From contig JANYHT010000062.1 in the NCBI GenBank assembly GCA_025358925.1, positions 1 through 64,000 of the forward strand: DNA of 64,000 nucleotides, written 5' to 3'. The translations under genes were made by a program, and so were the position numbers. This DNA is from Gemmatimonadaceae bacterium (GTDB lineage Bacteria; Gemmatimonadota; Gemmatimonadetes; Gemmatimonadales; Gemmatimonadaceae). Within the stretch, counting starts at the first letter, position 1. Every line of letters begins with the position of its first letter. The notes under the pieces are model-generated. The model saw nothing but the letters and a program-made list of their open reading frames with translations. It was not told the origin of the DNA and did not search any database. Positions 1 to 64,000 of the stretch are shown in pieces.

Positions 1-243
1 GCGTGGGCCAAGCAGCGGCACATTCATCTCGACTTCATTCAACCAGGGAAACCGCAGCAGAACGCGTAGGTCGAACGCTACAATCGCACGGTGCGGACCG
101 ACTGGCTCTCGCCGTGGCTCTTCGAGCGCATCGAAGAGGTACAGGAATCCGCGACACGCTGGCGCTGGACGTACAACAACGAACGCCCCAATATGGCATT
201 GGGTGGCATCACCCCGATCATGAAACTCGCACGTGCAGCGTAG
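1..243 (+). pseudogene. IS3-family transposase (OrfB) 3' remnant with internal stop
   Basis: Frame 1 from the first base reads as the C-terminal end of an IS3-family OrfB integrase: it contains the stretches 'DFIQPGKPQQNA' and 'VERYNRTVR' and ends with 'TYNNERPNMALGGITP', which are typical of the last part of the DDE domain around and after the catalytic Glu. Between the first two stretches the usual Tyr codon is TAG (67-69), so even this fragment cannot be read through. The rest of the element lies outside the window to the left. The frame closes with TAG at 241-243. The insertion faces into the blh gene and has removed its 3' part. Family assignment is by motif recognition only. Confidence 0.8.
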
Positions 244-281
244 ATCCACGTACGACGTCCCCTAATAAGGGGGGGATTACC
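244..281. repeat. Probable IS right terminal region / junction with blh
   Basis: Between the transposase stop and the point where blh coding similarity begins there is a G/C-run-rich stretch (CCCCTAATAAGGGGGGG, 258-274) ending in ...TTACCCA near 281. On the opposite strand it begins TGGGTAATCC, fitting an IS3-family end that starts with TG. The partner inverted repeat lies outside the window, so the exact boundary and the target duplication cannot be checked. Confidence 0.45.
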
Positions 282-673
282 CAGGGAAGAATCACGATGG
301 CCCCGCCAAAGGCGACTCGCGACATGGGTGACACACCATCCGCCGGATCCCCACTAAAATGGAACGCTGTGATTATCAGAAATCCGGCCAGAAACACAAA
401 TGGCCACTGAGTCCACAAAAGAATCACAGCGAGCATCAAAACGAGGTACCCTACCGTGAATAAAAACCATCCGCGTTGACCACGTACACGGTATTCCTGC
501 TTGCCGATGACAGGATCCAGTGCTCCGTGTGGCACGCCCAGCAGCACAATCAAAAACGCCGCCCCGAGTAGCTCCACACTCGGACTCAGTCGAGGCAGCC
601 AAAGCGATAACAGTGTAAGGCAGATCGCGGCCCCACTAAAGAGGGCGCCCTGCACTGTGATTGCTTTGTTCAT
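282..673 (-). pseudogene. blh: Brp/Blh-family beta-carotene 15,15'-dioxygenase, 3'-truncated by IS
   Basis: Blh cleaves beta-carotene into retinal in the membrane and usually has about 280-320 residues. Here about 130 genuine residues remain, with hydrophobic segments and the two N-terminal family motifs 'GVPHGALDP' and 'AFHFSGDP', whose His residues are expected iron ligands. After 'AIVILPW' the frame runs into IS-derived sequence and ends at 218, so the C-terminal His ligands are gone. The start at 673 is chosen because its ATG overlaps the crtY stop (ATGA); the frame also opens further upstream at 703. The cassette order on the minus strand is rhodopsin, crtY, blh. The product is almost certainly inactive. 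Confidence 0.85.
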
Positions 674-1840
674 CGTGCGCTTCGCAGTCGCATCGACGGC
701 CACTCAAACGCCGTTCGAAGTTGCCGCAAAAACAGTCCGAGCGGCAGGCTCGCGATCACCGACGCAACATCCAAGGGCCCGCCGCAGTCGCTGAGAAAGC
801 GGAGCACGCGACATGCATCAGTGCGGCTAAACAATCGCACAAATAGTTCGGGCGCCAGCTCCGGCTTATCGCGTAACACTGTCAGGAATACACGGTCCAT
901 CGCGCGTTGCGGCAGTGCGTCTGCGCGATGCGCGACATCGAACCCATTGTGCCGCAACGATGCAGCGGACGCACTCGCCCATCGCTGAATGCGCTGAAAT
1001 GCATAGCCGGTACTCTCGCGGCCAGCGCCAGCCATGAGTCCGACGCGCGCGTAGTCGGTTTCCACAGCGGGTGGTGATTGGGTGAGCCCCATCGGCAAGA
1101 CACCAGACTCGTCCCGTATGACACGGAACGCCGCTCCTTTCGTGACCGATCGGATAGCATCGTCCTGCGCTCGTGACAAATGCAACGGCGACAGGGGTCG
1201 CGGTCCGAAAACCGTATACTCCACCAATGCGCGTGTCGTGGAAAGCGGCAGCACATACCGAAACGCAATACCGTCGGACGTGGTCTCAACGAAATCCATC
1301 AGGTCCGCCACGGCGGTATCGAAGCGTGCGGGCGGACACTCAATTTCCTGCCCAAAGAAGGATTGCCACAAAATCACATTGCCGATTTGCGGCGCGACCG
1401 CTGGTCGCGTATCGATGATCCGCCGCGCGCGTACGGCTCCCGCCGACGTCTCGACGTGCCAACCTTGCTTCATCCGCTCAGGGACACCGATCACGACAGC
1501 GCCCGTTTCTAGATGCACGTTGGGAGACGATGCAATCCGCGCCTGCGCCTCGGCATAGAAGGCACCTGAGGGAAGCATGTCGTACGGCAGCGCACTGCAA
1601 TCAAACGTCACGGAACCACGCGCGCTGTTCACCCGCATTTTTCCAGGAATGGCTTACGAGATGCTGAAACCGAGCCGCATCGTGACGCCAAAAACACCAC
1701 GCGCGGTCGTGCGTGTACTCCGGTCGCGCCTCCAGTATCACGACGCGCGACTGCGCAGACCGAGCGTCAGGCAGCCGCACGCCAAGACTCAACCCTGCAC
1801 AGCCACCACCCAGGATCAGCAGATCCGTTTCAAGCGCCAT
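670..1840 (-). pseudogene. crtY: Lycopene beta-cyclase (CrtY type), frameshifted
   Basis: The N-terminal frame (1840 to 1601) carries a FAD-binding start 'LLILGGGCAGLSLGVRL' and the CrtY-like 'RAWCFW' block; the C-terminal frame (1638 to 670) continues with 'ALPYDMLPSGAFY' and an 'MGLTQSP...GLMAGAGRESTGYAF' region typical of the cyclase. The frames join cleanly if one base is removed from the run of five T on the plus strand at 1638-1642 (A5 on the coding strand), giving 'SHSWKMRVNSARG' and a protein of about 390 residues, the normal family length. CrtY would turn lycopene into beta-carotene, the precursor of retinal. The stop overlaps the blh start, as in an operon. The frameshift may be real or a homopolymer sequencing error. 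Confidence 0.85.
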
Positions 1841-1870
1841 ACATCACCGGCGGCAGCCGTTCGCCGCGAG

Positions 1871-2392
1871 TCAGGCGGTTCGCAGCGTCTTCGAATCATC
1901 TAACAGAGACTCAGACTTTCGTGCCGCGATGTTGAAGATCAACACACCAAACATCGCCTTGGAAATGATGTCGCAGATCGAATAGCCAACCTGCACGGCG
2001 GTGGTAGCGCCGCCGCCCGTGAATCCGATCATCGGGAACAGAAACACAATTGGGTAGAAGCACCACGAGACGATCGTGACCCAACGCGCCGTACTGATTA
2101 AACCGCGCACAGACTCAGGTTGCGTCGCAATGGATCGCTTGAGCCCAGTCGACAGATCCAGCACGATCAGTGCAAACGGTATCATCGAAAAGCTCCACCA
2201 GAGCCAGTGTGTTCCGGGCAGTGTTGCAATCTGTCCAAGATACCCAAGCACGATCATCAGCGCGGCAAGCAGGCCAAGCTTGGTGCTCTTCGACACTGTT
2301 TCTTTTCGGCCCAGCTGCATAACAAGAATGAGTTCAATTAGCAGCAGTGGTACGGTCAACAACCAATCGACATAGCGATACGCATCGTTGAA
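1871..2392 (-). pseudogene. Xanthorhodopsin-type proton-pump rhodopsin, 5'-truncated
   Basis: About 173 residues are visible, starting at 'FNDAYRYVDWLLTVP' (start of helix C) and ending after helix G. Helix C has the outward proton-pump triad spacing D-x3-T-x6-E ('DWLLTVPLLLIE'), with Leu at the green-tuning position eight residues after the Asp. Helix G contains 'GYSICDIISKAMFG', whose Lys would bind retinal. Helices A and B, roughly 80 residues, are missing: codons upstream (2393-2489) are open but Arg/Ser-rich and unlike any rhodopsin helix, and the region before that belongs to another protein. No proper start codon is seen. In helix E the motif is 'SWCFYP', where I recall the carotenoid-antenna rhodopsins having Gly in place of Cys. 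It sits upstream of crtY and blh, which would supply retinal. Confidence 0.88.
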
Positions 2393-2465
2393 ACGTGGCC
2401 CATTGAGAGCACCAGATCTTCGTCGTCTTCGGTACGTAGATCTCGAGCGCGGAGAGTCGTCATCG

Positions 2466-3059
2466 CTACGCCTGGACCCGCGCGAGATGTATTAACAGTT
2501 CCAATACTTCATTGAACTGTCGTGGTATCAACACAAGGTTTGGCGTAATGTCATTGCTGAATCGCAACGTGTGTGTATCGGCCGTGTACTGCAACACCGG
2601 CGTACCAAGCAGCGCGAGTGTCGAAGCGATACTCGTGGCCTCCAACCTCGCCTGCAACTGAGCATCGTTTGACTTGATTTGCCAACCGTCGCGACCAATT
2701 CCCAAAATTGACTTCTCGTGATAGATGCTCCAATCATGCACACCCGCGACATCAGTCAGCAAAACTTCAAATTCATTGTATCGGTCAGGCGAATCGAAAT
2801 GATAGCGATTCCGCTGCGGTGTCATGATCGCACGTACTGCATGTCCTTTATATGTGCCGTGGAGTGAACTCGACACCGCGGCACTTCGGTCGTAAACAAC
2901 CGTACCACCGACAATCGGAACCAGTGGCGCCCATGCCTTGGTAAAGCTGCGATTTTTCCATGCGCTGTGCGCGCGACCGATCCCGTATGCGACGATCAGG
3001 AAAATTACGATCACGACCGAACCGAGAATGATGTCGGAGGTGGACACATCTTGTTTCAT
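2466..3059 (-). CDS. Hypothetical protein with N-terminal membrane anchor, 197 aa
   Basis: I do not recognise this protein. It has one N-terminal hydrophobic helix ('IILGSVVIVIFLIVAYGIG', about residues 8-26), then a soluble domain of about 165 residues with mixed alpha/beta character and no cysteine motif. The start at 3059 is preferred over the longer frame (3158) because the extension is Arg/Cys-rich and unlike coding sequence, and GAAGG lies just before this ATG. It lies downstream of the M50/HlyD gene on the same strand with a gap of about 135 bases and may be the end of that operon. Four bases after its stop another frame begins (ATG 2463) and runs into the truncated rhodopsin out of frame. 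Confidence 0.7.
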   Translation of the reverse strand: MKQDVSTSDIILGSVVIVIFLIVAYGIGRAHSAWKNRSFTKAWAPLVPIVGGTVVYDRSAAVSSSLHGTYKGHAVRAIMTPQRNRYHFDSPDRYNEFEVLLTDVAGVHDWSIYHEKSILGIGRDGWQIKSNDAQLQARLEATSIASTLALLGTPVLQYTADTHTLRFSNDITPNLVLIPRQFNEVLELLIHLARVQA

Positions 3060-3194
3060 ACGGTGCCTTCGCGAGGAGAGGTGAGAGCGACTAATTCCGG
3101 TACACGTCGACGTCTGGTCTACCAACCGTCGAACGCCGCAGCACGCGTTGTCAGTCACGCTGCTCGGAACGGCGCGCCCGCGGCGCCGCCTGAA

Positions 3195-5264
3195 TTAAAG
3201 CAACAAATCGGAGCGGAGGCGCGATCGCACGTTCCACACGATTGCACCAAGCAACGTGCTACGTCGCCACACAACGCGCGCTTCTCCCGATGCCCCAGCC
3301 CGCAACAGCGTGTCACGCGAAAGCTTCACGCGCACCTCGACCACACCGTCTGCGCTCAACATGCGATTCGACGCTGCGGCGACGCTCTCCACCACACCGA
3401 CCAGCGGCTCCGCCGCGTTCTCCAACGACAGCATCCGCACCGGATTTCCGACACGCACGCCCAACGCACCAGCACCGCGCAATTGCACGACAGCCTCGAG
3501 CGTTGAGAGGTCAGCGAGTCGCAGCAGCGTATCACCCAATTGCACGCGGCGACCCAACAACTGCTCGGGCCGAGGAGAAACCACCATGCCCGCGACGCCC
3601 GCACGCACGCTCAGCGCCTCCGCTTGCCGACGAGCCGCGCCTAGCCGGGCTGCCGCAGCGCCGGACTGCGCGTCGAGCACCGTGACATCACCGCTTCGCG
3701 CCCGCGCCCGTGCACGCATCGCCCAGGAGCGCAGTGAATCGTCGCTGCGGCTCTCGCGCAGTTCGGTGCGCACGAGGTCAAAGTTCGCCAATCGCAGCAC
3801 CGGTGCGCCCAGCGCCAGCACATCACCTTCGCGAACAAATACTGACGCCACCACACCCGCCGACGGCGCGGTCACGGTCAGTGCCGTGGATGGTAGCACC
3901 ACGAACGTGCCGCTCGCTGTGAGCCCGACCGGCACGAACGCAAAAATAATGAGCAACAGCAGTGCCGCGATCAATCCGTTGCGCCACCGTGCGCGCCGCG
4001 CGCTGCTGCCAGCCAGTGCGCGCACGCCGATGGCGACTACGGTCCGCACCCAAACGAGTAGTGTGCCTCCAATGCCGCGCGTCATGTACAGCACCGTCAA
4101 CAGTAGAAGCCCCGACACAAGCATGCCGAGGGTATGGTCAGCCCACCGGATAACACTCAATGCGATGGTTACCAAAATGACTGTGCCGTACAGCCACGAT
4201 GACGCACCGTAGCCCAGCAGGATCCGCGCCTCTCGCCGATCAAGCGCGGGCAGCTGCACTTCCTCGCGCAGCGCATGTCGGCGTATCCACGTCCCGGCGT
4301 ACGCCTGCGAGCGTTGGCGCAGGTTCGTGATCTCGAGCCAATCACCAAGCGCGAAGTATCCGTCCAGCGGCAACAACGGGTTCGCGTTCGTGAGCAGGTT
4401 AAAAATCCCACCCACGAGCATCGTCGCTATCGCCAGCTGACTGAGCACGGAACCAGGTGCGATCAGCAACCAGACGATAGCGATCACTGCGGTTACCACG
4501 AACTCGATCCACGCGCCCGCTGCCGTCACCCACAACCGCGCTCGCCTTTCAGGAAAACTCCACGCGTCATTCACGTTGGCATAAAACGCCGGCATGCAGA
4601 ACAACAGCATGACGCCCATCTCGTGCACTTTGCCGCCAAAGTGTTTGCACGCGTAGGCGTGCCCGAGTTCGTGAATCGCCGTGAGCAGCGAGAATGCGAC
4701 GATGATCACGACGACGGACCACGGGGTCATCGCCCCGAAGGCAAACGTGGCCGACAAATCTCGCGCGTAGGTGTCGCGCTGCGAGATCATGATGTACGCG
4801 TAAACCGCGAACAGTAGGAGCGACGTGACCACAAATACCGGGGTAAAGCACCAGCGAACCAGCGGATACGTACGCGTCAAGAACGCGTCCGGGTCACCAA
4901 ACGAGAAGCGTAATCGAAGCAGCTCACCCCGAATCAGCGAACGCGTACGACGACGTTCGGCACGCAAGCGTTCCAACTGCTGCGTGGTGCGTTCAACTAA
5001 TGTGCGCTCAAGTAGCCCGAGCCCCAACAATTTGCGGGCAAACCCTTCAACCGTCGCCACCGAAACTCGCACGCCATCGGCGACCAACTGCTCGGCCACA
5101 TCGGCCGCCGACCTCGCACCGTCGAACAAGCGCATGACGCGGATCTCGACTGGGCGAAACCGAAAGTACTTGTGTGTGGTGGGATCCTTCACCACAAAAC
5201 TTTGCTCGTTGCGAAAGATCTGCTCCACGATCGTCAAATCCGCACGCAGCAGAGGGGCGCTCAC
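3195..5264 (-). CDS. PqqD-like / M50 site-2 metalloprotease / HlyD fusion protein
   Basis: 689 residues. Residues about 15-90 resemble a PqqD/RRE-like winged-helix domain ('DPTTHKYFRFRPVEIRVMRL'), the fold that binds leader peptides in RiPP systems. A multi-pass membrane protease domain follows, with HELGH at 198-202 and the second metal-binding motif 'NPLLPLDGYF' at about 295-304, as in site-2 proteases. After further membrane segments, a membrane helix near 435-450 leads into a periplasmic biotinyl-lipoyl/HlyD-like region ('TAPSAGVVASVFVREGDVL'). The start is GTG, with the upstream adaptor gene ending three bases earlier, so the two are probably co-translated. The architecture resembles YydH/peptide-export proteases. 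Likely role: processing or export of a small peptide from the membrane; the substrate is unproven. Confidence 0.82.
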   Translation of the reverse strand: MSAPLLRADLTIVEQIFRNEQSFVVKDPTTHKYFRFRPVEIRVMRLFDGARSAADVAEQLVADGVRVSVATVEGFARKLLGLGLLERTLVERTTQQLERLRAERRRTRSLIRGELLRLRFSFGDPDAFLTRTYPLVRWCFTPVFVVTSLLLFAVYAYIMISQRDTYARDLSATFAFGAMTPWSVVVIIVAFSLLTAIHELGHAYACKHFGGKVHEMGVMLLFCMPAFYANVNDAWSFPERRARLWVTAAGAWIEFVVTAVIAIVWLLIAPGSVLSQLAIATMLVGGIFNLLTNANPLLPLDGYFALGDWLEITNLRQRSQAYAGTWIRRHALREEVQLPALDRREARILLGYGASSWLYGTVILVTIALSVIRWADHTLGMLVSGLLLLTVLYMTRGIGGTLLVWVRTVVAIGVRALAGSSARRARWRNGLIAALLLLIIFAFVPVGLTASGTFVVLPSTALTVTAPSAGVVASVFVREGDVLALGAPVLRLANFDLVRTELRESRSDDSLRSWAMRARARARSGDVTVLDAQSGAAAARLGAARRQAEALSVRAGVAGMVVSPRPEQLLGRRVQLGDTLLRLADLSTLEAVVQLRGAGALGVRVGNPVRMLSLENAAEPLVGVVESVAAASNRMLSADGVVEVRVKLSRDTLLRAGASGEARVVWRRSTLLGAIVWNVRSRLRSDLLL

Positions 5265-5267
5265 ACG

Positions 5268-6245
5268 CTATCGCCGAGGCGTCGCAAGGCGCTCACCGGC
5301 GCTTAATCCGCTCACGATTTCCACGCGGTCACCATCGACCGCTACACCCAGCACCACAGGACGCAACGTCGTGCGTGCACCATCGACGACCAACGCAAAG
5401 CCCTCCGGCGATAGTCCGGCCCGCGGCGCTACAAGCACGTGTCGCCGCTCGCTCCCCATCTCCGCCGTGACGCTCTGCCCTGAGAGGAAGCGCACACCGC
5501 CGAGGCGAAGGATTACTTCACGCGTGCCGCTCGCGGCGTCGAGGGCCGGTGCCGTGAAGAGCACACGTGCCTGATCTCGCGTGACCCCGTTCGCGGCTAC
5601 AATCGTGGCGCGATCACCAATGCGCACCGATGTCGCCGTCGCATCGTCCACGCGCACGCGCACCAACAACGGCGACGTTTCTACCACGCGAAACAACGTG
5701 TCTCCCACTGCGACGAGCTGTCGCGGGCGCACGTAGCGCGCCATCACGCGACCGCTAAACGGTGCGACCACACGCGTCAGGTCCAACTCTCGACGCGCCT
5801 TGAGCAGCGCGAGCTCTGCCTCGCGCAAATCTTCCTCCACGCGTTCCGAGTCGGCTACGGCCACTCCACCACTCGGTGACAGCGCACGGGAGCGCAATCG
5901 TGCGTTGCGCGCGCGATCCACGACCACTTGTGCACGCGCCAGTTCGATCTCCTGCGCACGATGCTCGATTGACGCCATCACTGCATCCGAGCGCACCTCC
6001 GATCCGAGTTGCACCGACAATGAATCGATCATGCCGGCCGCGCGCGCCGCGACGGCGACATCATGTTCGACATACACTTGTCCCGTGAACGATCGCGGCG
6101 ACGTCACCGTCGCGGTATCCACCAACATTGACGACGTGGGGATTGTCGTCGTGGGCGCCTTCGCATCAGGCGGAGCTGACTTGCACGCTGCCAATAGGAG
6201 AAACGTTACGACAAGGGCGTGCGCGCGGAGCGCACCAAGCTGCAT
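5268..6245 (-). CDS. Lipoprotein periplasmic adaptor (RND/HlyD membrane-fusion family)
   Basis: 325 residues from the chosen ATG. The N-terminus is a lipoprotein signal with lipobox 'LLLAAC' (Cys 21). It is followed by the typical membrane-fusion-protein layout: lipoyl half ('RAAGMIDSLSVQLGSEV'), a coiled coil ('EEDLREAELALLKARRELDL'), second lipoyl half ('VVAPFSGRVMARYVRP') and beta-barrel. Such proteins bridge an inner-membrane pump to the outer membrane, but no RND or ABC pump gene is adjacent. The start at 6245 is chosen because it forms TGATG with the stop of the GAF-HlyD gene and puts the signal peptide at the N-terminus; the frame is open back to 6272. The next gene starts three bases downstream. 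Confidence 0.85.
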   Translation of the reverse strand: MQLGALRAHALVVTFLLLAACKSAPPDAKAPTTTIPTSSMLVDTATVTSPRSFTGQVYVEHDVAVAARAAGMIDSLSVQLGSEVRSDAVMASIEHRAQEIELARAQVVVDRARNARLRSRALSPSGGVAVADSERVEEDLREAELALLKARRELDLTRVVAPFSGRVMARYVRPRQLVAVGDTLFRVVETSPLLVRVRVDDATATSVRIGDRATIVAANGVTRDQARVLFTAPALDAASGTREVILRLGGVRFLSGQSVTAEMGSERRHVLVAPRAGLSPEGFALVVDGARTTLRPVVLGVAVDGDRVEIVSGLSAGERLATPRR

Positions 6246-8212
6246 CACAGCCACGACCACATCCTCCACCACAAGAGTCTGACTACACGTACCGGCGTGC
6301 GCAGCAGCCGCCCTGCCAACGAAGCCGGTGCCGTGAGCACTCGCGCATGCGCCGCCATCCCTGGCTTCACCGCGCCATCACTATTCGGCACCAGCGCCCG
6401 CACGAGATACCGGACCACAGTATCGCCCGTCAACGCCATCGCTCCCACCGACGTGACGCGACCGTCAATCGTGCGCTGCGGCAGCGCTTCCATGCGGATG
6501 CGAACTGGATCGCCTACGCGCACTCGGTTGATGTCGCGCTGGTCTACGCCAAACTCAAGCTCCAACGTGTCCGTGCGCCCGAGCACGATGAACGACTCAC
6601 CGGCTGCGAGCTTGCTGTCCACCTTCCGTTCGGGCCGTGCGGAGAGCACCACCCCGCGCATCGGCGCACGCAACGTCATGCTCGACAGCTCGACCTCGCG
6701 CAACACCAGGTCAGCGCGCGCTGATTTCTCGAGCATGGTTTCCAGACGCTGTTCGGCAGCGTCGCCCCGACTTGCCGCGACGACCGCACTCTGTTTCGCG
6801 ACCAGCATCGTGGCCATCGCATTCTCCCGCGCTGCGCGCGCATCCACGTCGCGCAACCGCGCAATCGGGTCGCCCGGTGCGACGCTCATACCTTCACGCA
6901 CCATCACTTGATCGACCGTACCCGCCGCCAACGAACGCACGTCGGTGAAGCCCGTCGGCAGGAACACGGGCGACTCGGCGACGACCCGCAATGGCCACTG
7001 AATCAGCGTGAGCGCGACGAGCGTCAAAACTCCAATGGACGCAGCAGCGGCGCGTTTACGCTGCGGAATGGCGAAGAACGCGGCCCGCTTAGCACTGATC
7101 GCGCCGAGCGCCTGCGCCATCGGCACTTGGCTGTACAGCTTGGCATTGCGGATAGCGACGGTTGCTTGGTTCGCCATGATCGCCGCAATGTCTCGTTCGC
7201 GCGTGCTGGCGAATTCGGCACGCTTCGCCTCGAACAGGAGAATGCCAACAATCCCTTCCTCGTCACGCAGCGGCAGATAAAGGCCACTGTGCATCCCCGT
7301 CTGCGCCAATTCACCGTCGAAAAATTGCAGGAAGATGCGCTCCGTATCCGAGCCCGGCGCTTCGCGATCGGAGAGGTAAAACGCTTCGCCGGTGCCTGCG
7401 GCCCATGCCGCACGGAACGCGAGGTCACGCATTGCGTCCGCCTTAGAGTCGACGGCCGACGCGCCAGCTACTGCGCGGATGTCGCATGCGCCGTTCTCGT
7501 ACAACGCGAGTGCCCCGAGGTCGAACGACAGCGCCCTCGCGGCAATGTTGACGACCGTCTGTAACACGCGATCAAGGTCAAGCGACGATCCGATCTCGCG
7601 ACTGACTTCCTGAATCAACTTGAGGTCGTCGGAGCGGTCGGCGGCCTTCATGCGTGCCGCCAGTCGCAGCGCGGAGGCGGTCCCCTCCGCCAGCAGCATT
7701 AACGCCTCGCGGTCACTGTCCACAAACGGCAACGCCACATCGCCGGACTGGGTCGTCGCGTCACGCGCGACGCGCAGGTAACCCACGGTGCTGGTGCCTG
7801 AGATAATCGGCTCAACCAGCGTGCGCAATTCGCCGTCACGACCGCCGAGCACTGATATCGCCACGGTTGATCCGCGCAGCGCATCGGCGCCTAGCCCAAC
7901 GGCCAGTTGGCAGGTAGCCTGATCATCGCCGGGCACCCAGAAGGAGCTGCTGTCGGCGCTCAGCAACCTTCGGGCGGCGTTGAGCGCCGTGGAGAGCAGC
8001 GTGCGCTGATCCTGCTCTCCAACCATGTCCAGCACCGCTCGCACTGTTTGCTGCAGCCGCGTATCGGACAACGCCGCGCTCGGGTCGGGGAATGAAGAAG
8101 GAGCGGCGGAAGACTCCACGTGGCCGACGAACGGGAGAACTGCGCGATGCCGACGATAAAGCGGGAAGATGCCACGCGTTTCATGCGGACACAACCATGT
8201 TAATACGAGCAA
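6245..8212 (-). CDS. GAF-GAF-TM-HlyD adaptor protein
   Basis: Up to 655 residues. Two GAF-like sensory domains (about 70-185 and 205-360; the second contains 'GLYLPLRDEEGIVGILLF') are followed by a membrane helix (about 388-408) and a periplasmic HlyD-type adaptor: lipoyl motif 'GTVDQVMVREGMSVAPGDPI', a short helical hairpin and a barrel domain. This joins cytoplasmic ligand or redox sensing to a periplasmic export adaptor in one chain. The start is uncertain: the frame opens with TTG at 8212, right beside the terminator hairpin, and an internal GTG at 8119 is an alternative; no clear ribosome site marks either. It ends in TGATG coupling with the lipoprotein adaptor gene. Confidence 0.82.
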   Translation of the reverse strand: MLVLTWLCPHETRGIFPLYRRHRAVLPFVGHVESSAAPSSFPDPSAALSDTRLQQTVRAVLDMVGEQDQRTLLSTALNAARRLLSADSSSFWVPGDDQATCQLAVGLGADALRGSTVAISVLGGRDGELRTLVEPIISGTSTVGYLRVARDATTQSGDVALPFVDSDREALMLLAEGTASALRLAARMKAADRSDDLKLIQEVSREIGSSLDLDRVLQTVVNIAARALSFDLGALALYENGACDIRAVAGASAVDSKADAMRDLAFRAAWAAGTGEAFYLSDREAPGSDTERIFLQFFDGELAQTGMHSGLYLPLRDEEGIVGILLFEAKRAEFASTRERDIAAIMANQATVAIRNAKLYSQVPMAQALGAISAKRAAFFAIPQRKRAAAASIGVLTLVALTLIQWPLRVVAESPVFLPTGFTDVRSLAAGTVDQVMVREGMSVAPGDPIARLRDVDARAARENAMATMLVAKQSAVVAASRGDAAEQRLETMLEKSARADLVLREVELSSMTLRAPMRGVVLSARPERKVDSKLAAGESFIVLGRTDTLELEFGVDQRDINRVRVGDPVRIRMEALPQRTIDGRVTSVGAMALTGDTVVRYLVRALVPNSDGAVKPGMAAHARVLTAPASLAGRLLRTPVRVVRLLWWRMWSWL

Positions 8213-8221
8213 TCAAACGTG

Positions 8222-8250
8222 AAAAACCGGACGAGAATCGTCCGGTTTTT
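8222..8250. terminator. Perfect intrinsic terminator hairpin between peptide gene and adaptor operon
   Basis: The 13-base arms AAAAACCGGACGA (8222-8234) and TCGTCCGGTTTTT (8238-8250) pair perfectly around a 3-base loop and give a U-run in either direction. It lies about 60 bases after the stop of the 52-residue peptide gene and just before the GAF-HlyD frame, all on the minus strand. It would end most peptide-gene transcripts, with some read-through into the adaptor genes. Confidence 0.85.
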
Positions 8251-8312
8251 CGAGGAGCCAATCTCCGGGATCGCGCGCTGTGACGCGATCGCCTAGGGAA
8301 CAAGCCGCAGCA

Positions 8313-8471
8313 CTACGGCGCCACCACTCGCGGGGCAATGCGCTCCTCAAGTTCCTGCGCGTTCAGTTCGATCGATTCTGCGTCTTTGCCAGTGGCCTGC
8401 TTGACCTGAAGTTTCTGTCCGTCCGTAAGGTCGATGCGGATGAAGTTCTCGTCCTTGCTCTGCTGGAACAT
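8313..8471 (-). CDS. Small 52-aa peptide with C-terminal LEERIAP motif (putative precursor)
   Basis: The protein starts 'MFQQSKDENFIRIDLTDGQK', is charged and soluble through its middle ('VKQATGKDAESIELNAQ') and ends 'ELEERIAPRVVAP'. The start at 8471 is preferred over the upstream ATG at 8525 because GGAG lies five bases before it. There are no cysteines and no signal peptide. The LE-x-R core followed by a short hydrophobic/proline tail resembles the LEPR- and LEDR-type sorting or processing motifs I recall from Planctomycetes proteins; this is inference. Its position upstream of a PqqD-like/M50 protease and adaptor genes, separated by a terminator, is how RiPP or processed-peptide precursors are often arranged. 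A function as precursor is a hypothesis. Confidence 0.7.
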   Translation of the reverse strand: MFQQSKDENFIRIDLTDGQKLQVKQATGKDAESIELNAQELEERIAPRVVAP

Positions 8472-8643
8472 TCGAGCTCCGTACTCTGAGGTTAACTGCG
8501 AGGGAATGGGGTTCCGCCCCGACATCTGCCATCACTTTGCGAGACCAGTGTGAAAATATCGTGAAAGCGGTTTCATCCGGTGTGACGACCGCGTACGTTT
8601 TCGCGGCACAGGTCCGTTCCGACCCCTTCACATTGCCGGTGCC

Positions 8644-10902
8644 ATGCGACTGACTCTTTGCGGCACGGTGCAGCTATGCGTGGACGGCATAGACGCCGAC
8701 AATCGGGTTGTGCCGTTGCCAGCCAAATCACTGGCGCTGTTGGCGTACTTGTCGCTTGAGCCTGGCGAACACGCTCGCGATGAACTGCGCGGTCTGTTGT
8801 GGGGCGAGTCGCCGGAAGACAAGGCCAACGCGTCATTGCGTCAAGCGCTCAAGCAGTTGCGCGACGCAGTCGGTGATGTGATAAGCATGGAGCATCACTG
8901 TGTCGCGGTGCGCGGCGATGTCGACAGCGACATCGCTGACTTTCGCCGGTTGGTCGAGACGCAGAGTGAGCGTGCCGCAGACTACGACATCCCGCGGTTT
9001 CTCAGCGTCTTGCACATTCGAGAGGTACCGGCTTTTCAGCAGTGGGCAGACCGGACGCGGAATACACTCCTGCGCGAGTACCGCCGCACGCTGTCGGCAA
9101 CAGCACGTAGTGCGTTCGCCAAACGTGATTGGGGACGCGCCCTCGATTTAGCGCGCCGTTGGGAGCAGCTCGACCCGTTCTCCGACGATGCGGCGCACTT
9201 CCACGTCGAGGTGCTGTTTCTGATGGGTGAGCGTGATGCAGCGTTGGCCGCGTTCCGCGACTTTTGTGGGCGTCGTGAACGCGACGACGACATCGCGCCT
9301 GGGCTGGCGCTTCAAGCGTTGGTCGCGCGCATTGAGCAAGCGCCGTCGAGACCGACATCCGTTCGTGCCACCACCGCTCGCCCGTTGCCATTGCCGTCAT
9401 TCAATGCAGGGCTGATCGGTCGCGAACGGGAGTGGGGCGCGCTCATGCAAGCATGGCACGCGCTCACAAGTGGCCGCGGCGGTGTGGCGTACATTGAAGG
9501 AGTTGCCGGCATTGGAAAGTCACGCCTTGCCGACGACGTTGCGCGTTTCGCGACCGCTCAGAAATGCACCGTGCTGCGCGGCCGTGCGTTTTACGCCGGG
9601 TTGGACGCCCCGTTCGGACCGGTACTCGACATGTTGCGCGGCGCCGTTGCGGCGCCGGGTGCGGCGGGGGCCGATGGCGCATGGCTCGCTGAAGTGGGCC
9701 GCATCGTACCAGAGATTCGTCACGAGTTTCCGTCGCTGCCACAACCGGCCCGGGCCCCTACAGCAGACGGCTCGTTGTTGCACGAAGGGGTGGCGCAGCT
9801 CCTACGCGCGGTGGCCGAGGAGCGGCGCGTACTCATCGTGATCGACGACCTGCAGTGGTGCGACGCGGACAGTTGCAACCTTGTGCACTATCTCGTGCAT
9901 CGCCTGCAGGACGCGCCGATACTTTGGTGCATGACGGTGACGTTGGGCGTTGTTGAACGCGATACACCCGCTGCGCGATTGGCCCGTGCGCTTCGCTCTG
10001 CTGCCGCTGCGGCGCGGATCACCCTCGCGCCATTGTCACAGGAGGAGGTGCGACAGCTCATTCGCGCGCTCGGGCACCTTACACATGCCGACGGTGCGCG
10101 ACGACTCTCAAAACGCGTGCACGAAGTGACTGGTGGCAATGCACTTTACGTTGTGGAGCTGTTGAAGACGCTCTTCGTGCGCGGTTGGCTTACGGTGGAC
10201 CCGGCTACGCAGGCATGGCGTAGTACCGGCTCCGACTCCGACTCCGACGATTTGCTGACGAGTGAACTTTTCCCCGACGTGCGCACCGCCATCGCCGAGC
10301 GTGTCGCGGCATTGCCGGTCGAACAGCACGCCCTGTTACTGACGATCGCCGCGACGGGGAGCGGATGTCATACAAGCCTGTTGTCGTACGTGCATGGCAT
10401 CTCGCGCCTCCGTGCCGCGCAAGTGTGCGACACGCTCGTGGATCGTCACTTGGTGCGTGAGGTCGATAGCCACTATGTCTGCTCGCACACGGTGATTGCG
10501 AGCGTCGTCCTCGACACGATGGGCGCATCACGACAGCGCGAGGTACACCGCATGATCGCGTTTGCACTCACCGACGCGGCGGAAAGCGTGCGTCGGATCG
10601 TGGACCCTGGTGCAATCGCGCGCCACGCCGAGGCGGGGGGTGAGCACGCCATGGCGCATCGGTATTCGCTCGTTGCCAGTGCGCAGTGTGTCGAGCAGTC
10701 CGCGTGGGACGATGCCCTTACATGGCTCGACCTGGCGACGTCATGCGCCTCCACGCTTGAGCAAGTACGCGAGGCCGATGACGCAACGGCGGCATTGCTT
10801 GGTCGCCCGAATTGGGGAGCGGCCACACCGCGTATCGATGTAAGCCGAACACCGATTCAGCGTGAGAGCATCGGACGTAGCGACCTCGATCTGCTGCGCT
10901 GA
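8644..10902 (+). CDS. SARP/BTAD-type transcriptional regulator with AAA/NB-ARC-like ATPase
   Basis: 752 residues. Residues 1-90 form an OmpR-like winged-helix DNA-binding region ('LAYLSLEPGEHARDELRGLL', 'ASLRQALKQLR'); residues about 95-235 a BTAD helical domain ('FAKRDWGRALDLARRWEQLD'); from about 255 an ATPase with Walker A 'GVAGIGKS' (286-293) and Walker B 'VLIVIDDLQWCD', then winged-helix and helical repeats. This is the AfsR/SARP plan without a long C-terminal sensor. It is divergently transcribed from the small peptide gene, with about 170 bases between the two starts, so it may control the peptide/adaptor operon. The ATG at 8644 opens directly on the DNA-binding domain; no strong ribosome site is visible. 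Confidence 0.85.
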   Translation: MRLTLCGTVQLCVDGIDADNRVVPLPAKSLALLAYLSLEPGEHARDELRGLLWGESPEDKANASLRQALKQLRDAVGDVISMEHHCVAVRGDVDSDIADFRRLVETQSERAADYDIPRFLSVLHIREVPAFQQWADRTRNTLLREYRRTLSATARSAFAKRDWGRALDLARRWEQLDPFSDDAAHFHVEVLFLMGERDAALAAFRDFCGRRERDDDIAPGLALQALVARIEQAPSRPTSVRATTARPLPLPSFNAGLIGREREWGALMQAWHALTSGRGGVAYIEGVAGIGKSRLADDVARFATAQKCTVLRGRAFYAGLDAPFGPVLDMLRGAVAAPGAAGADGAWLAEVGRIVPEIRHEFPSLPQPARAPTADGSLLHEGVAQLLRAVAEERRVLIVIDDLQWCDADSCNLVHYLVHRLQDAPILWCMTVTLGVVERDTPAARLARALRSAAAAARITLAPLSQEEVRQLIRALGHLTHADGARRLSKRVHEVTGGNALYVVELLKTLFVRGWLTVDPATQAWRSTGSDSDSDDLLTSELFPDVRTAIAERVAALPVEQHALLLTIAATGSGCHTSLLSYVHGISRLRAAQVCDTLVDRHLVREVDSHYVCSHTVIASVVLDTMGASRQREVHRMIAFALTDAAESVRRIVDPGAIARHAEAGGEHAMAHRYSLVASAQCVEQSAWDDALTWLDLATSCASTLEQVREADDATAALLGRPNWGAATPRIDVSRTPIQRESIGRSDLDLLR

Positions 10903-11053
10903 TGTGGTGCCTCACGCCATTCTGCAGAACTGCTCACGCTATTCGGTACGGTGAGTTTCTAACGTATCCCGATGGCTTTCCGTGGGGCGTGGTGACCTTT
11001 CGGCGCCGGGGTATGCGCGCTAGCCGGGTAGCATGATGCGAAGCGAGCAGTAG

Positions 11054-12039
11054 CTACCACACACGCTCAGGAACACCCGCGAGTGTAAGAAGATCGTAGA
11101 GATCGGACACGGTCTCACGCCCTCTCTGCTGACAATGAGAAAACACCACGCGTTGGCGCGCACGAGAGAGCGCGACGAAAAACGTAGATATGCCCTCTTG
11201 GTCTCCATGCCTGTGATACCGCCATCCGATATCGTCCAGGTCGACGAAGACCACGGTGTCGTACTCCAGCCCCTTGCTTTTGTGAATGGTAAGGAGCGGC
11301 GTCTCGCCCACGCCGCGCGAGCGCGCCGCGCACTCTGCCCACGAACCCGCGCCTTCTGCCGCCGTCGACAAGTACGCGAGCAGAGCCTTGGTTGCGAGTT
11401 CGAGACTATCGCCAACCGCGTACTCTGGCATCGCGCGCGAGCGCGCGCTCAGCGACAGGAACTCGATCACGCTGATCCCGGCGTCAAGCGCCGCCGCGCC
11501 TGACGCCGGGATGTCGTACAGATCAGCGCGCAGGCCGCAGACGAACTTCGACAGCTCGCGGTCGATTCGCGCCAGCCCGACATCGTCGTCCGCCGCTACC
11601 GCGCGGAGTGAGCGCAGGAATTCTATCGCCGTCGCCCACGCTCTCGGCGCCGGCCGCCGAAGCGCGACGTCGAAGACGGCGAGCACCATGTCCGTTAGCG
11701 ACTCTGCCATCACATCTTGAATGCTAAGCCGACCGACATACTGGCTCTCGTTTCGCAGTCGGAGTCCTGCGCCCTCGAACGGCCCTGTCAGTCGATCATA
11801 TACGAGGTCAACTCTCTTTCGAGCGACAATAGCGTAGTCATGCGGTGCGAGTCCGCGCTCACTCATATCGTCGCGGATCCACTCCGCTAGATGTCGGGCC
11901 TCAGCCTCGTACGACGGAAACGACCAAATCGCTGCAGCGTCGCCCACAACATTTCCGGTCACGCGCGACTCGGCGGCGAGACTCGTTTCCGCAAGAGTCG
12001 TCGCAATCGCATGCTGCAGCCGAACGAGCTCCGGCGACG
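11054..12039 (-). pseudogene. UvrD/Rep-like helicase, C-terminal remnant
   Basis: About 325 residues of helicase domain 2 remain. They include 'SPELVRLQHAIA' near the 5' end (a motif-IV-like region), 'PLLTIHKSKGLEYDTVVF' (motif V) and 'FFVALSRARQRVVFS' (motif VI, with the arginine finger). The Walker A and B motifs and the whole first RecA domain are missing. The frame stays open upstream past a possible GTG at 11962, then breaks near 12040-12095, exactly where the oppositely oriented GIY-YIG-type remnant begins. The C-terminus is intact. Helicases of this type occur in DNA repair and in phage-defence systems such as Gabija; which applies cannot be told from the fragment. It cannot be an active helicase alone. 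Confidence 0.75.
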
Positions 12040-12922
12040 AGCGCCGACGACCTTGCAGCGGAGTTGGCGGGGATCGAGGAATCAGCGTCTGACCTCACCT
12101 CGCTGAAGCACGTGCGGCCGCGCGCCGAGATTCGGGCGGCGGAGGAGATCGCCTCACGGCAGCCGTGCCCCGACTTCGAGATCTACAGGCCACTCTTCAA
12201 GGCGGTGCAGGAGCAGATCCAGAGCGGCATCCGGAAGACCGGGCGCTTCGCGGCCACCAACAATCACGTCCGCGCTGGCGACTTCTTTATCCTCGGCGGC
12301 CAGATAGTCTACATCGCCGAGATGGGGCCGATCACCTCCACGCCGGAGGGCCCGAATGCACGTCTCCGAGCGATCTTCAACAATGGGACGGAGAGCAACC
12401 TGCTTCTCCGCTCGCTCCAGAACGCGCTGTACAAGGACGACGCGGGCCGCCGGGTGACGGAGTCGGATGCTGGCCCCCTCTCCGCCGCCGCGGCCGAGGA
12501 GGGAGAGCTGGCCAACGGCACGGTGTACGTTCTGCGGAGCAGGTCCGAGTTGCCTGCGATTGCCACGCGGCGGGAGCTGATCCACAAGATTGGGGTGACG
12601 GGCGGTGACGGGCAGCGGCGCATCGCAAACGCGAAGCTCGATGCGACCTACTTGTTGGCGGATGTGGAGGTGGACACGACGTATGTGCTGTACCACGTCA
12701 ACCGGACGAAGCTGGAGAATTTGCTACATCGGTTCTTTGCGCCAGGGCGGCTGGAGATCACAATCACTGATCGCTTCGGAAATCCGGTCTCTCCCCGGGA
12801 GTGGTTCCAGGTGCCGTTTGTTCGTCATCGACGAAGCCATCGAGCGTATCCGGGACGGTAGCATCACGGAGTACCGTTACGATCCGTCCCGCGCCGCACT
12901 TGTTCGCCTCGACGCTCCGTGA
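12040..12922 (+). pseudogene. GIY-YIG nuclease-family protein, 5'-truncated and frameshifted
   Basis: The frame from about 12040 ('SADDLAAELAGIEESASDL') reads as the C-terminal half of a protein family I recall as GIY-YIG nuclease-like, with 'HVRPRAEIRAAEEIA', 'RAGDFFILGGQIVYIAEMG' and 'NGTESNLLLRSLQNALYK', then 'VYVLRSRSE...HKIGVTGGDGQRRIANAK', a GIY-YIG-like block. The N-terminal half is absent. Near the 3' end a one-base shift in the TTT at 12817-12819 breaks the frame (stop at 12861); in the other frame 'FVIDEAIERIRDGSITEYRY' continues to the natural stop at 12922. Two independent lesions argue for a pseudogene. It is joined head to head to the helicase remnant. Confidence 0.72.
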
Positions 12923-13304
12923 ACCACGCTTGAGAGGCGCCCTCGTTCCGTCGATACATCGCGAGAGCGCACACGACGCACGTTGAACCTGGCGCGTCAC
13001 CCGTTCCGCACATGCTGTTCGGCACGGCGCAGGAGACGACAGCGCTTCCCGTCGACGAAACTGGAGCGGCGACCGACCCCTTGAGCGTTTGCGAAGACAG
13101 GCGGTCCAAGAACATCGCGTGCGCCCACGACGTTGCCAAACTGCCAGCCGGTCTTTGCATTCCATGGTTCAACTCTCGTGCTGCCTGCAGAGCACAGCTG
13201 GGCCGGTCACAAGACCGGCCCCGCTGCAAATTATCGTGAGGAATTTCTACGGAATACTGTGGCCAAACCCCTGCGGAATGGCGTGAGGCGCCACACGCTG
13301 ACTA
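12923..13304. other. Gene-poor stretch with a hairpin
   Basis: About 380 bases between the GIY-YIG remnant and the pilC stop. Open frames exist on both strands but are rich in Arg, Cys and Ser and match no family I know, so I call no gene here. A perfect hairpin sits at 13200-13221. Confidence 0.6.
13200..13221. terminator. GC-rich hairpin, possible terminator
   Basis: Arms GGGCCGGTC (13200-13208) and GACCGGCCC (13213-13221) pair perfectly around ACAA. No T-run follows on either side, so it is either a weak terminator between the remnant gene and the leftward pil operon or a small inverted repeat. Confidence 0.4.
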
Positions 13305-14501
13305 CTACTTCACCGCGTTCACCATGTCGAAGATCGGCAAGTACATCGCCACCACCATACCACCCACCACCACGCCCAAGAACACGATCATGATCGGCTC
13401 CAACAACGAGAGCAACGCACTCACCGACGCGTCCACTTCGTCGTCATAAAAGTCCGCGATCTTGCTGAGCATCTCGTCGAGTCCACCGGTCTGCTCACCA
13501 ACCGCGATCATGCTGATCACCATAGGCGGAAACACTTTGCTCTTCTGCAACGGACCCGCAATCGTCTCACCACCCGCAATACTCGCTCGGCTCCCCATGA
13601 TGGCGTCTTGCACGACGCGATTGCCAGCGGTGCGTGCCGTGATTTCGAGTCCGTCAAGAATGCTGACACCAGACGAAATGAGGGTGCCCAAGGTGCGTGT
13701 GAAACGCGACACCGCCGACTTGCGCAACACATCGCCCAACACTGGCGCGTGCAACAGCAAGCGATCAATCACCAGCTGCCCATTGGGCGTCGCATAGTAC
13801 TTCTTGATGACGTAGCCGAGCCCGGCGATACCCAAAATGAGCGCCCACCAGTACGCGTTTAAGAACGTCGAGGCTCCGATCACAATGCGCGTCGGCAGGG
13901 GGAGTTCCATGCCCACACTGGAGAACATGCTGGCGAACACGGGAATAACCTTCCACAGCAAGATCACCACGCATAAACCGGCGACACACATAATCACGGT
14001 GGGATAGATCATCGCACCTTTTACTTTGCGCACCAACGCATCGTTCTTTTCCATGAAGACCGCAAGTCGATTGAGAATGGTGTCGAGAATACCACCCGCC
14101 TCACCAGCCGCGACCATGTTCGTATATAGATCCGAAAATGCTTTCGGATGTTTCTTCATCGCGTCGGCGACGGTGTTGCCCGATTCGACATCGAATACGA
14201 CGTCCCGCACCACCGCTGACAGCGCTTTGTTTTCGCTTTGCTTACTCAGAATATCAAGCGCCTGCACCAACGGCAAACCGGCGTTGATCATCGTTGAAAA
14301 CTGTCGCGTAAAAATCACAATGTCGCGCATGCTGATGCCGCCACCAGATTTCTTCGCGCGTACTTTTTCTTCGTCGACCTTGATGATGGTCAGACGTTGA
14401 CGACGGAGCTGCGCGACCACATCATCGCGATTGGACGCATCAATGGTCGACGACTTGAGCTCGCCGTTGGTGTTGCGTGCGGTATACGTAAATGTCGGCA
14501 T
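13305..14501 (-). CDS. pilC: Type IV pilus inner-membrane platform protein PilC
   Basis: 398 residues, the usual length for the GspF/PilC family. It opens 'MPTFTYTARNTNGELKSSTI', a typical PilC N-terminus, and has two repeated GspF domains. Membrane segments lie near residue 170 ('VIMCVAGLCVVILLWKVIPV'), 220 and the C-terminus ('IMIVFLGVVVGGMVVAMYLP'). Conserved family stretches include 'FTRQFSTMINAGLPLVQALD' and 'VGEQTGGLDEMLSKIADFYD'. PilC anchors the PilB and PilT motors below the growing pilus. It is the last gene of a leftward operon; the PilT gene ends about 30 bases upstream of its start. Confidence 0.95.
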   Translation of the reverse strand: MPTFTYTARNTNGELKSSTIDASNRDDVVAQLRRQRLTIIKVDEEKVRAKKSGGGISMRDIVIFTRQFSTMINAGLPLVQALDILSKQSENKALSAVVRDVVFDVESGNTVADAMKKHPKAFSDLYTNMVAAGEAGGILDTILNRLAVFMEKNDALVRKVKGAMIYPTVIMCVAGLCVVILLWKVIPVFASMFSSVGMELPLPTRIVIGASTFLNAYWWALILGIAGLGYVIKKYYATPNGQLVIDRLLLHAPVLGDVLRKSAVSRFTRTLGTLISSGVSILDGLEITARTAGNRVVQDAIMGSRASIAGGETIAGPLQKSKVFPPMVISMIAVGEQTGGLDEMLSKIADFYDDEVDASVSALLSLLEPIMIVFLGVVVGGMVVAMYLPIFDMVNAVK

Positions 14502-14531
14502 CGTTTGGCTCCTGAATTCCTATACAGCGGG

Positions 14532-15701
14532 TTAGCGGCGTACCGCGCCCGCCAGCGGGCGCTCACCTGAGCGGGACTGCGCGGCAGAGTTGCCCGACGT
14601 CGACGTGTCGCCGTCTGGGCCTTTGCCGATCATGCGGAGAAACTCATTCGGATCGCCCGACGCGCGCATGCATTCATCAGCGCTCACGGCACGATTCACA
14701 TACAACTGATACAGCGCATCGTTGAGCGTTTGCATGCCGAATTTTTTACCGGCCTGCATCTGCGAGTAGATCTGATGCACTTTGTCGTCGCGGATGAGCG
14801 ACCGAATGGCGGGCGTCACGACCAGAATCTCCGCCGCCATCGCTCGACCTTTGCCTGAAATTTTCGGCAGCAGTACTTGGGTGATGATGCCCTCAAGTAC
14901 GAACGCCAACTGCGCTCGGACCTGACTTTGCTGATGACTCGGGAACACGTCGATGATTCGATTGATTGCTTCGGCCGCACTGTTGGTGTGCAACGTAGCA
15001 AACACCAAATGGCCAGTCTCAGCTATGGTCAGGGCGGCCTGAATCGTTTCAAGGTCGCGCATTTCGCCAATCAGAATGACGTCGGGATCTTCACGCAGCG
15101 CATACTTGAGTGCGGACGCGAAGCTCTTCGTGTCGGCACCGACCTCGCGCTGATTGATGATGCAGTTGCGATGTTTGTGAATGAACTCAATCGGATCCTC
15201 CACGGTGATGATATGGCCGCGTCGTTCCGTGTTGATCTTGTCGATCATGGCAGCGAGCGTCGTGCTCTTTCCAGAACCCGTCGGGCCAGTCACCAGCACC
15301 AAACCGCGCGGACGTTCGGCCATGCCGGCGATGACGGGCGCGAGATTGAGATCTGCGAACGTCTTGATCGCAAACGGAATTTGCCGGATGACCATGCTCA
15401 CGCAGCCGCGTTGCTTGAACACGTTGCCGCGAAAACGCGAGAGATTGGCGATGCCGAATGAAAAGTCGAGCTCGTCCTCCATCTCGAAACGTTTCTTCTG
15501 ATTTTCTGTGAGGACCGAATACGCCAACTGTAGCGTGTCACGCGGTGTGAGTACGTGATCAACCGTTGAGCTGACGATATCGCCATCAACGCGCAGCTTT
15601 GGTCGATCGCCTGCAGAGATATGCAGGTCGGACGCGTCCTTCCCGATCATTTCGTCGAGGAGTGTGCGCAGCGAAACGGGGGATTGTGTCGGAGCAGTCA
15701 T
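14532..15701 (-). CDS. pilT: Type IV pilus retraction ATPase PilT
   Basis: 389 residues. Walker A GPTGSGKS is at 139-146, the Asp box 'ITVEDPIEF' follows, and the Walker B region 'EDPDVILIGEMRDLETIQ' and His box 'GHLVFATLHTNSA' are intact. 'AIRSLIRD' (about 298-305) is the PilT-specific AIRNLIRE signature needed for retraction, which separates it from PilB. The C-terminal 25 residues are Ser/Gly-rich. PilT drives pilus disassembly for twitching and DNA uptake. It lies between pilB (about 95 bases upstream) and pilC. Confidence 0.95.
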   Translation of the reverse strand: MTAPTQSPVSLRTLLDEMIGKDASDLHISAGDRPKLRVDGDIVSSTVDHVLTPRDTLQLAYSVLTENQKKRFEMEDELDFSFGIANLSRFRGNVFKQRGCVSMVIRQIPFAIKTFADLNLAPVIAGMAERPRGLVLVTGPTGSGKSTTLAAMIDKINTERRGHIITVEDPIEFIHKHRNCIINQREVGADTKSFASALKYALREDPDVILIGEMRDLETIQAALTIAETGHLVFATLHTNSAAEAINRIIDVFPSHQQSQVRAQLAFVLEGIITQVLLPKISGKGRAMAAEILVVTPAIRSLIRDDKVHQIYSQMQAGKKFGMQTLNDALYQLYVNRAVSADECMRASGDPNEFLRMIGKGPDGDTSTSGNSAAQSRSGERPLAGAVRR

Positions 15702-15795
15702 CGGTCAGCGAGCGGGATTCGGGAGGGGAGCAGCCGACGGCAACCCCGATAAGGACGAACGACGTAGTGCGATGGATACCCAGCGCCGCGAGGCA

Positions 15796-17640
15796 TCAAC
15801 TGGATGTTTCGCGGATCACTTGATCGAGCATGACAACACCTTTGAGGACTTTGAGCCAGCCGTCCATGCGCAGTGAGAGCATGCCTTCGGTAATGGCGGA
15901 GTCGCGCAACACCTGGACGTCCACGTTTTGCATCACGAGCTTTTTGATAGTCGGCGTCATAAACATCACTTCGTAAAGACCTTGCCGACCTTTCAGTCCG
16001 GTCCCCGCGCACGCGTCGCAACCATGCCCCTTGAAGAACGGGAGCTCGCTGATGGTTGTGTCGAGCGACAGATTGACGAGAAACGGCGCAGCCTCCGCCG
16101 AGGCGTTGCGCTTGGCGTCTTGCAGCACGTCGTCTGTGAATCGCAATTCGCGCAGCGTGGTACCAGCTTTCACTTTCGCGCCGCTGAGCTCTGCCGCATC
16201 CGGTACATACTTCACTTTGCAGCGATTACAGATGCGGCGCACCAAGCGCTGCGCCAGAATGAGATTGAGCGCTGAGGCAACATTGAACGGCTCCAATCCC
16301 ATATCGAGAAGGCGCGTAATCGTTTCAGGTGCGGAGTTGGTGTGCAGGGTGCTCATGACCATGTGGCCCGTGAGCGCGGCCTTAATCGCGATGCCACCGG
16401 TTTCCAAATCTCGAATTTCGCCAACCATAATGACGTTCGGATCTTGACGAAGAAACGCCTTCAGTGCCGCTGCAAACGTCATACCGATTTCGGTGCGTAC
16501 CTGTACCTGATTGATGCCGAAGAGATTGTACTCGACGGGATCTTCCGCGGTCATAATATTGACGTCGCCATTATTGATCTTGGACAACGCGGAATATAAG
16601 GTGGTGGTTTTGCCAGAACCTGTTGGTCCAGTCACCAACACCATACCATACGGATTCGAAATCGCTTCCATCAACTCACGCTCGGCGCGCGGTTCGATGC
16701 CGAATTTTTCGAGATCGAGCGTGAGATTGCCTTTGTCGAGAATTCGGAGCACGACTTTCTCGCCGAACAGCGTTGGCAGTACGCTCACACGGAAGTCGAT
16801 GACCTTCTTACCGACTTTCAGCTTGATACGGCCGTCTTGCGGCACGCGGCGTTCCGCGATGTTCAGCGACGCCATAATTTTGAAACGCGAGATGAGGGCC
16901 GCGCGCATCCGGAGCGGCGGCTTCATCACTTCGGCGAGGGCGCCATCAATGCGATATCGCACACGAAGTTCATGCTCGAAGCATTCGAAGTGAATATCCG
17001 ACGCCCCCTTATTCACGGCGTCAACGAGAATGGCATTGATCAATTTGACGACGGGCGCTTCATCAACCTGTGCAGCCAGGACATTTGCGTCAACACTCGC
17101 TTCTTCTTGTGCTTCGATGACTTCCACATCGTCTTCGTCGTTCGCGATGTCTTGCAACAACGACTGCATGTGGATTTCAGTAGCTTCGTAGTGCTTTTCA
17201 ATCGCTGCGCGCATTGAATACTCACCCGCTAACACCGGAACGATGTCGTAGCGCGTGATAAACTTCAGATCGTCTATCACGCCCATCGCCGTTGGATCGG
17301 CGATGGCAACCGTGAGGACGCGTCCCTCGCGCTTGAGCGGGAGCACGATGTGCTTGGATGCCAATTCTGCCGGAATAAGTTTCAGCAGTTTTTGATCAAT
17401 TTCAAAACGCGTGAGATCAATCGCCGGCATGTGGTACTGCCGCGCCAGCATCCGCACCACTTCAGTTTCTGGTACCATTCCCAGGCGAACAACCGTCAGG
17501 CCTATGCGCTGGCCGGGGTGTTGTGCCTGTTCGCTCAACGCTTTGGCCAGATTCTCCGTCGTGAGCAAGCCCTCGCGGACGAGGAGATCGCCCAGTCGTT
17601 CAACAGCGCGAGTGGAAAGAGGAATTGCAGGTGCGGCCAT
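15796..17640 (-). CDS. pilB: Type IV pilus extension ATPase PilB (GspE family)
   Basis: 614 residues. The N-terminal GspE-N/MshEN-like domain ('LGDLLVREGLLTTENLAKAL', about 15-34) is followed by the ATPase core with Walker A GPTGSGKT (338-345), Asp box 'TAEDPVEY', Walker B region 'PNVIMVGEIRDLETGG' and His box 'MSTLHTNSAPET'. A four-Cys zinc site is split between 'CNRC' (471-474) and 'CDAC' (541-544) with an unusually long spacer of about 65 residues. It powers pilus assembly. The ATG at 17640 is five bases after the ComEA-like gene ends, so the two are likely co-transcribed. Confidence 0.95.
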   Translation of the reverse strand: MAAPAIPLSTRAVERLGDLLVREGLLTTENLAKALSEQAQHPGQRIGLTVVRLGMVPETEVVRMLARQYHMPAIDLTRFEIDQKLLKLIPAELASKHIVLPLKREGRVLTVAIADPTAMGVIDDLKFITRYDIVPVLAGEYSMRAAIEKHYEATEIHMQSLLQDIANDEDDVEVIEAQEEASVDANVLAAQVDEAPVVKLINAILVDAVNKGASDIHFECFEHELRVRYRIDGALAEVMKPPLRMRAALISRFKIMASLNIAERRVPQDGRIKLKVGKKVIDFRVSVLPTLFGEKVVLRILDKGNLTLDLEKFGIEPRAERELMEAISNPYGMVLVTGPTGSGKTTTLYSALSKINNGDVNIMTAEDPVEYNLFGINQVQVRTEIGMTFAAALKAFLRQDPNVIMVGEIRDLETGGIAIKAALTGHMVMSTLHTNSAPETITRLLDMGLEPFNVASALNLILAQRLVRRICNRCKVKYVPDAAELSGAKVKAGTTLRELRFTDDVLQDAKRNASAEAAPFLVNLSLDTTISELPFFKGHGCDACAGTGLKGRQGLYEVMFMTPTIKKLVMQNVDVQVLRDSAITEGMLSLRMDGWLKVLKGVVMLDQVIRETSS

Positions 17641-17645
17641 GTGTT

Positions 17646-18251
17646 TTAGAAATGCTGAGAATTCGGTGAAACGAGGTACCTGCGCGACGATCGGATCTCA
17701 CTTTGTAATGGACGGTGCCCACCGCCGAACGTCACGAGAGGGGCGAGGAGTGACACCGTGCGAGCACCGATGCCGCGCACGTGACGCAGGTCGTCAATGG
17801 ACGCATAGGGACCGAGCGAATCTCGACGCGCCAGAATGCGTTTGGCGAGGGCGGGACCGACGCGCGGTAGCCGTTCGAGTTCGTCTGCAGACGCATCGTT
17901 CACGTCGAGCGGATTGGTCGGAGTAGGCACTGTCGGGCCAGTCTCGAGTGTCGGCAGCGACGAGGCAGAACTGGACGATGCTCTTTTTCGCCCTGATCCT
18001 GCACCAGTGCTATTCGTCGCTCGTCTTCGTCGGCGGCCTGACGAATTATTTTTGCGTGCGGAGTCGACTGCCGCGATCTGCGCGCGCAATTCCTCGCCGC
18101 CGAGCGTGGGGGAGGGAACGCGATCGGTGCGTTGGGTCGCTGTTGTGACGTCGTGCTCGAATTGTTGTACGCCAACGAGGCGTACGCCGCCGCCAACGAG
18201 GGCAACGGCTGCAAGAAACATGAGCGCGCGACGTTCGGCGGCGGTGGGCAT
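17646..18251 (-). CDS. ComEA-like helix-hairpin-helix DNA-binding protein
   Basis: 201 residues. A signal or anchor helix at 8-30 ('ALMFLAAVALVGGGVRLVG') is followed by a basic, Ser/Thr-rich linker with 'SSGRRRRRATNSTGAGSGRK' and then by two helix-hairpin-helix motifs: 'DVNDASADELERLPRVGPAL' and 'SIDDLRHVRGIGARTVSLL'. This is the ComEA plan: a membrane-tethered periplasmic protein that binds incoming DNA in natural transformation. Its position directly upstream of pilB, pilT and pilC supports a role in DNA uptake through the type IV pilus. The basic linker is longer than I would expect for ComEA. Confidence 0.85.
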   Translation of the reverse strand: MPTAAERRALMFLAAVALVGGGVRLVGVQQFEHDVTTATQRTDRVPSPTLGGEELRAQIAAVDSARKNNSSGRRRRRATNSTGAGSGRKRASSSSASSLPTLETGPTVPTPTNPLDVNDASADELERLPRVGPALAKRILARRDSLGPYASIDDLRHVRGIGARTVSLLAPLVTFGGGHRPLQSEIRSSRRYLVSPNSQHF

Positions 18252-18338
18252 GACGCATGGTACGGGGATGCGCTCGTAGCTCCGTTACCAATACGGTGCA
18301 CGTACAACCATTCAGACGCGACGCGCGCTGTTCCGAAT

Positions 18339-18387
18339 CCCTAACCCCTAACCCCCAACCCCTAACCCCTAACCTCTAGTCCCTATC
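18339..18387. repeat. Telomere-like heptamer tandem repeat (CCCTAAC)n
   Basis: Seven consecutive 7-base units, CCCTAAC, CCCTAAC, CCCCAAC, CCCTAAC, CCCTAAC, CTCTAGT, CCCTATC, fill most of the gap between the ComEA-like gene and the SprA stop codon. The last unit overlaps the SprA stop (18383-18385). Units 1, 2, 4 and 5 are identical; the others are degenerate. Confidence 0.9.
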
Positions 18388-21300
18388 TCAATTCTCCCGC
18401 AAAAAAGCGCAAACTCATCACCACACTGATTGCCGTATTCGCAATTCGTCGATTGTAGTTTCGATCGAACGTTAGGACTTGCGAACCCGTCAAACTAAAC
18501 GTGACCAGTTCCGACAGGTCCGTATTGGCATTGAAGTTGAATGCACGACGCCCATTGTCCGTCAGCACCGACGACGCACCGACCAAGGTGGCTGTCGTGC
18601 CGTCGATTGTGGTGCTGCTGGTGGCGCCACCAACAATGGAGATTGTTTGATCCGACACGTACGTCGCTTGGGTGCGTAAATTGCCGCGCGTATTCCATTT
18701 CTTGGGCAGTTTGAATTGACGCGCGACATCGATCGACATGCGCTTCGATTCACCGTTCGTGATTGAACCCGGTCGAATTTCCTCTCGCCACGAATGATCT
18801 AGGGAACCATTCGTGGTGAGTCCACCGAGAAACGCCCACGTAATGCTGGCCGAAATGGGCTGACTACGCGACAGCGCTCGACTGCGATCAGCCGTTCCAC
18901 CGGCATCGTTGGGAATGACAGTCTGTTGTACACTTGCCGTGTATCGGCCCGTGAGCGTCAGCGCAGTGAAGACTTTCGCGAGGCGCACGGGTCGCCAGTT
19001 CCAGTTCGCGCTAATGTCCGGATACGTGCGTTGGTCGCTCGTGATCAGCGCCTGAAATCCGTCCAGCGAACGACGCGTCCATGTTTCCGACGTGCTGTTG
19101 TCGAGATGCGTACGAATCGACAACGAATACGGCAGGTTCAGCGAGCCGGTCGCATTGAGCTGCCGCACACGACCGGCTGACGTGGCGAGATTAGAATTGA
19201 GTCCGCGAAAATCACGAAGCCCGCCAAGTCCAAGCTGATACCCGAAGCTTGGCAACAGCGCGGTATTGTCGTAGTTCGACGTGAGACTTTGCGACCAATT
19301 CACGTCGATAGGCGCGAGCCAACGGCCGAACGCGTGCCACATGCTCTTATCCGCCGTGCGCGCCGAGAGCAGTCGTCCGAGATCGAGCGTGGTACCGGTA
19401 CGAAATGTTTGAAATGCGCCAAGACGCTTGGGTAGTCGAAACGCACCGGTCGAATCACCTTCGCGAAGCAGCGCGCGCGCGTTGGGATCTTTGTTGAGGT
19501 CGAAGCGCGACGTGAATTCCAGGCGCGGCCGGAACCAGATCGACACACTGGGTTGAAATCCAATCGCCGATGTGAGTGAACGATCACGCTCCAACCCAAT
19601 TGGTGCTCCGAGAAATTTCAAACGCTCGGCGGCGGCGGCTTGACGCCGATCGGAGCTGTCGGGGAGCGATGTCGCATCGCGATAGTCGCGCAGATCGAGC
19701 GTTTGTTGCGCCACGATGCTCGCCGATGTGCCCGCGGTTGGTGCGAATCGTAACTCGCCCGTGTTGCGCCACACATGCGTGAGGCCGTTCACCGTTTGTC
19801 CGGTGTCTGTTGGCGACACAGCGGCCTTCGTGAACGACGTAAAAGCGTTCGCGTTGCGCGCCATTGCGCTCGTTAACCGCATTTGCGTGGGTCGCCAACG
19901 GAAACGCTGCGCACGAAATCCGCGAATCGCATCGGTCTCACGCAACCGTTTCGGCAGCGCACCAAACAGCCGATCCAGCAGTGCTGGCAATCGTCCTTCG
20001 CGCGTATCGTCGCTAATATCAAGCGCGCCGCCGAGTACGTAGTTGGCGTTACTGGCCTCTTGGAACGCGCTGCGTGTTACGCCGGACGACCACGCACCAT
20101 TGAGCGACAATCCGTTCAACACCGGCGCGTACCACCCGTGGCTGAGCGGCGTGGCACGCCTCAGTGCGAGCGAATATCCAACGCGCGAATCCTTCGGATT
20201 GCGTAAACCGTTGATCCCCGTTGCACGTACGTCAGTACGATTGATGAATAGCTGTTCGACCCCAGCGCCTGCGTAGTCCACACTAAACGGCAGCACGATG
20301 CCCAGTCGCGCGGGAAGCATGCGTTCGAGGTGGAAGGTGCTACCAACACTGACGCCACTCGTGGTGAGAAACGACGGCGTTTCGCCAAGTTGTCGAAAGT
20401 TTGGATCGCGCCGATTGACATTCAATCGAAACTCTGCAAGATCGGCCGCATTGAACGACAGTCCAAGCTCGCCGGCAAATCCGATGTCGTCAACGACGTC
20501 GGTAAGGCGAATATCGTCAATCCATAGTTCGAGCGAGTCGTTCGCGATGATGGCGTTGCCCCCGCGCGGAATGCTGTCGACACGCACAAAACCTACGGAC
20601 AGTTCTTGCACGCCGGCCAAGTTTGGTGGTGTGACGCTTGGATCAGCACTGTACACGATGTAGCCATCCTGACAAACGGCATAGCGACGGACAATCAACC
20701 CTGTTGGCAATCCCGAACGTTTGATCAATTCTAAGTCGGTACCGGAGCACGAAATAGAGTCTTTGGATGCCGTCAGGAAATTATTTTCCAACTGTGCACG
20801 GAGTGCTTGGAATCGCGTGAGATCAACACGTACTTCAGGATCCCACGCACTCTGCGATGGGCCGGAGCCGACCGGCGTTCGATACATGTAGAAGTTATGC
20901 TCGTCGCGACCGATTTTTATGAATCCATTCAGTTCTCCATTCACACCCCATCCGTTACCGCGACCGCGCATCCATACGCGCAACGAACGGTAACCCATAA
21001 AGCTTTTCGTACCTTCGGGGAATCGGTAGTATGCTTCCGCGCGGTCAAACGTGCGAAACTGTTGGCCAGGAATGCCGGCCTGCAATCGTAGTGCGCGTTC
21101 GTTCACCTGTACGACAGAATTCGTGTAGCCGGCGGACTTCGTTTCGGCGGCTTCGATCACGCCCGGCGGCGCACTGTATGGCAGTGTGGCGGACGAATCG
21201 AGTGTCCCGACGACGCCTGCAATCACATACCCGTTGATCGGCCCAAGCGAATCGCCAGCCGCTCCGGAAATCGGACGCTCGGCGCGTTTGAGCCACGGCG

Positions 21301-24300
21301 CGCCAACCAACTTAAAACGCGCAAGCGCAATCTGTTGAAACGCATCGTCCTCAACCGCCGCGCTCGACACCATCGTCATACGCAGTGCGCGCATGCGACG
21401 CTCATTGGGCGCATTGAGTTCCTCCAGCGGCGCTCGCCAATTGAGTTTGATCTGCACCCAGCACAGCGAATCACCCGCCAAGCCCGTGGTGGTCGAGGCC
21501 GCAGACTGATAGCACTTGCCAATGCGCGTCCAGGTTTTCTTGTCCCCCAAGTCAACCGAGAATCGCTTGAATTGCTCCTGATCGATTGCCGTACTCGGGA
21601 TGTTGAGCTGTCCATCGAGATCAATGTCCTCTTCATCCAACCGACTATTGCGCACGGTGCAGTTACCACGACTATCACCTAATTGTCGCGTGTCTTGTAC
21701 GGATGCAGCACATAGCGTGACCTTGTTGGCCGTGGTGATCGTGGTCGGTGATGTCGTGCGATCAACAATGACGATGGTATCCGCGACGTCACCAGGCAGC
21801 CCCTTGTCGTTCTCAATCGCGTTAAACGTGCGAGAGAACGGATCGCGTTCAGAATCAAATCGATCGTAACCGACCAGTCGCTTGCCGCGATATGTGCTGT
21901 CGGGACGACCGGATTTTGGTGATCGATTGATCGTCAGCGTTTCCGGCGCGAACGCCACGCTGTTCTCGCTAATTTCGCCGAAATCGAAGACCAGTGTTGG
22001 ATTGCGCTTCACCTTCGACGCTTCCGACTTGAGCAAAACGAAGAACTCAATATTCTCGACGCGCGATAAGTCCGATCCATTCGGATTAAGCACGTAGCGG
22101 AGCGATCTCCAACGTCGACCGGACGGCGTATTGCCGACCATGCTGTTGTCACCAATCGTCCACGCGAAACGGCGGACATTGGTGTCAGGTTGATAGTCGT
22201 AAATACCGCCGGCTTTGAGCGGATGCAGTCCGAGCCAGAGCAGTTGTTCGTTCTGCTGCACACCAGCGCCAGCCGTTCGTACGAGTGGATCGATTTGTTG
22301 AATGCTGAACTGCAAAAAGTTATTGCCGTCAAACCCATTGTTCTGATACGCCAGCGTGGTCGCGCGATTCAGCGCGAGCGTATTGCTACCAATCACGCTC
22401 GACAAACGCGTACCGAATGCCGGTCGCGAACTAAAATACCACGCGCCTTCCGCCAACGAAATTGGTACACCCGCATCGCCTTCGAATGATTCGATATACG
22501 CCTGCCCCGCAGAATTCGGCTGTGGTTTGCTCATCGCAAATTCGCCTTGCAGTTGCACACGGGAGCGCGTGTTCCCTGCACCAAACGGCAGCTTGCCGAG
22601 CGCGTGGCTGAGGAGCGGTGCGTCCCACGCCAGATTGGCCGTCATTCCGGCGACGAGTGAACCGTTCGGCTCAAAGCCCAAAGGCGGTCGCGTGAGTGAT
22701 GAATTTTGTTGCTGCGAAATGGCGGTGAAAGAAATCTGTCCGTTGTCGAGCGGGAACTGCGACGCAAACCCAACGATGGTGGTTGGCGCTGCCGCGAACT
22801 GCGGATTCTCTTCGTATCGCACCGTGACTTGCCGTGCACGCGGAAAGAGCGTGTCGGGTCGACTGAAAGTGATCGTGCCGAGATCGTAATCGATTTTGTA
22901 GTCGGTGTCGCGCACCAACAGTTGCCCTTCAAGCGCCACACGTTCGGAGTTGGGCCGCAATTGAATGGAGTTGAGCCGGATGGACTGCGTGGCACCGCCA
23001 CCTTCCGACTGATATTTGGCAAGCAATCGGTAGATGGCCTGCGGACGCTGCGCCGAATACAGATATTCATTGGGGTACCGGTACAACGTGTCGTTGGCCG
23101 GGTTGGCGAGGGGCTGCGCGAGCCCCGCACGGGCGAATGGTTGCAGCGACGGAAACATCACGAAGTAGTCGCGAATCAGTTTCTGTTGCCCGCCACTCGC
23201 CACCGAAAAATTCGGATCATTGGGCCTCGGCCACACGCGATTTTCCAAGTCAAACGCCGAGGGATTGGTGGCTTGTGCTAGTCCGAAGAGCTGCAAATAG
23301 GTTTCGCCACGAGATGGATCAAACGGTTTTTCTTGGTCGCCCGACGTGCCGGTCACCACCTTGAGCGTAATAGTGCCGCGTTGCACATCTTCGCCGCCGA
23401 GTCGATACACCGACTTAACCTCACGAAAAAAGTATTCGAGGTTGGTCGGCTGAAGTTCGGGCTCCCACAAGAGGTTGGCAAATTGCGGGGCGTCGGTGAG
23501 TTCGATGTCGGGCGAGCCGCCGGTACTGACGTTGCGTCCGGGCACGCCGTTTTGCGTGACTTCGTACGCGACGGCCAGTCGTTCACTACTCGCGTCCACG
23601 GGGCGTACAAGTGAGATCCACAACTGCGATGGATCCACGTAGTAGTCCACATTTTCGCGCAGCAGTTCGTACGTTTGACGTGCCGGGTTGCGGGCGCCGC
23701 GCACGGAGAACTGCGGTCCGCGCGGATTTTGATTGGTGGCCCCAACACGCTGTCGATAGATAAAGATGCGTGTTGGGCGAATGGAGTCAGCCAGTGACGA
23801 TGACAACTGTTGCATCTGTTGGCGATTCAACATGTCGATGTTGGGATAGCCGCGCAGCTGTCTCGGGTCGACGGTAAAGAAAAATCGTCGCGTTTCAATT
23901 TGGATGTCTTCGATGGGACGGTCCACTGACTGTTGCGAGCGGTCACCGACTGTGAACACGTTGTCTTTCGAGACGTTGCCTTTTTGCTGCGCCACAATAC
24001 CGGTGAAACGCATCGGACCGATTTGGCCTCGCGCCTGCACGCCGTAATTACCGGCCGGTATGCCGGCCGTGAGAAAGCGCGACGGCGGCGGTTGGAACGT
24101 GACGTTGCCAACTTCGAGACGCTGCAATAGTTCGTCAGACTTTCCTTGGTAAAAAATGGAGATGTTATTGGACGCATCAAACTCTCGTTGCGAGTCATAG
24201 TCCACGTTGAGGTTGACGCGATCGGCGATGACACCGCCCGTTTTGACATTGAATTGAAAGTCGAACGCTGGTTGGAGCGACGCCGTGCATCCGGTCCCGA

Positions 24301-24970
24301 AATTCGCGAGTTGCGCCGCCGTGCAACTTTGATTGCGCGTGCGTTGCAGTTTCGATTCGAGGCGCGCATTGAGGTTGATGCCCAGATTGCTGCCAAAAAT
24401 GTCTCCGCCCAGGGGCGTCCGTGCGTCTGGGCCTTCGCGTCGACGTGGGGTGAGCAGCGGAACCAAAGCGCCTGGCGTTGGACCTGAATCCACAGCGGTT
24501 GCGGCAACCGTAGTAGCTTGCGTGCGCCGTAGCAGGTCACGCTGCACCGATTGCGTCCAGCGACGACGTAAGAGTTGCTCTTTGCGTTGCGTGGCATCGA
24601 TGACGGCCTGCTGGGCGACACGGGCGGGGTCGGGATGGTACCAAGCACCGCCGGTAAACGGGCCAAAAATGGCGCGCCGACGCAGCACGAGTGAATCGGT
24701 AAACAATCGCAAGCCTTGCCACACCGGCTCGCGAAAGAGAGAGTCAATCGGCGATTTCGCCGAGATTGGCGGCGCGGTTGGCATGGGCACAACAGTGCCC
24801 ACCGGTCGCTGGGCAGCAACAGGGAGAGCAGCGGTGATGCAAAAAAAAGGCAGGAGAACACGGGCGCAGCGGCGCACCGAACTCCGATCGTGGGGTACCA
24901 GCGGCTCGACCCGCTGCGCCGGTACGGTTTCGTGCAATGGGCGCATCACATGGACATCATGCTGATGCAC
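18383..24970 (-). CDS. sprA: SprA-like giant outer-membrane protein
   Basis: 2195 residues, close to the size of SprA, the outer-membrane translocon of the Bacteroidota type IX secretion system. A signal peptide ends near residue 54 ('RVLLPFFCITAALPVAAQ'). Family-like blocks are 'GGDIFGSNLGINLNARLESK', 'VNLNVDYDSQREFDASNNIS', 'GNYGVQARGQIGPMRFTGIV' and 'DTDYKIDYDLGTITF'. Many alternating hydrophobic strands run to the C-terminus, which ends 'VVMSLRFFAGELR', as expected for a very large beta-barrel. The start is uncertain: the frame begins with GTG at 24970, and an ATG at 24946 is equally possible. It is divergent from lptF with only 37 bases between. No other type IX gene is in the window. 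Function by analogy: an outer-membrane export channel. Confidence 0.85.
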   Translation of the reverse strand: MHQHDVHVMRPLHETVPAQRVEPLVPHDRSSVRRCARVLLPFFCITAALPVAAQRPVGTVVPMPTAPPISAKSPIDSLFREPVWQGLRLFTDSLVLRRRAIFGPFTGGAWYHPDPARVAQQAVIDATQRKEQLLRRRWTQSVQRDLLRRTQATTVAATAVDSGPTPGALVPLLTPRRREGPDARTPLGGDIFGSNLGINLNARLESKLQRTRNQSCTAAQLANFGTGCTASLQPAFDFQFNVKTGGVIADRVNLNVDYDSQREFDASNNISIFYQGKSDELLQRLEVGNVTFQPPPSRFLTAGIPAGNYGVQARGQIGPMRFTGIVAQQKGNVSKDNVFTVGDRSQQSVDRPIEDIQIETRRFFFTVDPRQLRGYPNIDMLNRQQMQQLSSSLADSIRPTRIFIYRQRVGATNQNPRGPQFSVRGARNPARQTYELLRENVDYYVDPSQLWISLVRPVDASSERLAVAYEVTQNGVPGRNVSTGGSPDIELTDAPQFANLLWEPELQPTNLEYFFREVKSVYRLGGEDVQRGTITLKVVTGTSGDQEKPFDPSRGETYLQLFGLAQATNPSAFDLENRVWPRPNDPNFSVASGGQQKLIRDYFVMFPSLQPFARAGLAQPLANPANDTLYRYPNEYLYSAQRPQAIYRLLAKYQSEGGGATQSIRLNSIQLRPNSERVALEGQLLVRDTDYKIDYDLGTITFSRPDTLFPRARQVTVRYEENPQFAAAPTTIVGFASQFPLDNGQISFTAISQQQNSSLTRPPLGFEPNGSLVAGMTANLAWDAPLLSHALGKLPFGAGNTRSRVQLQGEFAMSKPQPNSAGQAYIESFEGDAGVPISLAEGAWYFSSRPAFGTRLSSVIGSNTLALNRATTLAYQNNGFDGNNFLQFSIQQIDPLVRTAGAGVQQNEQLLWLGLHPLKAGGIYDYQPDTNVRRFAWTIGDNSMVGNTPSGRRWRSLRYVLNPNGSDLSRVENIEFFVLLKSEASKVKRNPTLVFDFGEISENSVAFAPETLTINRSPKSGRPDSTYRGKRLVGYDRFDSERDPFSRTFNAIENDKGLPGDVADTIVIVDRTTSPTTITTANKVTLCAASVQDTRQLGDSRGNCTVRNSRLDEEDIDLDGQLNIPSTAIDQEQFKRFSVDLGDKKTWTRIGKCYQSAASTTTGLAGDSLCWVQIKLNWRAPLEELNAPNERRMRALRMTMVSSAAVEDDAFQQIALARFKLVGAPWLKRAERPISGAAGDSLGPINGYVIAGVVGTLDSSATLPYSAPPGVIEAAETKSAGYTNSVVQVNERALRLQAGIPGQQFRTFDRAEAYYRFPEGTKSFMGYRSLRVWMRGRGNGWGVNGELNGFIKIGRDEHNFYMYRTPVGSGPSQSAWDPEVRVDLTRFQALRAQLENNFLTASKDSISCSGTDLELIKRSGLPTGLIVRRYAVCQDGYIVYSADPSVTPPNLAGVQELSVGFVRVDSIPRGGNAIIANDSLELWIDDIRLTDVVDDIGFAGELGLSFNAADLAEFRLNVNRRDPNFRQLGETPSFLTTSGVSVGSTFHLERMLPARLGIVLPFSVDYAGAGVEQLFINRTDVRATGINGLRNPKDSRVGYSLALRRATPLSHGWYAPVLNGLSLNGAWSSGVTRSAFQEASNANYVLGGALDISDDTREGRLPALLDRLFGALPKRLRETDAIRGFRAQRFRWRPTQMRLTSAMARNANAFTSFTKAAVSPTDTGQTVNGLTHVWRNTGELRFAPTAGTSASIVAQQTLDLRDYRDATSLPDSSDRRQAAAAERLKFLGAPIGLERDRSLTSAIGFQPSVSIWFRPRLEFTSRFDLNKDPNARALLREGDSTGAFRLPKRLGAFQTFRTGTTLDLGRLLSARTADKSMWHAFGRWLAPIDVNWSQSLTSNYDNTALLPSFGYQLGLGGLRDFRGLNSNLATSAGRVRQLNATGSLNLPYSLSIRTHLDNSTSETWTRRSLDGFQALITSDQRTYPDISANWNWRPVRLAKVFTALTLTGRYTASVQQTVIPNDAGGTADRSRALSRSQPISASITWAFLGGLTTNGSLDHSWREEIRPGSITNGESKRMSIDVARQFKLPKKWNTRGNLRTQATYVSDQTISIVGGATSSTTIDGTTATLVGASSVLTDNGRRAFNFNANTDLSELVTFSLTGSQVLTFDRNYNRRIANTAISVVMSLRFFAGELR

Positions 24971-25007
24971 CCTTGAAAATGCGTGTGGACACCGAGGAAT
25001 TTACGTC

Positions 25008-26615
25008 GTGAAGCTTCTTACCCGCTACGTCGTGCGAGAGCACGTTGGCCCATTGGTGTTTGCGCTGTCCGCGTTGACATCCTTGCTCATGTTGCAATAC
25101 GTCGCGCGACAATTGGCAAACTTGGCCGGAAAAGGCTTGCCATGGCGCGCGATTGGCGAGTTTTTCGTGTTGTCGCTGCCATTTACCATCGCGATGACGA
25201 TGCCGATGGCGGTACTTGTCGCCACGCTGTACGCCTTCGGTCGCATGGCAGCCGAGCATGAAATTACGGCGTTCAAAGCCAGCGGCGTACGCGTGCGTGC
25301 CTTGATGGCTCCTGTGTTGGTATGCGCCTTCTTGCTGTCGCTGGGCATGGTAGCGTTCAATGACCAAGTGATGCCGCGGGCCAATCATCGACTGCGCGTG
25401 CTGCAACAGGATATCTCGCGCACCAAACCAACGCTCGCCTTGCGCGATCAGGTGCTCAACGCGCTCACTGATCAATTTTTCATGCGCGTCGCTCGTAGCG
25501 ACGCTGCGACGAATAAGATGTGGGATGTGGTGATCTATGATTTGGCGCGTGGTAGCGAGCGCAAGACGATTTACGCTGATAGCGGCACGTTTTCGCTGGC
25601 GCCCAACGGTCAGGATTTGCAACTCCAACTGTATGACGGGCACTCGCAGGAATTCGTAAAAGGCGATGCAAAACGATTTCAGCGAACGTTTTTTCGTACG
25701 CAATCGGTTCGTGTGAAAGGCATCTCGCACGGCTTTGAAAACTCCAACAGCGACACCTATAAAGGTGATCGCGAGATGACCGTTTGTGAGATGCAGCGGA
25801 AATACTCCGGTGCAGCGATCGAATTTCAGCGCATCCGGACCGACTACATCAGCTATCTCAGTCGCACGGCGAAGCCGGGACAGAAAACCGTGCAAGTGCC
25901 CCGCGATCGACCGCGCAGCGAGGCGTTAGCCAACTTTTACTGCAACGCATTGCCCTCACTCTGGCGTCCGAAAACGGCAAGAGCGCAGGGTGCGCCGAGC
26001 TTGTACACCGTAGGGGTCGGTTCGACGCAGCAGCCGCCGGTGGTGATTCCGCAGCAGCCCCCGGTGGTGGTTCCGCAGCCAGCAGTCGTCGTTCCACCGG
26101 CACCGGCCAGCAGCGCGCCATTTATCATCCCCGCCGTCGACTCGGCGAGCCTTTTCCGCGGCTCAGCAGCCGCCGCGCTGACCCAACTTGAGGACTCCCG
26201 CGACGGATTAGACGGACTGAGCGTCGAGATCCACAAAAAGTTCGCGCTCGCCTTTGCGTGCCTTGTTTTCGTCTTGTTTGGCCCGCCGATCGCGCTGCGC
26301 TTTCCTCGCGGTGGAGTGGGTGTGACGTTGGGAGTCAGTCTCATCGTCTTCGGACTCTACTATATCTGTCTGATGGCGGGCGAAGCACTGGCGGACAAAG
26401 GAAAGCTTCCGGCCTACGTGGCGATGTGGATGGCCAATGCGCTGTTTGGCGTCATTGGCATCGCCCTCGTTTGGCGAGTCGAGTCCACCACCGACACGTC
26501 GCGTGGCGGCGGCATTCGGGAATGGTGGAGCGACCGAAAAGTTCGACGCGCGCTCAGCGTCCGCATGGCGTCCGAGCAAAATCGCGCGATTCTCACGGCC
26601 AAGGGTGGCGCATGA
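25008..26615 (+). CDS. lptF: LptF/LptG-family LPS export permease (LptF-like), with Pro-rich insert
   Basis: 535 residues, longer than the usual 360-400. It begins 'MKLLTRYVVREHVGPLVFAL' with three N-terminal membrane helices, has a periplasmic beta-jellyroll region and ends with three C-terminal helices, the YjgP/YjgQ plan. Around residues 340-370 is a repetitive Pro/Val insert (PQQPPVV-type repeats), followed by 'LTQLEDSRDGLDGLSVEIHK' leading into the terminal helices. LptF pairs with LptG and LptB to pull LPS from the inner membrane towards the outer membrane. Its stop overlaps the start of the next, related gene (ATGA), so the pair is co-translated. Confidence 0.88.
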   Translation: MKLLTRYVVREHVGPLVFALSALTSLLMLQYVARQLANLAGKGLPWRAIGEFFVLSLPFTIAMTMPMAVLVATLYAFGRMAAEHEITAFKASGVRVRALMAPVLVCAFLLSLGMVAFNDQVMPRANHRLRVLQQDISRTKPTLALRDQVLNALTDQFFMRVARSDAATNKMWDVVIYDLARGSERKTIYADSGTFSLAPNGQDLQLQLYDGHSQEFVKGDAKRFQRTFFRTQSVRVKGISHGFENSNSDTYKGDREMTVCEMQRKYSGAAIEFQRIRTDYISYLSRTAKPGQKTVQVPRDRPRSEALANFYCNALPSLWRPKTARAQGAPSLYTVGVGSTQQPPVVIPQQPPVVVPQPAVVVPPAPASSAPFIIPAVDSASLFRGSAAAALTQLEDSRDGLDGLSVEIHKKFALAFACLVFVLFGPPIALRFPRGGVGVTLGVSLIVFGLYYICLMAGEALADKGKLPAYVAMWMANALFGVIGIALVWRVESTTDTSRGGGIREWWSDRKVRRALSVRMASEQNRAILTAKGGA

Positions 26616-27718
26616 GCGCCGTGAAACGCACCGGTCGTCGTCGCTTCATTACCCCACTTGATCGCTACGTTGCCAGCGAATTTCTGACCATCTTTGGCGT
26701 CACCGTTTTAGGAATGCCGGTATTGGTGTTCGTCGTTGATCTCGTCGAAAACTTGAAGAAGTACACTGAACGGAAACTCAGTCTCCCGACGGTGGCGCTC
26801 AGTTACTGGTATTACATCCCGGATACCATGTTCATGGTATTGCCGGCGGCGGTGCTGTTTGCCACGGTCTTTTCCATTGGCAACTTCACGCGGTATGCCG
26901 AAATCACGGCCGCGAAGGCGTCAGGGATCAGCTTTTACCGCTTCATCGCGCCGATTCTTCTGATGGCGTCCGGCGCCATGCTGATGGGTTTACTCTTCAG
27001 CGAACTCGCTCCACCATCGAATGCCAAGCGGATCAAGCTCTTGGAAGGCAGCACCGCCACGCATGAGAACACGCGGTACAATTTCGCCTTCGCGAGCGAG
27101 GGCGGACGGGTGTATCGGATCTATAGTCTCGACGTGGAGAAGAAGACGGTTGAGAACATTGAGGCCGAAGAACGCGGCTCAAAAAAGCGACCTGGGTTGC
27201 TGATTGCGGCCAAATCGGGACTGTGGCACGCAGATCGCGGATGGATACTGTCGTCGGGTGTCCTCCACTTCATTCCAAACGATAGTCTCGACCTCGCCTT
27301 TAGCTTCGACTCCATTGCTGATCGACATCTGCTGGAAACGCCACTTGAGCTTCGCGCGAGCGAGCGTGAGCCGTCGGAAATGGACTTCCGAGAGCTTACG
27401 CATTTCATTCAGACGCTCGAACGCTCCGGCGCCGACGTGAATTCGCTGAAAGTTGAGCGCATGCTCAAAATCGCTGTGCCGGTGACCTGCCTCATCATCG
27501 CCCTCTTCGGTGCGCCACTTGCCACGAGCTCCCAGCGCGGCGGAGCAGCATTTGGCGTTGCGATCAGCCTTGCCACCACCGTGTCGATGCTCGTGTTGAT
27601 TCAATTGACGAAGGCAATCGGCGCGAAAGGCATTATGCCGCCGGAGCCCGCGGCGTGGATGCCCAACGCGATCGTCGGCGTGGTCGCGCTGGTCCTGCTC
27701 GCGCGCGTACGGACGTAA
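26612..27718 (+). CDS. lptG: LptF/LptG-family LPS export permease (LptG-like)
   Basis: 368 residues. The start ATG at 26612 overlaps the lptF stop; the longer open frame to 26258 runs inside lptF and is not used. The protein opens with 'RFITPLDRYVASEFLTIFG', the typical LptG N-terminus, has 'AEITAAKASGISFYRFIAPI' after the second helix (the conserved loop near the LptB-coupling site) and three C-terminal helices. It is the second half of the LPS-transport permease pair and is followed three bases later by mlaE. Confidence 0.92.
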   Translation: MSAVKRTGRRRFITPLDRYVASEFLTIFGVTVLGMPVLVFVVDLVENLKKYTERKLSLPTVALSYWYYIPDTMFMVLPAAVLFATVFSIGNFTRYAEITAAKASGISFYRFIAPILLMASGAMLMGLLFSELAPPSNAKRIKLLEGSTATHENTRYNFAFASEGGRVYRIYSLDVEKKTVENIEAEERGSKKRPGLLIAAKSGLWHADRGWILSSGVLHFIPNDSLDLAFSFDSIADRHLLETPLELRASEREPSEMDFRELTHFIQTLERSGADVNSLKVERMLKIAVPVTCLIIALFGAPLATSSQRGGAAFGVAISLATTVSMLVLIQLTKAIGAKGIMPPEPAAWMPNAIVGVVALVLLARVRT

Positions 27719-27721
27719 GCG

Positions 27722-28519
27722 ATGACCTCTCGCTTTGATGTCGTGCTACGCGTAGTTGAACACAAAGTACTGGGCGTATTTCGTGCCGTTGGTCGTCGCG
27801 TGTATTTCGGAAAAGACATGGCCCGCGGTCTGCGTGAACCGGGCACGTGGATTCCGGAAACCATTCGACAAATGCGCACGATTGGCGTCGAATCCGTACC
27901 GTTGACCGTGATCGTTGCGGCGTTTTTGGGCGGTGTCACCGCGTTTCAAACGCGCTACCAACTGTTTCCTGGTGTGCAGGTGTCTGTGGTTGGACTGATC
28001 GCGCGACAGAGTATCGTGCTCGAACTCGGGCCGCTGCTCACCGCCCTTGTGCTTACGGGACGTATTGGTGCGCGCATGACCGCGGAAATCGGAACGATGC
28101 GCGTGACGGAACAGATCGACGCGCTCGAAACACTCTCGTTCGACCCGATCGCATATCTCGCCACACCGCGCTTTCTCTCGGCACTGGTCATGCTTCCCGC
28201 GCTCACGATTCTGGCTAACGCCACGGCCATTCTGAGCGCGTGGCTCACGCTGATTTTAGCGACGGATGTGCGCACATCCGATTTTGTGAGCGGATTACGG
28301 CTCGCGTTTACCGAATTCCAAGTGGTCTACTCGCTCATTAAAGCGTTCTGCTTTGGCGCGGCCATTGCTTTTGTTTGTTCGTACGAAGGCTACGTCACCG
28401 AGTCGGGCGCAGAAGGCGTCGGTCGTTCTACCGCGCTCGCCGTGGTGATCGCGTCGGTGTCCATCCTCGTGCTCGATGCCGTCGTGGCCGCGATCTTTGC
28501 TCCATTCATCCAAGCGTGA
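27722..28519 (+). CDS. mlaE: MlaE-family phospholipid ABC permease
   Basis: 265 residues, normal length for MlaE. Characteristic stretches are 'PLTVIVAAFLGGVTAFQTRY', 'ELGPLLTALVLTGRIGARMT' and 'EIGTMRVTEQIDALETL', the conserved permease motif, with membrane helices to the end. MlaE is the inner-membrane permease of the Mla system, which moves phospholipids between inner and outer membrane. The gene is followed by the MCE protein; the partner ATPase gene (mlaF) is not present in this operon and must lie elsewhere. Confidence 0.93.
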   Translation: MTSRFDVVLRVVEHKVLGVFRAVGRRVYFGKDMARGLREPGTWIPETIRQMRTIGVESVPLTVIVAAFLGGVTAFQTRYQLFPGVQVSVVGLIARQSIVLELGPLLTALVLTGRIGARMTAEIGTMRVTEQIDALETLSFDPIAYLATPRFLSALVMLPALTILANATAILSAWLTLILATDVRTSDFVSGLRLAFTEFQVVYSLIKAFCFGAAIAFVCSYEGYVTESGAEGVGRSTALAVVIASVSILVLDAVVAAIFAPFIQA

Positions 28520-28541
28520 TGCGACTTAACTCCTCGATTTT

Positions 28542-29423
28542 ATGAAACGACGCGACGAAACAATGGTCGGCCTTTTACTGCTGGTCGCCGTCATTGTCGG
28601 CCTTGGTGGCACGATCTGGATCGCGCGCGGCGGACTCGCGCGCTACTACGACATGTATACCCGTTTTGAATGGGGCGCGGGCGTAAAGCAAGGGCAGCCG
28701 GTGCTGCTCGCGGGTGTCGCAATCGGATTTGTGCAACAGGTGGAGCTCATTCCCGACGGCACACTCGGTGTGACGCTGCAAATCCAAAAACAGTATCGCA
28801 TTCCGACCGGCTCCACGGCGTCCGTGCAAGCCAACGGCATCTTCGGCGATCAGCTCATTGCCGTGACGCCAATTCGCGCGACAAAAACGTTTTTGCCGGA
28901 AAAGGACACCATCCCAACGGGACGGGGGACGCCCGGTACCAATGAATTGCTGGGTAAGGGCGATTCGATTGCCACCAACGTGCGCGCGCTCACGGACCGC
29001 GCGCGCGCCGAGTTTGTGGAAGGTGGTGGTATTGCCGATGCGCGGAAGACGCTCAACGATCTGACAAAACTTGTCGCATCAATCAGTGCGGTGGCGGTCG
29101 AACAGTCGAAACAACTCACACTCACGCAGCAGCAACTGCGGCGAACGATCTCGTCTGTCGACTCAACCAAAGTTGATTCGGCCGTGGTGAATTTGCGTGC
29201 GGCGTCGGCAAACTTGGAGAAACTCACGCGCTCACTCGATTCGACACGTGTGGCGGTGAATGCAACGATCGAAAAGGTCAACACTGGTCCTGGCACCGTT
29301 GGGCGATTGATGAACGACCCCGCCGTCTATCAGCGCGTGGATACGCTGTTGTTGCGTCTTGACTCACTCATTTTCGACATCAAGAAAAACCCACGCAAGT
29401 ATATCAATTTGCGGATTTTCTAA
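28542..29423 (+). CDS. mlaD: MlaD-type MCE-domain lipid-binding protein
   Basis: 293 residues. An N-terminal anchor helix ('MVGLLLLVAVIVGLGGTIWI') leads into an MCE domain with 'WGAGVKQGQPVLLAGVAIGF' and 'GSTASVQANGIFGDQLIAVT', then a long helical tail (about residues 150-260) rich in Thr, Ser and Ala, likely a coiled coil that forms the periplasmic tunnel. The C-terminus ends 'IKKNPRKYINLRIF'. Works with MlaE in lipid transport. The operon order lptF-lptG-mlaE-mlaD groups two outer-membrane lipid routes. Confidence 0.93.
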   Translation: MKRRDETMVGLLLLVAVIVGLGGTIWIARGGLARYYDMYTRFEWGAGVKQGQPVLLAGVAIGFVQQVELIPDGTLGVTLQIQKQYRIPTGSTASVQANGIFGDQLIAVTPIRATKTFLPEKDTIPTGRGTPGTNELLGKGDSIATNVRALTDRARAEFVEGGGIADARKTLNDLTKLVASISAVAVEQSKQLTLTQQQLRRTISSVDSTKVDSAVVNLRAASANLEKLTRSLDSTRVAVNATIEKVNTGPGTVGRLMNDPAVYQRVDTLLLRLDSLIFDIKKNPRKYINLRIF

Positions 29424-29543
29424 ACACACCTGTAGATGAAAAAGACAGGGGCTCGCCCGGGAATCCCGGCACACGTCACGCGAATTTAGACAGCGCGGTC
29501 GCGGGATGCATGCATGCCTTGTCAAACAGCCACGGCGCACCGT

Positions 29544-29566
29544 GAATTCGCGAATGACGCGAATTC
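29544..29566. repeat. Inverted repeat GAATTCGCG-5-CGCGAATTC
   Basis: Perfect 9-base arms at 29544-29552 and 29558-29566 with spacer AATGA. Similar CGCGAATT and TTCGCG strings recur nearby (about 29478 and 29679). It could be a protein-binding operator or a short repeat element; no function is shown. Confidence 0.5.
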
Positions 29567-29724
29567 GAACGGCGCGATAGCCGGTGGCGTCTCGGCGGCC
29601 CGCTGGCGTTGCACTCTTCTTGAATAAAAAAAGTACGATGCCGGTATCACGCGATGCAGCCGCATCCCGTTCAGACCACATTCGCGTGATTCGCGGTGAG
29701 CCCTTCCTGTTCGGCCGACATTAG

Positions 29725-29761
29725 AAAACAGCAGGCCGCGAACTGCGCGGCCTGCTGTTTT
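29725..29761. terminator. Bidirectional intrinsic terminator
   Basis: Sixteen-base arms AAAACAGCAGGCCGCG (29725-29740) and CGCGGCCTGCTGTTTT (29746-29761) pair perfectly around a 5-base loop and give U-rich ends both ways. It separates the rightward lpt-mla operon from the leftward TonB receptor gene. Confidence 0.9.
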
Positions 29762-29792
29762 CTGACAATCCCCACTGACAGCGCAGCCGCGC

Positions 29793-32700
29793 TTAGTTGA
29801 AGTTGTAACGCACGCCCAACTGCATACGCCAGACGTCTGAAATGCCAGCGGTATGCTGGTACGATGAGGACAGCAAGTTCGTGCCGACGTTACGCAGACG
29901 ATAGAGCAACGCACCGTTCGCATCTGCACCCTGCGGCAGAAGCGGCGTGTTGGACACGAGCCGCTGTCCCGAGCCCCACTTCTTGTTGAGCAAGTTGTCG
30001 AGGTTCAGAATATCGAAACGCACCGACAAGCTGTTCTTCTTGCCGCCGACGCGCGTAAAGATTTCCTGCGTCACACCTAGGTCACTGCGGAACAGAATGG
30101 GAAGGAAAACGGCGTTGCGAACCGCGTATTCGCCGCGATGCGCACTGAGGTATTTGTCCTGCGTGATGTAGCCTTCCCACGCCGTCTGTTGATCCGCAAC
30201 CGTGAAGGTACGCGCAGCCGTCGCGCAATTCGTGACAACGGCGCCCGACGTACTCACGCAGTACTGCTGAAAGTTCATCTCCGCGGCATTGCGCGGCACG
30301 TAAACCAAATCGTTACTCTGTCCGTCACCGTTGGCGTCGGCGCTGAACAAGTAGCTGGTGTTGTTTTGTGTGCGGCCTTCCGTGAAGATCGAGACGGTCG
30401 TTGAGCCAAATTTCGCGTACTCCTTCTTGTACGAAAGGGCCACAAACACGCGGTGCCCCGGCGAGAACGAGGAGAACGACACACCGGGGTTATTCGGATC
30501 GTTCGATTGACCGTTTGCACCCCAGTTCGACGCCGCCGTCGATCCTGGATCAAACGAGTTTTTCGACACACCGTACGAATATGCGGACTTCGCGAAGAAT
30601 CCGTTCGTGAACGACTTCGTGAGCGAACCAGAAATGTTATACGAATGGCCAGTGTTCACATTGCTCAGCACATACGCTGCGGCAATGTTCTTGTTGATTT
30701 GATTGGTTCCCGTTGGCCAACGCAGCCGCTGGTCTGCACCGGTAAACTTTGTTGGAGCGGCTGGCAAGTTGGCGTTGATATAGTAAGCGCCATTGACTTC
30801 GGTGTTATACAGGCCTTCCAATGTGCCGATGAAGCCCCACGGCAAGCGCTTATCGACTGCGACGTCGGTACGCCATACCTGCGTGAACTTGTAGTTCGGA
30901 TCGGAAACGTCGAGTTCGTACGACGCCGCTGGAGCACCGGTGACCGTGGTCGGCTTATACGTGTCCGGATTCGGATTGAAGGGGCGCGTGGTTGTATTCG
31001 TAAACTGATCGAAGCCCGTAAGCACACCGGTGTTGCCAAGTTGATTGGAGATCCAGACGTATGGCGGCACACCGGAGAAAACACCCGTACCACCGCGAAG
31101 GATCGTTGTCCGATCGCCCTGCACATCCCAATTAAAACCAACCCGTGGCGAGATCAGGATATTCGCGTTGGGCAACTGCCCAGAGTTGTACGAGACCGTC
31201 GCACCGGTCTGATCGCGGAAGCTGAGTGCGTTGGCCTGCGGGTTATTAAATGCCGTATTGGAGAACACCGGCAAGTCGAATCGTAGTCCAGCGGTGACTT
31301 TCAGCTTCCGCGTCACGCGCCAATCGTCTTGCAAATACGCGCCGTACGTCATCACTTCAAGCGGCTGAATTGGCAGTACGAGATTCGGAATGTTCGCGTA
31401 GCGTACTTGGAACCGATTGAGTGTGACCGGAGCCACGGTTCGGTTCGGGTTCGCGAGGTAGCCATTCGCGTCGGCGTAAAAATCCGTCAGCGAGTTGTAC
31501 ACGTACGCACTTTGTAAGCCCGGCGAAAATCCGTTGTCCGAATTGTACTTCTGCACCGTCACGCCAAACGTGACATCGTGCTTGTCGGTATACACAGAGA
31601 AATTATCTTGGAATTGCAGCGTCTTGTAGCGAAGCACGTTGTTCGGAGTAAACGGCTCCGAGCCGAACGACACGTAGTTGCTGCCGTTGTTGAGGATGTC
31701 GACGAGTGGGAATAGGCCGGCTTTCGCTTGACGGCTTTCATCGTTCTTGGTGATGCCCGCGATGATCTGATTGGACATGTTCGAGCCAATCTGTGAATTG
31801 AGCTCACCGATGTACGACTTGATGTTCTCGAGAATAGCGTATCCAGAATTCTGAAAGCTCATCGAGTTTTGGTTGTTCGTGCGCGCACCTGCGGTGTTGC
31901 CGAGCGATCCAGAGTTTGATATTGGCTGATCAGACTTTGAATTCAGTTGGCTATAGCGGAAGCTGAATTTGTTTCGATCGCTGACGTTGTAATCCAACTT
32001 CGCGATGTACCGCGTGGACGGTACTTCAAAATTGAAGGCTTGGTACGGACCAGTCGCATAGTTGAACTTGGACTGCAGGTACGTGCTCAAGGCGTCGAGG
32101 TCGGACGCCAATACGCGTGTCGTGTTTCCCGCGATGGTTTGTCCACCCGTGTTGGCCGTGAAACTCGTCGCAGGCTGTGTCAGCTGGTCGGTGTCGTAGT
32201 CCAGGAAGAAGAACAACTTGTTCCTGATGATCGGACCACTGATGTAGCCACCCGGCTGCGAAAACTTGAACGTGCCTTTGTTGAAGAACAGTCCGGCCGT
32301 GCTATCTCCCACGTATCCCTGATTGCGCGTGGTGTAATACAGCGAACCTTTGAATTCATTCGTTCCGCTCTTGGTCACCGCGTTGACGGCGGCGCCCGTG
32401 AAGCTGCCCTGTCGCACGTCGAACGGCGCGATGTTCACTTGTAACTGCTCGATGGCATCGATCGGAATCGGCGATACGCCGGTGCGTGCACCAGGCTGCG
32501 AACCCAATCCGAACGAGTTATTGAATGCCGAGCCGTCAAGCGTAAAGTTGTTCAAACGATTATCTTGCCCGGCGAACGACGAACCGGATGACTGCGGTGT
32601 AAGACGCGTGAAATCGGTAATGGTGCGACCGATGGTCGGGAATGCCGCGAGGGCCTCTTTCGTGATGGTCGTCGAGGCGCCCGTGATACGTGAACTCAAT

Positions 32701-33086
32701 GCGCCACCGGTGGCCGTCACTTGCACGCCACTCAGGGTAACAACTGCCGACTTCAGCTCGAGCGTCACGTCGGTCGAGGAACCGAGGGTCACTTCAAGCC
32801 CCGACTGTGTGTTGCGTTCGAATCCAATGGCGATTGCCGTCACCGTGTATGGTCCGCCAACACGCATGGCGGGTATCAGGAATCGACCGTCAGCGCGCGA
32901 GAGCGCCTGATACGTCGTGCCCGATGGTTGATGCACGGCAACCACGCGCGCACCGCCCATCGGTCCGTTCGTACCGCGAACGGTGCCAGTCATAGAGCCT
33001 GTGGTCACGCCCTGCGCGGACAATGCTGTCGTCGCGGTCACCGTAAAAGTCAGCAACAGCGCGAAACAGCTCAACAGCTTCTTCAT
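29793..33086 (-). CDS. Oar-like TonB-dependent receptor with carboxypeptidase-regulatory domain
   Basis: 1097 residues from the chosen ATG at 33086, which has an excellent ribosome site (GGAGG six bases upstream); the open frame to 33164 adds a non-signal extension. A Sec signal peptide ('LLSCFALLLTFTVTATTALS') is followed by a CarboxypepD-regulatory beta-sandwich ('TGTVRGTNGPMGGARVVAV'), a plug domain ('FTLDGSAFNNSFGLGSQPGA', 'QLQVNIAPFDVRQGSFTGAA') and a large barrel that ends 'RMQLGVRYNFN'. This is the Oar/OmpA-like receptor class common in Bacteroidota, Myxococcota and Gemmatimonadota; the substrate is unknown. It is monocistronic, with a strong terminator downstream. Confidence 0.92.
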   Translation of the reverse strand: MKKLLSCFALLLTFTVTATTALSAQGVTTGSMTGTVRGTNGPMGGARVVAVHQPSGTTYQALSRADGRFLIPAMRVGGPYTVTAIAIGFERNTQSGLEVTLGSSTDVTLELKSAVVTLSGVQVTATGGALSSRITGASTTITKEALAAFPTIGRTITDFTRLTPQSSGSSFAGQDNRLNNFTLDGSAFNNSFGLGSQPGARTGVSPIPIDAIEQLQVNIAPFDVRQGSFTGAAVNAVTKSGTNEFKGSLYYTTRNQGYVGDSTAGLFFNKGTFKFSQPGGYISGPIIRNKLFFFLDYDTDQLTQPATSFTANTGGQTIAGNTTRVLASDLDALSTYLQSKFNYATGPYQAFNFEVPSTRYIAKLDYNVSDRNKFSFRYSQLNSKSDQPISNSGSLGNTAGARTNNQNSMSFQNSGYAILENIKSYIGELNSQIGSNMSNQIIAGITKNDESRQAKAGLFPLVDILNNGSNYVSFGSEPFTPNNVLRYKTLQFQDNFSVYTDKHDVTFGVTVQKYNSDNGFSPGLQSAYVYNSLTDFYADANGYLANPNRTVAPVTLNRFQVRYANIPNLVLPIQPLEVMTYGAYLQDDWRVTRKLKVTAGLRFDLPVFSNTAFNNPQANALSFRDQTGATVSYNSGQLPNANILISPRVGFNWDVQGDRTTILRGGTGVFSGVPPYVWISNQLGNTGVLTGFDQFTNTTTRPFNPNPDTYKPTTVTGAPAASYELDVSDPNYKFTQVWRTDVAVDKRLPWGFIGTLEGLYNTEVNGAYYINANLPAAPTKFTGADQRLRWPTGTNQINKNIAAAYVLSNVNTGHSYNISGSLTKSFTNGFFAKSAYSYGVSKNSFDPGSTAASNWGANGQSNDPNNPGVSFSSFSPGHRVFVALSYKKEYAKFGSTTVSIFTEGRTQNNTSYLFSADANGDGQSNDLVYVPRNAAEMNFQQYCVSTSGAVVTNCATAARTFTVADQQTAWEGYITQDKYLSAHRGEYAVRNAVFLPILFRSDLGVTQEIFTRVGGKKNSLSVRFDILNLDNLLNKKWGSGQRLVSNTPLLPQGADANGALLYRLRNVGTNLLSSSYQHTAGISDVWRMQLGVRYNFN

Positions 33087-33255
33087 CCAAAACCTCCGAA
33101 AGTGGAAAAAACGCCGGTCGGACTGGCGTTCGAATTGCGCGTGGAAGTAACCGTGGTCAGGCATTGTTGGTCAAGCTGCGTGCTCTGATGTGACGGATGG
33201 GTTACGTGGCGGCCCCTTCACCTTTGGGCAACGCCTTAGACATCGGCTCACTGGA

Positions 33256-34647
33256 TCACCGTCCTCCGGGCGAGCGTACGCGTCGACCGACGGTCAGAAA
33301 GAACACGGGAATTCCCAAAGCAATCACTCCCAGCACGGCGACGGTTCCCCAGCGCTGCCCTGGGTCGACCAACGCATTGACCAGCAAAAACAGTGTAGCG
33401 AGGCAGAAAAGTGCGGGAACAGCTGGGTAGCCCGGGGTTCGCACCGGTGGATTCCAGTCTGCCCGTTTCCGGAGAGGAAATACGGCACCGACACTTAAGA
33501 TGTAGAAGACGAGCGACGCCGTCACAAAAATATCCGCCAGTTGCTCGAACGAGCGCAGCAGCACAAATCCGATGCCAATGACCGCCGCCAGCGCGATCGC
33601 GACATAGGGCGTTTTGTATCGCGGATGCACGAGCGCCACCTGTCGAAAGAACAATCCGTCGTCCGCCATAGCGAAGAAAATACGAGGTCCCGTGAGCAAC
33701 GAACCATTCACGGCGCCGAACGTAGAGAGCAACACCGTGATCGATACCAGCGTCACTCCAACGGGCCCAACCAGTTTCAATGCGACGTCCGCAGCCACGA
33801 GTCGTGCGCCGCGAATTTCGTCGACCGAGAGAACGGAGAGATAGGCGACATTCGCGAGCAGATAAATCGCAATAACACCCAACGTGCCCATCACGATGGC
33901 CCGTGGCAAATTCCGCCGCGGATCGGCCACTTCGCCGCCCACTTTAGTGAGGTCGCCCCAGCCGTCAAAGGCCCAGAGTACCGAGACCAAAGCAAGCCCA
34001 AACGCGCCCACGGAAAAACTGCCCGGTGGTGCCGCTGGCGTAAAATGCCCACCCGTTTTTGGTAGACCGAGCGCGAATGCCAGCACCACAATCAACAGGA
34101 GGCCACCGTACTTCGCGAGCGTCGTGACATTCTGGACCAACGAACCCCATTTGAGACCCAATATGTTGATGGTCGCCATAAGTGCGAGCGCAGTGGCAGC
34201 CACCCAGTGCGCGTAGGTGTCGTATGGTGCGATCGACGGATTGTAGCCGAGGCCGCGTAGTAAATATTCGCCAAACGTGAGCGAGATCGCGCCAAGTGCA
34301 GCGGCACGGATAATTACCAGTTCAGACCATCCGTATAAAAATGCGGGGAGCCGACCCCAGCCCTCGCGAATGTACACGTAGTGTCCGCCCGTTTCCGGAA
34401 GTGCGCCGGCAAGCTCCGCCAACGTAAGCGCTCCACACAGTGAAAAGATTCCGCCCGTCACCCAGACGGCGAGCAGTGGTAACGGTCCAGGCAACTTGTC
34501 GGCAATGCCGGCCGGGGATCGAAAAATACCGGAGCCAATGGTGCTGCCAACTAAGACAGCGATCGCGCTCCAGAGCCCCAAACGCCGAGGGAGCAAGGAA
34601 GCGCGCGATTGTGTGATAGGCGCTGCGTCGCGAGAAGGTGAAGACAT
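33256..34647 (-). CDS. APC-family amino-acid permease
   Basis: 463 residues. The first helix carries the family signature 'AIAVLVGSTIGSGIF', and twelve hydrophobic segments follow, including 'FSLCGALTLAELAGALPETG' (helix 2-3 loop with the conserved E-x-P) and 'LVSVLWAFDGWGDLTKVGGE' (helix 6, where Trp/Gly residues line the site). LAT/CAT-like permeases of this type exchange or import amino acids. The start at 34647 is chosen because it places the TM1 motif about 30 residues in; the frame is open to 34683. It is a single gene, convergent with nothing and divergent from the heme A operon. Confidence 0.88.
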   Translation of the reverse strand: MSSPSRDAAPITQSRASLLPRRLGLWSAIAVLVGSTIGSGIFRSPAGIADKLPGPLPLLAVWVTGGIFSLCGALTLAELAGALPETGGHYVYIREGWGRLPAFLYGWSELVIIRAAALGAISLTFGEYLLRGLGYNPSIAPYDTYAHWVAATALALMATINILGLKWGSLVQNVTTLAKYGGLLLIVVLAFALGLPKTGGHFTPAAPPGSFSVGAFGLALVSVLWAFDGWGDLTKVGGEVADPRRNLPRAIVMGTLGVIAIYLLANVAYLSVLSVDEIRGARLVAADVALKLVGPVGVTLVSITVLLSTFGAVNGSLLTGPRIFFAMADDGLFFRQVALVHPRYKTPYVAIALAAVIGIGFVLLRSFEQLADIFVTASLVFYILSVGAVFPLRKRADWNPPVRTPGYPAVPALFCLATLFLLVNALVDPGQRWGTVAVLGVIALGIPVFFLTVGRRVRSPGGR

Positions 34648-34711
34648 TGACGCAATGCTACAGTCAGGGCTCCAGTCGCGCACGGGGTCACCCTGCTACT
34701 TTTCACACATT

Positions 34712-34969
34712 ATGTCACCCGTCCTCCTCGACGTGATTTTCTGGATCTCCGTCGCCTGCTGCGCCGTCGCGCAATTGTTCATTCTTCGTGCGGTGTTCAC
34801 GGTGGTTGCGCAACCGCCGTCGGACACGGCAGACGCAACCGCTCGTGCCACGCGGTCAACCGTCCCGATGCCGAAACGGACGCTCGAAATTGCGTGGGCC
34901 ATTCTACCGTCCTTCCTCTTGGCCGCCGCGTTCGTTGCTGCGTGGCGCCAGATGCACCCCTCGTCATGA
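34712..34969 (+). CDS. Small two-helix membrane protein with COX2-like second helix
   Basis: 85 residues. The N-terminal helix is 'LLDVIFWISVACCAVAQLFI', and the second segment 'MPKRTLEIAWAILPSFLLAA' closely resembles the second transmembrane helix of cytochrome oxidase subunit II, where an 'E-x-x-W-x-x-x-P' pattern is conserved. It has no copper-binding domain. The stop overlaps the ctaA start (ATGA), so it is translated together with heme A synthase. It may be an accessory or assembly protein of the terminal oxidase; this is an inference from position and the helix motif. Confidence 0.7.
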   Translation: MSPVLLDVIFWISVACCAVAQLFILRAVFTVVAQPPSDTADATARATRSTVPMPKRTLEIAWAILPSFLLAAAFVAAWRQMHPSS

Positions 34970-35976
34970 CATCTGCACTTTCATCGCCTCCCCCCGTCGC
35001 GGTACGTCGGGCCGCCTACGTAGCACTGGTCATCGCCCTCGTACACATCATTTTCGGCGCCATCGTGCGCATCTCCGGCTCGGGCATGGGGTGCGGAGAA
35101 AATTGGCCCAAGTGCTATGGCTATTGGTTCCCGCCGTTCGACCGCATCGATCTCGTGATTGAGGTCATGCACCGGTATCTCGCGATCGCATTGTTTGCGT
35201 CCATCGCCGTGCTCGTTGCCACCGCATGGCGCTCGAGACAGCTGATGTCAGTTGGCGGTAGTGGCGGCGTGTGGAACACCGCACGACTCGCACTCGCACT
35301 CTGGTTTGCGCCGGCGTTGTTTGGCGCGGTGACGGTGTACACGGGCAATCCCGCGTGGGCCACGGTCGTGCATAAACTCTTGGCCGCATCACTCATCGCC
35401 GTACTCGCCGCCGCAACAATTCGCGCCGGTGGATTCGGCGGTTTGCGCATTCTCTCGGCACGCGGCACGACGAAAGCAGTCGGTGGAGCGACAGGCGCCG
35501 CGGTGTTGGCGCTGCTCGTGGTGATTTTGGGCGGACTGACAGCAAAGATTCCCGGAGCAGCTATTGCGTGTGCAGGATTTCCACTGTGCGGTGCTGGTTC
35601 ACTTGGCGGCGGCGCGCAACAGGTGCAGCTCACACACCGCGTGCTCGCGTATTTGTTGGTGCTGCATCTCGCATCGTTGCCCTTTGTGTTTCGCAAACGC
35701 GGCGAGCCGTTGGTCGTGTTGCGCGCCGCGTGGTTCGGGCTCGCACTAGGCGGACTGCAAGTGGTGTGGGCGGCGTGGATGGTCACCGGCGGATTTCCCG
35801 GCGTTGTGCGTTCGTTGCATCAAGCCACGGGCATTTTAATTTGGGTGACAGCGTTCACGATGACCTATCTCACTCGCATCGCCGCTGGGCGCAGTGTTGT
35901 CGCCGCGCAACGTAGCGCCGAACCATCGAGCGCTACCACATCGAGTGCGCTGATCGCCAACGTCGCGCACCGATGA
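34966..35976 (+). CDS. ctaA: Heme A synthase, Cox15/CtaA family
   Basis: 336 residues with about eight membrane helices in two repeats. The start of helix 1 and loop 'FGAIVRISGSGMGCGENWPK' is diagnostic, and four His motifs are present: 'VIEVMHRYLA', 'TVVHKLLAAS', 'QLTHRVLAYL' and 'RSLHQATGIL', the expected heme ligands. The cysteine pair 'CAGFPLCG' in the second half also fits. The enzyme oxidises the C8 methyl of heme O to make heme A for aa3-type oxidase. It overlaps the upstream small gene and the downstream ctaB (ATGA both times). Confidence 0.95.
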   Translation: MTSALSSPPPVAVRRAAYVALVIALVHIIFGAIVRISGSGMGCGENWPKCYGYWFPPFDRIDLVIEVMHRYLAIALFASIAVLVATAWRSRQLMSVGGSGGVWNTARLALALWFAPALFGAVTVYTGNPAWATVVHKLLAASLIAVLAAATIRAGGFGGLRILSARGTTKAVGGATGAAVLALLVVILGGLTAKIPGAAIACAGFPLCGAGSLGGGAQQVQLTHRVLAYLLVLHLASLPFVFRKRGEPLVVLRAAWFGLALGGLQVVWAAWMVTGGFPGVVRSLHQATGILIWVTAFTMTYLTRIAAGRSVVAAQRSAEPSSATTSSALIANVAHR

Positions 35977-36908
35977 CCGGCGTTGCGATCACACCCGACG
36001 ACGGCCAGTCGCCACGACCAAACGTGCATGTAGAACCCTCGCTGTCACGCGATCTCGTGTCGTTAACCAAGCCGCGTATCATCTCGCTGTTGTTGGTGAC
36101 GACGATCGCCCCGATGTTTGCCGCCGGCTCACCATCATTGTGGACCGTGTTGCTCGTGACGATTGGCGGCTACCTCATGGCCGGCGGTGCAAACGCCGTC
36201 AACATGTACATCGATCGCGACATTGATGACGTGATGGCCCGCACGCGCTTGCGACCCATTCCTAGTGGTCGTATGACGCCACGGCAAGTGATGGCCTTTG
36301 GTGTTGCGTGCGCGACGTTGGCGACGTGGATGCTCGCACATTTTGTGAACGTGCTTACGGCCGGTCTCGCGCTCGCCGGCTTCTATTTTTACGTCTTTAT
36401 CTACACGCGATTGCTCAAACGCACCTCACCACAAAACATCGTGATTGGCGGCGCGGCCGGCGCGTTTCCGCCGCTCGTCGGGTGGGCTGCGGTTACTGGG
36501 TCGCTCAACGTGACCGCGCTGTGTCTCTTCCTCATTGTTTTCTATTGGACGCCGCCGCACTTCTGGGCACTCGCACTCATGAAGCAGGTGGATTACGGTC
36601 GCGCACGCGTGCCAATGGCGCCGCTGGTGTGGGGTGAGCGCGAGACCATGCACCAGATGGTGTGGTACACCGTGATTCTCATCGCGGTGACGATTTTGCC
36701 CGTGCTCTTTGGCGCGTTCGGATGGATCTATCTCGCCTCGAGCGTCATCCTCAACGGGCTCTTGATGCGTGGCGTGTTGCGGATTCTCGCTGCTGCCAAG
36801 GTGGGCGCGCCGTGGAGCGGCCCGACCTGGTGGGTGTACAAGTACACGTTGCTGTATCTCGCGTTGTTGTTTCTCGCGATGGCCATTGATCGCGCCATTC
36901 TGCGGTGA
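35973..36908 (+). CDS. ctaB: Protoheme IX farnesyltransferase (heme O synthase)
   Basis: 311 residues, UbiA superfamily. The first Asp-rich motif is 'NMYIDRDIDDVMARTR' and the second region is 'FYWTPPHFWALALMKQVDYG', both standard for CtaB. About nine membrane helices are seen. It adds a farnesyl group to heme B. The start ATG overlaps the ctaA stop, and the next gene starts with a GTG overlapping its stop, so the whole set is one tightly coupled operon. Confidence 0.95.
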   Translation: MTGVAITPDDGQSPRPNVHVEPSLSRDLVSLTKPRIISLLLVTTIAPMFAAGSPSLWTVLLVTIGGYLMAGGANAVNMYIDRDIDDVMARTRLRPIPSGRMTPRQVMAFGVACATLATWMLAHFVNVLTAGLALAGFYFYVFIYTRLLKRTSPQNIVIGGAAGAFPPLVGWAAVTGSLNVTALCLFLIVFYWTPPHFWALALMKQVDYGRARVPMAPLVWGERETMHQMVWYTVILIAVTILPVLFGAFGWIYLASSVILNGLLMRGVLRILAAAKVGAPWSGPTWWVYKYTLLYLALLFLAMAIDRAILR

Positions 36909-38719
36909 GTGAACGCGTGGCTGGTGCGACGCTCGTCACGCCGCCGCGCAAAGGATTTGCGTCGCCGAGGCCGCTCGCGCGGCTCATGCCACTGTTGGCA
37001 CCTTATCGCGCCCGACTCGCCGTTGCCTTCGTGTGCTTGGTCATTGCGGCGTGCGCTGGCTTGGTTTTTCCACGCGTGTTGCAATATCTCCTCGACGCGG
37101 CCTTCGTGTTCAAAGATCGGAGCGCGTTAGATCGCATTGCGCTCATGCTGCTTGGCATCTTTGCTGTGCAAGCGCTGATGAATTTTACGCAAGTCTATCT
37201 GCTCAGTGCGACGACGGAGCGTGTCGTTGCACAGTTGCGGCAAAATACCTTTGCACATCTCATTCGACTGTCGCCGGCGTTTTTCACGGAGCGTCGCACG
37301 GGTGAATTGACAAGCCGCTTGTCAAGCGATTTGGGATTGCTGCAATCGTTGCTCAGCACGTGGGTGTCGGAGCTCTCGCGACAGACACTGTTCTTGATTG
37401 GCGGTATCGCGATGTTGTCGATCACCAATCCTGGACTGACGTTGACGACGTTAGCCGTCGTACCGCTGGTCGTGGGCGCCGCCATCGTATTTGGACGCGC
37501 GCTACGCAAAGCGAGCACCGGTGTGCAGGACAAAGTCGCGGAAGCGATGGGCACCGCGGACGAAGCGTTCGGCGCGATACGCACGGTGCAAAGCTTCACA
37601 CGCGAGGCAGAGGAGACGGCGCGCTTTAACGGCTTGTTGAACTCGATGGTGGATGCGGCGATTAAGCGCGCGAGGCTGCGCGCGTCGTTTTTCGGTATCG
37701 TGGGTTTTGTCGCGTTCGCCGCCGTTGTGGCCGTACTCTGGCAAGGTGGTGCTCAGGTGCTCGCCGGCCGACTGACGGCGGGCGCGTTGGTGTCCTTCTT
37801 GTTTTACTCGCTCACGGTTGCGGCAGCGATTGGTTCATTGGCGACCTTGTTCGGAAGTTTTCAGGAGGCGATTGGCGCCGCGACTCGCGTCTTTGAACTC
37901 CTCGATTCCGTTGCCTCGGTGCGTGAGCCGATACATCCGGTGCAACTGCTGCAGGCCGTGCGTGGTGCTGTGTCGTTCGAACAAGTGAGTTTCGCCTACG
38001 CCGCCGATTTGCCGCCTGTTATCCGAGACGTCACGCTCGTGATCACTCCCGGCGAGGTAGTAGCGCTGGTTGGCCGCTCCGGCGCCGGAAAGACGACGCT
38101 CTCCAGTTTGTTGCCGCGGTTTTGGGATGTGAGCGACGGACGCATTACGCTCGACGGTGTTGACGTACGCGCGCTTTCGCTCGCAACATTGCGTAGTGCG
38201 ATTGGTATTGTGCCGCAAGAACCCGTGCTTTTTAGCGGCACCATTCGCGACAACATCGCGTACGCGCGGCCCGACGCCACGGACGATGACATTCTCCACG
38301 CCGCACGTGCTGCGCACGCATGGGAGTTTATCGAACGGCTGCCGGAGCAATGGCAGACTCGGGTCGGTGAACGTGGCGTGAAACTGTCTGGTGGTCAACG
38401 ACAGCGTATCGCGATCGCGCGTGTGTTTTTGCGCGATCCGGCCGTCGTGGTGCTGGACGAAGCAACATCGAGTCTTGACACGGAAAGCGAACAGCTGGTT
38501 GAGGCCGCGCTGGAGCGCCTGTTACAGGGTCGCACCACGTTGATCATCGCGCATCGATTGAGCACGGTACGTCGCGCGGATCGCGTGGTCGTGATGGACA
38601 ATGGCGCGATTGTCGAAACGGGACGACACGACGAATTGGTGGCGCGCGATGGCGGACTCTATGCGCGCCTCTACAATGGTCAAGTGCCAGCACTGTCCGT
38701 GGTTCGCGCCGACGCATAG
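36905..38719 (+). CDS. ABC exporter with fused membrane and ATPase domains (MsbA-like)
   Basis: 604 residues. Six membrane helices (about 30-320) are followed by an ATPase with Walker A 'GRSGAGKTT', Q-loop 'IVPQEPVLFSGTIRDNIAYA', signature 'LSGGQRQRIAIAR', Walker B 'VVVLDEATSSLD' and switch His in 'LIIAHRLSTV'. It works as a homodimer or with a partner and exports a lipid or hydrophobic compound; its coupling to ctaAB (GTG start overlapping the ctaB stop) suggests a link to heme or oxidase assembly but does not prove it. The substrate is not predictable. Confidence 0.9.
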   Translation: MSERVAGATLVTPPRKGFASPRPLARLMPLLAPYRARLAVAFVCLVIAACAGLVFPRVLQYLLDAAFVFKDRSALDRIALMLLGIFAVQALMNFTQVYLLSATTERVVAQLRQNTFAHLIRLSPAFFTERRTGELTSRLSSDLGLLQSLLSTWVSELSRQTLFLIGGIAMLSITNPGLTLTTLAVVPLVVGAAIVFGRALRKASTGVQDKVAEAMGTADEAFGAIRTVQSFTREAEETARFNGLLNSMVDAAIKRARLRASFFGIVGFVAFAAVVAVLWQGGAQVLAGRLTAGALVSFLFYSLTVAAAIGSLATLFGSFQEAIGAATRVFELLDSVASVREPIHPVQLLQAVRGAVSFEQVSFAYAADLPPVIRDVTLVITPGEVVALVGRSGAGKTTLSSLLPRFWDVSDGRITLDGVDVRALSLATLRSAIGIVPQEPVLFSGTIRDNIAYARPDATDDDILHAARAAHAWEFIERLPEQWQTRVGERGVKLSGGQRQRIAIARVFLRDPAVVVLDEATSSLDTESEQLVEAALERLLQGRTTLIIAHRLSTVRRADRVVVMDNGAIVETGRHDELVARDGGLYARLYNGQVPALSVVRADA

Positions 38720-38733
38720 CGTCGGCAATACCC

Positions 38734-39567
38734 TTAGTCGAACTTCAGTTCGACGCGCGTTTCTACACCGACGGTAATGTGCACTGCGCGCGATTGTGTG
38801 CCTAATTTTTCGCTCCAGGCGACAAGCGTGTACGTGCCCGTCGGCACACCATCAAACCGAAACTGCCCGTCGTCGGCTGTTATGATGACGAACGGATGCG
38901 GCGTGACCGCCAGCCACCCGTGGACCCACGGATGTAAGTCATCGCGCACTTCGACCAGTCCGGGTGTTGACGCGACCAGCGAGGTCGGCACCACTTGTCC
39001 GGCGTCATTAAATCGCACCGTTTCGCGCAGCGCGTTTACGCGACCCGCGTCGCTGAAGCGCAATCGCGACGTCATCGCGTCGAGCGAGGACACGAGCACC
39101 GTGCCTCCGACCGCCACCCGCTGCAGGCGTGGTATGAGCTTGCATCCACCAAGCCGGAGCGTGATGCGACGCGGCGTAATATCGGCTGGGCCCGTTGTCA
39201 CGCCGACGAGCCAGACGACCGCGTTGCCAACGCCATCAGCGCGTGAGGGAACGACGGTTTCCGCAAATGGCTTGCACGCCGTCAGATCATGTGTTGGCTC
39301 AATGGTGGCGTCGAGTGAAACACGACCGCCACCAACGAGGCGACCAGCGAGAGCACCGGCACGCGCACCGACGGGCGATGTTTGCACCACGTAGGTCGTG
39401 CCATCCACGCCACCAGCGGCGTGCGATAGCGACAAGAGCGCGCTGTCGGTGAAACCCACATGACGCTGTTGTTCGATCACACCGTTGTTGGTGTGCGACG
39501 CGACGGCGCGTGAATCGCCGCAAGCCATCGCGCCCAGCGCTACAACAAACAGCACCATCGATCGCAC
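38734..39567 (-). CDS. Lipoprotein with carboxypeptidase-regulatory/cupredoxin-like C-terminus
   Basis: 277 residues. The N-terminus 'MVLFVVALGAMACGDSRA' is a lipoprotein signal with Cys in 'GAMAC'. The body has a beta-rich region with 'NAVVWLVGVTTGPADI' and 'LGGCKLIPRLQRVAVGGTVL', followed by 'HPWVHGWLAVTPHPFVIITA' and a CarboxypepD-like end 'GQFRFDGVPTGTYTLVAWSE'. I recall the same order in plastocyanin-like proteins near methylamine-utilisation and cytochrome genes, where the His may bind copper. It begins four bases after the M24 peptidase gene stops, on the same strand. Role unknown. Confidence 0.7.
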   Translation of the reverse strand: MRSMVLFVVALGAMACGDSRAVASHTNNGVIEQQRHVGFTDSALLSLSHAAGGVDGTTYVVQTSPVGARAGALAGRLVGGGRVSLDATIEPTHDLTACKPFAETVVPSRADGVGNAVVWLVGVTTGPADITPRRITLRLGGCKLIPRLQRVAVGGTVLVSSLDAMTSRLRFSDAGRVNALRETVRFNDAGQVVPTSLVASTPGLVEVRDDLHPWVHGWLAVTPHPFVIITADDGQFRFDGVPTGTYTLVAWSEKLGTQSRAVHITVGVETRVELKFD

Positions 39568-39571
39568 GATG

Positions 39572-40753
39572 CTACATCACCATCAGATCGCGTTGCGGCG
39601 TGGTCGGCGTCACCAACAACGCGTCCTCACCAACATACGCGTTGACTTCGCTGCGCACACCAAGTTCCCCAGGCAAATAAATTCCAGGCTCGATAGAAAA
39701 CCCAACGCCTGGTATAAGCAGCCGATCATCGCGCGATTCGAGATTGTCGATCTGCGGCCCCGAACCGTGCAGGTCGCGCGCATCGATACTGTGCCCCGTG
39801 CGATGCCAGAATTGCGAGCCGAAGCCACGCGCGGTAATGATCGCGCGTGCCGCGTCATCGGCTTCACCGCCGTGCACCGCCACGCCTGATGTAATACGCG
39901 ACGACAGCAATGCTAACGCGGCATCCCGCGCGTCGCGCACCGCCTCCCACACCGTGACAACCCGCGAGGACGGCGCGCCAAACGATGCCATCCACGTTTG
40001 ATCCGCATACACGCCCCCGTTGCGTTCACGCGCCCACAAGTCAATCAGCAGTGTATCACCGCGCTGCAAAAACCGCGGTGCCGTCGCTGTGGGGTTGTAG
40101 TGTGGATTTGCCGCGTTTTCCGATGCCGCAACGTCTGGACCATGATCCGTCTCCAACCCTGCCCGCTCAAACGCGGCAAGAATACGTTCTTGCAGCTGAT
40201 GCTCGGCAATTGGCGCACCGTCCGCCACCATCGCACCTGCGTGCGCGACCGCCTCATGCGCGATGAAGGCAATCTGTTCCGCGGCACGCATGTGCGACGC
40301 GAGCTGCGACGGCGTCCATGTCGCGTACATCCGCGCGACGAGCTCACCAGAGCACACGACGGTCGCACCCGCCGCACGCACCATTTCTAACACGCCCGCC
40401 GGAATGCGATCGAGATAGGGAATAGCATCGCCGGCAGAGTATTCCATCGCGACGCGTTTTCCGGCGACCAGCGCGTGCACCTCCGCTTCGAGGGCCCGCC
40501 ATCCGGTATACGTTCGTACGGGCCATGCTTTTGGCCAATGCACCCACGGATTTGGTTCAATGGCATGGGCAATGCCAATCGGCGTACCTTCACGCGGTAT
40601 GAGCGCAAAAATACGGCGCGTGACGAGTCCTTCGAAACCGAGGAGTCCTTGCGCGATGGCATTGGTGCCACGGAAATCGTACAGCAACCACCCGTCGAGA
40701 TTTGCATCGACCAGCAGGCGTTGTATCTCGGGAAGCGATTCAGGAGTGAGCAT
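39572..40753 (-). CDS. M24-family metallopeptidase (Xaa-Pro aminopeptidase-like)
   Basis: 393 residues with an N-terminal creatinase-like domain (1-150) and a C-terminal pita-bread catalytic domain. Expected metal ligands can be seen: Asp in 'LLIDLWARERNGGVYADQTW', His in 'QFWHRTGHSIDARDLHG', and Glu in 'FSIEPGIYLPGELGVRSEVN'. Such enzymes remove the N-terminal residue before proline or act on modified dipeptides. 'LWARERNGGVYAD' spaces the two Asp normally. No signal peptide, so cytoplasmic. The start ATG at 40753 lies 42 bases after the V4R-like gene. Confidence 0.88.
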   Translation of the reverse strand: MLTPESLPEIQRLLVDANLDGWLLYDFRGTNAIAQGLLGFEGLVTRRIFALIPREGTPIGIAHAIEPNPWVHWPKAWPVRTYTGWRALEAEVHALVAGKRVAMEYSAGDAIPYLDRIPAGVLEMVRAAGATVVCSGELVARMYATWTPSQLASHMRAAEQIAFIAHEAVAHAGAMVADGAPIAEHQLQERILAAFERAGLETDHGPDVAASENAANPHYNPTATAPRFLQRGDTLLIDLWARERNGGVYADQTWMASFGAPSSRVVTVWEAVRDARDAALALLSSRITSGVAVHGGEADDAARAIITARGFGSQFWHRTGHSIDARDLHGSGPQIDNLESRDDRLLIPGVGFSIEPGIYLPGELGVRSEVNAYVGEDALLVTPTTPQRDLMVM

Positions 40754-40795
40754 AGCAACTCGGCAACAGATGCATCAGCATCCGGCAAAAGACAC

Positions 40796-41470
40796 CTAAT
40801 GTCGACGCCAGTCCGCGCGCCATTGGCAGTGCGCATCACCGCGCGAACGACACATCACGTGCTCGACTGCGCCGTCGACTCCAGCTAAAACATGCAATGC
40901 TTCGCGAAATGCTGCTTCGTACAAACCGCATCCAGCAGCGCGAGGCGCCGCATCGGCAGACACAGGCGCGCGCACGTCTAATACCAACGCGGTCCCGTTG
41001 CGTACCAGTATCCCGTCCATGAATCGCTTGAAGACACGTCGCAACACGCGCAGGGCGATGGGCCGACCGATGAGCGCGGGCATCGACGTGCCGGCGTTAC
41101 GCTGCGTTGCCCCGACGGTGGCGATTGCCAAACGCGCCCAGCGTCGACCCGCTTCACGAAAGGCGATATCCGCATCCGGACGGCGACCAATGAGTCGCGA
41201 AAGCGCGAGCACTTCGTCAAATGGCACCCGCTGCTGACGTTTGACGTTCTCGCTGTACCGGCGAATTTGCTGATAGACGGTGTCGCTCAGGCCCAACCGT
41301 TTGTTGCGTAATTCATGCACGAGTTCGGCGTCCAACTCCGCTTCCGGTGTATCAATCAGTTTCACGGCTTCCAACAGCGCGAGCGGAAGACGGGCGTCCA
41401 GCGGGCCACCGGCGAGGGGCAATGCGGGAACGCCGTGCGGAGTGGCACGGGGTGCGGAATTATCGATCAT
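40796..41470 (-). CDS. V4R-domain-like protein, 224 aa
   Basis: The C-terminal third ('CGLYEAAFREALHVLAGVDG' then 'EHVMCRSRGDAHCQW') matches the pattern of V4R (4-vinyl-reductase-type) small-molecule-binding domains, including the Cys-x-G-x-x-x-C motif. The N-terminal part is helical and basic and not recognised. The start at 41470 is preferred because the longer frame (to 41548) has no plausible N-terminus. V4R domains bind aromatic or chlorin-like ligands and often sit in regulators, so a sensing role is possible. Family call is tentative. Confidence 0.6.
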   Translation of the reverse strand: MIDNSAPRATPHGVPALPLAGGPLDARLPLALLEAVKLIDTPEAELDAELVHELRNKRLGLSDTVYQQIRRYSENVKRQQRVPFDEVLALSRLIGRRPDADIAFREAGRRWARLAIATVGATQRNAGTSMPALIGRPIALRVLRRVFKRFMDGILVRNGTALVLDVRAPVSADAAPRAAGCGLYEAAFREALHVLAGVDGAVEHVMCRSRGDAHCQWRADWRRH

Positions 41471-41574
41471 GTGGGGCACGTGCGGCGAAGCTAACGTGTC
41501 GCAGGTCACCGATACAAGCGCCTGGCGAGCGAACGTTCGAGCTCTCATAACGTGGTGCGCAACATTCTTCCCGC

Positions 41575-41835
41575 TTGCGCTGCAGCGGTCCTTTGCGCAG
41601 CCTTGCGAGCGACTTACTTCCGCCTTCCGCCGACGCCGTGTTATTGCGCATGCGACACGATCATCTCGCCGACCCGCTCAACACCGCGACGCGCACGGTT
41701 AACGAGTGCGCGCTGCTGCGAGCGCCGCTGTTGCGACATCTCGACCACGAGCTCGATGGCGCGCAAGCGAATGGCGTGGTCCGTTGGCGATTTCCGACGC
41801 TCCCGACTTTGACGCCCGGACATTTACCGTTGTGA
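41575..41835 (+). CDS. Hypothetical small protein, 86 aa
   Basis: The frame starting with TTG at 41575 has a coding-like third-position bias and reads '...LRMRHDHLADPLNTATRTVN' and 'ALLRAPLLRHLDHELDGAQA', a mostly helical, soluble product. It ends 20 bases before the likely start of the DUF92 gene on the same strand. No family is recognised, and the true start may be elsewhere, as no ATG is present near the 5' end. It could be the remnant of a longer gene. Confidence 0.35.
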   Translation: MRCSGPLRSLASDLLPPSADAVLLRMRHDHLADPLNTATRTVNECALLRAPLLRHLDHELDGAQANGVVRWRFPTLPTLTPGHLPL

Positions 41836-41855
41836 TATTTTCGGTCCAGCCAGCG

Positions 41856-42680
41856 ATGAGTACCGCGGTTGCTGTCGCGGGCATAATCGCGCTGGGTGCG
41901 TGGCGCAGCAAAAGCTTGACTCAGAACGGCGCTTTCGCGGCCTTCGCCGTTGGCGTGCTGGCCATGCGCGCGGGATGGGCATGGGGCGCGTTTCTCGTTG
42001 CCTGGTTCGCTATTGCTGCGCTCATATCGCGCGTCGGTCGTCGCGTGAAGGCCGCACGTATGTTCGGGGTGGTGGCGAAAGGCGCTGAGCGCGATGCCCG
42101 CCAAGTACTCGCGAACGGCGGGGTGTTTGCGTTTTGCGCAATGCTGACGCTGATCGTGGCGCAGATTGATGGATTCTCCATTGAGACGCATCGCCTGGTG
42201 GACATAGGTGTCGCCGCAGCCGCTACTGGTGCGTTAGCGGCTGCTGGCGCCGACACGTGGGCGACAGAATTTGGAACACTGATTGGCGGGACACCGTGGT
42301 CATTACGCGAACGTCGTCGTGTGCCGGTGGGAACGTCGGGTGCTCTGTCCGTCGCGGGCACACTGGCAGCCATCGCGGGTGGAATAGTTTTGGCCGCGCT
42401 CGCGGCTACGCTGCACATGATTCCGTTTACGGTCGCGCCCGCTGTCGCACTTTCTGCGGTGGCTGGCGCGTTTACTGATTCGCTGTTGGGTGCGTGGTGG
42501 CAAGATCGTCGCTGGTGTCCGCACTGTGTGATGCACACGGAACAGGTACAGCATGTGTGCGGCACGCGCACCGAGTGCACGGGCGGTATCGGGGTGCTGG
42601 ATAACGATGCGGTGAATTTTCTCTGTACGCTGGTTGGTGCGGCGCTCGCCGCCGCGACGGTGTTCACGCATCCCCGCTAA
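41856..42680 (+). CDS. DUF92 (TIGR00297-type) integral membrane protein
   Basis: 274 residues with about seven membrane helices. The family motif 'ADTWATEFGTLIGG' is clear, as are 'GTSGALSVAGTLAAIAGG' and the start region 'SKSLTQNGAFAAFAVGVLA'. Plant VTE6, which phosphorylates phytyl phosphate, belongs to this family, so a role in isoprenoid-alcohol phosphate salvage is possible but unproven. A Cys-rich loop with 'CPHCVMH' and 'CGTRTECTG' lies between the last helices and could bind zinc. The ATG at 41856 is chosen to start at helix 1; the frame is open back to 41706. Confidence 0.75.
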   Translation: MSTAVAVAGIIALGAWRSKSLTQNGAFAAFAVGVLAMRAGWAWGAFLVAWFAIAALISRVGRRVKAARMFGVVAKGAERDARQVLANGGVFAFCAMLTLIVAQIDGFSIETHRLVDIGVAAAATGALAAAGADTWATEFGTLIGGTPWSLRERRRVPVGTSGALSVAGTLAAIAGGIVLAALAATLHMIPFTVAPAVALSAVAGAFTDSLLGAWWQDRRWCPHCVMHTEQVQHVCGTRTECTGGIGVLDNDAVNFLCTLVGAALAAATVFTHPR

Positions 42681-42762
42681 CCGTCGTTGCGGACACTTCG
42701 CGGCGTCGCCCGCCGTTAACTTTCGACGCGCATCACTTTTCACACTTTAAGTCCCACTCTCT

Positions 42763-44067
42763 CTGTCCCAAATCATCGTCGTCGGCGGTGGTCCAGCCGG
42801 CTCGTCGACAGCGTGGCACTTGGCCAGCGCTGGGCTCGACGTTACGCTCGTTGACCGTGCGCGTTTTCCGCGTGCGAAACCATGCGCTGAATACGTGAGT
42901 CCCGAAGGCGCGCGCATTTTGCACGTGATGGGCGCGCTCGAAACACTGGAGCGCGGAACATCCGCCGCTCTGACTGGCATGGAGGTGCACGCGCCATCGG
43001 GCGACATCATTCGTGGTGAGTTCGTGGCGCAGCATGGGTTTCGTGGGTTTCGCGATAGCGGTCTCGGTGTGCGCCGCGAAATCTTGGATACCGTGTTGCT
43101 CAACTGTGCGCGTGCCGCAGGTGTAACCGTGATTGAAGAAGCCAAGGTGGACGATGTCTTGATGGATGGACGCGGGGTTGCAACAGGTGTACGACTGCGC
43201 ACGCGTGCGGGCGTGTCCGAGTTGCGCGGCTCGTTCGTTGTTGGTGCAGATGGATTGCGCTCGGTCGTCGCGCGTCGGCTAGGGCTCGCCCGCGCATCCC
43301 GATGGCCACGACGTGTTGCGTTGGTCGCGCATTTTCGCGGCGTGATGAGTGTGGGGACATTGGGCGAAATGCACGTATTCCGCGACGGATATGTAGGCAT
43401 TGCGTCGGTGGGCGATGGCGTCACCAACGTCGCATTGGTGGTGCCGAAGCAACTTGCCCGAACGATGGCCGGCGATACCGACGCGTTTCTGCACGCGTGG
43501 CTAAAAAAGCATCCAGCGTTGGCGCGCCGATTCGCGCTCGCCGAACGCGTGTCACCAGTTCGTGCAACGGGGCCGTTCGCGTCGCACGCCAAACACTCCT
43601 GGGCCCCCGGTGCAGCGCTGGTCGGTGATGCCGCGGATTTTTTCGATCCGTTCACCGGCGAAGGTATCTATTCGGCATTGCGCGGTGGTCAGATCGCCGC
43701 GCCATTTATCGTCGATGCCGTTACCGCCATACATCGCGGACGCCTCGATATGTCGGTCCATGCTCTCAAAGCATACGAGCATGCTCGCGGTCAGACATTT
43801 GCCGGAAAGTGGCGCGTGGAACGATTCATCAGCGCAGCAGTGGCTGTTCCATCCGTGATGAACGTCGCCGCACGGCTGCTTGGACGAAACGCCGACGTTG
43901 CCGACTTGCTGATTGGCGTGACCGGTGATTTTGTGCCGGCATCGGCATTGCTTTCGCCTCAGGTGTTGGCGCGATTATTCATTCCTCGTCTGCGGCGAAC
44001 CAGCCATCGCGTCCATGATCGTCAGTTGGCACGTACGGCGTCGATGGTAAAGCCGGAGCATGCATGA
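42763..44067 (+). CDS. FAD-dependent oxidoreductase (geranylgeranyl-reductase / monooxygenase-like)
   Basis: About 434 residues. The N-terminal Rossmann motif 'IIVVGGGPAGSSTAWHL', the 'GADGLRSVVARRLGL' (DG) motif and the 'GAALVGDAADFFDPFTGEGI' (GD) motif place it in the geranylgeranyl-reductase/aromatic hydroxylase superfamily. A TAA stop is only six codons before the Rossmann strand, and no ATG, GTG or TTG lies between; the only near-cognate start is CTG at 42763. TTG at 42820 would cut off the FAD motif. It opens a run of five tightly spaced genes and overlaps the flavin reductase by ATGA. Confidence 0.82.
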   Translation: MSQIIVVGGGPAGSSTAWHLASAGLDVTLVDRARFPRAKPCAEYVSPEGARILHVMGALETLERGTSAALTGMEVHAPSGDIIRGEFVAQHGFRGFRDSGLGVRREILDTVLLNCARAAGVTVIEEAKVDDVLMDGRGVATGVRLRTRAGVSELRGSFVVGADGLRSVVARRLGLARASRWPRRVALVAHFRGVMSVGTLGEMHVFRDGYVGIASVGDGVTNVALVVPKQLARTMAGDTDAFLHAWLKKHPALARRFALAERVSPVRATGPFASHAKHSWAPGAALVGDAADFFDPFTGEGIYSALRGGQIAAPFIVDAVTAIHRGRLDMSVHALKAYEHARGQTFAGKWRVERFISAAVAVPSVMNVAARLLGRNADVADLLIGVTGDFVPASALLSPQVLARLFIPRLRRTSHRVHDRQLARTASMVKPEHA

Positions 44068-44540
44068 CCATTGACGATGATCTCTTCAAGTCGATCCTGG
44101 CACGTTTTGCATCGGGCATCACCATCGTCACGACGCGCGACGCCGACGGTCGAGATCACGGCATGACGGCGAGTGCATTTTCTTCGCTGAGTCTCGATCC
44201 ACCGCTCGTGCTCGTATGCATCGCAAACGATGCAACCATGGCACCCGTCGTCGCGACCGCGTCGTCGTTCGCTGTCAATATCTTGGCGGACTCGCAGGAG
44301 GCACTCTCACGCCGGTTCGCAGGGAAGCTCGATGATCGCTTCGCTGGAGTCGGTCATACGCGCGGCGAACTTGGCGATGCGATTCTCGACGACGTACTCG
44401 CGTGGATGCAATGTCGTATCGTTGCACGACATCCGGCAGGTGATCACGTCGTCGTGATCGGTGCGGTTGACGGGGCCGGTGCGCGCGACGCGCGACCATT
44501 GTTGTACTATCGTGGCGGTTACGCACAGCTGGAACGGTGA
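44064..44540 (+). CDS. Flavin reductase-like FMN-binding protein
   Basis: 158 residues, the usual size for the flavin reductase domain. 'LARFASGITIVTTRDADGRD' and 'GMTASAFSSLSLDPPLVLVC' are the standard FMN-binding signature, and 'FAVNILADSQEALSRRFAG' the following conserved helix. It uses NAD(P)H to reduce free flavin and usually feeds a two-component monooxygenase. Start overlaps the stop of the FAD oxidoreductase; the stop is four bases before the methyltransferase start. Confidence 0.9.
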   Translation: MTIDDDLFKSILARFASGITIVTTRDADGRDHGMTASAFSSLSLDPPLVLVCIANDATMAPVVATASSFAVNILADSQEALSRRFAGKLDDRFAGVGHTRGELGDAILDDVLAWMQCRIVARHPAGDHVVVIGAVDGAGARDARPLLYYRGGYAQLER

Positions 44541-44544
44541 GCTG

Positions 44545-45276
44545 ATGTTCGCGCTCACGCCGGCGCGACGTCGCGGCACTGAAATTCTCGATGATCCGTC
44601 GCAGAACGTGACCCTCGCTGTCCGTTCGCTGCGCGATATCGCGTTGTCGAATCGTCTCTTCGGCGGCCAGCGTGCGGTGTTGCGTGAACTCGCCCCCTTG
44701 CTGCAACAGCAACGCGTCATACAACGCGCGCGTGGTACGGACGCGCCGTACACGTTGCTCGATGTCGGGACGGGACTCGGCGATATTCCGTTGGTCGCCG
44801 TCGCCCGCGCCGCGCAATGGGGCGTTCGACTGTGGACGATCGGACTTGAACGCGATCCCTCCGTCGCGGCGGCAGCAGCCCTACGGTGTGCCGTTACACT
44901 GAGTGGCGACGCGCTGCAGCTGCCGTTCGCGGACCGCAGTATCGATGTTATCACGGTGTCCCAGGTACTGCATCACTTCGAAAGCCCGGCCGCTGAGGCA
45001 TTGCTGCGTGAATGTTCACGCGTCGCACGCGACGCCGTCATCATACACGATCTCCGTCGCAGTTGGTTGGCCGTTGCTGGACTCTGGAGCGTCTCCTTTC
45101 TGCTTGGCTTCCATGCCGTTAGTCGCAACGACGGCGTGGTCTCAATCCTGCGTGGATTCACTGTGGATGAGCTGCGCTCACTCGTGCAACGGGCTACCGG
45201 TCGCGCGGCCACCGTCCGACGTGCCCTTGGCTGGCGCATCACCGCAACGTGGCGCGTTGGGCTTTCATCTTCATGA
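44545..45276 (+). CDS. SAM-dependent class I methyltransferase
   Basis: 243 residues. The SAM-binding motif I is 'TLLDVGTGLGDIPLVAVARA', followed by 'SGDALQLPFADRSIDVITVS' (motifs II-III) and 'VLHHFESPAAEALLRE'. This is the UbiE/type-11 fold. The start at 44545 lies four bases after the flavin reductase stop; the longer frame runs into that gene. Substrate is unknown; from context it may methylate the product of the adjacent ketosynthase/oxidoreductase set. Confidence 0.85.
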   Translation: MFALTPARRRGTEILDDPSQNVTLAVRSLRDIALSNRLFGGQRAVLRELAPLLQQQRVIQRARGTDAPYTLLDVGTGLGDIPLVAVARAAQWGVRLWTIGLERDPSVAAAAALRCAVTLSGDALQLPFADRSIDVITVSQVLHHFESPAAEALLRECSRVARDAVIIHDLRRSWLAVAGLWSVSFLLGFHAVSRNDGVVSILRGFTVDELRSLVQRATGRAATVRRALGWRITATWRVGLSSS

Positions 45277-45356
45277 CGGCGATGTCAAACACTTTGAAGT
45301 CCGATCACGACTCGCGCACCAATTATGTCTTGGGGCCGCTCGCGAGTGATCGCCTG

Positions 45357-45845
45357 ATGACCACGGTGGATCAAGCGATTGTGCGCGCACCCGTGCAACG
45401 AATCTTCGAGATCGCGCGCGACGTTGAACATTGGCCCGCGTACTTGCCGCACTACCGGTTTGTGCGTTTTCTCCATCGCACACCTGATCGCGGTGGACTC
45501 GTCGAAATGGCCGCCAACCGTCCGTTCGGGCCATTGGGTTGGCCGACATGGTGGTTATCAGAAATGGCAGTGAACGAAGATGTGCCATGGGTGCGCTTCC
45601 GACACGTAGGCGGCCTGACGACGCGCATGGATGTCGAATGGAGTTTCACGATGGTCAACGAGGGGACGCTGGTGCGCATTGTTCATGTCTGGAACGGACC
45701 GACGTGGCCGTTCATTGGATCATTCGCCGCGACACAGGTCATTGGTCCAGTGTTTGTGCACGGCATCGCCTCTCGTACGCTCGCGGGGTTGGCGCGGGTA
45801 GCCGAACAAGCCAGTGCGCCGCGCGCATCGGTGGGCGCGCGATGA
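45357..45845 (+). CDS. SRPBCC/polyketide-cyclase-like protein
   Basis: 162 residues from the chosen ATG. 'VDQAIVRAPVQRIFEIARDV' at the N-terminus followed by 'EHWPAYLPHYRFVRFL' is the START/SRPBCC opening, and the fold ends with a long C-terminal helix ('GIASRTLAGLARVAEQAS'). Members include aromatase/cyclases of aromatic polyketide pathways and lipid carriers. An alternative start exists upstream ('MSNTLKSDHDS', about 45282). The stop overlaps the ketosynthase start (ATGA), which fits joint action. Confidence 0.78.
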   Translation: MTTVDQAIVRAPVQRIFEIARDVEHWPAYLPHYRFVRFLHRTPDRGGLVEMAANRPFGPLGWPTWWLSEMAVNEDVPWVRFRHVGGLTTRMDVEWSFTMVNEGTLVRIVHVWNGPTWPFIGSFAATQVIGPVFVHGIASRTLAGLARVAEQASAPRASVGAR

Positions 45846-47116
45846 ACGCTGCGGATGCACGCACGAATGTCGCGTCGCGTGGCATACGGCGCGTCGCTAT
45901 CACGGGGATAGGATGCGTCACGCCAATCGGTACAGGCGTTGACGCACTCTGGAACGGACTGCGTGCACAACAATCGGTGGTCGGACCCGCTACGCGATTC
46001 GATGCATCCATCTTTCGCAGTCGATGCGCCGCGCAAGTAAACGGTTTCGATCCCGAAGACTATCTGGACGCAAAACGCGTAAAACGACTGGATCGTTTTG
46101 GCCAGTTTAGTGTTGTGAGTGCGCAGCTCGCTCTCGACGACGCGGCGCTCGATCTGACGAAAGAAAATTGCGAGCATGTTGGTGCGATGATGGGCACCGC
46201 ATTGGGCGGAGTCGCCTACGCCGAAGCTCAAGCCGCCAACTTCATGACTGGTGGTCTACGCGCCGTCGACGCCACGTTGGCGCTCGCGGTGTTTGGTGGA
46301 TCGTCAAGCTGCAACATCGCAATCGAGTTTGGTGTGCAGGGGCCGAACGTAACGAATGCGATGAGCTGCGCATCTGGCACCATCGCGATTGGCGAGGCCT
46401 TTCGCCAAGTGCGCGATGGGTACGCCGATGTGATGATTGCTGGCGGCGCCGAGGCGCCTCTCGCGACATTATGCTTTGGAGCGTTTGCGCTCATTCGGGC
46501 AATGTCCAATCGCAACGACGATCCCACGCGCGCGTCACGTCCGTTTGATCGTGATCGCGACGGCTTCGTGATGGGCGAGGGCGGGGCGGTGCTCATTCTC
46601 GAAGAGTGGTCGCACGCCGTCGCGCGCGGTGCGCGCATTTATGCAGAACTCGCGGGTTTTGGCACGAGTAACGATGCACATCACATGACCGCACCATTGC
46701 CGGGCGGCGCGCAAGCGGCGCGCTGTATGCGGCAAGCATTGGCCGATGCGAGTGTTGCACCCGAAGCCGTGGACTACATCAACGCGCACGGCAGCAGCAC
46801 TCCGCTCAATGATCCCACGGAGACGCAGGCCATTCGTACGGTGTTTGGCGACGATGCATATCGCATTCCCGTGTCCAGCACGAAAGGGTACTACGGGCAT
46901 GCGCTCGGTGCCTCGGGCGCGTTTGAAACGGCAATCTCCGCGCTCGTACTGCAACGTGGATGGATTCCACCCACCCTCAATCTCGACCACCCGGACGAGG
47001 GGTGTGATCTTGACTATGTACCAAATGTTGGACGTGATCTCTCGCCAGACGTTGTGTTGACAAACAGCTTTGGCTTCGGCGGCATCAACGCGAGTTTGGT
47101 GCTCAAGAAAGCGTAA
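45842..47116 (+). CDS. Beta-ketoacyl synthase (KAS II/FabF-like)
   Basis: 424 residues from the ATG overlapping the SRPBCC stop; the upstream extension to 45539 is out-of-frame overlap, not protein. The thiolase-fold triad is complete: Cys in 'AMSCASGTIAIGEAF', His in 'NAHGSSTPLND' and His in 'STKGYYGHALGASGAFE'. The C-terminal 'NSFGFGGINASLVL' is standard. It condenses an acyl group with malonyl-ACP. Because it is coupled to cyclase-, methyltransferase- and flavin-enzyme genes, it is more likely to serve a dedicated pathway than housekeeping fatty-acid synthesis. Its 3' end overlaps the convergent ppa gene by 14 bases. Confidence 0.92.
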   Translation: MNAADARTNVASRGIRRVAITGIGCVTPIGTGVDALWNGLRAQQSVVGPATRFDASIFRSRCAAQVNGFDPEDYLDAKRVKRLDRFGQFSVVSAQLALDDAALDLTKENCEHVGAMMGTALGGVAYAEAQAANFMTGGLRAVDATLALAVFGGSSSCNIAIEFGVQGPNVTNAMSCASGTIAIGEAFRQVRDGYADVMIAGGAEAPLATLCFGAFALIRAMSNRNDDPTRASRPFDRDRDGFVMGEGGAVLILEEWSHAVARGARIYAELAGFGTSNDAHHMTAPLPGGAQAARCMRQALADASVAPEAVDYINAHGSSTPLNDPTETQAIRTVFGDDAYRIPVSSTKGYYGHALGASGAFETAISALVLQRGWIPPTLNLDHPDEGCDLDYVPNVGRDLSPDVVLTNSFGFGGINASLVLKKA

Positions 47117-47657
47117 GCGCGCGCTTCTGCCCGAACTTGTCCTTGTAGCGCTGCACACTTTCTTGAATAATCACCATCGCCTTCTCGCTCTTCTCCCAAC
47201 CCTGAATCTCGACGCGTTTACCTTCGAGATCTTTGTAGATGTGAAAGAAGTGCTCAATCTCAGTGAGATAGTGCGGCGGCATGTCCGCGATATCAAACAC
47301 ATGGCTGTGATATGGATCGTCGTTGGGCACCGCGAGAATCTTTTCGTCCGGCTCACCGCGATCAAGCATGCGCAGCACACCAATCGGGCGGCAACTTATC
47401 TGACAACCGGTAAAAGTTGGCTCGTTGATCCGCACGAGAATATCAAGCGGATCGTTGTCTTCTGAAAGCGTTTGCGGAATAAAACCGTAGTCACCCGGAT
47501 AGTGCACCGCCGAATACAACACGCGGTCCAGTTTAAACTGCCCCGTTACTTTGTCGAGTTCATACTTGTTGCGCGAACCCGCCGGAATTTCGATGATCGC
47601 GGTGACCATGTCCGGCGGATGATCGCCTGGGGCAACATCGTGCCAAGGATTGTGCAT
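47103..47657 (-). CDS. ppa: Inorganic pyrophosphatase, family I
   Basis: 184 residues. The active-site signatures 'AIIEIPAGSRNKYELDK', 'YPGDYGFIPQTL' and 'DNDPLDILV' carry the catalytic Lys, Tyr and Asp residues. It hydrolyses pyrophosphate to phosphate in the cytoplasm. It is the last gene of the leftward ccm-hem set, about 18 bases after hemB. Convergent overlap of 14 bases with the ketosynthase gene. Confidence 0.95.
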   Translation of the reverse strand: MHNPWHDVAPGDHPPDMVTAIIEIPAGSRNKYELDKVTGQFKLDRVLYSAVHYPGDYGFIPQTLSEDNDPLDILVRINEPTFTGCQISCRPIGVLRMLDRGEPDEKILAVPNDDPYHSHVFDIADMPPHYLTEIEHFFHIYKDLEGKRVEIQGWEKSEKAMVIIQESVQRYKDKFGQKRALTLS

Positions 47658-47675
47658 GCAGTATTCCGTGTGCGC

Positions 47676-48647
47676 TCAACGATTCCGCAGCGCGGCGGCG
47701 GCGTCGATGGCAAAATAAGTGATGACGAGATCAGCGCCCGCTCGCACAATCGCGAGCAGCGACTCCAGCATGGCCCGTTCCCCATCAATCCAGCCGCGTT
47801 CCGCCGCCGCTTTGATCATCGAGTACTCGCCACTGACCTGATATGCAGCAAGTGGCATACCAGTGTCGTGCTTCACCGCTGCAATAATATCGAGATACGC
47901 GCCGGCCGGCTTCACCATGAGAATATCGGCCCCTTCGACGACATCTTGTCGTGCCTCACGGAGCGCTTCCGCACTATTGGCCGCGTCCATCTGGTAACTC
48001 CGTCGGTCACCAAAGGCTGGTGACGACTCGGCTGCTTCGCGAAACGGACCATAAAATGCCGACGCGTACTTCACCGCATAACTCATAATCGGTACGTGCG
48101 CAAAGCCAGCAGCATCCAACGCTGCGCGAATGTACGCCACACGACCGTCCATCATGTCGCTTGGCGCAACAATGTCCGCGCCGGCTTCGGCATGAGAAAT
48201 CGCTTCACGCGCGAGCAATTCGAGCGTCGCATCGTTGTCGACGTCACCGCTCGTCGTGAGCAGACCACAGTGCCCATGATCGGTGTACTCACACATGCAA
48301 ACGTCCGTGACCACCAGAAGATCGGGAAACGCGCGCTTGACCGCGCGCACTGCTTCCTGCACCGGTCCGTGCGCATCCCAGCCCGCCGATCCGTTGTGAT
48401 CTTTCGTGTCCGGAATGCCAAACAGCAGAATTCCACCAAGCTTGGCCTCGACTGCCTTCGCTGCGTCGACTAAGAGCTCGTCGACCGATGTTTGAAACAC
48501 GCCCGGCATCGAACCAATTGGTGTACGAATGCCCGTTCCGCTACGCACAAAAAGTGGCCAGATAAATTGCGATGCGTCGAGTCGTGTTTCACGCACCACG
48601 CGTCGAATCGATTCGCTCCGTCGCAACCGACGCCCGCGGTGCTTCAT
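47676..48647 (-). CDS. hemB: Delta-aminolevulinic acid dehydratase (porphobilinogen synthase)
   Basis: 323 residues. The Zn-binding cysteines are in '[15 protein letters not shown]', which makes it the zinc-dependent type; the Schiff-base lysines are in '[15 protein letters not shown]' and '[14 protein letters not shown]'. It condenses two ALA molecules to porphobilinogen. The start ATG overlaps the hemC stop (ATGA), giving translation coupling. Confidence 0.96.
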
Positions 48648-49624
48648 GTTCCGTGCGCTCCAGGCATAGACGTCACACCCACCGCGTGCGTGTCACGCGC
48701 ACGCAAGGCGTCGAGAATGATCGCGCCACCGTCAGCGTGCAATCGCTGCGCTAAAGCACGCCCGGCGGCAGCCGGATCGCGCGCATCGACCGCGATTGAT
48801 CCGCGCACCACCTGCGTGCCATCAAGCGACGCGATCACACCATACAATACAGGCCCGTCGTTTTCGGCGAGCATCGACGCACCGATCGGCACCTGACAGC
48901 CGCCTTCGAGTGCCGCCAACAACGCACGTTCGGCCGTGATCGCTACGCGCGTTGCGGCATGATCGAGCGCTGCGAAGATGGCCGTCATGCGCGAATCATC
49001 GGTACGCGACTGCACCGCAATCGCCCCTTGTCCAGGAGCCGCTAACCACTGCGGCGCATCGAGAAACGCAACGATGCGATCACCAAGTCCAAGCCGACGC
49101 AAGCCAGCCGCCGCGAGCAGCGCTGCGTCGACATCACCATCATCGACTTTGCGCAAACGCGTACCCACATTGCCGCGCAGCTCACGCACGTCGAAGTCCG
49201 GCCGTAACGCGCGTAACTGGGCACGACGACGCAACGACGACGTGCCAACTCGCGCGCCGTGCGGCAATTCCGCCAGGCTTCGCGCCGAGACCCGAGGGCC
49301 CACGACAAGCGCATCGCGCGGATCTTCGCGCTCGAGAAGCGCCACAATTGTGAGTCCGTCCGGATCGGCCGTGGGCAAATCTTTCAGTGAATGCACCGCA
49401 CAATCGGTCTTACCATCACGTAAATCGGTCTCAAGTTCCGCTGTGAACAGTCCTTTCTCACCGATCGCGGACAGTGGCCGATCAAGGATACGATCTCCAA
49501 TCGTTGTGTAGGTCACGAACTCACTCGCCACTCCCTGGAGCGCGAGGGCCGTCGCGACTTGGCGGGCTTGCCGTAGTGCCAGTTCGGACGAGCGCGTTCC
49601 TATTCGAACAACGAAGTCTGTCAT
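48644..49624 (-). CDS. hemC: Porphobilinogen deaminase (hydroxymethylbilane synthase)
   Basis: 326 residues from ATG 49624; the open frame continues to 50221 through hemD but that extension is not protein. Conserved sites: '[16 protein letters not shown]', 'VHSLKDLPT' with the catalytic Asp, '[11 protein letters not shown]', and '[11 protein letters not shown]' with the Cys that holds the dipyrromethane cofactor. It joins four porphobilinogens into a linear tetrapyrrole. Lies eight bases after hemD. Confidence 0.96.
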
Positions 49625-49632
49625 GCCGAATT

Positions 49633-50397
49633 CTATCGTAGCGAAGCAAAGGCCGCGACGATGCTGCGTACCAATCCTTCCGCCGTTGCCGCTGCCGATT
49701 CCACCTTCACTGGAAATCCTGCCAGTCGCGCGGCACGCGCCGTGACGGGTCCGATGCACGCTACTGGTAATCGACGCGCATACTCCGCGGGCAGCGCGTC
49801 CAATAGTGCATCCACTGCACTCGGCGCCGCCACGGTGACCAAATCCAAAGCTCCGGCCGTCGCCAGCTTGCGTAACTGCGCCTGCCCCGCTGGATCTGGT
49901 GCGCTGCGATATACATGCACCACGTCCACGATCGCGCCAAGCGACCGAAGCCCATCCGGCAATACGTCGCGCGATGCTTGTGCGGACGGATAGAGCATGC
50001 GTGCGCCGTCCACATCCGCACGTGACGACATGGCATCCACCAACGACTCGGCCGCAAAGCGCTCGGGGATGAGCGTCGCTCTCCATCCAAGCGCATCCGC
50101 CGCACGTGCCGTGGTCGGCCCAACCACTGCCAGCTTTCGCGTGCCCAAGAGATGCGCGGTGGTAGGCGTCATGGCCCGCGCTAAATGTTCCACGGCATTC
50201 ACGCTCGTTAATAGCACCCAATTGTACGAAGCAAGGACGGCGACGGCCGACACAAGCGCCGCTTGATCGAGCGACTCAATGCGCGTGAGCGGCACTTCAT
50301 GCACCGTTGCTCCGGCCGTGCGCAACGCTGACGCAATGGCGAGGTTGCGTTCACCAACGCGCGTAACCGCAATGCGAACGCCATCAAGTGGCGTCAC
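49633..50397 (-). CDS. hemD: Uroporphyrinogen-III synthase
   Basis: 254 residues with the two-lobe HemD plan. Recognisable pieces are 'RIAVTRVGERNLAIASAL' at the start, 'NWVLLTSVNAVEHLARAM' and 'LVTVAAPSAVDALLDALP', and the C-terminal 'PVACIGPVTARAARLAGFPV'. It closes and inverts the linear tetrapyrrole to uroporphyrinogen III. GTG start at 50397, three bases after the ccmD stop. HemD is poorly conserved, so the call leans on the neighbouring hemC and hemB as well. Confidence 0.92.
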   Translation of the reverse strand: MTPLDGVRIAVTRVGERNLAIASALRTAGATVHEVPLTRIESLDQAALVSAVAVLASYNWVLLTSVNAVEHLARAMTPTTAHLLGTRKLAVVGPTTARAADALGWRATLIPERFAAESLVDAMSSRADVDGARMLYPSAQASRDVLPDGLRSLGAIVDVVHVYRSAPDPAGQAQLRKLATAGALDLVTVAAPSAVDALLDALPAEYARRLPVACIGPVTARAARLAGFPVKVESAAATAEGLVRSIVAAFASLR

Positions 50398-50400
50398 CGC

Positions 50401-50601
50401 TCAGCGCGTGCCACGTGCGCGCGCAATGCGCCGTCGAATGACCAACACGTAGCCAACGTAAATCGCCGCTGTGACCCCGTACCCCAGGTACATGTATCCA
50501 CTGGTATCCGGCGGACCATTTGGTCGCGTGACGTACGCCACGCCTTGCTCCTGTCCGTTTGGCGCCACGACTTGAGGTTGCACGAGTAGTCGCGTTATCA
50601 C
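50401..50601 (-). CDS. ccmD: CcmD-like small heme-exporter membrane protein
   Basis: 66 residues with a single helix: 'YMYLGYGVTAAIYVGYVLVI' followed by basic 'RRRIARARGTR', the CcmD pattern of a tyrosine-rich helix and positive tail. The GTG start overlaps the ccmC stop (GTGA). CcmD helps release heme-loaded CcmE from the CcmABC complex. The N-terminal 35 residues, with 'PQVVAPNGQEQG', are longer than in many CcmD proteins. Confidence 0.78.
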   Translation of the reverse strand: MITRLLVQPQVVAPNGQEQGVAYVTRPNGPPDTSGYMYLGYGVTAAIYVGYVLVIRRRIARARGTR

Positions 50602-51329
50602 CCGTGCTCCACTGCAGCGCGCGCGTCACGCACCGTTGCCCAGCGATACCGCAGTCGAAGCACCGCAAAAAACAGCAGCGTGAATGCGAGTAAACTGATG
50701 CCAAATGTCGCCGCCATTTCCGGTGGCAATTTCGATGACGTCAACGCCGACGGTGTGAGCACGATCGGCGCGGGATGCTGCGACCGGAACAGCAGCACGG
50801 TGAGATGAATAAACGGCACGAGCAGCGCCGCCAACGCGCCCATCACCGCCGACAGTCGCGCCCGCGCTTCGGGTTGTTCGATGGCGCCACGTAAGACGAG
50901 GTACGACAGCACAAGGAACCACAGAAATAACGTGAGCGTCAGCCGTGGCTCCCACACCCACCACGCTCCCCAACTTGAGCGTCCCCAAATTGGACCGGTG
51001 GTTAAGACTACCGACATGAATACCAACGCCACTTCGGCAGCTGATTCGGCAAGTCGATCTAAACGCTCATCTTTGATCCACAAATACACGATGCTGCAAA
51101 TCGCGAGCAGCCCGCACCCGATGTACAGGCCTGCAATCGCCGCCGGCACGTGCAGATAGAATATTTTCTGCACGGCGCCAAGCATCGCGTCAACCGGCGT
51201 GAAAAACATCGCGCGAATAGCGGCATACGCACAAGCGAGCAACGCGATCGCCATGAACCAGTCAACGCCCGGCGTTTGCATACCTGGCGCGGCAACCGCG
51301 CGGGACTCGGCAGTGGAGACCGACGTCAT
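50598..51329 (-). CDS. ccmC: Heme exporter/handling protein CcmC
   Basis: 243 residues with six helices. The heme-handling motif is 'WGRSSWGAWWVWEPRLT', where the usual Asp after WWVW is Glu; His residues in 'IFYLHVPAAI' and 'FIHLTVLLFRSQHP' are expected heme ligands. CcmC loads heme on CcmE in the periplasm for cytochrome c maturation. ATG at 51329, three bases after ccmB ends. Confidence 0.94.
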   Translation of the reverse strand: MTSVSTAESRAVAAPGMQTPGVDWFMAIALLACAYAAIRAMFFTPVDAMLGAVQKIFYLHVPAAIAGLYIGCGLLAICSIVYLWIKDERLDRLAESAAEVALVFMSVVLTTGPIWGRSSWGAWWVWEPRLTLTLFLWFLVLSYLVLRGAIEQPEARARLSAVMGALAALLVPFIHLTVLLFRSQHPAPIVLTPSALTSSKLPPEMAATFGISLLAFTLLFFAVLRLRYRWATVRDARAAVEHG

Positions 51330-51332
51330 AAC

Positions 51333-52049
51333 CTACTCCTCGAGAGTATACGGAAACGCGACCGTGCACGCGGCCACAAATACGATGTCGAACGCCAGTA
51401 ACACCTTCAGCCAACTCACCACGTCAACGAACGGTTGTCCCGAGAGGAGCAAAGACGTTGCCTGAGCCGCAGGAATTACAATTGGAACGAAAAATGGCAG
51501 CGCGAGCATCGGCAACAGCATCTCGGCCATTCGTGTGTTGGACGCCACTGCAGCGAAGAGTGTTCCGACCGCAGCCAGACCAATCGCCGACAGCAGTGCC
51601 ACACCCGCGATGGATATCCACCACGCACCCACTGGCAGATTGAAAAACAACGCCACTGCCGGCAGCGTGAGCGATTGGACGGCGACCACGAAAATAAAGT
51701 TCGCCAGCGCCTTACCGGCAAACACGGACTCTCTCGACATCGGTGACGCGAGCAGCGCATCCATTGCGCGGTCCGCTTGTTCGACACTGAATGAACGGTT
51801 AAGACCGAGCAATCCGGAAAAGGTGAAGATCACCCAGAGCACGCCCGGAGCGAGGTCCAACGTTGACACCGCGGTTGGGTCCCACGTGAAGCGAAAAATG
51901 ACAACAGAGAGCAACGCAAACACCGTCGCCGACAGAAAGGCGCTGCGGGTGCGAAACTCAATGAGCAAATCTTTCTTTGCTAACCGCCACGAGTCTGCGA
52001 AAAAGCCGGGTGCGTCGTACGTCGGCGTGCCGTCGCGAACCTCGCTCAT
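51333..52049 (-). CDS. ccmB: Heme exporter protein CcmB
   Basis: 238 residues with six helices. 'WRLAKKDLLIEFRTRSAFLS' at the N-terminus and 'FSGLLGLNRSFSVEQADRAM' are typical of CcmB, as are 'LLPMLALPFFVPIVIPAAQA'. It is the membrane partner of CcmA in the ABC complex that drives release of holo-CcmE. Start ATG overlaps the ccmA stop. Confidence 0.94.
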   Translation of the reverse strand: MSEVRDGTPTYDAPGFFADSWRLAKKDLLIEFRTRSAFLSATVFALLSVVIFRFTWDPTAVSTLDLAPGVLWVIFTFSGLLGLNRSFSVEQADRAMDALLASPMSRESVFAGKALANFIFVVAVQSLTLPAVALFFNLPVGAWWISIAGVALLSAIGLAAVGTLFAAVASNTRMAEMLLPMLALPFFVPIVIPAAQATSLLLSGQPFVDVVSWLKVLLAFDIVFVAACTVAFPYTLEE

Positions 52050-52840
52050 TCCATTCCTTGTGATACGAGATCGCGATATTGATCCGCATATTGGCCCACG
52101 TGGAACCCTGCCAGTGGCGCGCGGTCAGTCGCGACGAATTTACCTTGCATCATGATCGCTGCCTGAGTCGCCAAGACTAATCCTTCGCCCAGATGATGGG
52201 TGACGAGAATCAGCGTTGCTCCGCTCGCCTTTAGCTCGCGAAGCGCTTGCGTGAGTGCCCGCGCACCGAGCTCGTCAAGGCCGGTGTACGGTTCGTCTAA
52301 CAACAACAGACGTGGTCGATGCACCAGCGCGCGCGCGATCGACACGCGCTGTTGCAAGCCGCGACTCAGCAAGCGCACGGGCGTGTCCGCGCGATCAAGC
52401 ACGCGCAGTCGGGTCAGCGCATCTACGGTCGCTGCAGCAGCATCACGCAACCCTTGACACTCTGCCGCAAACCGCACGTTTTCGCGAACGGTGAGGGGCG
52501 CATACAGCATGGCGTGATGCGAAATGAGCCCAACTAACCGTCGCGTCGACGCGTCGCCCGGCAACGCATGTCCATGGAGCGTCGCAGTGCCCTCGCTCGG
52601 CTTGAGCAAACCACCGAGCAAGCGTAAAAGCGTCGTTTTCCCAGCGCCGTTTGGTCCAAATAACGCCAAGCATTCGCCGGCGCCGAGTGACAATGACACG
52701 CGATCAACAGCATGGCGCAGTCCGAACCGACGTACCAACTGGCTTGCGATTAACACAGCCGGAATGGCTGCGACGCCCGCAGGAGCGATCGCTGCCGTTG
52801 TCGCAGTACTTGCCGTGGATATGGAGTCGCTTGCGAGCAT
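52046..52840 (-). CDS. ccmA: Heme exporter ATP-binding protein CcmA
   Basis: 264 residues. Walker A 'FGPNGAGKTTLLRLLGG', signature 'LLSRGLQQRVSIARAL', Walker B 'RLLLLDEPYTGLDELG' and switch His in 'LILVTHHLGEG' are all present. The first 30 residues are Ala/Thr-rich and low in complexity, so the real start may be further in. First gene of the leftward operon; the divergent acs gene starts 81 bases upstream, and both promoters must share this gap. Confidence 0.94.
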   Translation of the reverse strand: MLASDSISTASTATTAAIAPAGVAAIPAVLIASQLVRRFGLRHAVDRVSLSLGAGECLALFGPNGAGKTTLLRLLGGLLKPSEGTATLHGHALPGDASTRRLVGLISHHAMLYAPLTVRENVRFAAECQGLRDAAAATVDALTRLRVLDRADTPVRLLSRGLQQRVSIARALVHRPRLLLLDEPYTGLDELGARALTQALRELKASGATLILVTHHLGEGLVLATQAAIMMQGKFVATDRAPLAGFHVGQYADQYRDLVSQGME

Positions 52841-52921
52841 CGCACAAGCTTACTTGGATGACCGGTTGCACGCGATGCGTTCGTACCGCACCATTCGCGT
52901 CGACCCTACCCTATACCGACG

Positions 52922-54883
52922 ATGAGCGATATCGACGTACTGCTGCAGGAACACCGCTTGTTCCCCCCGTCGCCTGCCTTCCGTGCGGCGGCTCGCGTAC
53001 AGGACACGCAGCTGCAAGACGCTGCGGCAAGCGACCCTGTGGAGTTCTGGGCACGCGAAGCGAGCGAGCTGACGTGGTCAAAGCCGTGGGATACGGTGAT
53101 GCATTGGACGCCCCCACATGTGACGTGGTTTGCCGGCGGTGAGCTCAATGCCAGCGTCAATTGCGTTGACCGACACATTCACGGATCGCGGCGCAATAAG
53201 GCCGCGATCATTTGGGAAGGCGAACCCGGCGATCGTCGCACGTACACCTATTGGGATGTGTATCGCGAAGTAAATCTCGCAGCCAACATGCTCAAGAAGC
53301 TTGGCGTCGTGAAGGGCGATCGTGTCGCGATCTACTTGCCGATGATCCCCGAAGCCGTGTTCGCGATGCTGGCCTGCGCTCGCATCGGCGCGGTGCACAC
53401 AGTGGTCTTTGGTGGCTTCTCGCCGGAGTCCTTGCGTGATCGGATCAACGATTGCGGCTGCAAAGTGCTCATCACAGCGGACGGTGGCTATCGTCGCGGA
53501 CAAATTGTGCCGCTCAAACGCCACGCCGATAAGGCCGTCGCCGAGTGCCCGACGATTGAACACATGTTGGTGGTCATGCGTCGTCGCAGCGGCGTTGGCG
53601 ATGAGATGGCGGCGGAGATGCAGGAGGGACGCGATCATTGGTGGCATCGTTTGAAGCGAGACGTGCCGCGCGAGTGCGCGCCGGAGGCGATGAGTGCAGA
53701 GGACAATCTGTTCATCCTCTACACGTCCGGTACGACTGGGAAGCCGAAAGGCGTCGTCCATACCACGGGCGGATACATGACGGGTGTGAGTGCAACGTCC
53801 AAGTATGTGTTCGACTTGAAAGAGGAAGACGTGTATTGGTGCACTGCCGACATCGGGTGGATTACTGGGCATTCGTATCTCGTGTATGGCCCACTGGCCA
53901 ATGGGGCCACCTGCATTGTCTACGAGGGTGCACCAGACTGGCCAGAAAAAGATCGACTATGGGAGATTTGCGAACGGTACGGAGTGACAATTTTCTATAC
54001 CGCGCCAACCGCGATTCGCGCGTTCATGAAATGGGGCGCGAGTTACGTCGAGAAGCATGACCTCTCGCAATTGCGGCTACTCGGTTCCGTGGGTGAGCCG
54101 ATCAATCCTGAAGCGTGGATGTGGTATCACGAAACGGTCGGCAAGCAACATTGTCCGATTGTTGATACGTGGTGGCAAACTGAAACCGGCGCCATCATGA
54201 TCACGCCACTGCCGGGTGTGACGTCAACGAAACCAGGTTCTGCAACAACGCCATTTCCGGGCGTTCGCGTGGCAGTGCTGGATAGCCAAGGCGACCAAAT
54301 TGGCGTGGGCGGAGGTTTGCTCGCGCTCACGCATCCTTGGCCGTCCATGTTGCGCACGATTTGGGGCGACGATCAACGATACATCGACACCTATTTCTCG
54401 AAGTGGCCGGGACGTCCGGATCTCTATTTTGCGGGCGATGGCGCCAAGCGCGACGAAGATGGCTATTTGTGGATCCTCGGTCGCGTCGATGATGTGCTTA
54501 ACGTCGCGGGCCACCGCATCGGGACAATGGAAGTGGAGAGCGCACTCGTCGATCATCCGTCGGTGGCAGAAGCCGCCGTTGTTGGGAAAACGCACGACAT
54601 CAAAGGGCAAGCTATCGCCGCCTTTGTCACGTTGCGCAATGGCTTCACCGCGAGTTCTAGCTTGCGCGACGAATTGCGCGAGCATGTGGCAATGAAAATC
54701 GGCGCACTTGCTCGCCCAGATGACATCCTGTTTAGCGCGGATCTGCCAAAGACGCGTTCGGGAAAAATTATGCGACGTTTGTTGCGCGATATCGCCGAGG
54801 GCCGAGCCCTTGGTGATATGTCGACGTTGGCAGATGCAACTGTGGTCGACGGCCTAAGAGCACAGTACGAGGCGCAAGAGTGA
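52922..54883 (+). CDS. acs: Acetyl-coenzyme A synthetase
   Basis: 653 residues, the standard ACS length. The AMP-binding P-loop is '[18 protein letters not shown]', followed by '[18 protein letters not shown]' and the C-terminal '[20 protein letters not shown]', whose Lys is the catalytic and acetylation-controlled residue. It converts acetate, ATP and CoA to acetyl-CoA in the cytoplasm. Transcribed alone, divergently from the ccm-hem operon. Regulation by lysine acetylation is likely from the conserved motif. Confidence 0.96.
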
Positions 54884-54952
54884 CGCCGGTCACGGCATAG
54901 AGCTTGCTGCACATGAAACATGTCGGATCATCTTCTCGTCTATACTCCGCAC

Positions 54953-55318
54953 ATGTCACTACTCGGCAAGTTATTCCCGGAAACACTGTTTCCTCGCAGG
55001 CTCTCGGCAGAGGCTGAACAACGCCTTCGTCTGGCGCACGCACGTGCTGCGGAGGCCATCGTCCGGACACACGTCGAGAATGCGTTGCATTTTGTCGACA
55101 CACTGGCGCCTGAGGTGCGGTACGAGCGCGCGCTCGACATCTATGTGCGGGAAATGAGCATACCCGACCCGCTCGCGAGCGTCGTTGCAACGCGTGCACT
55201 GGTGGCGTTGGGCGATGCACTCGTGCCCACGGTGAACGAGCCCGTTGCTGACACGGACGTTTTAACTATGCCCCGGATGCGACTCGACGACGCCGCGGAG
55301 CGACGTCGTCGAGCGTAA
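54953..55318 (+). CDS. Hypothetical soluble protein, 121 aa
   Basis: I do not recognise it. From the internal ATG at 54953 ('MSLLGKLFPETLFPRRLSAE') it is mainly helical and charged, with a motif-like 'RYERALDIYVREMSIPDPLA' and an Arg-rich tail 'RMRLDDAAERRRRA'. No signal peptide or Cys. The frame is open from 54920, but the extra residues are less coding-like. It lies 70 bases after acs and is convergent with the DsbA-like gene. The last codons can fold into a 10-base hairpin (55284-55314), a possible terminator without a T-run. Confidence 0.6.
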   Translation: MSLLGKLFPETLFPRRLSAEAEQRLRLAHARAAEAIVRTHVENALHFVDTLAPEVRYERALDIYVREMSIPDPLASVVATRALVALGDALVPTVNEPVADTDVLTMPRMRLDDAAERRRRA

Positions 55319-55337
55319 CGCACACCGAGATGGCGTG

Positions 55338-56060
55338 CTACTTCTTCTTCGCGCTATCAGCTCGTGGAGCGGGTTTTTCTGGTGCAGCCGCGCGCAACGA
55401 GTCGACGATCGCCTTCATCTGATCGTAGCCCATCACAATTGGGTACAGCTTGTTGCCGATTAAGAACGTTGGTGTCGAGCCTACGCCACGCTCATTCCCC
55501 GCATTTCGATGCGATTCGATGCGCGGTAAGTTTTTCTGTGAGTCGTAGCACTGATTGTACACGGTCATGTCTAACGCGAGTTTTGCCGCGTACTGATCAA
55601 ATGTCTTGCGCGGATTACTCGTCGCTTGCGTGTTCCAGTCGTACTGACCCGCGAAGATCGCGTCGTGCATCTCCCAAAACTTCCCCTGGTCTGCTGCACA
55701 CGACGCCGCGAGCGACGCAGCCATTGTATTGGCGTGCATTGGCAGCGGATAGTCGTAGTATCGAATGTTCGCGAGCCCGGCATCAATGATGCGCGCCCGC
55801 ACGTCCGGCTCAGTGACATTCGCAAACTGTCCACAGCCGGGGCACTCGAAATCTGCGAATTCGATAATCGTGACCGCAGCGTTCGGATCGCCACGCAGGT
55901 AGCCTTCCGCCTTCGGCAACGGCGTGCCTTTGGCAAGCTCGATCGGTTTTTGCTTCGCACCATTGATGGAGTACCAGATACCGCCAGCACCCGCGAGTGC
56001 GAGGAGCAAGAGCACGCCATAAAACGGCGTGCGCGATTTGGTGGGGGTCGCCTTTACCAC
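55338..56060 (-). CDS. Membrane-anchored DsbA-like thiol oxidoreductase
   Basis: 240 residues from the GTG at 56060, chosen because GAGGA lies six to ten bases upstream and a short anchor follows ('FYGVLLLLALAGAGGIWYSI', about 14-33). The thioredoxin-fold domain has the active site CPGC (about 73-76) in 'IIEFADFECPGC', a helical insert and the cis-Pro region 'GVGSTPTFLIGN', as in the DsbA/thioredoxin-4 family. It probably forms or handles disulfides in the periplasm. The C-terminus is a Lys/Ala tail. Its start overlaps the 58-residue upstream gene by seven bases. Confidence 0.88.
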   Translation of the reverse strand: MVKATPTKSRTPFYGVLLLLALAGAGGIWYSINGAKQKPIELAKGTPLPKAEGYLRGDPNAAVTIIEFADFECPGCGQFANVTEPDVRARIIDAGLANIRYYDYPLPMHANTMAASLAASCAADQGKFWEMHDAIFAGQYDWNTQATSNPRKTFDQYAAKLALDMTVYNQCYDSQKNLPRIESHRNAGNERGVGSTPTFLIGNKLYPIVMGYDQMKAIVDSLRAAAPEKPAPRADSAKKK

Positions 56061-56230
56061 TCGATATCCTCTTCGTCGTCCGGCAACCAGCCGGTGGTTT
56101 CCCAAGCATTTTTGTCCGTTTGACTTGCGTTGTCCACGAGACGTCGATGTTCCGCAATCTCGGGAGTGTCGTAAATACAGCGGACCTCGTAGTGCAACAG
56201 TTTGCCGCGCACATCGCCGATGAGTGTCAC
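56054..56230 (-). CDS. Small acidic hypothetical protein, 58 aa, coupled to dsbA-like gene
   Basis: This minus-strand frame has coding character: 'VTLIGDVRGKLLHYEVRCIY' at the N-terminus, 'DTPEIAEHRRLVDN' in the middle and an acidic end 'GWLPDDEEDIEW'. The start used is GTG at 56230, but in-frame codons continue upstream for another 15 residues to a stop without an ATG, so the true start is uncertain. It overlaps the start of the DsbA-like gene by seven bases, and its last codons form that gene's ribosome site. No family is recognised. The plus strand here holds no better candidate. Confidence 0.6.
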   Translation of the reverse strand: MTLIGDVRGKLLHYEVRCIYDTPEIAEHRRLVDNASQTDKNAWETTGWLPDDEEDIEW

Positions 56231-56317
56231 GAGTTCGCCAGCGGCGGTAAGGTACGCGTCACACCGTCCAACGCGCTATCCTGCACCACGCCCTTTTGAC
56301 TACAACATTCCCGATTT

Positions 56318-57181
56318 GTGTACACCGAACATCTGCGCATTCCGGTTGGCGTCGGCTTTTTGCACGTCGAGCGTACGGGTCGCGGCGGATCGCCCGTCCT
56401 TTTGCTTCACGGATATGGCACCTGCACGTTTCTCTGGCGGGCCATCGCCCCGCAGCTTGCTGATGCTGGCTATACCGTCGTCGCTCTCGATCTTCTAGGC
56501 TACGGCGAGTCTGATCGGCCCGCAAACGCGTCGTATGGGATGGCGGCTCAAGCAGAATACATCGCGCGCGCGCTCTCGGCTCTGCGATTGTCTGAGGTCG
56601 CGATTGTAGGCCAAGACGTCGGGGGGTTGGTCGGCCTCCTGCTCGCGGCTCAGCGGCCCTCGCGCGTGCGACAGGTCGCGCTTCTCAGTCCACCGGATAT
56701 CGACGACCTCCCCGGTCCTGACATCCGTGCCCTCCAACGGGCCACGGCCCGCACCGCTCTGAGCTCGAACGCGCTTTTCGGTGCGCTGCCCTTGCTCGAG
56801 CCATTTTTGCAGGGAGCTGTATCGGAGCTCAAACACATGCCGGATCGCTTGGTGGGACGATATTTCGCGCCATTTGTCGGTGGGGATGGCGTTGCGCAGC
56901 TGCTGTGGCTGGCAAGCGCAGTCGAGCTTTCGGACGAAGAACTCGGTCTGCTCGCACAAGTGCAGGCGCCTGTGAGGCTAGTGCGCGGTGAGCGAGATCA
57001 AACCAGTCATGCGTCGGGGCTTCCGCGGCTTGAAGCGCGTCTCGTCGGCACAGTGAGCACCACGATGACGATTGCGGACGCGGGCCGACTCATAGGCGAA
57101 GACCAACCGGGCGCGCTCGCGACGGCGCTTCTCACGTGGTTGGAACGCAAACCCGTCACAGCGCCGTTGATTTCCAGGTAA
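56318..57181 (+). CDS. Alpha/beta hydrolase, dehalogenase/epoxide-hydrolase-like, catalytic His replaced
   Basis: 287 residues with a canonical fold: oxyanion 'LLLHGYG' (28-34), nucleophile elbow 'VGQDVGGLVG' (Asp 100) and acid region 'RGERDQT' (Asp 227). An Asp nucleophile is typical of haloalkane dehalogenases and epoxide hydrolases. At the position of the usual catalytic His ('AGHF/L...ED') the protein reads 'IADAGRLIGED', with Arg 257. The codon is CGA, so a CAN-to-CGN change would explain it. Either this copy is inactive for hydrolysis or another residue serves. Divergent from the small/DsbA-like pair. Confidence 0.85.
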   Translation: MYTEHLRIPVGVGFLHVERTGRGGSPVLLLHGYGTCTFLWRAIAPQLADAGYTVVALDLLGYGESDRPANASYGMAAQAEYIARALSALRLSEVAIVGQDVGGLVGLLLAAQRPSRVRQVALLSPPDIDDLPGPDIRALQRATARTALSSNALFGALPLLEPFLQGAVSELKHMPDRLVGRYFAPFVGGDGVAQLLWLASAVELSDEELGLLAQVQAPVRLVRGERDQTSHASGLPRLEARLVGTVSTTMTIADAGRLIGEDQPGALATALLTWLERKPVTAPLISR

Positions 57182-57320
57182 GCTACGCAGCGAAAACGGT
57201 ATCGTCTGCGTCCTACTGTGAGTGAGAGGACTAGAAAAGCGCTGTCTCGTCCGCTAATTTCTACAGGTTGTCCGGATGTTCCGGCAACGGAGTTGCACAT
57301 CGACGTATCACCCAGAGGAA

Positions 57321-57596
57321 ATGGTCAAGCCCAAGCTTCGTCCGCGTCGTGACGCCACGGTCGCCTCGCCCTATCAAGAGGCACGTGACGAGCTGTTTCA
57401 GCAGATCATGCAATGCGGTGTCATCGGGTGTCACCCGGATGACCAAAAAGAGTGGTTCGATAACACGTTGCAGTACCTCGCCGGTCGCTATTCAGAACTC
57501 AAGCCGACCGAGCTGACGGAACTCCGCACCCTCGGCGAGCGCTTCGCTCAGCCCACCAAAAAGCAGGCGCAAGAAGCCGAGGCCGCTGCGGTCTGA
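57321..57596 (+). CDS. Hypothetical protein, 91 aa
   Basis: From the internal ATG at 57321, which has GAGGAA directly upstream, the product starts 'MVKPKLRPRRDATVASPYQE', continues with 'FQQIMQCGVIGCHPDDQKEW' and ends in an Ala/Glu/Lys tail ('AQPTKKQAQEAEAAAV'). Two Cys six residues apart ('C-G-V-I-G-C') are notable. No family recognised. It is followed by a strong terminator at 57642-57671. Confidence 0.75.
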   Translation: MVKPKLRPRRDATVASPYQEARDELFQQIMQCGVIGCHPDDQKEWFDNTLQYLAGRYSELKPTELTELRTLGERFAQPTKKQAQEAEAAAV

Positions 57597-57641
57597 GTGG
57601 CAAAGGACTGCTGGTGAGCGCTGGACAATGCTGATGTATCC

Positions 57642-57671
57642 CGAACGCCTTCGCCTACGCGAAGGCGTTCG
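57642..57671. terminator. Intrinsic terminator between convergent genes
   Basis: Arms CGAACGCCTTCGC (57642-57654) and GCGAAGGCGTTCG (57659-57671) pair perfectly around CTAC, followed on the plus strand by TTGCGTTTGG. It lies between the 91-residue gene (rightward) and the CDP-alcohol phosphatidyltransferase gene (leftward). Confidence 0.85.
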
Positions 57672-57710
57672 TTGCGTTTGGCAGCGGTTTCACGCGGAGA
57701 CCCGTTGTTC

Positions 57711-58253
57711 CTAGCTGATTGCACCCGGATCGCGCACGCGTTCGCGCCACAGCATGAGCGTATAGTCAGCCGTTGCGGCGAAACCCAGAACGGCGACGAT
57801 GAGCACCAAGGCGTTGACCCATGATGGTGCAAGCAGCACGGCGAGAAACGTGATTAACTGCGCGCCCGTCACCAGCTTACCGAACAGCCGCGCTTTGAAA
57901 GCGATGGGACGCAACCAGCTCACATTCCGCGCCACAAACCATCCAACAATGGACATCACGTCGCGAAACACAATCGCAATGGCCTGCCACAGCGACAACT
58001 GTCCACCAATGACGTACGCAACGACCACGCCCATCACGAAAAATCGGTCCGCGACCGGGTCGATCAGCGCCCCAACGCGCGACATCGACTGCGTGCGCCG
58101 CGCGAGCCACCCGTCGAGAAAATCAGTCAGGGACGCAACGCCGATGAGCGCGAGCCGCGTGGGCACCCCGTCAAACGCCAAGAAGCCAAACGCCAACGCC
58201 ACCCGTGACGTCGACACTAGGTTTGGCAGTGTAAAAAGAGTCGCGCGCTCCAT
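57711..58253 (-). CDS. CDP-alcohol phosphatidyltransferase
   Basis: 180 residues with about five helices. The family signature D-x2-DG-x2-AR-x8-G-x3-D-x3-D is intact as 'DFLDGWLARRTQSMSRVGAL' followed by 'IDPVADR'. It transfers a phosphatidyl group from CDP-diacylglycerol (or a CDP-linked alcohol) to an alcohol; the length and N-terminus 'LFTLPNLVSTSRVALA' suggest a PgsA-like enzyme, but the acceptor cannot be told. Divergent from the 505-residue membrane protein. Confidence 0.88.
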   Translation of the reverse strand: MERATLFTLPNLVSTSRVALAFGFLAFDGVPTRLALIGVASLTDFLDGWLARRTQSMSRVGALIDPVADRFFVMGVVVAYVIGGQLSLWQAIAIVFRDVMSIVGWFVARNVSWLRPIAFKARLFGKLVTGAQLITFLAVLLAPSWVNALVLIVAVLGFAATADYTLMLWRERVRDPGAIS

Positions 58254-58306
58254 CTTGAGAAGGTAGCAGGGTGCCCGCGAGCGGTGGGCGCGGCTAACGT
58301 CCCTTC

Positions 58307-59824
58307 ATGAGCGAGCAGCTCGCGCCAATCCCATTTGTCGTTGCCCTAGCCGTCCTTGCGTGGAACATCTTTCTCGCCGGCTGGATTGCATCACGTCACG
58401 AAGTCCCTCGACCATTCGCCCAGATCACCGGCTTTTGCGGTCTGTTGGTGGCGCCCGCTCTCGTCGTGGCCGTGGCGACAGGGACGGATGCCGGTTCGCG
58501 CACGGTCTCGGGGATCGCGTGGCTGTTGCCGTTGGTCGCGTGTGCGTTCGCCTTCCAAGTGATCTACGCGATCGTAGCTCGACTGGTCTCGGTGGTGATC
58601 GGCATTCCGATTTTGCTGTACGATCTCGTGATCGCGGCGGTGGCCATCGGCGACTACTTGGTGGGATTACATGGCTCCGCGCCAATCGGCTTGCAAGCCG
58701 CGGTGGCGGCACGCGATGCAGTGATTGGCATGACAATCGGTCGCGCGGCGCTGCTCACACCGCTGGCGCTGCTCGTGCCGATGATTGCACCAGCTTACCC
58801 CGCGCGTTGGCGACTTTCGGCCGTCGCTCGCGCCGTGCTCGTGCTCACGGCTACCGTGACCACCACGCTGCTCGTGATGGAGTGGCCGCGCGGCATTGGT
58901 GCAGTGCGCAGTTTTGCGCGCGCGTTGAGCGAACCGATGCAAGCGCGTCCATCCGGTGATTTTCTCATCGGTATGCGACTCTTTCCGGCACTCGACGGAC
59001 CGCCTCCCGCCCGGGCTGTCGTGGCCGATCGCGCAATGGCCGAGCGATTTGCGCCAGATGTCGTGCTGATCGTGCTTAATGAGGAGGGAGCGCGTGGCTC
59101 GTCGTTGGACTCGCTCGCTCGCGTATTAGAACCGCTGCGCAACGACAGCGTGCGTATCGCGATCGCCCTCAGCGTCGCGAATGCTGCTGCTGCACCCTCA
59201 GACGCGGTACACTTAGCGCTTATCGAGCGTGTGCTCGTGCGGGCTCGACCCGACGTGCTGTTTCCGGCAATGATCGATCCGGTGCCGACGCTGCTCTCGC
59301 GCGCCACGTTGCCGCCCATTTGGTGGGAAACAACGCTGGCGAGCGCAGCCCGCGTGGTTAAACGCGTACGCCCTCGCACGATTATTGGGTGGGCCGCATC
59401 CCGCTTTGACGCGACCGACAGCGCGGTGTATTTATGGTCGGCGCGCTCCGCATCGCCGGTGGGCATCATCGGCGCCGTGTCATACCCGTCTTTTTCTGGA
59501 TTGCCCGCGATTGACGCGCGCCTGCGAGCGCTCGAACGTTGGCACGCACTTGCGGCCAGTACTGCGGGCGCATCGCAAGCACATTGGTTAGTGAATGTTG
59601 GTGGACTGCCCCACGCGCACGGCGACGACGGACAGCTCGCGGCGATTCGACATGCACTCGCATGGGGTTCGCGACGTGCGTGGATTGGAGGCGCAATTAT
59701 TGGCGAGGCAGCAGACTACGACAGTTGGCTTGGTTTGCGCGCAGCGAGCGGTCGCATGCGAAGCGGATTTATTCCGCTCGCGGAAGCGGCTAAGGCCATG
59801 CGCGACGTGCGCGTTGAGCGATAA
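58307..59824 (+). CDS. Large membrane protein with C-terminal soluble domain, 505 aa
   Basis: Not recognised. The N-terminal half has about six membrane helices ('FVVALAVLAWNIFLAGWIAS', 'LVAPALVVAVATG', 'ARLVSVVIGIPILLYDLVIA', 'AVLVLTATVTTTLLVMEW'). From about residue 215 there is a soluble, alpha/beta-like domain with 'DVVLIVLNEEGARGSSLDSL', 'IGWAASRFDATDSAVYLWSA' and 'AHWLVNVGGLPHAHGDDGQL', which resembles the repeating pattern of a TIM-barrel sugar hydrolase domain, but no catalytic pair is certain. It ends one base before the convergent M16 gene. Confidence 0.6.
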   Translation: MSEQLAPIPFVVALAVLAWNIFLAGWIASRHEVPRPFAQITGFCGLLVAPALVVAVATGTDAGSRTVSGIAWLLPLVACAFAFQVIYAIVARLVSVVIGIPILLYDLVIAAVAIGDYLVGLHGSAPIGLQAAVAARDAVIGMTIGRAALLTPLALLVPMIAPAYPARWRLSAVARAVLVLTATVTTTLLVMEWPRGIGAVRSFARALSEPMQARPSGDFLIGMRLFPALDGPPPARAVVADRAMAERFAPDVVLIVLNEEGARGSSLDSLARVLEPLRNDSVRIAIALSVANAAAAPSDAVHLALIERVLVRARPDVLFPAMIDPVPTLLSRATLPPIWWETTLASAARVVKRVRPRTIIGWAASRFDATDSAVYLWSARSASPVGIIGAVSYPSFSGLPAIDARLRALERWHALAASTAGASQAHWLVNVGGLPHAHGDDGQLAAIRHALAWGSRRAWIGGAIIGEAADYDSWLGLRAASGRMRSGFIPLAEAAKAMRDVRVER

Positions 59825-59825
59825 T

Positions 59826-62507
59826 TCACTCCGTCGTTGTTCGCATAGAACCGCGCACAATTCCCTCGACACATCGTGTGGCGTCGAAGTATCGCTGCGC
59901 GACTGCTAATACATCCGCACTCGTCACGGAGCGGAGGCGTTGATCGACTTCGCGCAATTCATGCAGCCCTTCGCCAAACAACCACGCGTCAACCGCGTCA
60001 CCAAGGACACTACCGCCGGATTGTTGCGAAATTGCGTGCGTGCCGACGAGGTAGCGCCGCGCACGGTCCAACTCATCAGCAGTCGGGGCATCACTACACA
60101 GCTTGGCGAACTCGCGCAGTAGTCCGTTGCGGGCTTCCGCTTCATGCTCTGGCGACGTCGCGATGTAAGCGGCAAACATACCGCCGTTCTGACGTTCAAT
60201 CGGGAATGCCATCACGCTATAGGCCAATGATTGTTTGTCGCGGAGCTGCTCAAAGAACCGTCCGCCCAAGCCGCTCGCCACCGCCGAGAGCACACGCGTC
60301 GAAAATCGCTGTACATCATGGCGCGCGGGCCCCGGAAACAGTAGCGCAATCGCGGTTTGTTGTTTGTCGCGTGCGTCGGCGGCAACCCGTGCGTGCTCTG
60401 TCCATCGCACCATCTGTCCGCGCTCGCCTGCTTCCCACGCCAGCGACGCAAACTGGCGCGCCAACAACGTCGCCGTCTCGTCTGGATCGACATCGCCCAC
60501 TACAGCGATAACGGTGTCTGCAACCCGCACATGCTTGTCATGAAACGCACGTGTGGTCGTTGCGTCCACGGCTCTGAGTGTCTGCTCGTTACCAATCACC
60601 GAGCGCGCATACGGGTGTCCTGCGTACGCCGCCGCGGTCGCGAGACGCATGGGCCACCGATACATGTCATCACGTAACCGCGTGAGTTCCGCGAGCGCGA
60701 GTGCGCGTTCGGTGAGCACGTCGCCATCGGGGAAAACTGGATACTGCGTGACGTCAGCGAGCAACGCCGCCGCTTTATCAAGATGCCGTGTCGGAACCGA
60801 CAAACTCCATCCCAAACTCTCCAGTGCCGCGCTCACACCAATGCTTGCGCCGAGTTCTTCTGCGTCTTCGGAGATGCGTGCGCCACTACGCGAAGCAGTG
60901 CCTTTCAGCATCGACTGCGCGGTGAGTCGTGCCAATCCATCTTGCCCGTCCGCTTCAGCGCTGCTGCCACCACGCTGCAGCACTCCGATGTTCGCGAGCG
61001 GTGCCCCCGGACGTGGCAACACGAGCAATGGCACACCAAGCGCCGTGCGATACACATGCACACCATGTTGCACGCCCTCAGACGCAACGCGCAAATGTAA
61101 CGCCGGCGCCTCTATGACCGGCATGCCCAACGGTGTCGGCACATTCGGCGGTGGCAACACACTACTGCCTAAACCCTCGACGTCACGCAACATTTTCCTG
61201 AGCGCGTGTGCACTCGGCGCGAGCAGTGCGGCGGCGGTCGGTCGATAGGACACGATGGATATCTGTGCGGGGTCGAGATAGCGCTCTAACGCACTCCGCA
61301 AACCGTCAGGCCGCAGTGACATGAGCCGATCGTAGTAGGTACTGGCCATGTCCAAACCACCTTCCGCTTCCCACGTGGCAAGATAGGACGCCTGTCCTTC
61401 CATCGTCTCGAGACGACGGAGCCAGCGCGATTCAATGATGCGTTGCGCGCGCAAAATTTCGCTATGTCGGAAGCCTTGACGTCGTGCTGCCTGCACTTCG
61501 CGCCACACTTCCTTCGTGGCCTGCACAGCGTGTTCCGGCGGCGACTCCGCATGCAACACAAACACGCCGATGTCGCCTGCGGTGTAGTTCCATGATGACA
61601 CGGACGACGCAAATTTCCGCTCGCGAACGGCACGATACAGGCGAGACGCGCGTCCAGTACCTAGCGCGGTGCCTGCAAGGTCAAGCGCCGGCGTGTCAAC
61701 GTGCGCGAAGCTAGGCGTGCGCCAAGCGAAGGCGATCTGCTGTTGCGCGATGTCGCCGCTCCACTCGCTGGAGCGAAATCCTGGCAGTGCCGTTTCTACG
61801 GGGCCCGCGATGCGCGCAACGACACCGGCTGAAAGCGTACCATGTCGAGCGAGTACTTCGCGATACACATCGTCGGGATCGACGTCACCAACCACCGAGA
61901 GAATCGTGTTGGACGGTCGATACCAATGACGATAAAACGCGAGCACGGCCTCGCTCGTAAGGGCGCGGAGCGGTGCTTCGTCTCCCATACGCCACCGACG
62001 AATACGATGCTGATCGTGCAATAACGCGTAGAGCGACTCGATGGCGACTGCGTGCGCAGAATCACGCTTGCGCTTCGACTCCTGAATAATGACTTCCAAT
62101 TCGCGCGCGAGTTCATCCGAATCGATGACTGATCGTGCATACGCATCGAACTGAATCTCCAATCCTTGCACGAACGCTGTGGAGGGCAGTACGGTGAAAT
62201 AGCTGGTATGATCATAAATGGTATGCGCATTGAGATATCCACCATTGGCTTTGGTCTCGCGCGCAATCTGACCGACACCACGTGATGGAGTTCCCTTGAA
62301 AAACATGTGTTCGAGCACATGCGCGATACCGACCATGTCGTCAGTCTCGTCGAAATACCCGACCTTGACATGTGTAACAATTGCTACGACCGGTGCGGAT
62401 TGATCGCGACGTACCAACAGAGTAAGCCCGTTTGGCAGCACCGTGCGAATTGTGTCCGCATGGAGGGCCAGCACATCATTTGCTGTACCCGATATCGCAG
62501 TGGTCAT
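59826..62507 (-). CDS. Two-domain M16-family zinc protease
   Basis: 893 residues in four lobes (two M16 domains). The inverted zinc motif HxxEH is 'HVLEH' (63-67) in 'GIAHVLEHMFFKGTPSRG', with the third ligand expected in 'LEVIIQESKRKRDS'. The second M16 domain (from about 470) lacks the motif, as usual. No signal peptide is clear, so its location is uncertain. Start ATG overlaps the stop of the upstream TPR gene (ATGA). Related enzymes degrade small peptides or process presequence-like peptides. Confidence 0.9.
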   Translation of the reverse strand: MTTAISGTANDVLALHADTIRTVLPNGLTLLVRRDQSAPVVAIVTHVKVGYFDETDDMVGIAHVLEHMFFKGTPSRGVGQIARETKANGGYLNAHTIYDHTSYFTVLPSTAFVQGLEIQFDAYARSVIDSDELARELEVIIQESKRKRDSAHAVAIESLYALLHDQHRIRRWRMGDEAPLRALTSEAVLAFYRHWYRPSNTILSVVGDVDPDDVYREVLARHGTLSAGVVARIAGPVETALPGFRSSEWSGDIAQQQIAFAWRTPSFAHVDTPALDLAGTALGTGRASRLYRAVRERKFASSVSSWNYTAGDIGVFVLHAESPPEHAVQATKEVWREVQAARRQGFRHSEILRAQRIIESRWLRRLETMEGQASYLATWEAEGGLDMASTYYDRLMSLRPDGLRSALERYLDPAQISIVSYRPTAAALLAPSAHALRKMLRDVEGLGSSVLPPPNVPTPLGMPVIEAPALHLRVASEGVQHGVHVYRTALGVPLLVLPRPGAPLANIGVLQRGGSSAEADGQDGLARLTAQSMLKGTASRSGARISEDAEELGASIGVSAALESLGWSLSVPTRHLDKAAALLADVTQYPVFPDGDVLTERALALAELTRLRDDMYRWPMRLATAAAYAGHPYARSVIGNEQTLRAVDATTTRAFHDKHVRVADTVIAVVGDVDPDETATLLARQFASLAWEAGERGQMVRWTEHARVAADARDKQQTAIALLFPGPARHDVQRFSTRVLSAVASGLGGRFFEQLRDKQSLAYSVMAFPIERQNGGMFAAYIATSPEHEAEARNGLLREFAKLCSDAPTADELDRARRYLVGTHAISQQSGGSVLGDAVDAWLFGEGLHELREVDQRLRSVTSADVLAVAQRYFDATRCVEGIVRGSMRTTTE

Positions 62508-63535
62508 CGCGAGGCTGGTGGTGTCGGTGGCGGCGGAGGAGGCGCCGCGTCATTCACGCAGCTGTTCCAGTCTCCGGGACCCGCACGATCTGACCAACGC
62601 TTTGATTCGTCCACTCGGCCCAGCCGGACGAGCGCGCACGCGAGAAATCCTTGTGCGACATGATCCATCGGATCGAGTTGGAGCGCGCGTACGTAAAATC
62701 GTCGCGCAATTTCTGGTGTCCCGTCAGCCAAAAGTGCTCCCGCGAGTTCGCGATTGGCCAGTGCACTGGTTGGCGCGACGCGCACGGCCGCTTCGAGGTA
62801 GCGGCGCGCGACGAGCGAGTTTCCGTCGTCGCGCGCAATGCGTCCAAGGTACACGAGCGGTCGCACATCGTCCGGTTGTTCTTGTGCGGCTTTCGCGAAC
62901 GCAATGCGCGCCGTTTCGCGCGACCCGCGTTGATATGCCGCGAGTCCGTCTTCCATGGCCGTGGATTTCTGTCGCAATCCGTACACGTACCACGCGCCCG
63001 TACCGCCCAAGAGCACAGCAGCCAGTATCGCGAGCAACACCCCAGGAGACCGAAAGACTCCACCGGATGGCGTGACGACACTATCCCACGCGGCCGCTGG
63101 CGCGAGCGGAGGAGGCACGTCCGTCGACGACGCTTTCGATATCCGAGTCGTTGGCGTCGGAGACCAGTTGGTCACGGCGAAGTCTAACGCTTCCAAGGCA
63201 TCCGTCGCGAGACGACGCTCCGTGTCCGACGGCGCATCTTCTAACGTCGACTCGACAGGCGTTGGCTCCTGCGTCTGCTCCTGCCACCCGTGTAACGCGA
63301 TCAATGCGTGCGCGCCCTCAAGCGACAATCGCTCAAGACGGCTGGCTTCGCGCACCAGCGCCTGTCCATTGAGATCCGCGCGTTCCGTAACCGCACCGAG
63401 CACAGATTCGACGGCGCTCCACATGCGCACGGCGCGCTGCGCCGACGCGTCAACGGCGGAACCGCTGATTACGGGCGTAAAGACAGCTCGCGCCGCATTC
63501 AGCGCGGCGCGAGTGCCCTCCGTTTCAGCGAACAA
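62504..63535 (-). CDS. TPR-repeat membrane protein with proline-rich tail
   Basis: 343 residues from a TTG at 63535 that overlaps the stop of the preceding gene; the longer frame (to 63835) overlaps that gene and is Arg-rich, so it is not used. N-terminal helical region, then a single membrane helix ('VLLAILAAVLLGGTGAWYVY', about 195-214), then TPR units such as 'AYQRGSRETARIAFAKAAQE', 'RPLVYLGRIARDDGNSLVAR' and 'GFLACALVRLGRVDESKRWS'. The C-terminus is 'PPPPPPTPPASR'. A scaffold for a periplasmic complex, perhaps with the coupled M16 protease. Function otherwise unknown. Confidence 0.75.
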   Translation of the reverse strand: MFAETEGTRAALNAARAVFTPVISGSAVDASAQRAVRMWSAVESVLGAVTERADLNGQALVREASRLERLSLEGAHALIALHGWQEQTQEPTPVESTLEDAPSDTERRLATDALEALDFAVTNWSPTPTTRISKASSTDVPPPLAPAAAWDSVVTPSGGVFRSPGVLLAILAAVLLGGTGAWYVYGLRQKSTAMEDGLAAYQRGSRETARIAFAKAAQEQPDDVRPLVYLGRIARDDGNSLVARRYLEAAVRVAPTSALANRELAGALLADGTPEIARRFYVRALQLDPMDHVAQGFLACALVRLGRVDESKRWSDRAGPGDWNSCVNDAAPPPPPPTPPASR

Positions 63536-64000
63536 TGCGGAGCAGCCCTGCGTCCGCACTGCCTTTGATAAACGCCTCCGGCGCGTGTGCTGCGATAAGC
63601 GTTCCTGTTGCACCATAATGTCGACGCGATTCGGACGCCATGTACTCGTCAACCGGACGCCCGTCACTGCGCGCATCACGTAACGCTTGCACAATCTCGT
63701 CCCATGTACCGTCAAACGTACTCCCATCGCCCATGACGATCCGATGCGGCCCCTCACTCGCCAGGACATCGGCCGACACACGCGCCGCCTGCTGCTGATG
63801 AGCCAATCCACTGAGCAACGAGCCAAGCGTTTCAAGGTGCCCCTGCGCTTGCGACATTGCCGCGTGTTCCTGTTCGGCGAACGATTGCTCGACCTCCGCC
63901 AGCAGCTCGTCGATCGCGTCCAGCTCTCCCGTCAGCTCAACCAATCGCGCTTCCCACGGACGGAGCTCGGGATCTTCGTCCGTGAGCTTGTACACGGATT
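63525..64000 (-). CDS. Hypothetical protein with coiled coil, probably cut by window edge
   Basis: At least 156 residues, opening near the edge with GTG at 63995 ('YKLTDEDPELRPWEARLVEL'), but codons stay open to the last base, so the true start is probably outside. An N-terminal acidic coiled coil ('ELTGELDAIDELLAEVEQSF') is followed by 'ADVLASEGPHRIVMGDGSTF' and 'DGTWDEIVQALRDARSDGRP', then 'VDEYMASESRRHYGATGTLI'. Not recognised. Its stop overlaps the TTG start of the TPR gene, so the three genes at the right edge form one operon. Confidence 0.7.
   Translation of the reverse strand, partial: SVYKLTDEDPELRPWEARLVELTGELDAIDELLAEVEQSFAEQEHAAMSQAQGHLETLGSLLSGLAHQQQAARVSADVLASEGPHRIVMGDGSTFDGTWDEIVQALRDARSDGRPVDEYMASESRRHYGATGTLIAAHAPEAFIKGSADAGLLRIVR

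Follow-up and report, generated by a model that had tools for sequence, protein, structure and literature searches.

A candidate RRE-guided peptide processing and export module in Gemmatimonadota, and a shared N-terminal tag beside its protease in other phyla

A locus in the genome of a soil bacterium of the Gemmatimonadota probably encodes a module for peptide processing and export, in which an RRE domain binds the ELEERIAP block of a small precursor, an M50 protease cuts past the Pro of this block, and adaptors export the remaining tail. The computed support for this reading consists of an RRE fold, intact protease motifs, an adaptor fold, a conserved unit, operator-like repeats and a shared tag. 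We infer that the three HlyD proteins of the locus serve the peptide and that the peptide leaves the cell. The presence of the shared tag beside the protease in several phyla suggests an undescribed secretion route.

The locus lies in the window, the whole stretch of 64,000 nt that was analyzed. Starting from the M50-HlyD side, three exporter genes and the peptide gene follow each other on the minus strand, and a regulator gene diverges from them. The features are as follows:

3195..5264, minus strand: RRE-M50-HlyD fusion, 689 aa (profile searches, alignment, structural match)
4659..4673, minus strand: HELGH zinc motif of the M50 protease (invariance among homologues)
4992..5264, minus strand: RRE (PqqD-like) domain, about residues 1-90 of the fusion (profiles, AF2, structural matches)
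5268..6245, minus strand: HlyD/RND-type adaptor lipoprotein (TIGR01730, 3.6e-36, above cut-off; signal and lipobox)
6245..8212, minus strand: GAF-HlyD protein (Pfam GAF_2, 2.7e-15; HlyD_D23, 1.5e-17; predicted TM; conserved gene)
8221..8251, minus strand: terminator hairpin in the peptide/exporter gap, 14 pairs and a T tract
8313..8471, minus strand: precursor peptide, 52 aa (ORF; ribosome-binding site ACGGAG; homologues)
8316..8330, minus strand: predicted released tail RVVAP (variable stretch past the conserved Pro)
8331..8354, minus strand: codons of the ELEERIAP block, -8 to -1, the predicted RRE-binding and cleavage motif (family conservation; likeness to the daptide motif)
8549..8565, minus strand: candidate SARP-type operator TTCACG-N5-TTCACA, an 11-bp direct repeat
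8644..10902, plus strand: divergent SARP/BTAD-AAA regulator (AAA_16, 2e-23; BTAD and Trans_reg_C below cut-off)

According to the ORF, Pfam and NCBIfam analyses, every gene that the first-pass annotation had placed here is present. That annotation had also described the peptide as preceding three tightly coupled genes, which is correct for the exporter genes; the strong terminator hairpin, however, separates them from the peptide gene, and tight coupling is therefore limited to these three. The hairpin is also found in the closest relative (L063).

The sequence of the precursor is MFQQSKDENFIRIDLTDGQKLQVKQATGKDAESIELNAQELEERIAPRVVAP. Its mechanical ORF is longer (70 aa, 8313-8525), but the length of 52 aa given earlier is favored by the ACGGAG ribosome-binding site ahead of the internal ATG at 8471 and by the homologues. 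More than 50 homologues are present in dozens of genomes, frequently as two to three tandem copies, and no Pfam or NCBIfam family matches the peptide. Alignment of the family revealed that the ELEERIAP block is its best conserved part (E 50/53, L 51/53, E 50/53, R 50/53, I 47/53 and A 45/53 in ELExRIAP). The tails past the conserved Pro are variable, with lengths of 3-10 residues and a median of 6 aa; they have only a weak shared pattern, and the alignment shows no residue common to them, such as Cys, Ser or Thr, that would be an evident target. They differ among tandem copies and also among close relatives (RVVAP versus RLCL and RMSM, with proteases that are 90% identical). Short variable tails also fit an unconstrained end, which we counted against the module. 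Orphan members of the family have a conserved tail, ASNHNET.

The fusion protein comprises an N-terminal PqqD/RRE domain, an M50 site-2 protease and a MacA-like adaptor. A PqqD-like protease N-terminus had been set beforehand as a test, and profiles, model and structural matches agree on it. Profile searches matched the N-terminus to solved RREs, and Pfam PqqD was detected in 32 of 45 members. The AF2 monomer model of the domain (pLDDT 86) has an RRE fold, with a three-stranded sheet and a helical winged-helix part, akin to PqqD and lasso B1 proteins. The top six Foldseek matches of this model are TbiB1/TfuB1 leader complexes, i.e. leader-bound lasso RREs, and its VIA Z scores are 11.0 for TfuB1 (over 82 residues), 10.1 for TbiB1 and 8.8 for PqqD. 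The protease part scores above the cut-off of PF02163 and carries HExxH and N-P-x-x-D-G in membrane helices; the HE, H and N-P-DG residues are invariant in 38 homologues, the second motif being NPLLPLDGY, downstream of HELGH. The HlyD domain of the fusion has a MacA fold (VIA Z 17; Pfam HlyD_3), including the barrel-sandwich (lipoyl) and beta-barrel parts. Among named families, the fusion is closest to the daptide intramembrane protease (1.5e-57; the match spans residues 18-395 and takes in the RRE), and the runner-up is the YydH/LiaK epipeptide protease of NCBIfam.

The GAF-HlyD protein has one or more cytosolic GAF domains, one transmembrane segment near residue 390-410 and a periplasmic adaptor part; its translation may in fact begin at a site within the ORF. 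Its stop codon is overlapped by the ATG of the HlyD lipoprotein, which has the lipobox LLAAC. The absence of a pump at the locus, already remarked upon in the first-pass annotation, extends to the conserved unit, in which gene-order analysis detected no ABC, RND or MFS pump that would account for the energy source and the inner-membrane channel, a point against the module.

Among 395 genomes of the phylum, the protease is present in 33, the peptide in 36 and both in 26, whereas 3 would be expected (p 2.6e-26). The order SARP / peptide / GAF-HlyD / HlyD / M50-HlyD is kept across loci. Conservation of the neighborhood in other genomes had likewise been set beforehand as a test, and its outcome favors the first-pass annotation. 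A full peptide without a detected protease is present in the genomes G049, G098, G111 and G333. Gene-order analysis of ~20 genomes revealed no conserved peptide-modifying enzyme in the neighborhood. Ser/Thr kinases are common near the unit, but may simply abound in the phylum.

The SARP-like regulator is the divergent partner in most loci. Its domains score below the Pfam cut-offs (20.1 bits for BTAD versus 22.1, and 18.9 for Trans_reg_C versus 26.2). Known SARP sites are direct repeats 11 bp apart, and the predicted boxes at the peptide loci have this spacing. TTCAC[GA] direct repeats 11 bp apart were found upstream of peptides in 16 of 22 intergenic regions (shuffle mean 0.007), and each of the 26 boxes detected in 499 kb of locus sequence lies ahead of a peptide; orphan peptide copies are preceded by them as well. 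At the locus in the window, a third half-site is located 21 bp upstream. Genome-wide, the pattern has a background of ~1.5 sites per genome, and a second site in the genome of the window (C3) sits within the coding sequence of a sigma-54 regulator.

The first-pass annotation covered the Gemmatimonadota form only. In other phyla, 60 matches to the LExRIAP tag were found beside RRE-M50-HlyD genes, all on the strand of the protease, and the reversed sequence gave 0. Across relatives, the bare DNA pattern has ~1 chance site per genome and is therefore no evidence by itself; adjacency, strand and N-terminal position are what counts. The tag is N-terminal on Gly/Asn-rich small peptides and on giant proteins of 2000 residues, neither of which matches a Pfam or NCBIfam family at its tag, and in two genomes it is also present on proteins encoded away from the protease. 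No tag match was detected near the protease at 35 of the 56 loci outside the Gemmatimonadota, many of which carry other repeat peptides. Loci of the Magnetococcales type include an outer-membrane efflux (TolC-like) protein. Apparently, the combination of receptor, protease and adaptor handles low-complexity peptides and giant proteins bearing the tag in these phyla. A broader proposal, which we put forward tentatively and consider somewhat likelier to fail than to hold, is that of a general secretion route free of ABC transporters, in which the RRE is the receptor for N-terminal LExRIAP and RRE-M50-HlyD cuts the tag at the membrane, with cargo ranging from 4-residue peptides to 2000-residue proteins, in Gemmatimonadota, Acidobacteriota, Planctomycetota, Magnetococcales, Nitrospirota, Bdellovibrionota-type bacteria, Betaproteobacteria and Verrucomicrobiota.

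For the Gemmatimonadota locus, the following sequence of events may be envisaged. The SARP-like regulator would probably activate the peptide promoter through the 11-bp TTCAC[GA] repeats; much peptide would be made, and a smaller amount of exporter would arise by read-through of the terminator. The N-terminal RRE of the fusion would bind the ELEERIAP block of the leader, and the membrane-embedded M50 site would cut directly past the Pro. What remains, a short tail with the sequence RVVAP at this locus, would then pass to the fused MacA-like adaptor, and the GAF-HlyD and HlyD lipoprotein adaptors, together with an outer-membrane channel encoded elsewhere, would carry it out. The bind-and-cut part of this scheme had been proposed from the sequence before; it is backed by the resemblance of ELEERIAP to the daptide leader motif, which the protease's closest relative removes, and the cutting itself is a prediction. 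As to purpose, a short linear peptide signal is weakly favored as the most likely one.

RRNPP systems of Gram-positive bacteria, in which an exported peptide is sensed, employ Eep-type M50 proteases. Likewise, the released tail may be a pheromone that is exported and then sensed, either by the TPR-like SARP after re-import or by GAF-HlyD. We regard this as possible but doubtful; it is a rival as to purpose only and is compatible with the mechanism of the module. Tails of 3-10 residues that vary among close relatives and among tandem copies, the divergent regulator gene, and the repeats ahead of each peptide, orphans included, would all suit a pheromone, but the BTAD score is below the cut-off and the pattern shared by the tails is weak. 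The marked conservation of the leader relative to a tail of widely varying length could also mean that the peptide stays uncut and docks on the RRE, where it would be a subunit that regulates or activates an adaptor complex exporting other cargo. This is unlikely, as the protease motifs are intact throughout and other phyla bear the tag N-terminally on long, cargo-like proteins. It is hardly credible that the locus encodes ordinary efflux adaptors next to a coincidental small ORF: HlyD/RND adaptors occur widely, and general models of efflux adaptors are matched by two of the three adaptors here, but co-occurrence, synteny, the tag shared across phyla and the fusion of the RRE to the protease all argue against it.

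RREs usually serve RiPP enzymes (PMC7470986), and the M50 proteases TglG and TmoG free C-terminal modified residues (PMC10885120). Both precedents, and the conserved orphan tail, would fit a wider RiPP precursor, either a pearlin-like scaffold or an orphan RiPP, whose tail is modified by enzymes encoded elsewhere before the M50 protease clips off the modified residue or tail. The tails, however, have no common target residue, and the neighborhood has no conserved modifying enzyme in ~20 genomes, which also led us to reject modification by neighboring genes; we judge such a precursor to be improbable.

The module of RRE-guided processing and export remains the reading that we prefer. RRE domains are known as guides of peptide-modifying enzymes and leader peptidases; here, the RRE forms a single chain with a membrane protease and an export adaptor, and in several phyla it occurs together with one eight-residue tag that very different proteins bear. 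Should this reading hold, a secretion signal would become readable from sequence, candidate cargo could be named among proteins of soil and groundwater bacteria, small or giant, that lack annotation, and Gemmatimonadota would have a candidate system based on short peptides. A further question is how an M50 protease and adaptors without an obvious pump move cargo over the inner membrane.

Within the literature covered, to which subscription papers largely do not belong, searches on the motif and on PqqD with M50 and HlyD returned no description of the unit. The NCBIfam model LEPR-8K (NF012209), which describes a short N-terminal-type motif, may, judging by its name, share an LE-x-R-type signature with the tag; when applied at E 0.001 to seven genomes that have RRE-M50-HlyD loci, it matched nothing, and the positive controls were silent too.

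The daptide systems (MpaP/DapP, PMC10036551; NF041824) likewise have an RRE fused to M50 and several precursors per locus. In the leaders of daptides, positions -8 to -1 read ELExMEAP, and L(-7) and M(-4) proved essential for processing by MpaB/MpaC; MpaP, an RRE-dependent intramembrane peptidase, removes these leaders (PMC10036551). The ELEERIAP block has equal length and position, with Ala-Pro at the predicted cut, but Arg and Ile replace Met(-4) and Glu(-3). Furthermore, the fusion has an HlyD domain that the daptide peptidase lacks, and scores 195.5 bits against the NCBIfam daptide equivalog cut-off of 300. The tails lack the invariant C-terminal Thr of daptide precursors, and the unit contains no ABC transporter or MpaB/C/D/M-type modifying enzymes; gene-order analysis revealed no conserved cluster of daptide-type oxidative decarboxylase, aminotransferase and methyltransferase. 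The epipeptide systems (YydH/LiaK/EpeP, NF058609; PMC10885120) also pair an M50 protease with a small peptide, and EpeP, a related protease, is thought to be responsible for both cleavage and export (PMC10885120). They differ in having radical SAM epimerase and ABC genes, whereas the unit described here has RRE and HlyD domains and no further conserved enzyme gene, and the fusion reaches 55 bits against a cut-off of 225. With type 1 secretion and MacAB-TolC, the unit shares periplasmic adaptors, the MacA-like HlyD fold and, in Magnetococcales-type loci, the TolC-like gene. In contrast to the combination of ABC transporter, adaptor and TolC that defines type 1 secretion, the conserved unit has no ABC transporter; the RRE-M50 protease would be the inner-membrane partner, and the tag is N-terminal.

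All genes of the candidate peptide maturation and export system that the first-pass annotation had placed at 3195-8525, with a divergent SARP regulator beside it, are present:

8644-10902, plus strand, SARP/BTAD-AAA gene, divergent
8313-8471, minus strand, precursor peptide of 52 aa, starting at an internal ATG
8221-8251, hairpin of 14 pairs followed by a T tract, between the peptide and the exporter genes
6245-8212, minus strand, GAF-HlyD
5268-6245, minus strand, HlyD lipoprotein
3195-5264, minus strand, M50-HlyD fusion of 689 aa

The peptide ORF is listed as 70 aa; the start at the internal ATG (8471) was preferred because an ACGGAG site lies upstream of it and homologues start there. The peptide precedes the exporter genes in the order claimed, but it is not tightly coupled to them, being set apart by the hairpin, which is retained in the closest relative. 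The closest named relative is a MAG from Gemmatimonadaceae that belongs to the same genus and whose protease is 90% identical. No second copy of the peptide was found in the window genome. Elsewhere in the window, a lycopene cyclase gene (670-1638) adjoins a bacteriorhodopsin-like ORF (1871-2362, minus strand) whose match to the Pfam model (224 positions) begins only near position 76, so that the first helices are missing; on its sequence it is probably a truncated rhodopsin gene. A 2195-aa ORF (18383-24970, minus strand) had no Pfam match at E 0.001.

Among 149 relatives, M50-HlyD was detected in 23 genomes, the peptide in 23 and both in 19. For 395 genomes sampled across the phylum the counts were 33, 36 and 26, respectively (hypergeometric p 2.6e-26, which overstates the association because it takes genomes as independent and related ones are not). 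Gene order adds independent weight: nearly all loci on intact contigs show a SARP gene in the opposite orientation, one to three peptide copies, GAF-HlyD, HlyD and M50-HlyD, so that the neighbourhood expected in other genomes is indeed conserved. Neither a modifying enzyme nor a transporter gene recurs in the loci around the unit, in line with the earlier remark that no pump is present; absences are soft throughout, since the genomes are mostly metagenome assemblies. Locus L082 (genome G098) has the regulator, the peptide and a three-copy SARP box, and M50-HlyD was not detected in that genome, which suggests that a genome can keep the peptide while lacking its usual protease. Ser/Thr protein kinase and related TPR genes often adjoin the unit (11 of 34 loci, including L069, L073, L074, L095 and L096), a frequency that may reflect the mere abundance of such genes in the phylum.

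Operator-like repeats accompany the peptide. Upstream of the regulator, 16 of 22 regions contain pairs of TTCAC[GA] exactly 11 bp apart, the known shape of SARP sites; shuffled sequences gave a mean of 0.007 and at most 1. The 34 loci (499 kb) together contain 26 boxes, every one of them 70-182 nt upstream of a peptide on the same strand; genome-wide, the pattern has a chance background. Second peptide copies have their own box, boxes also precede orphan peptides away from exporter genes (L085, L088), and in locus L070, where the peptide is downstream of the exporter, the box shifts along with it.

Among solved chains, the four best matches to a profile of 45 protease homologues were PaaA, TbiB1, PqqD and TfuB1 (E 0.003-0.14); with E values of up to 1 allowed, Pfam PqqD matched 32 of these 45. 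The AF2 model of the N-terminus (pLDDT 86) retrieved leader complexes of the lasso RRE proteins TbiB1 and TfuB1 as the top six Foldseek matches, with VIA Z scores of 11.0 (TfuB1), 10.1 (TbiB1) and 8.8 (PqqD). Judged by this model and the profile matches, the N-terminus is an RRE, and the PqqD likeness first proposed is borne out. In the M50 core, the HE, H and N-P-DG residues are invariant among homologues; a TM helix lies near residues 423-448, and the adaptor part best matches MacA (Z 17). The best NCBIfam match of the protein, below cut-off, is the daptide protease family, spanning RRE and M50.

The best conserved block of the peptide is E-L-E-x-R-I-A-P, in which E, L, E and R are each shared by 50 or more of the 53 family members; Pro, present in 53 of 53, is not independent, as it belonged to the selection pattern. 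In daptide leaders (ELExMEAP), processing by MpaB/MpaC requires both L(-7) and M(-4) (PMC10036551). The protease family match and the leader motif, two independent lines, point by likeness to daptides to the same mode, in which the RRE would bind the leader and the cut would follow Pro. A median of six residues follows Pro, and these tails fit the pattern x-[KTR]-[LVIMF] weakly (RVVAP in the window; the nearest relative has RLCL and RMSM); the long 'tail' of the L082 peptide is an artefact of anchoring by the selection pattern at an upstream look-alike. Orphan peptides in L083, L084, L086, L088 and L194, away from any M50-HlyD, share a conserved NHNE tail (such as LASNHNET) and look like a separate product. 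The small proteins of L180-L184 have in common the N-terminal LTPEQ-type module without LEERIAP and a conserved C-terminal GGGPLxFLWRLSxASGIPRQRW-like block.

The protease alignment was scanned against 84,980 genomes, and the best 80 of 205 loci were examined. Sixty LExR[IV][AT]P ORFs with a preceding Met were found; they belong to 37 of these 80 loci and in every case share the strand of the protease, and the reversed sequences gave none. Outside Gemmatimonadota, in this set, the tag lies at the N-terminus with 5-25 residues ahead of it. One class comprises proteins of 50-95 aa with Gly/Ser/Asn-rich tails, which are often arranged as tandem copies (L167 has five, L171 four); giant tagged proteins occur in Planctomycetota (1494 aa), Oligoflexia (2080 aa) and Magnetococcales (at least 863 aa). 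Loci of the Magnetococcales type add a TolC-like gene, and two such genomes encode one more tagged protein that is not next to the protease. Acidobacteriota loci with GAF-HlyD, HlyD and M50-HlyD carry convergent small tandem-repeat peptides without the LExRIAP tag (L120, 6317-6499; L161, 4129-4392; L162, 4449-4823; repeats LQRGAGV, LVSKAP and LAKKVN), and a STAS protein and a sigma-54 response regulator are often encoded nearby.

From the computed fold, motifs, conservation, repeats and shared tag, we infer that the SARP would activate the peptide gene, the RRE would dock ELEERIAP, the M50 domain would cut after Pro, and the tail or cargo would exit via the adaptors and an outer-membrane channel. 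The absence of a pump is less strange because EpeP, a related M50 protease, is already thought both to cut and to export (PMC10885120). That the peptide serves in signalling is a guess, prompted by the length and variability of the tails and by the regulator gene next to it.

Daptide and epipeptide systems were considered and rejected, their defining features having been tested and not found in the unit, as was a type 1 system, the unit being without an ABC gene. No description of the combination of parts, the SARP link or the cross-phylum tag was found in the literature searched; the parts themselves are of known kinds.
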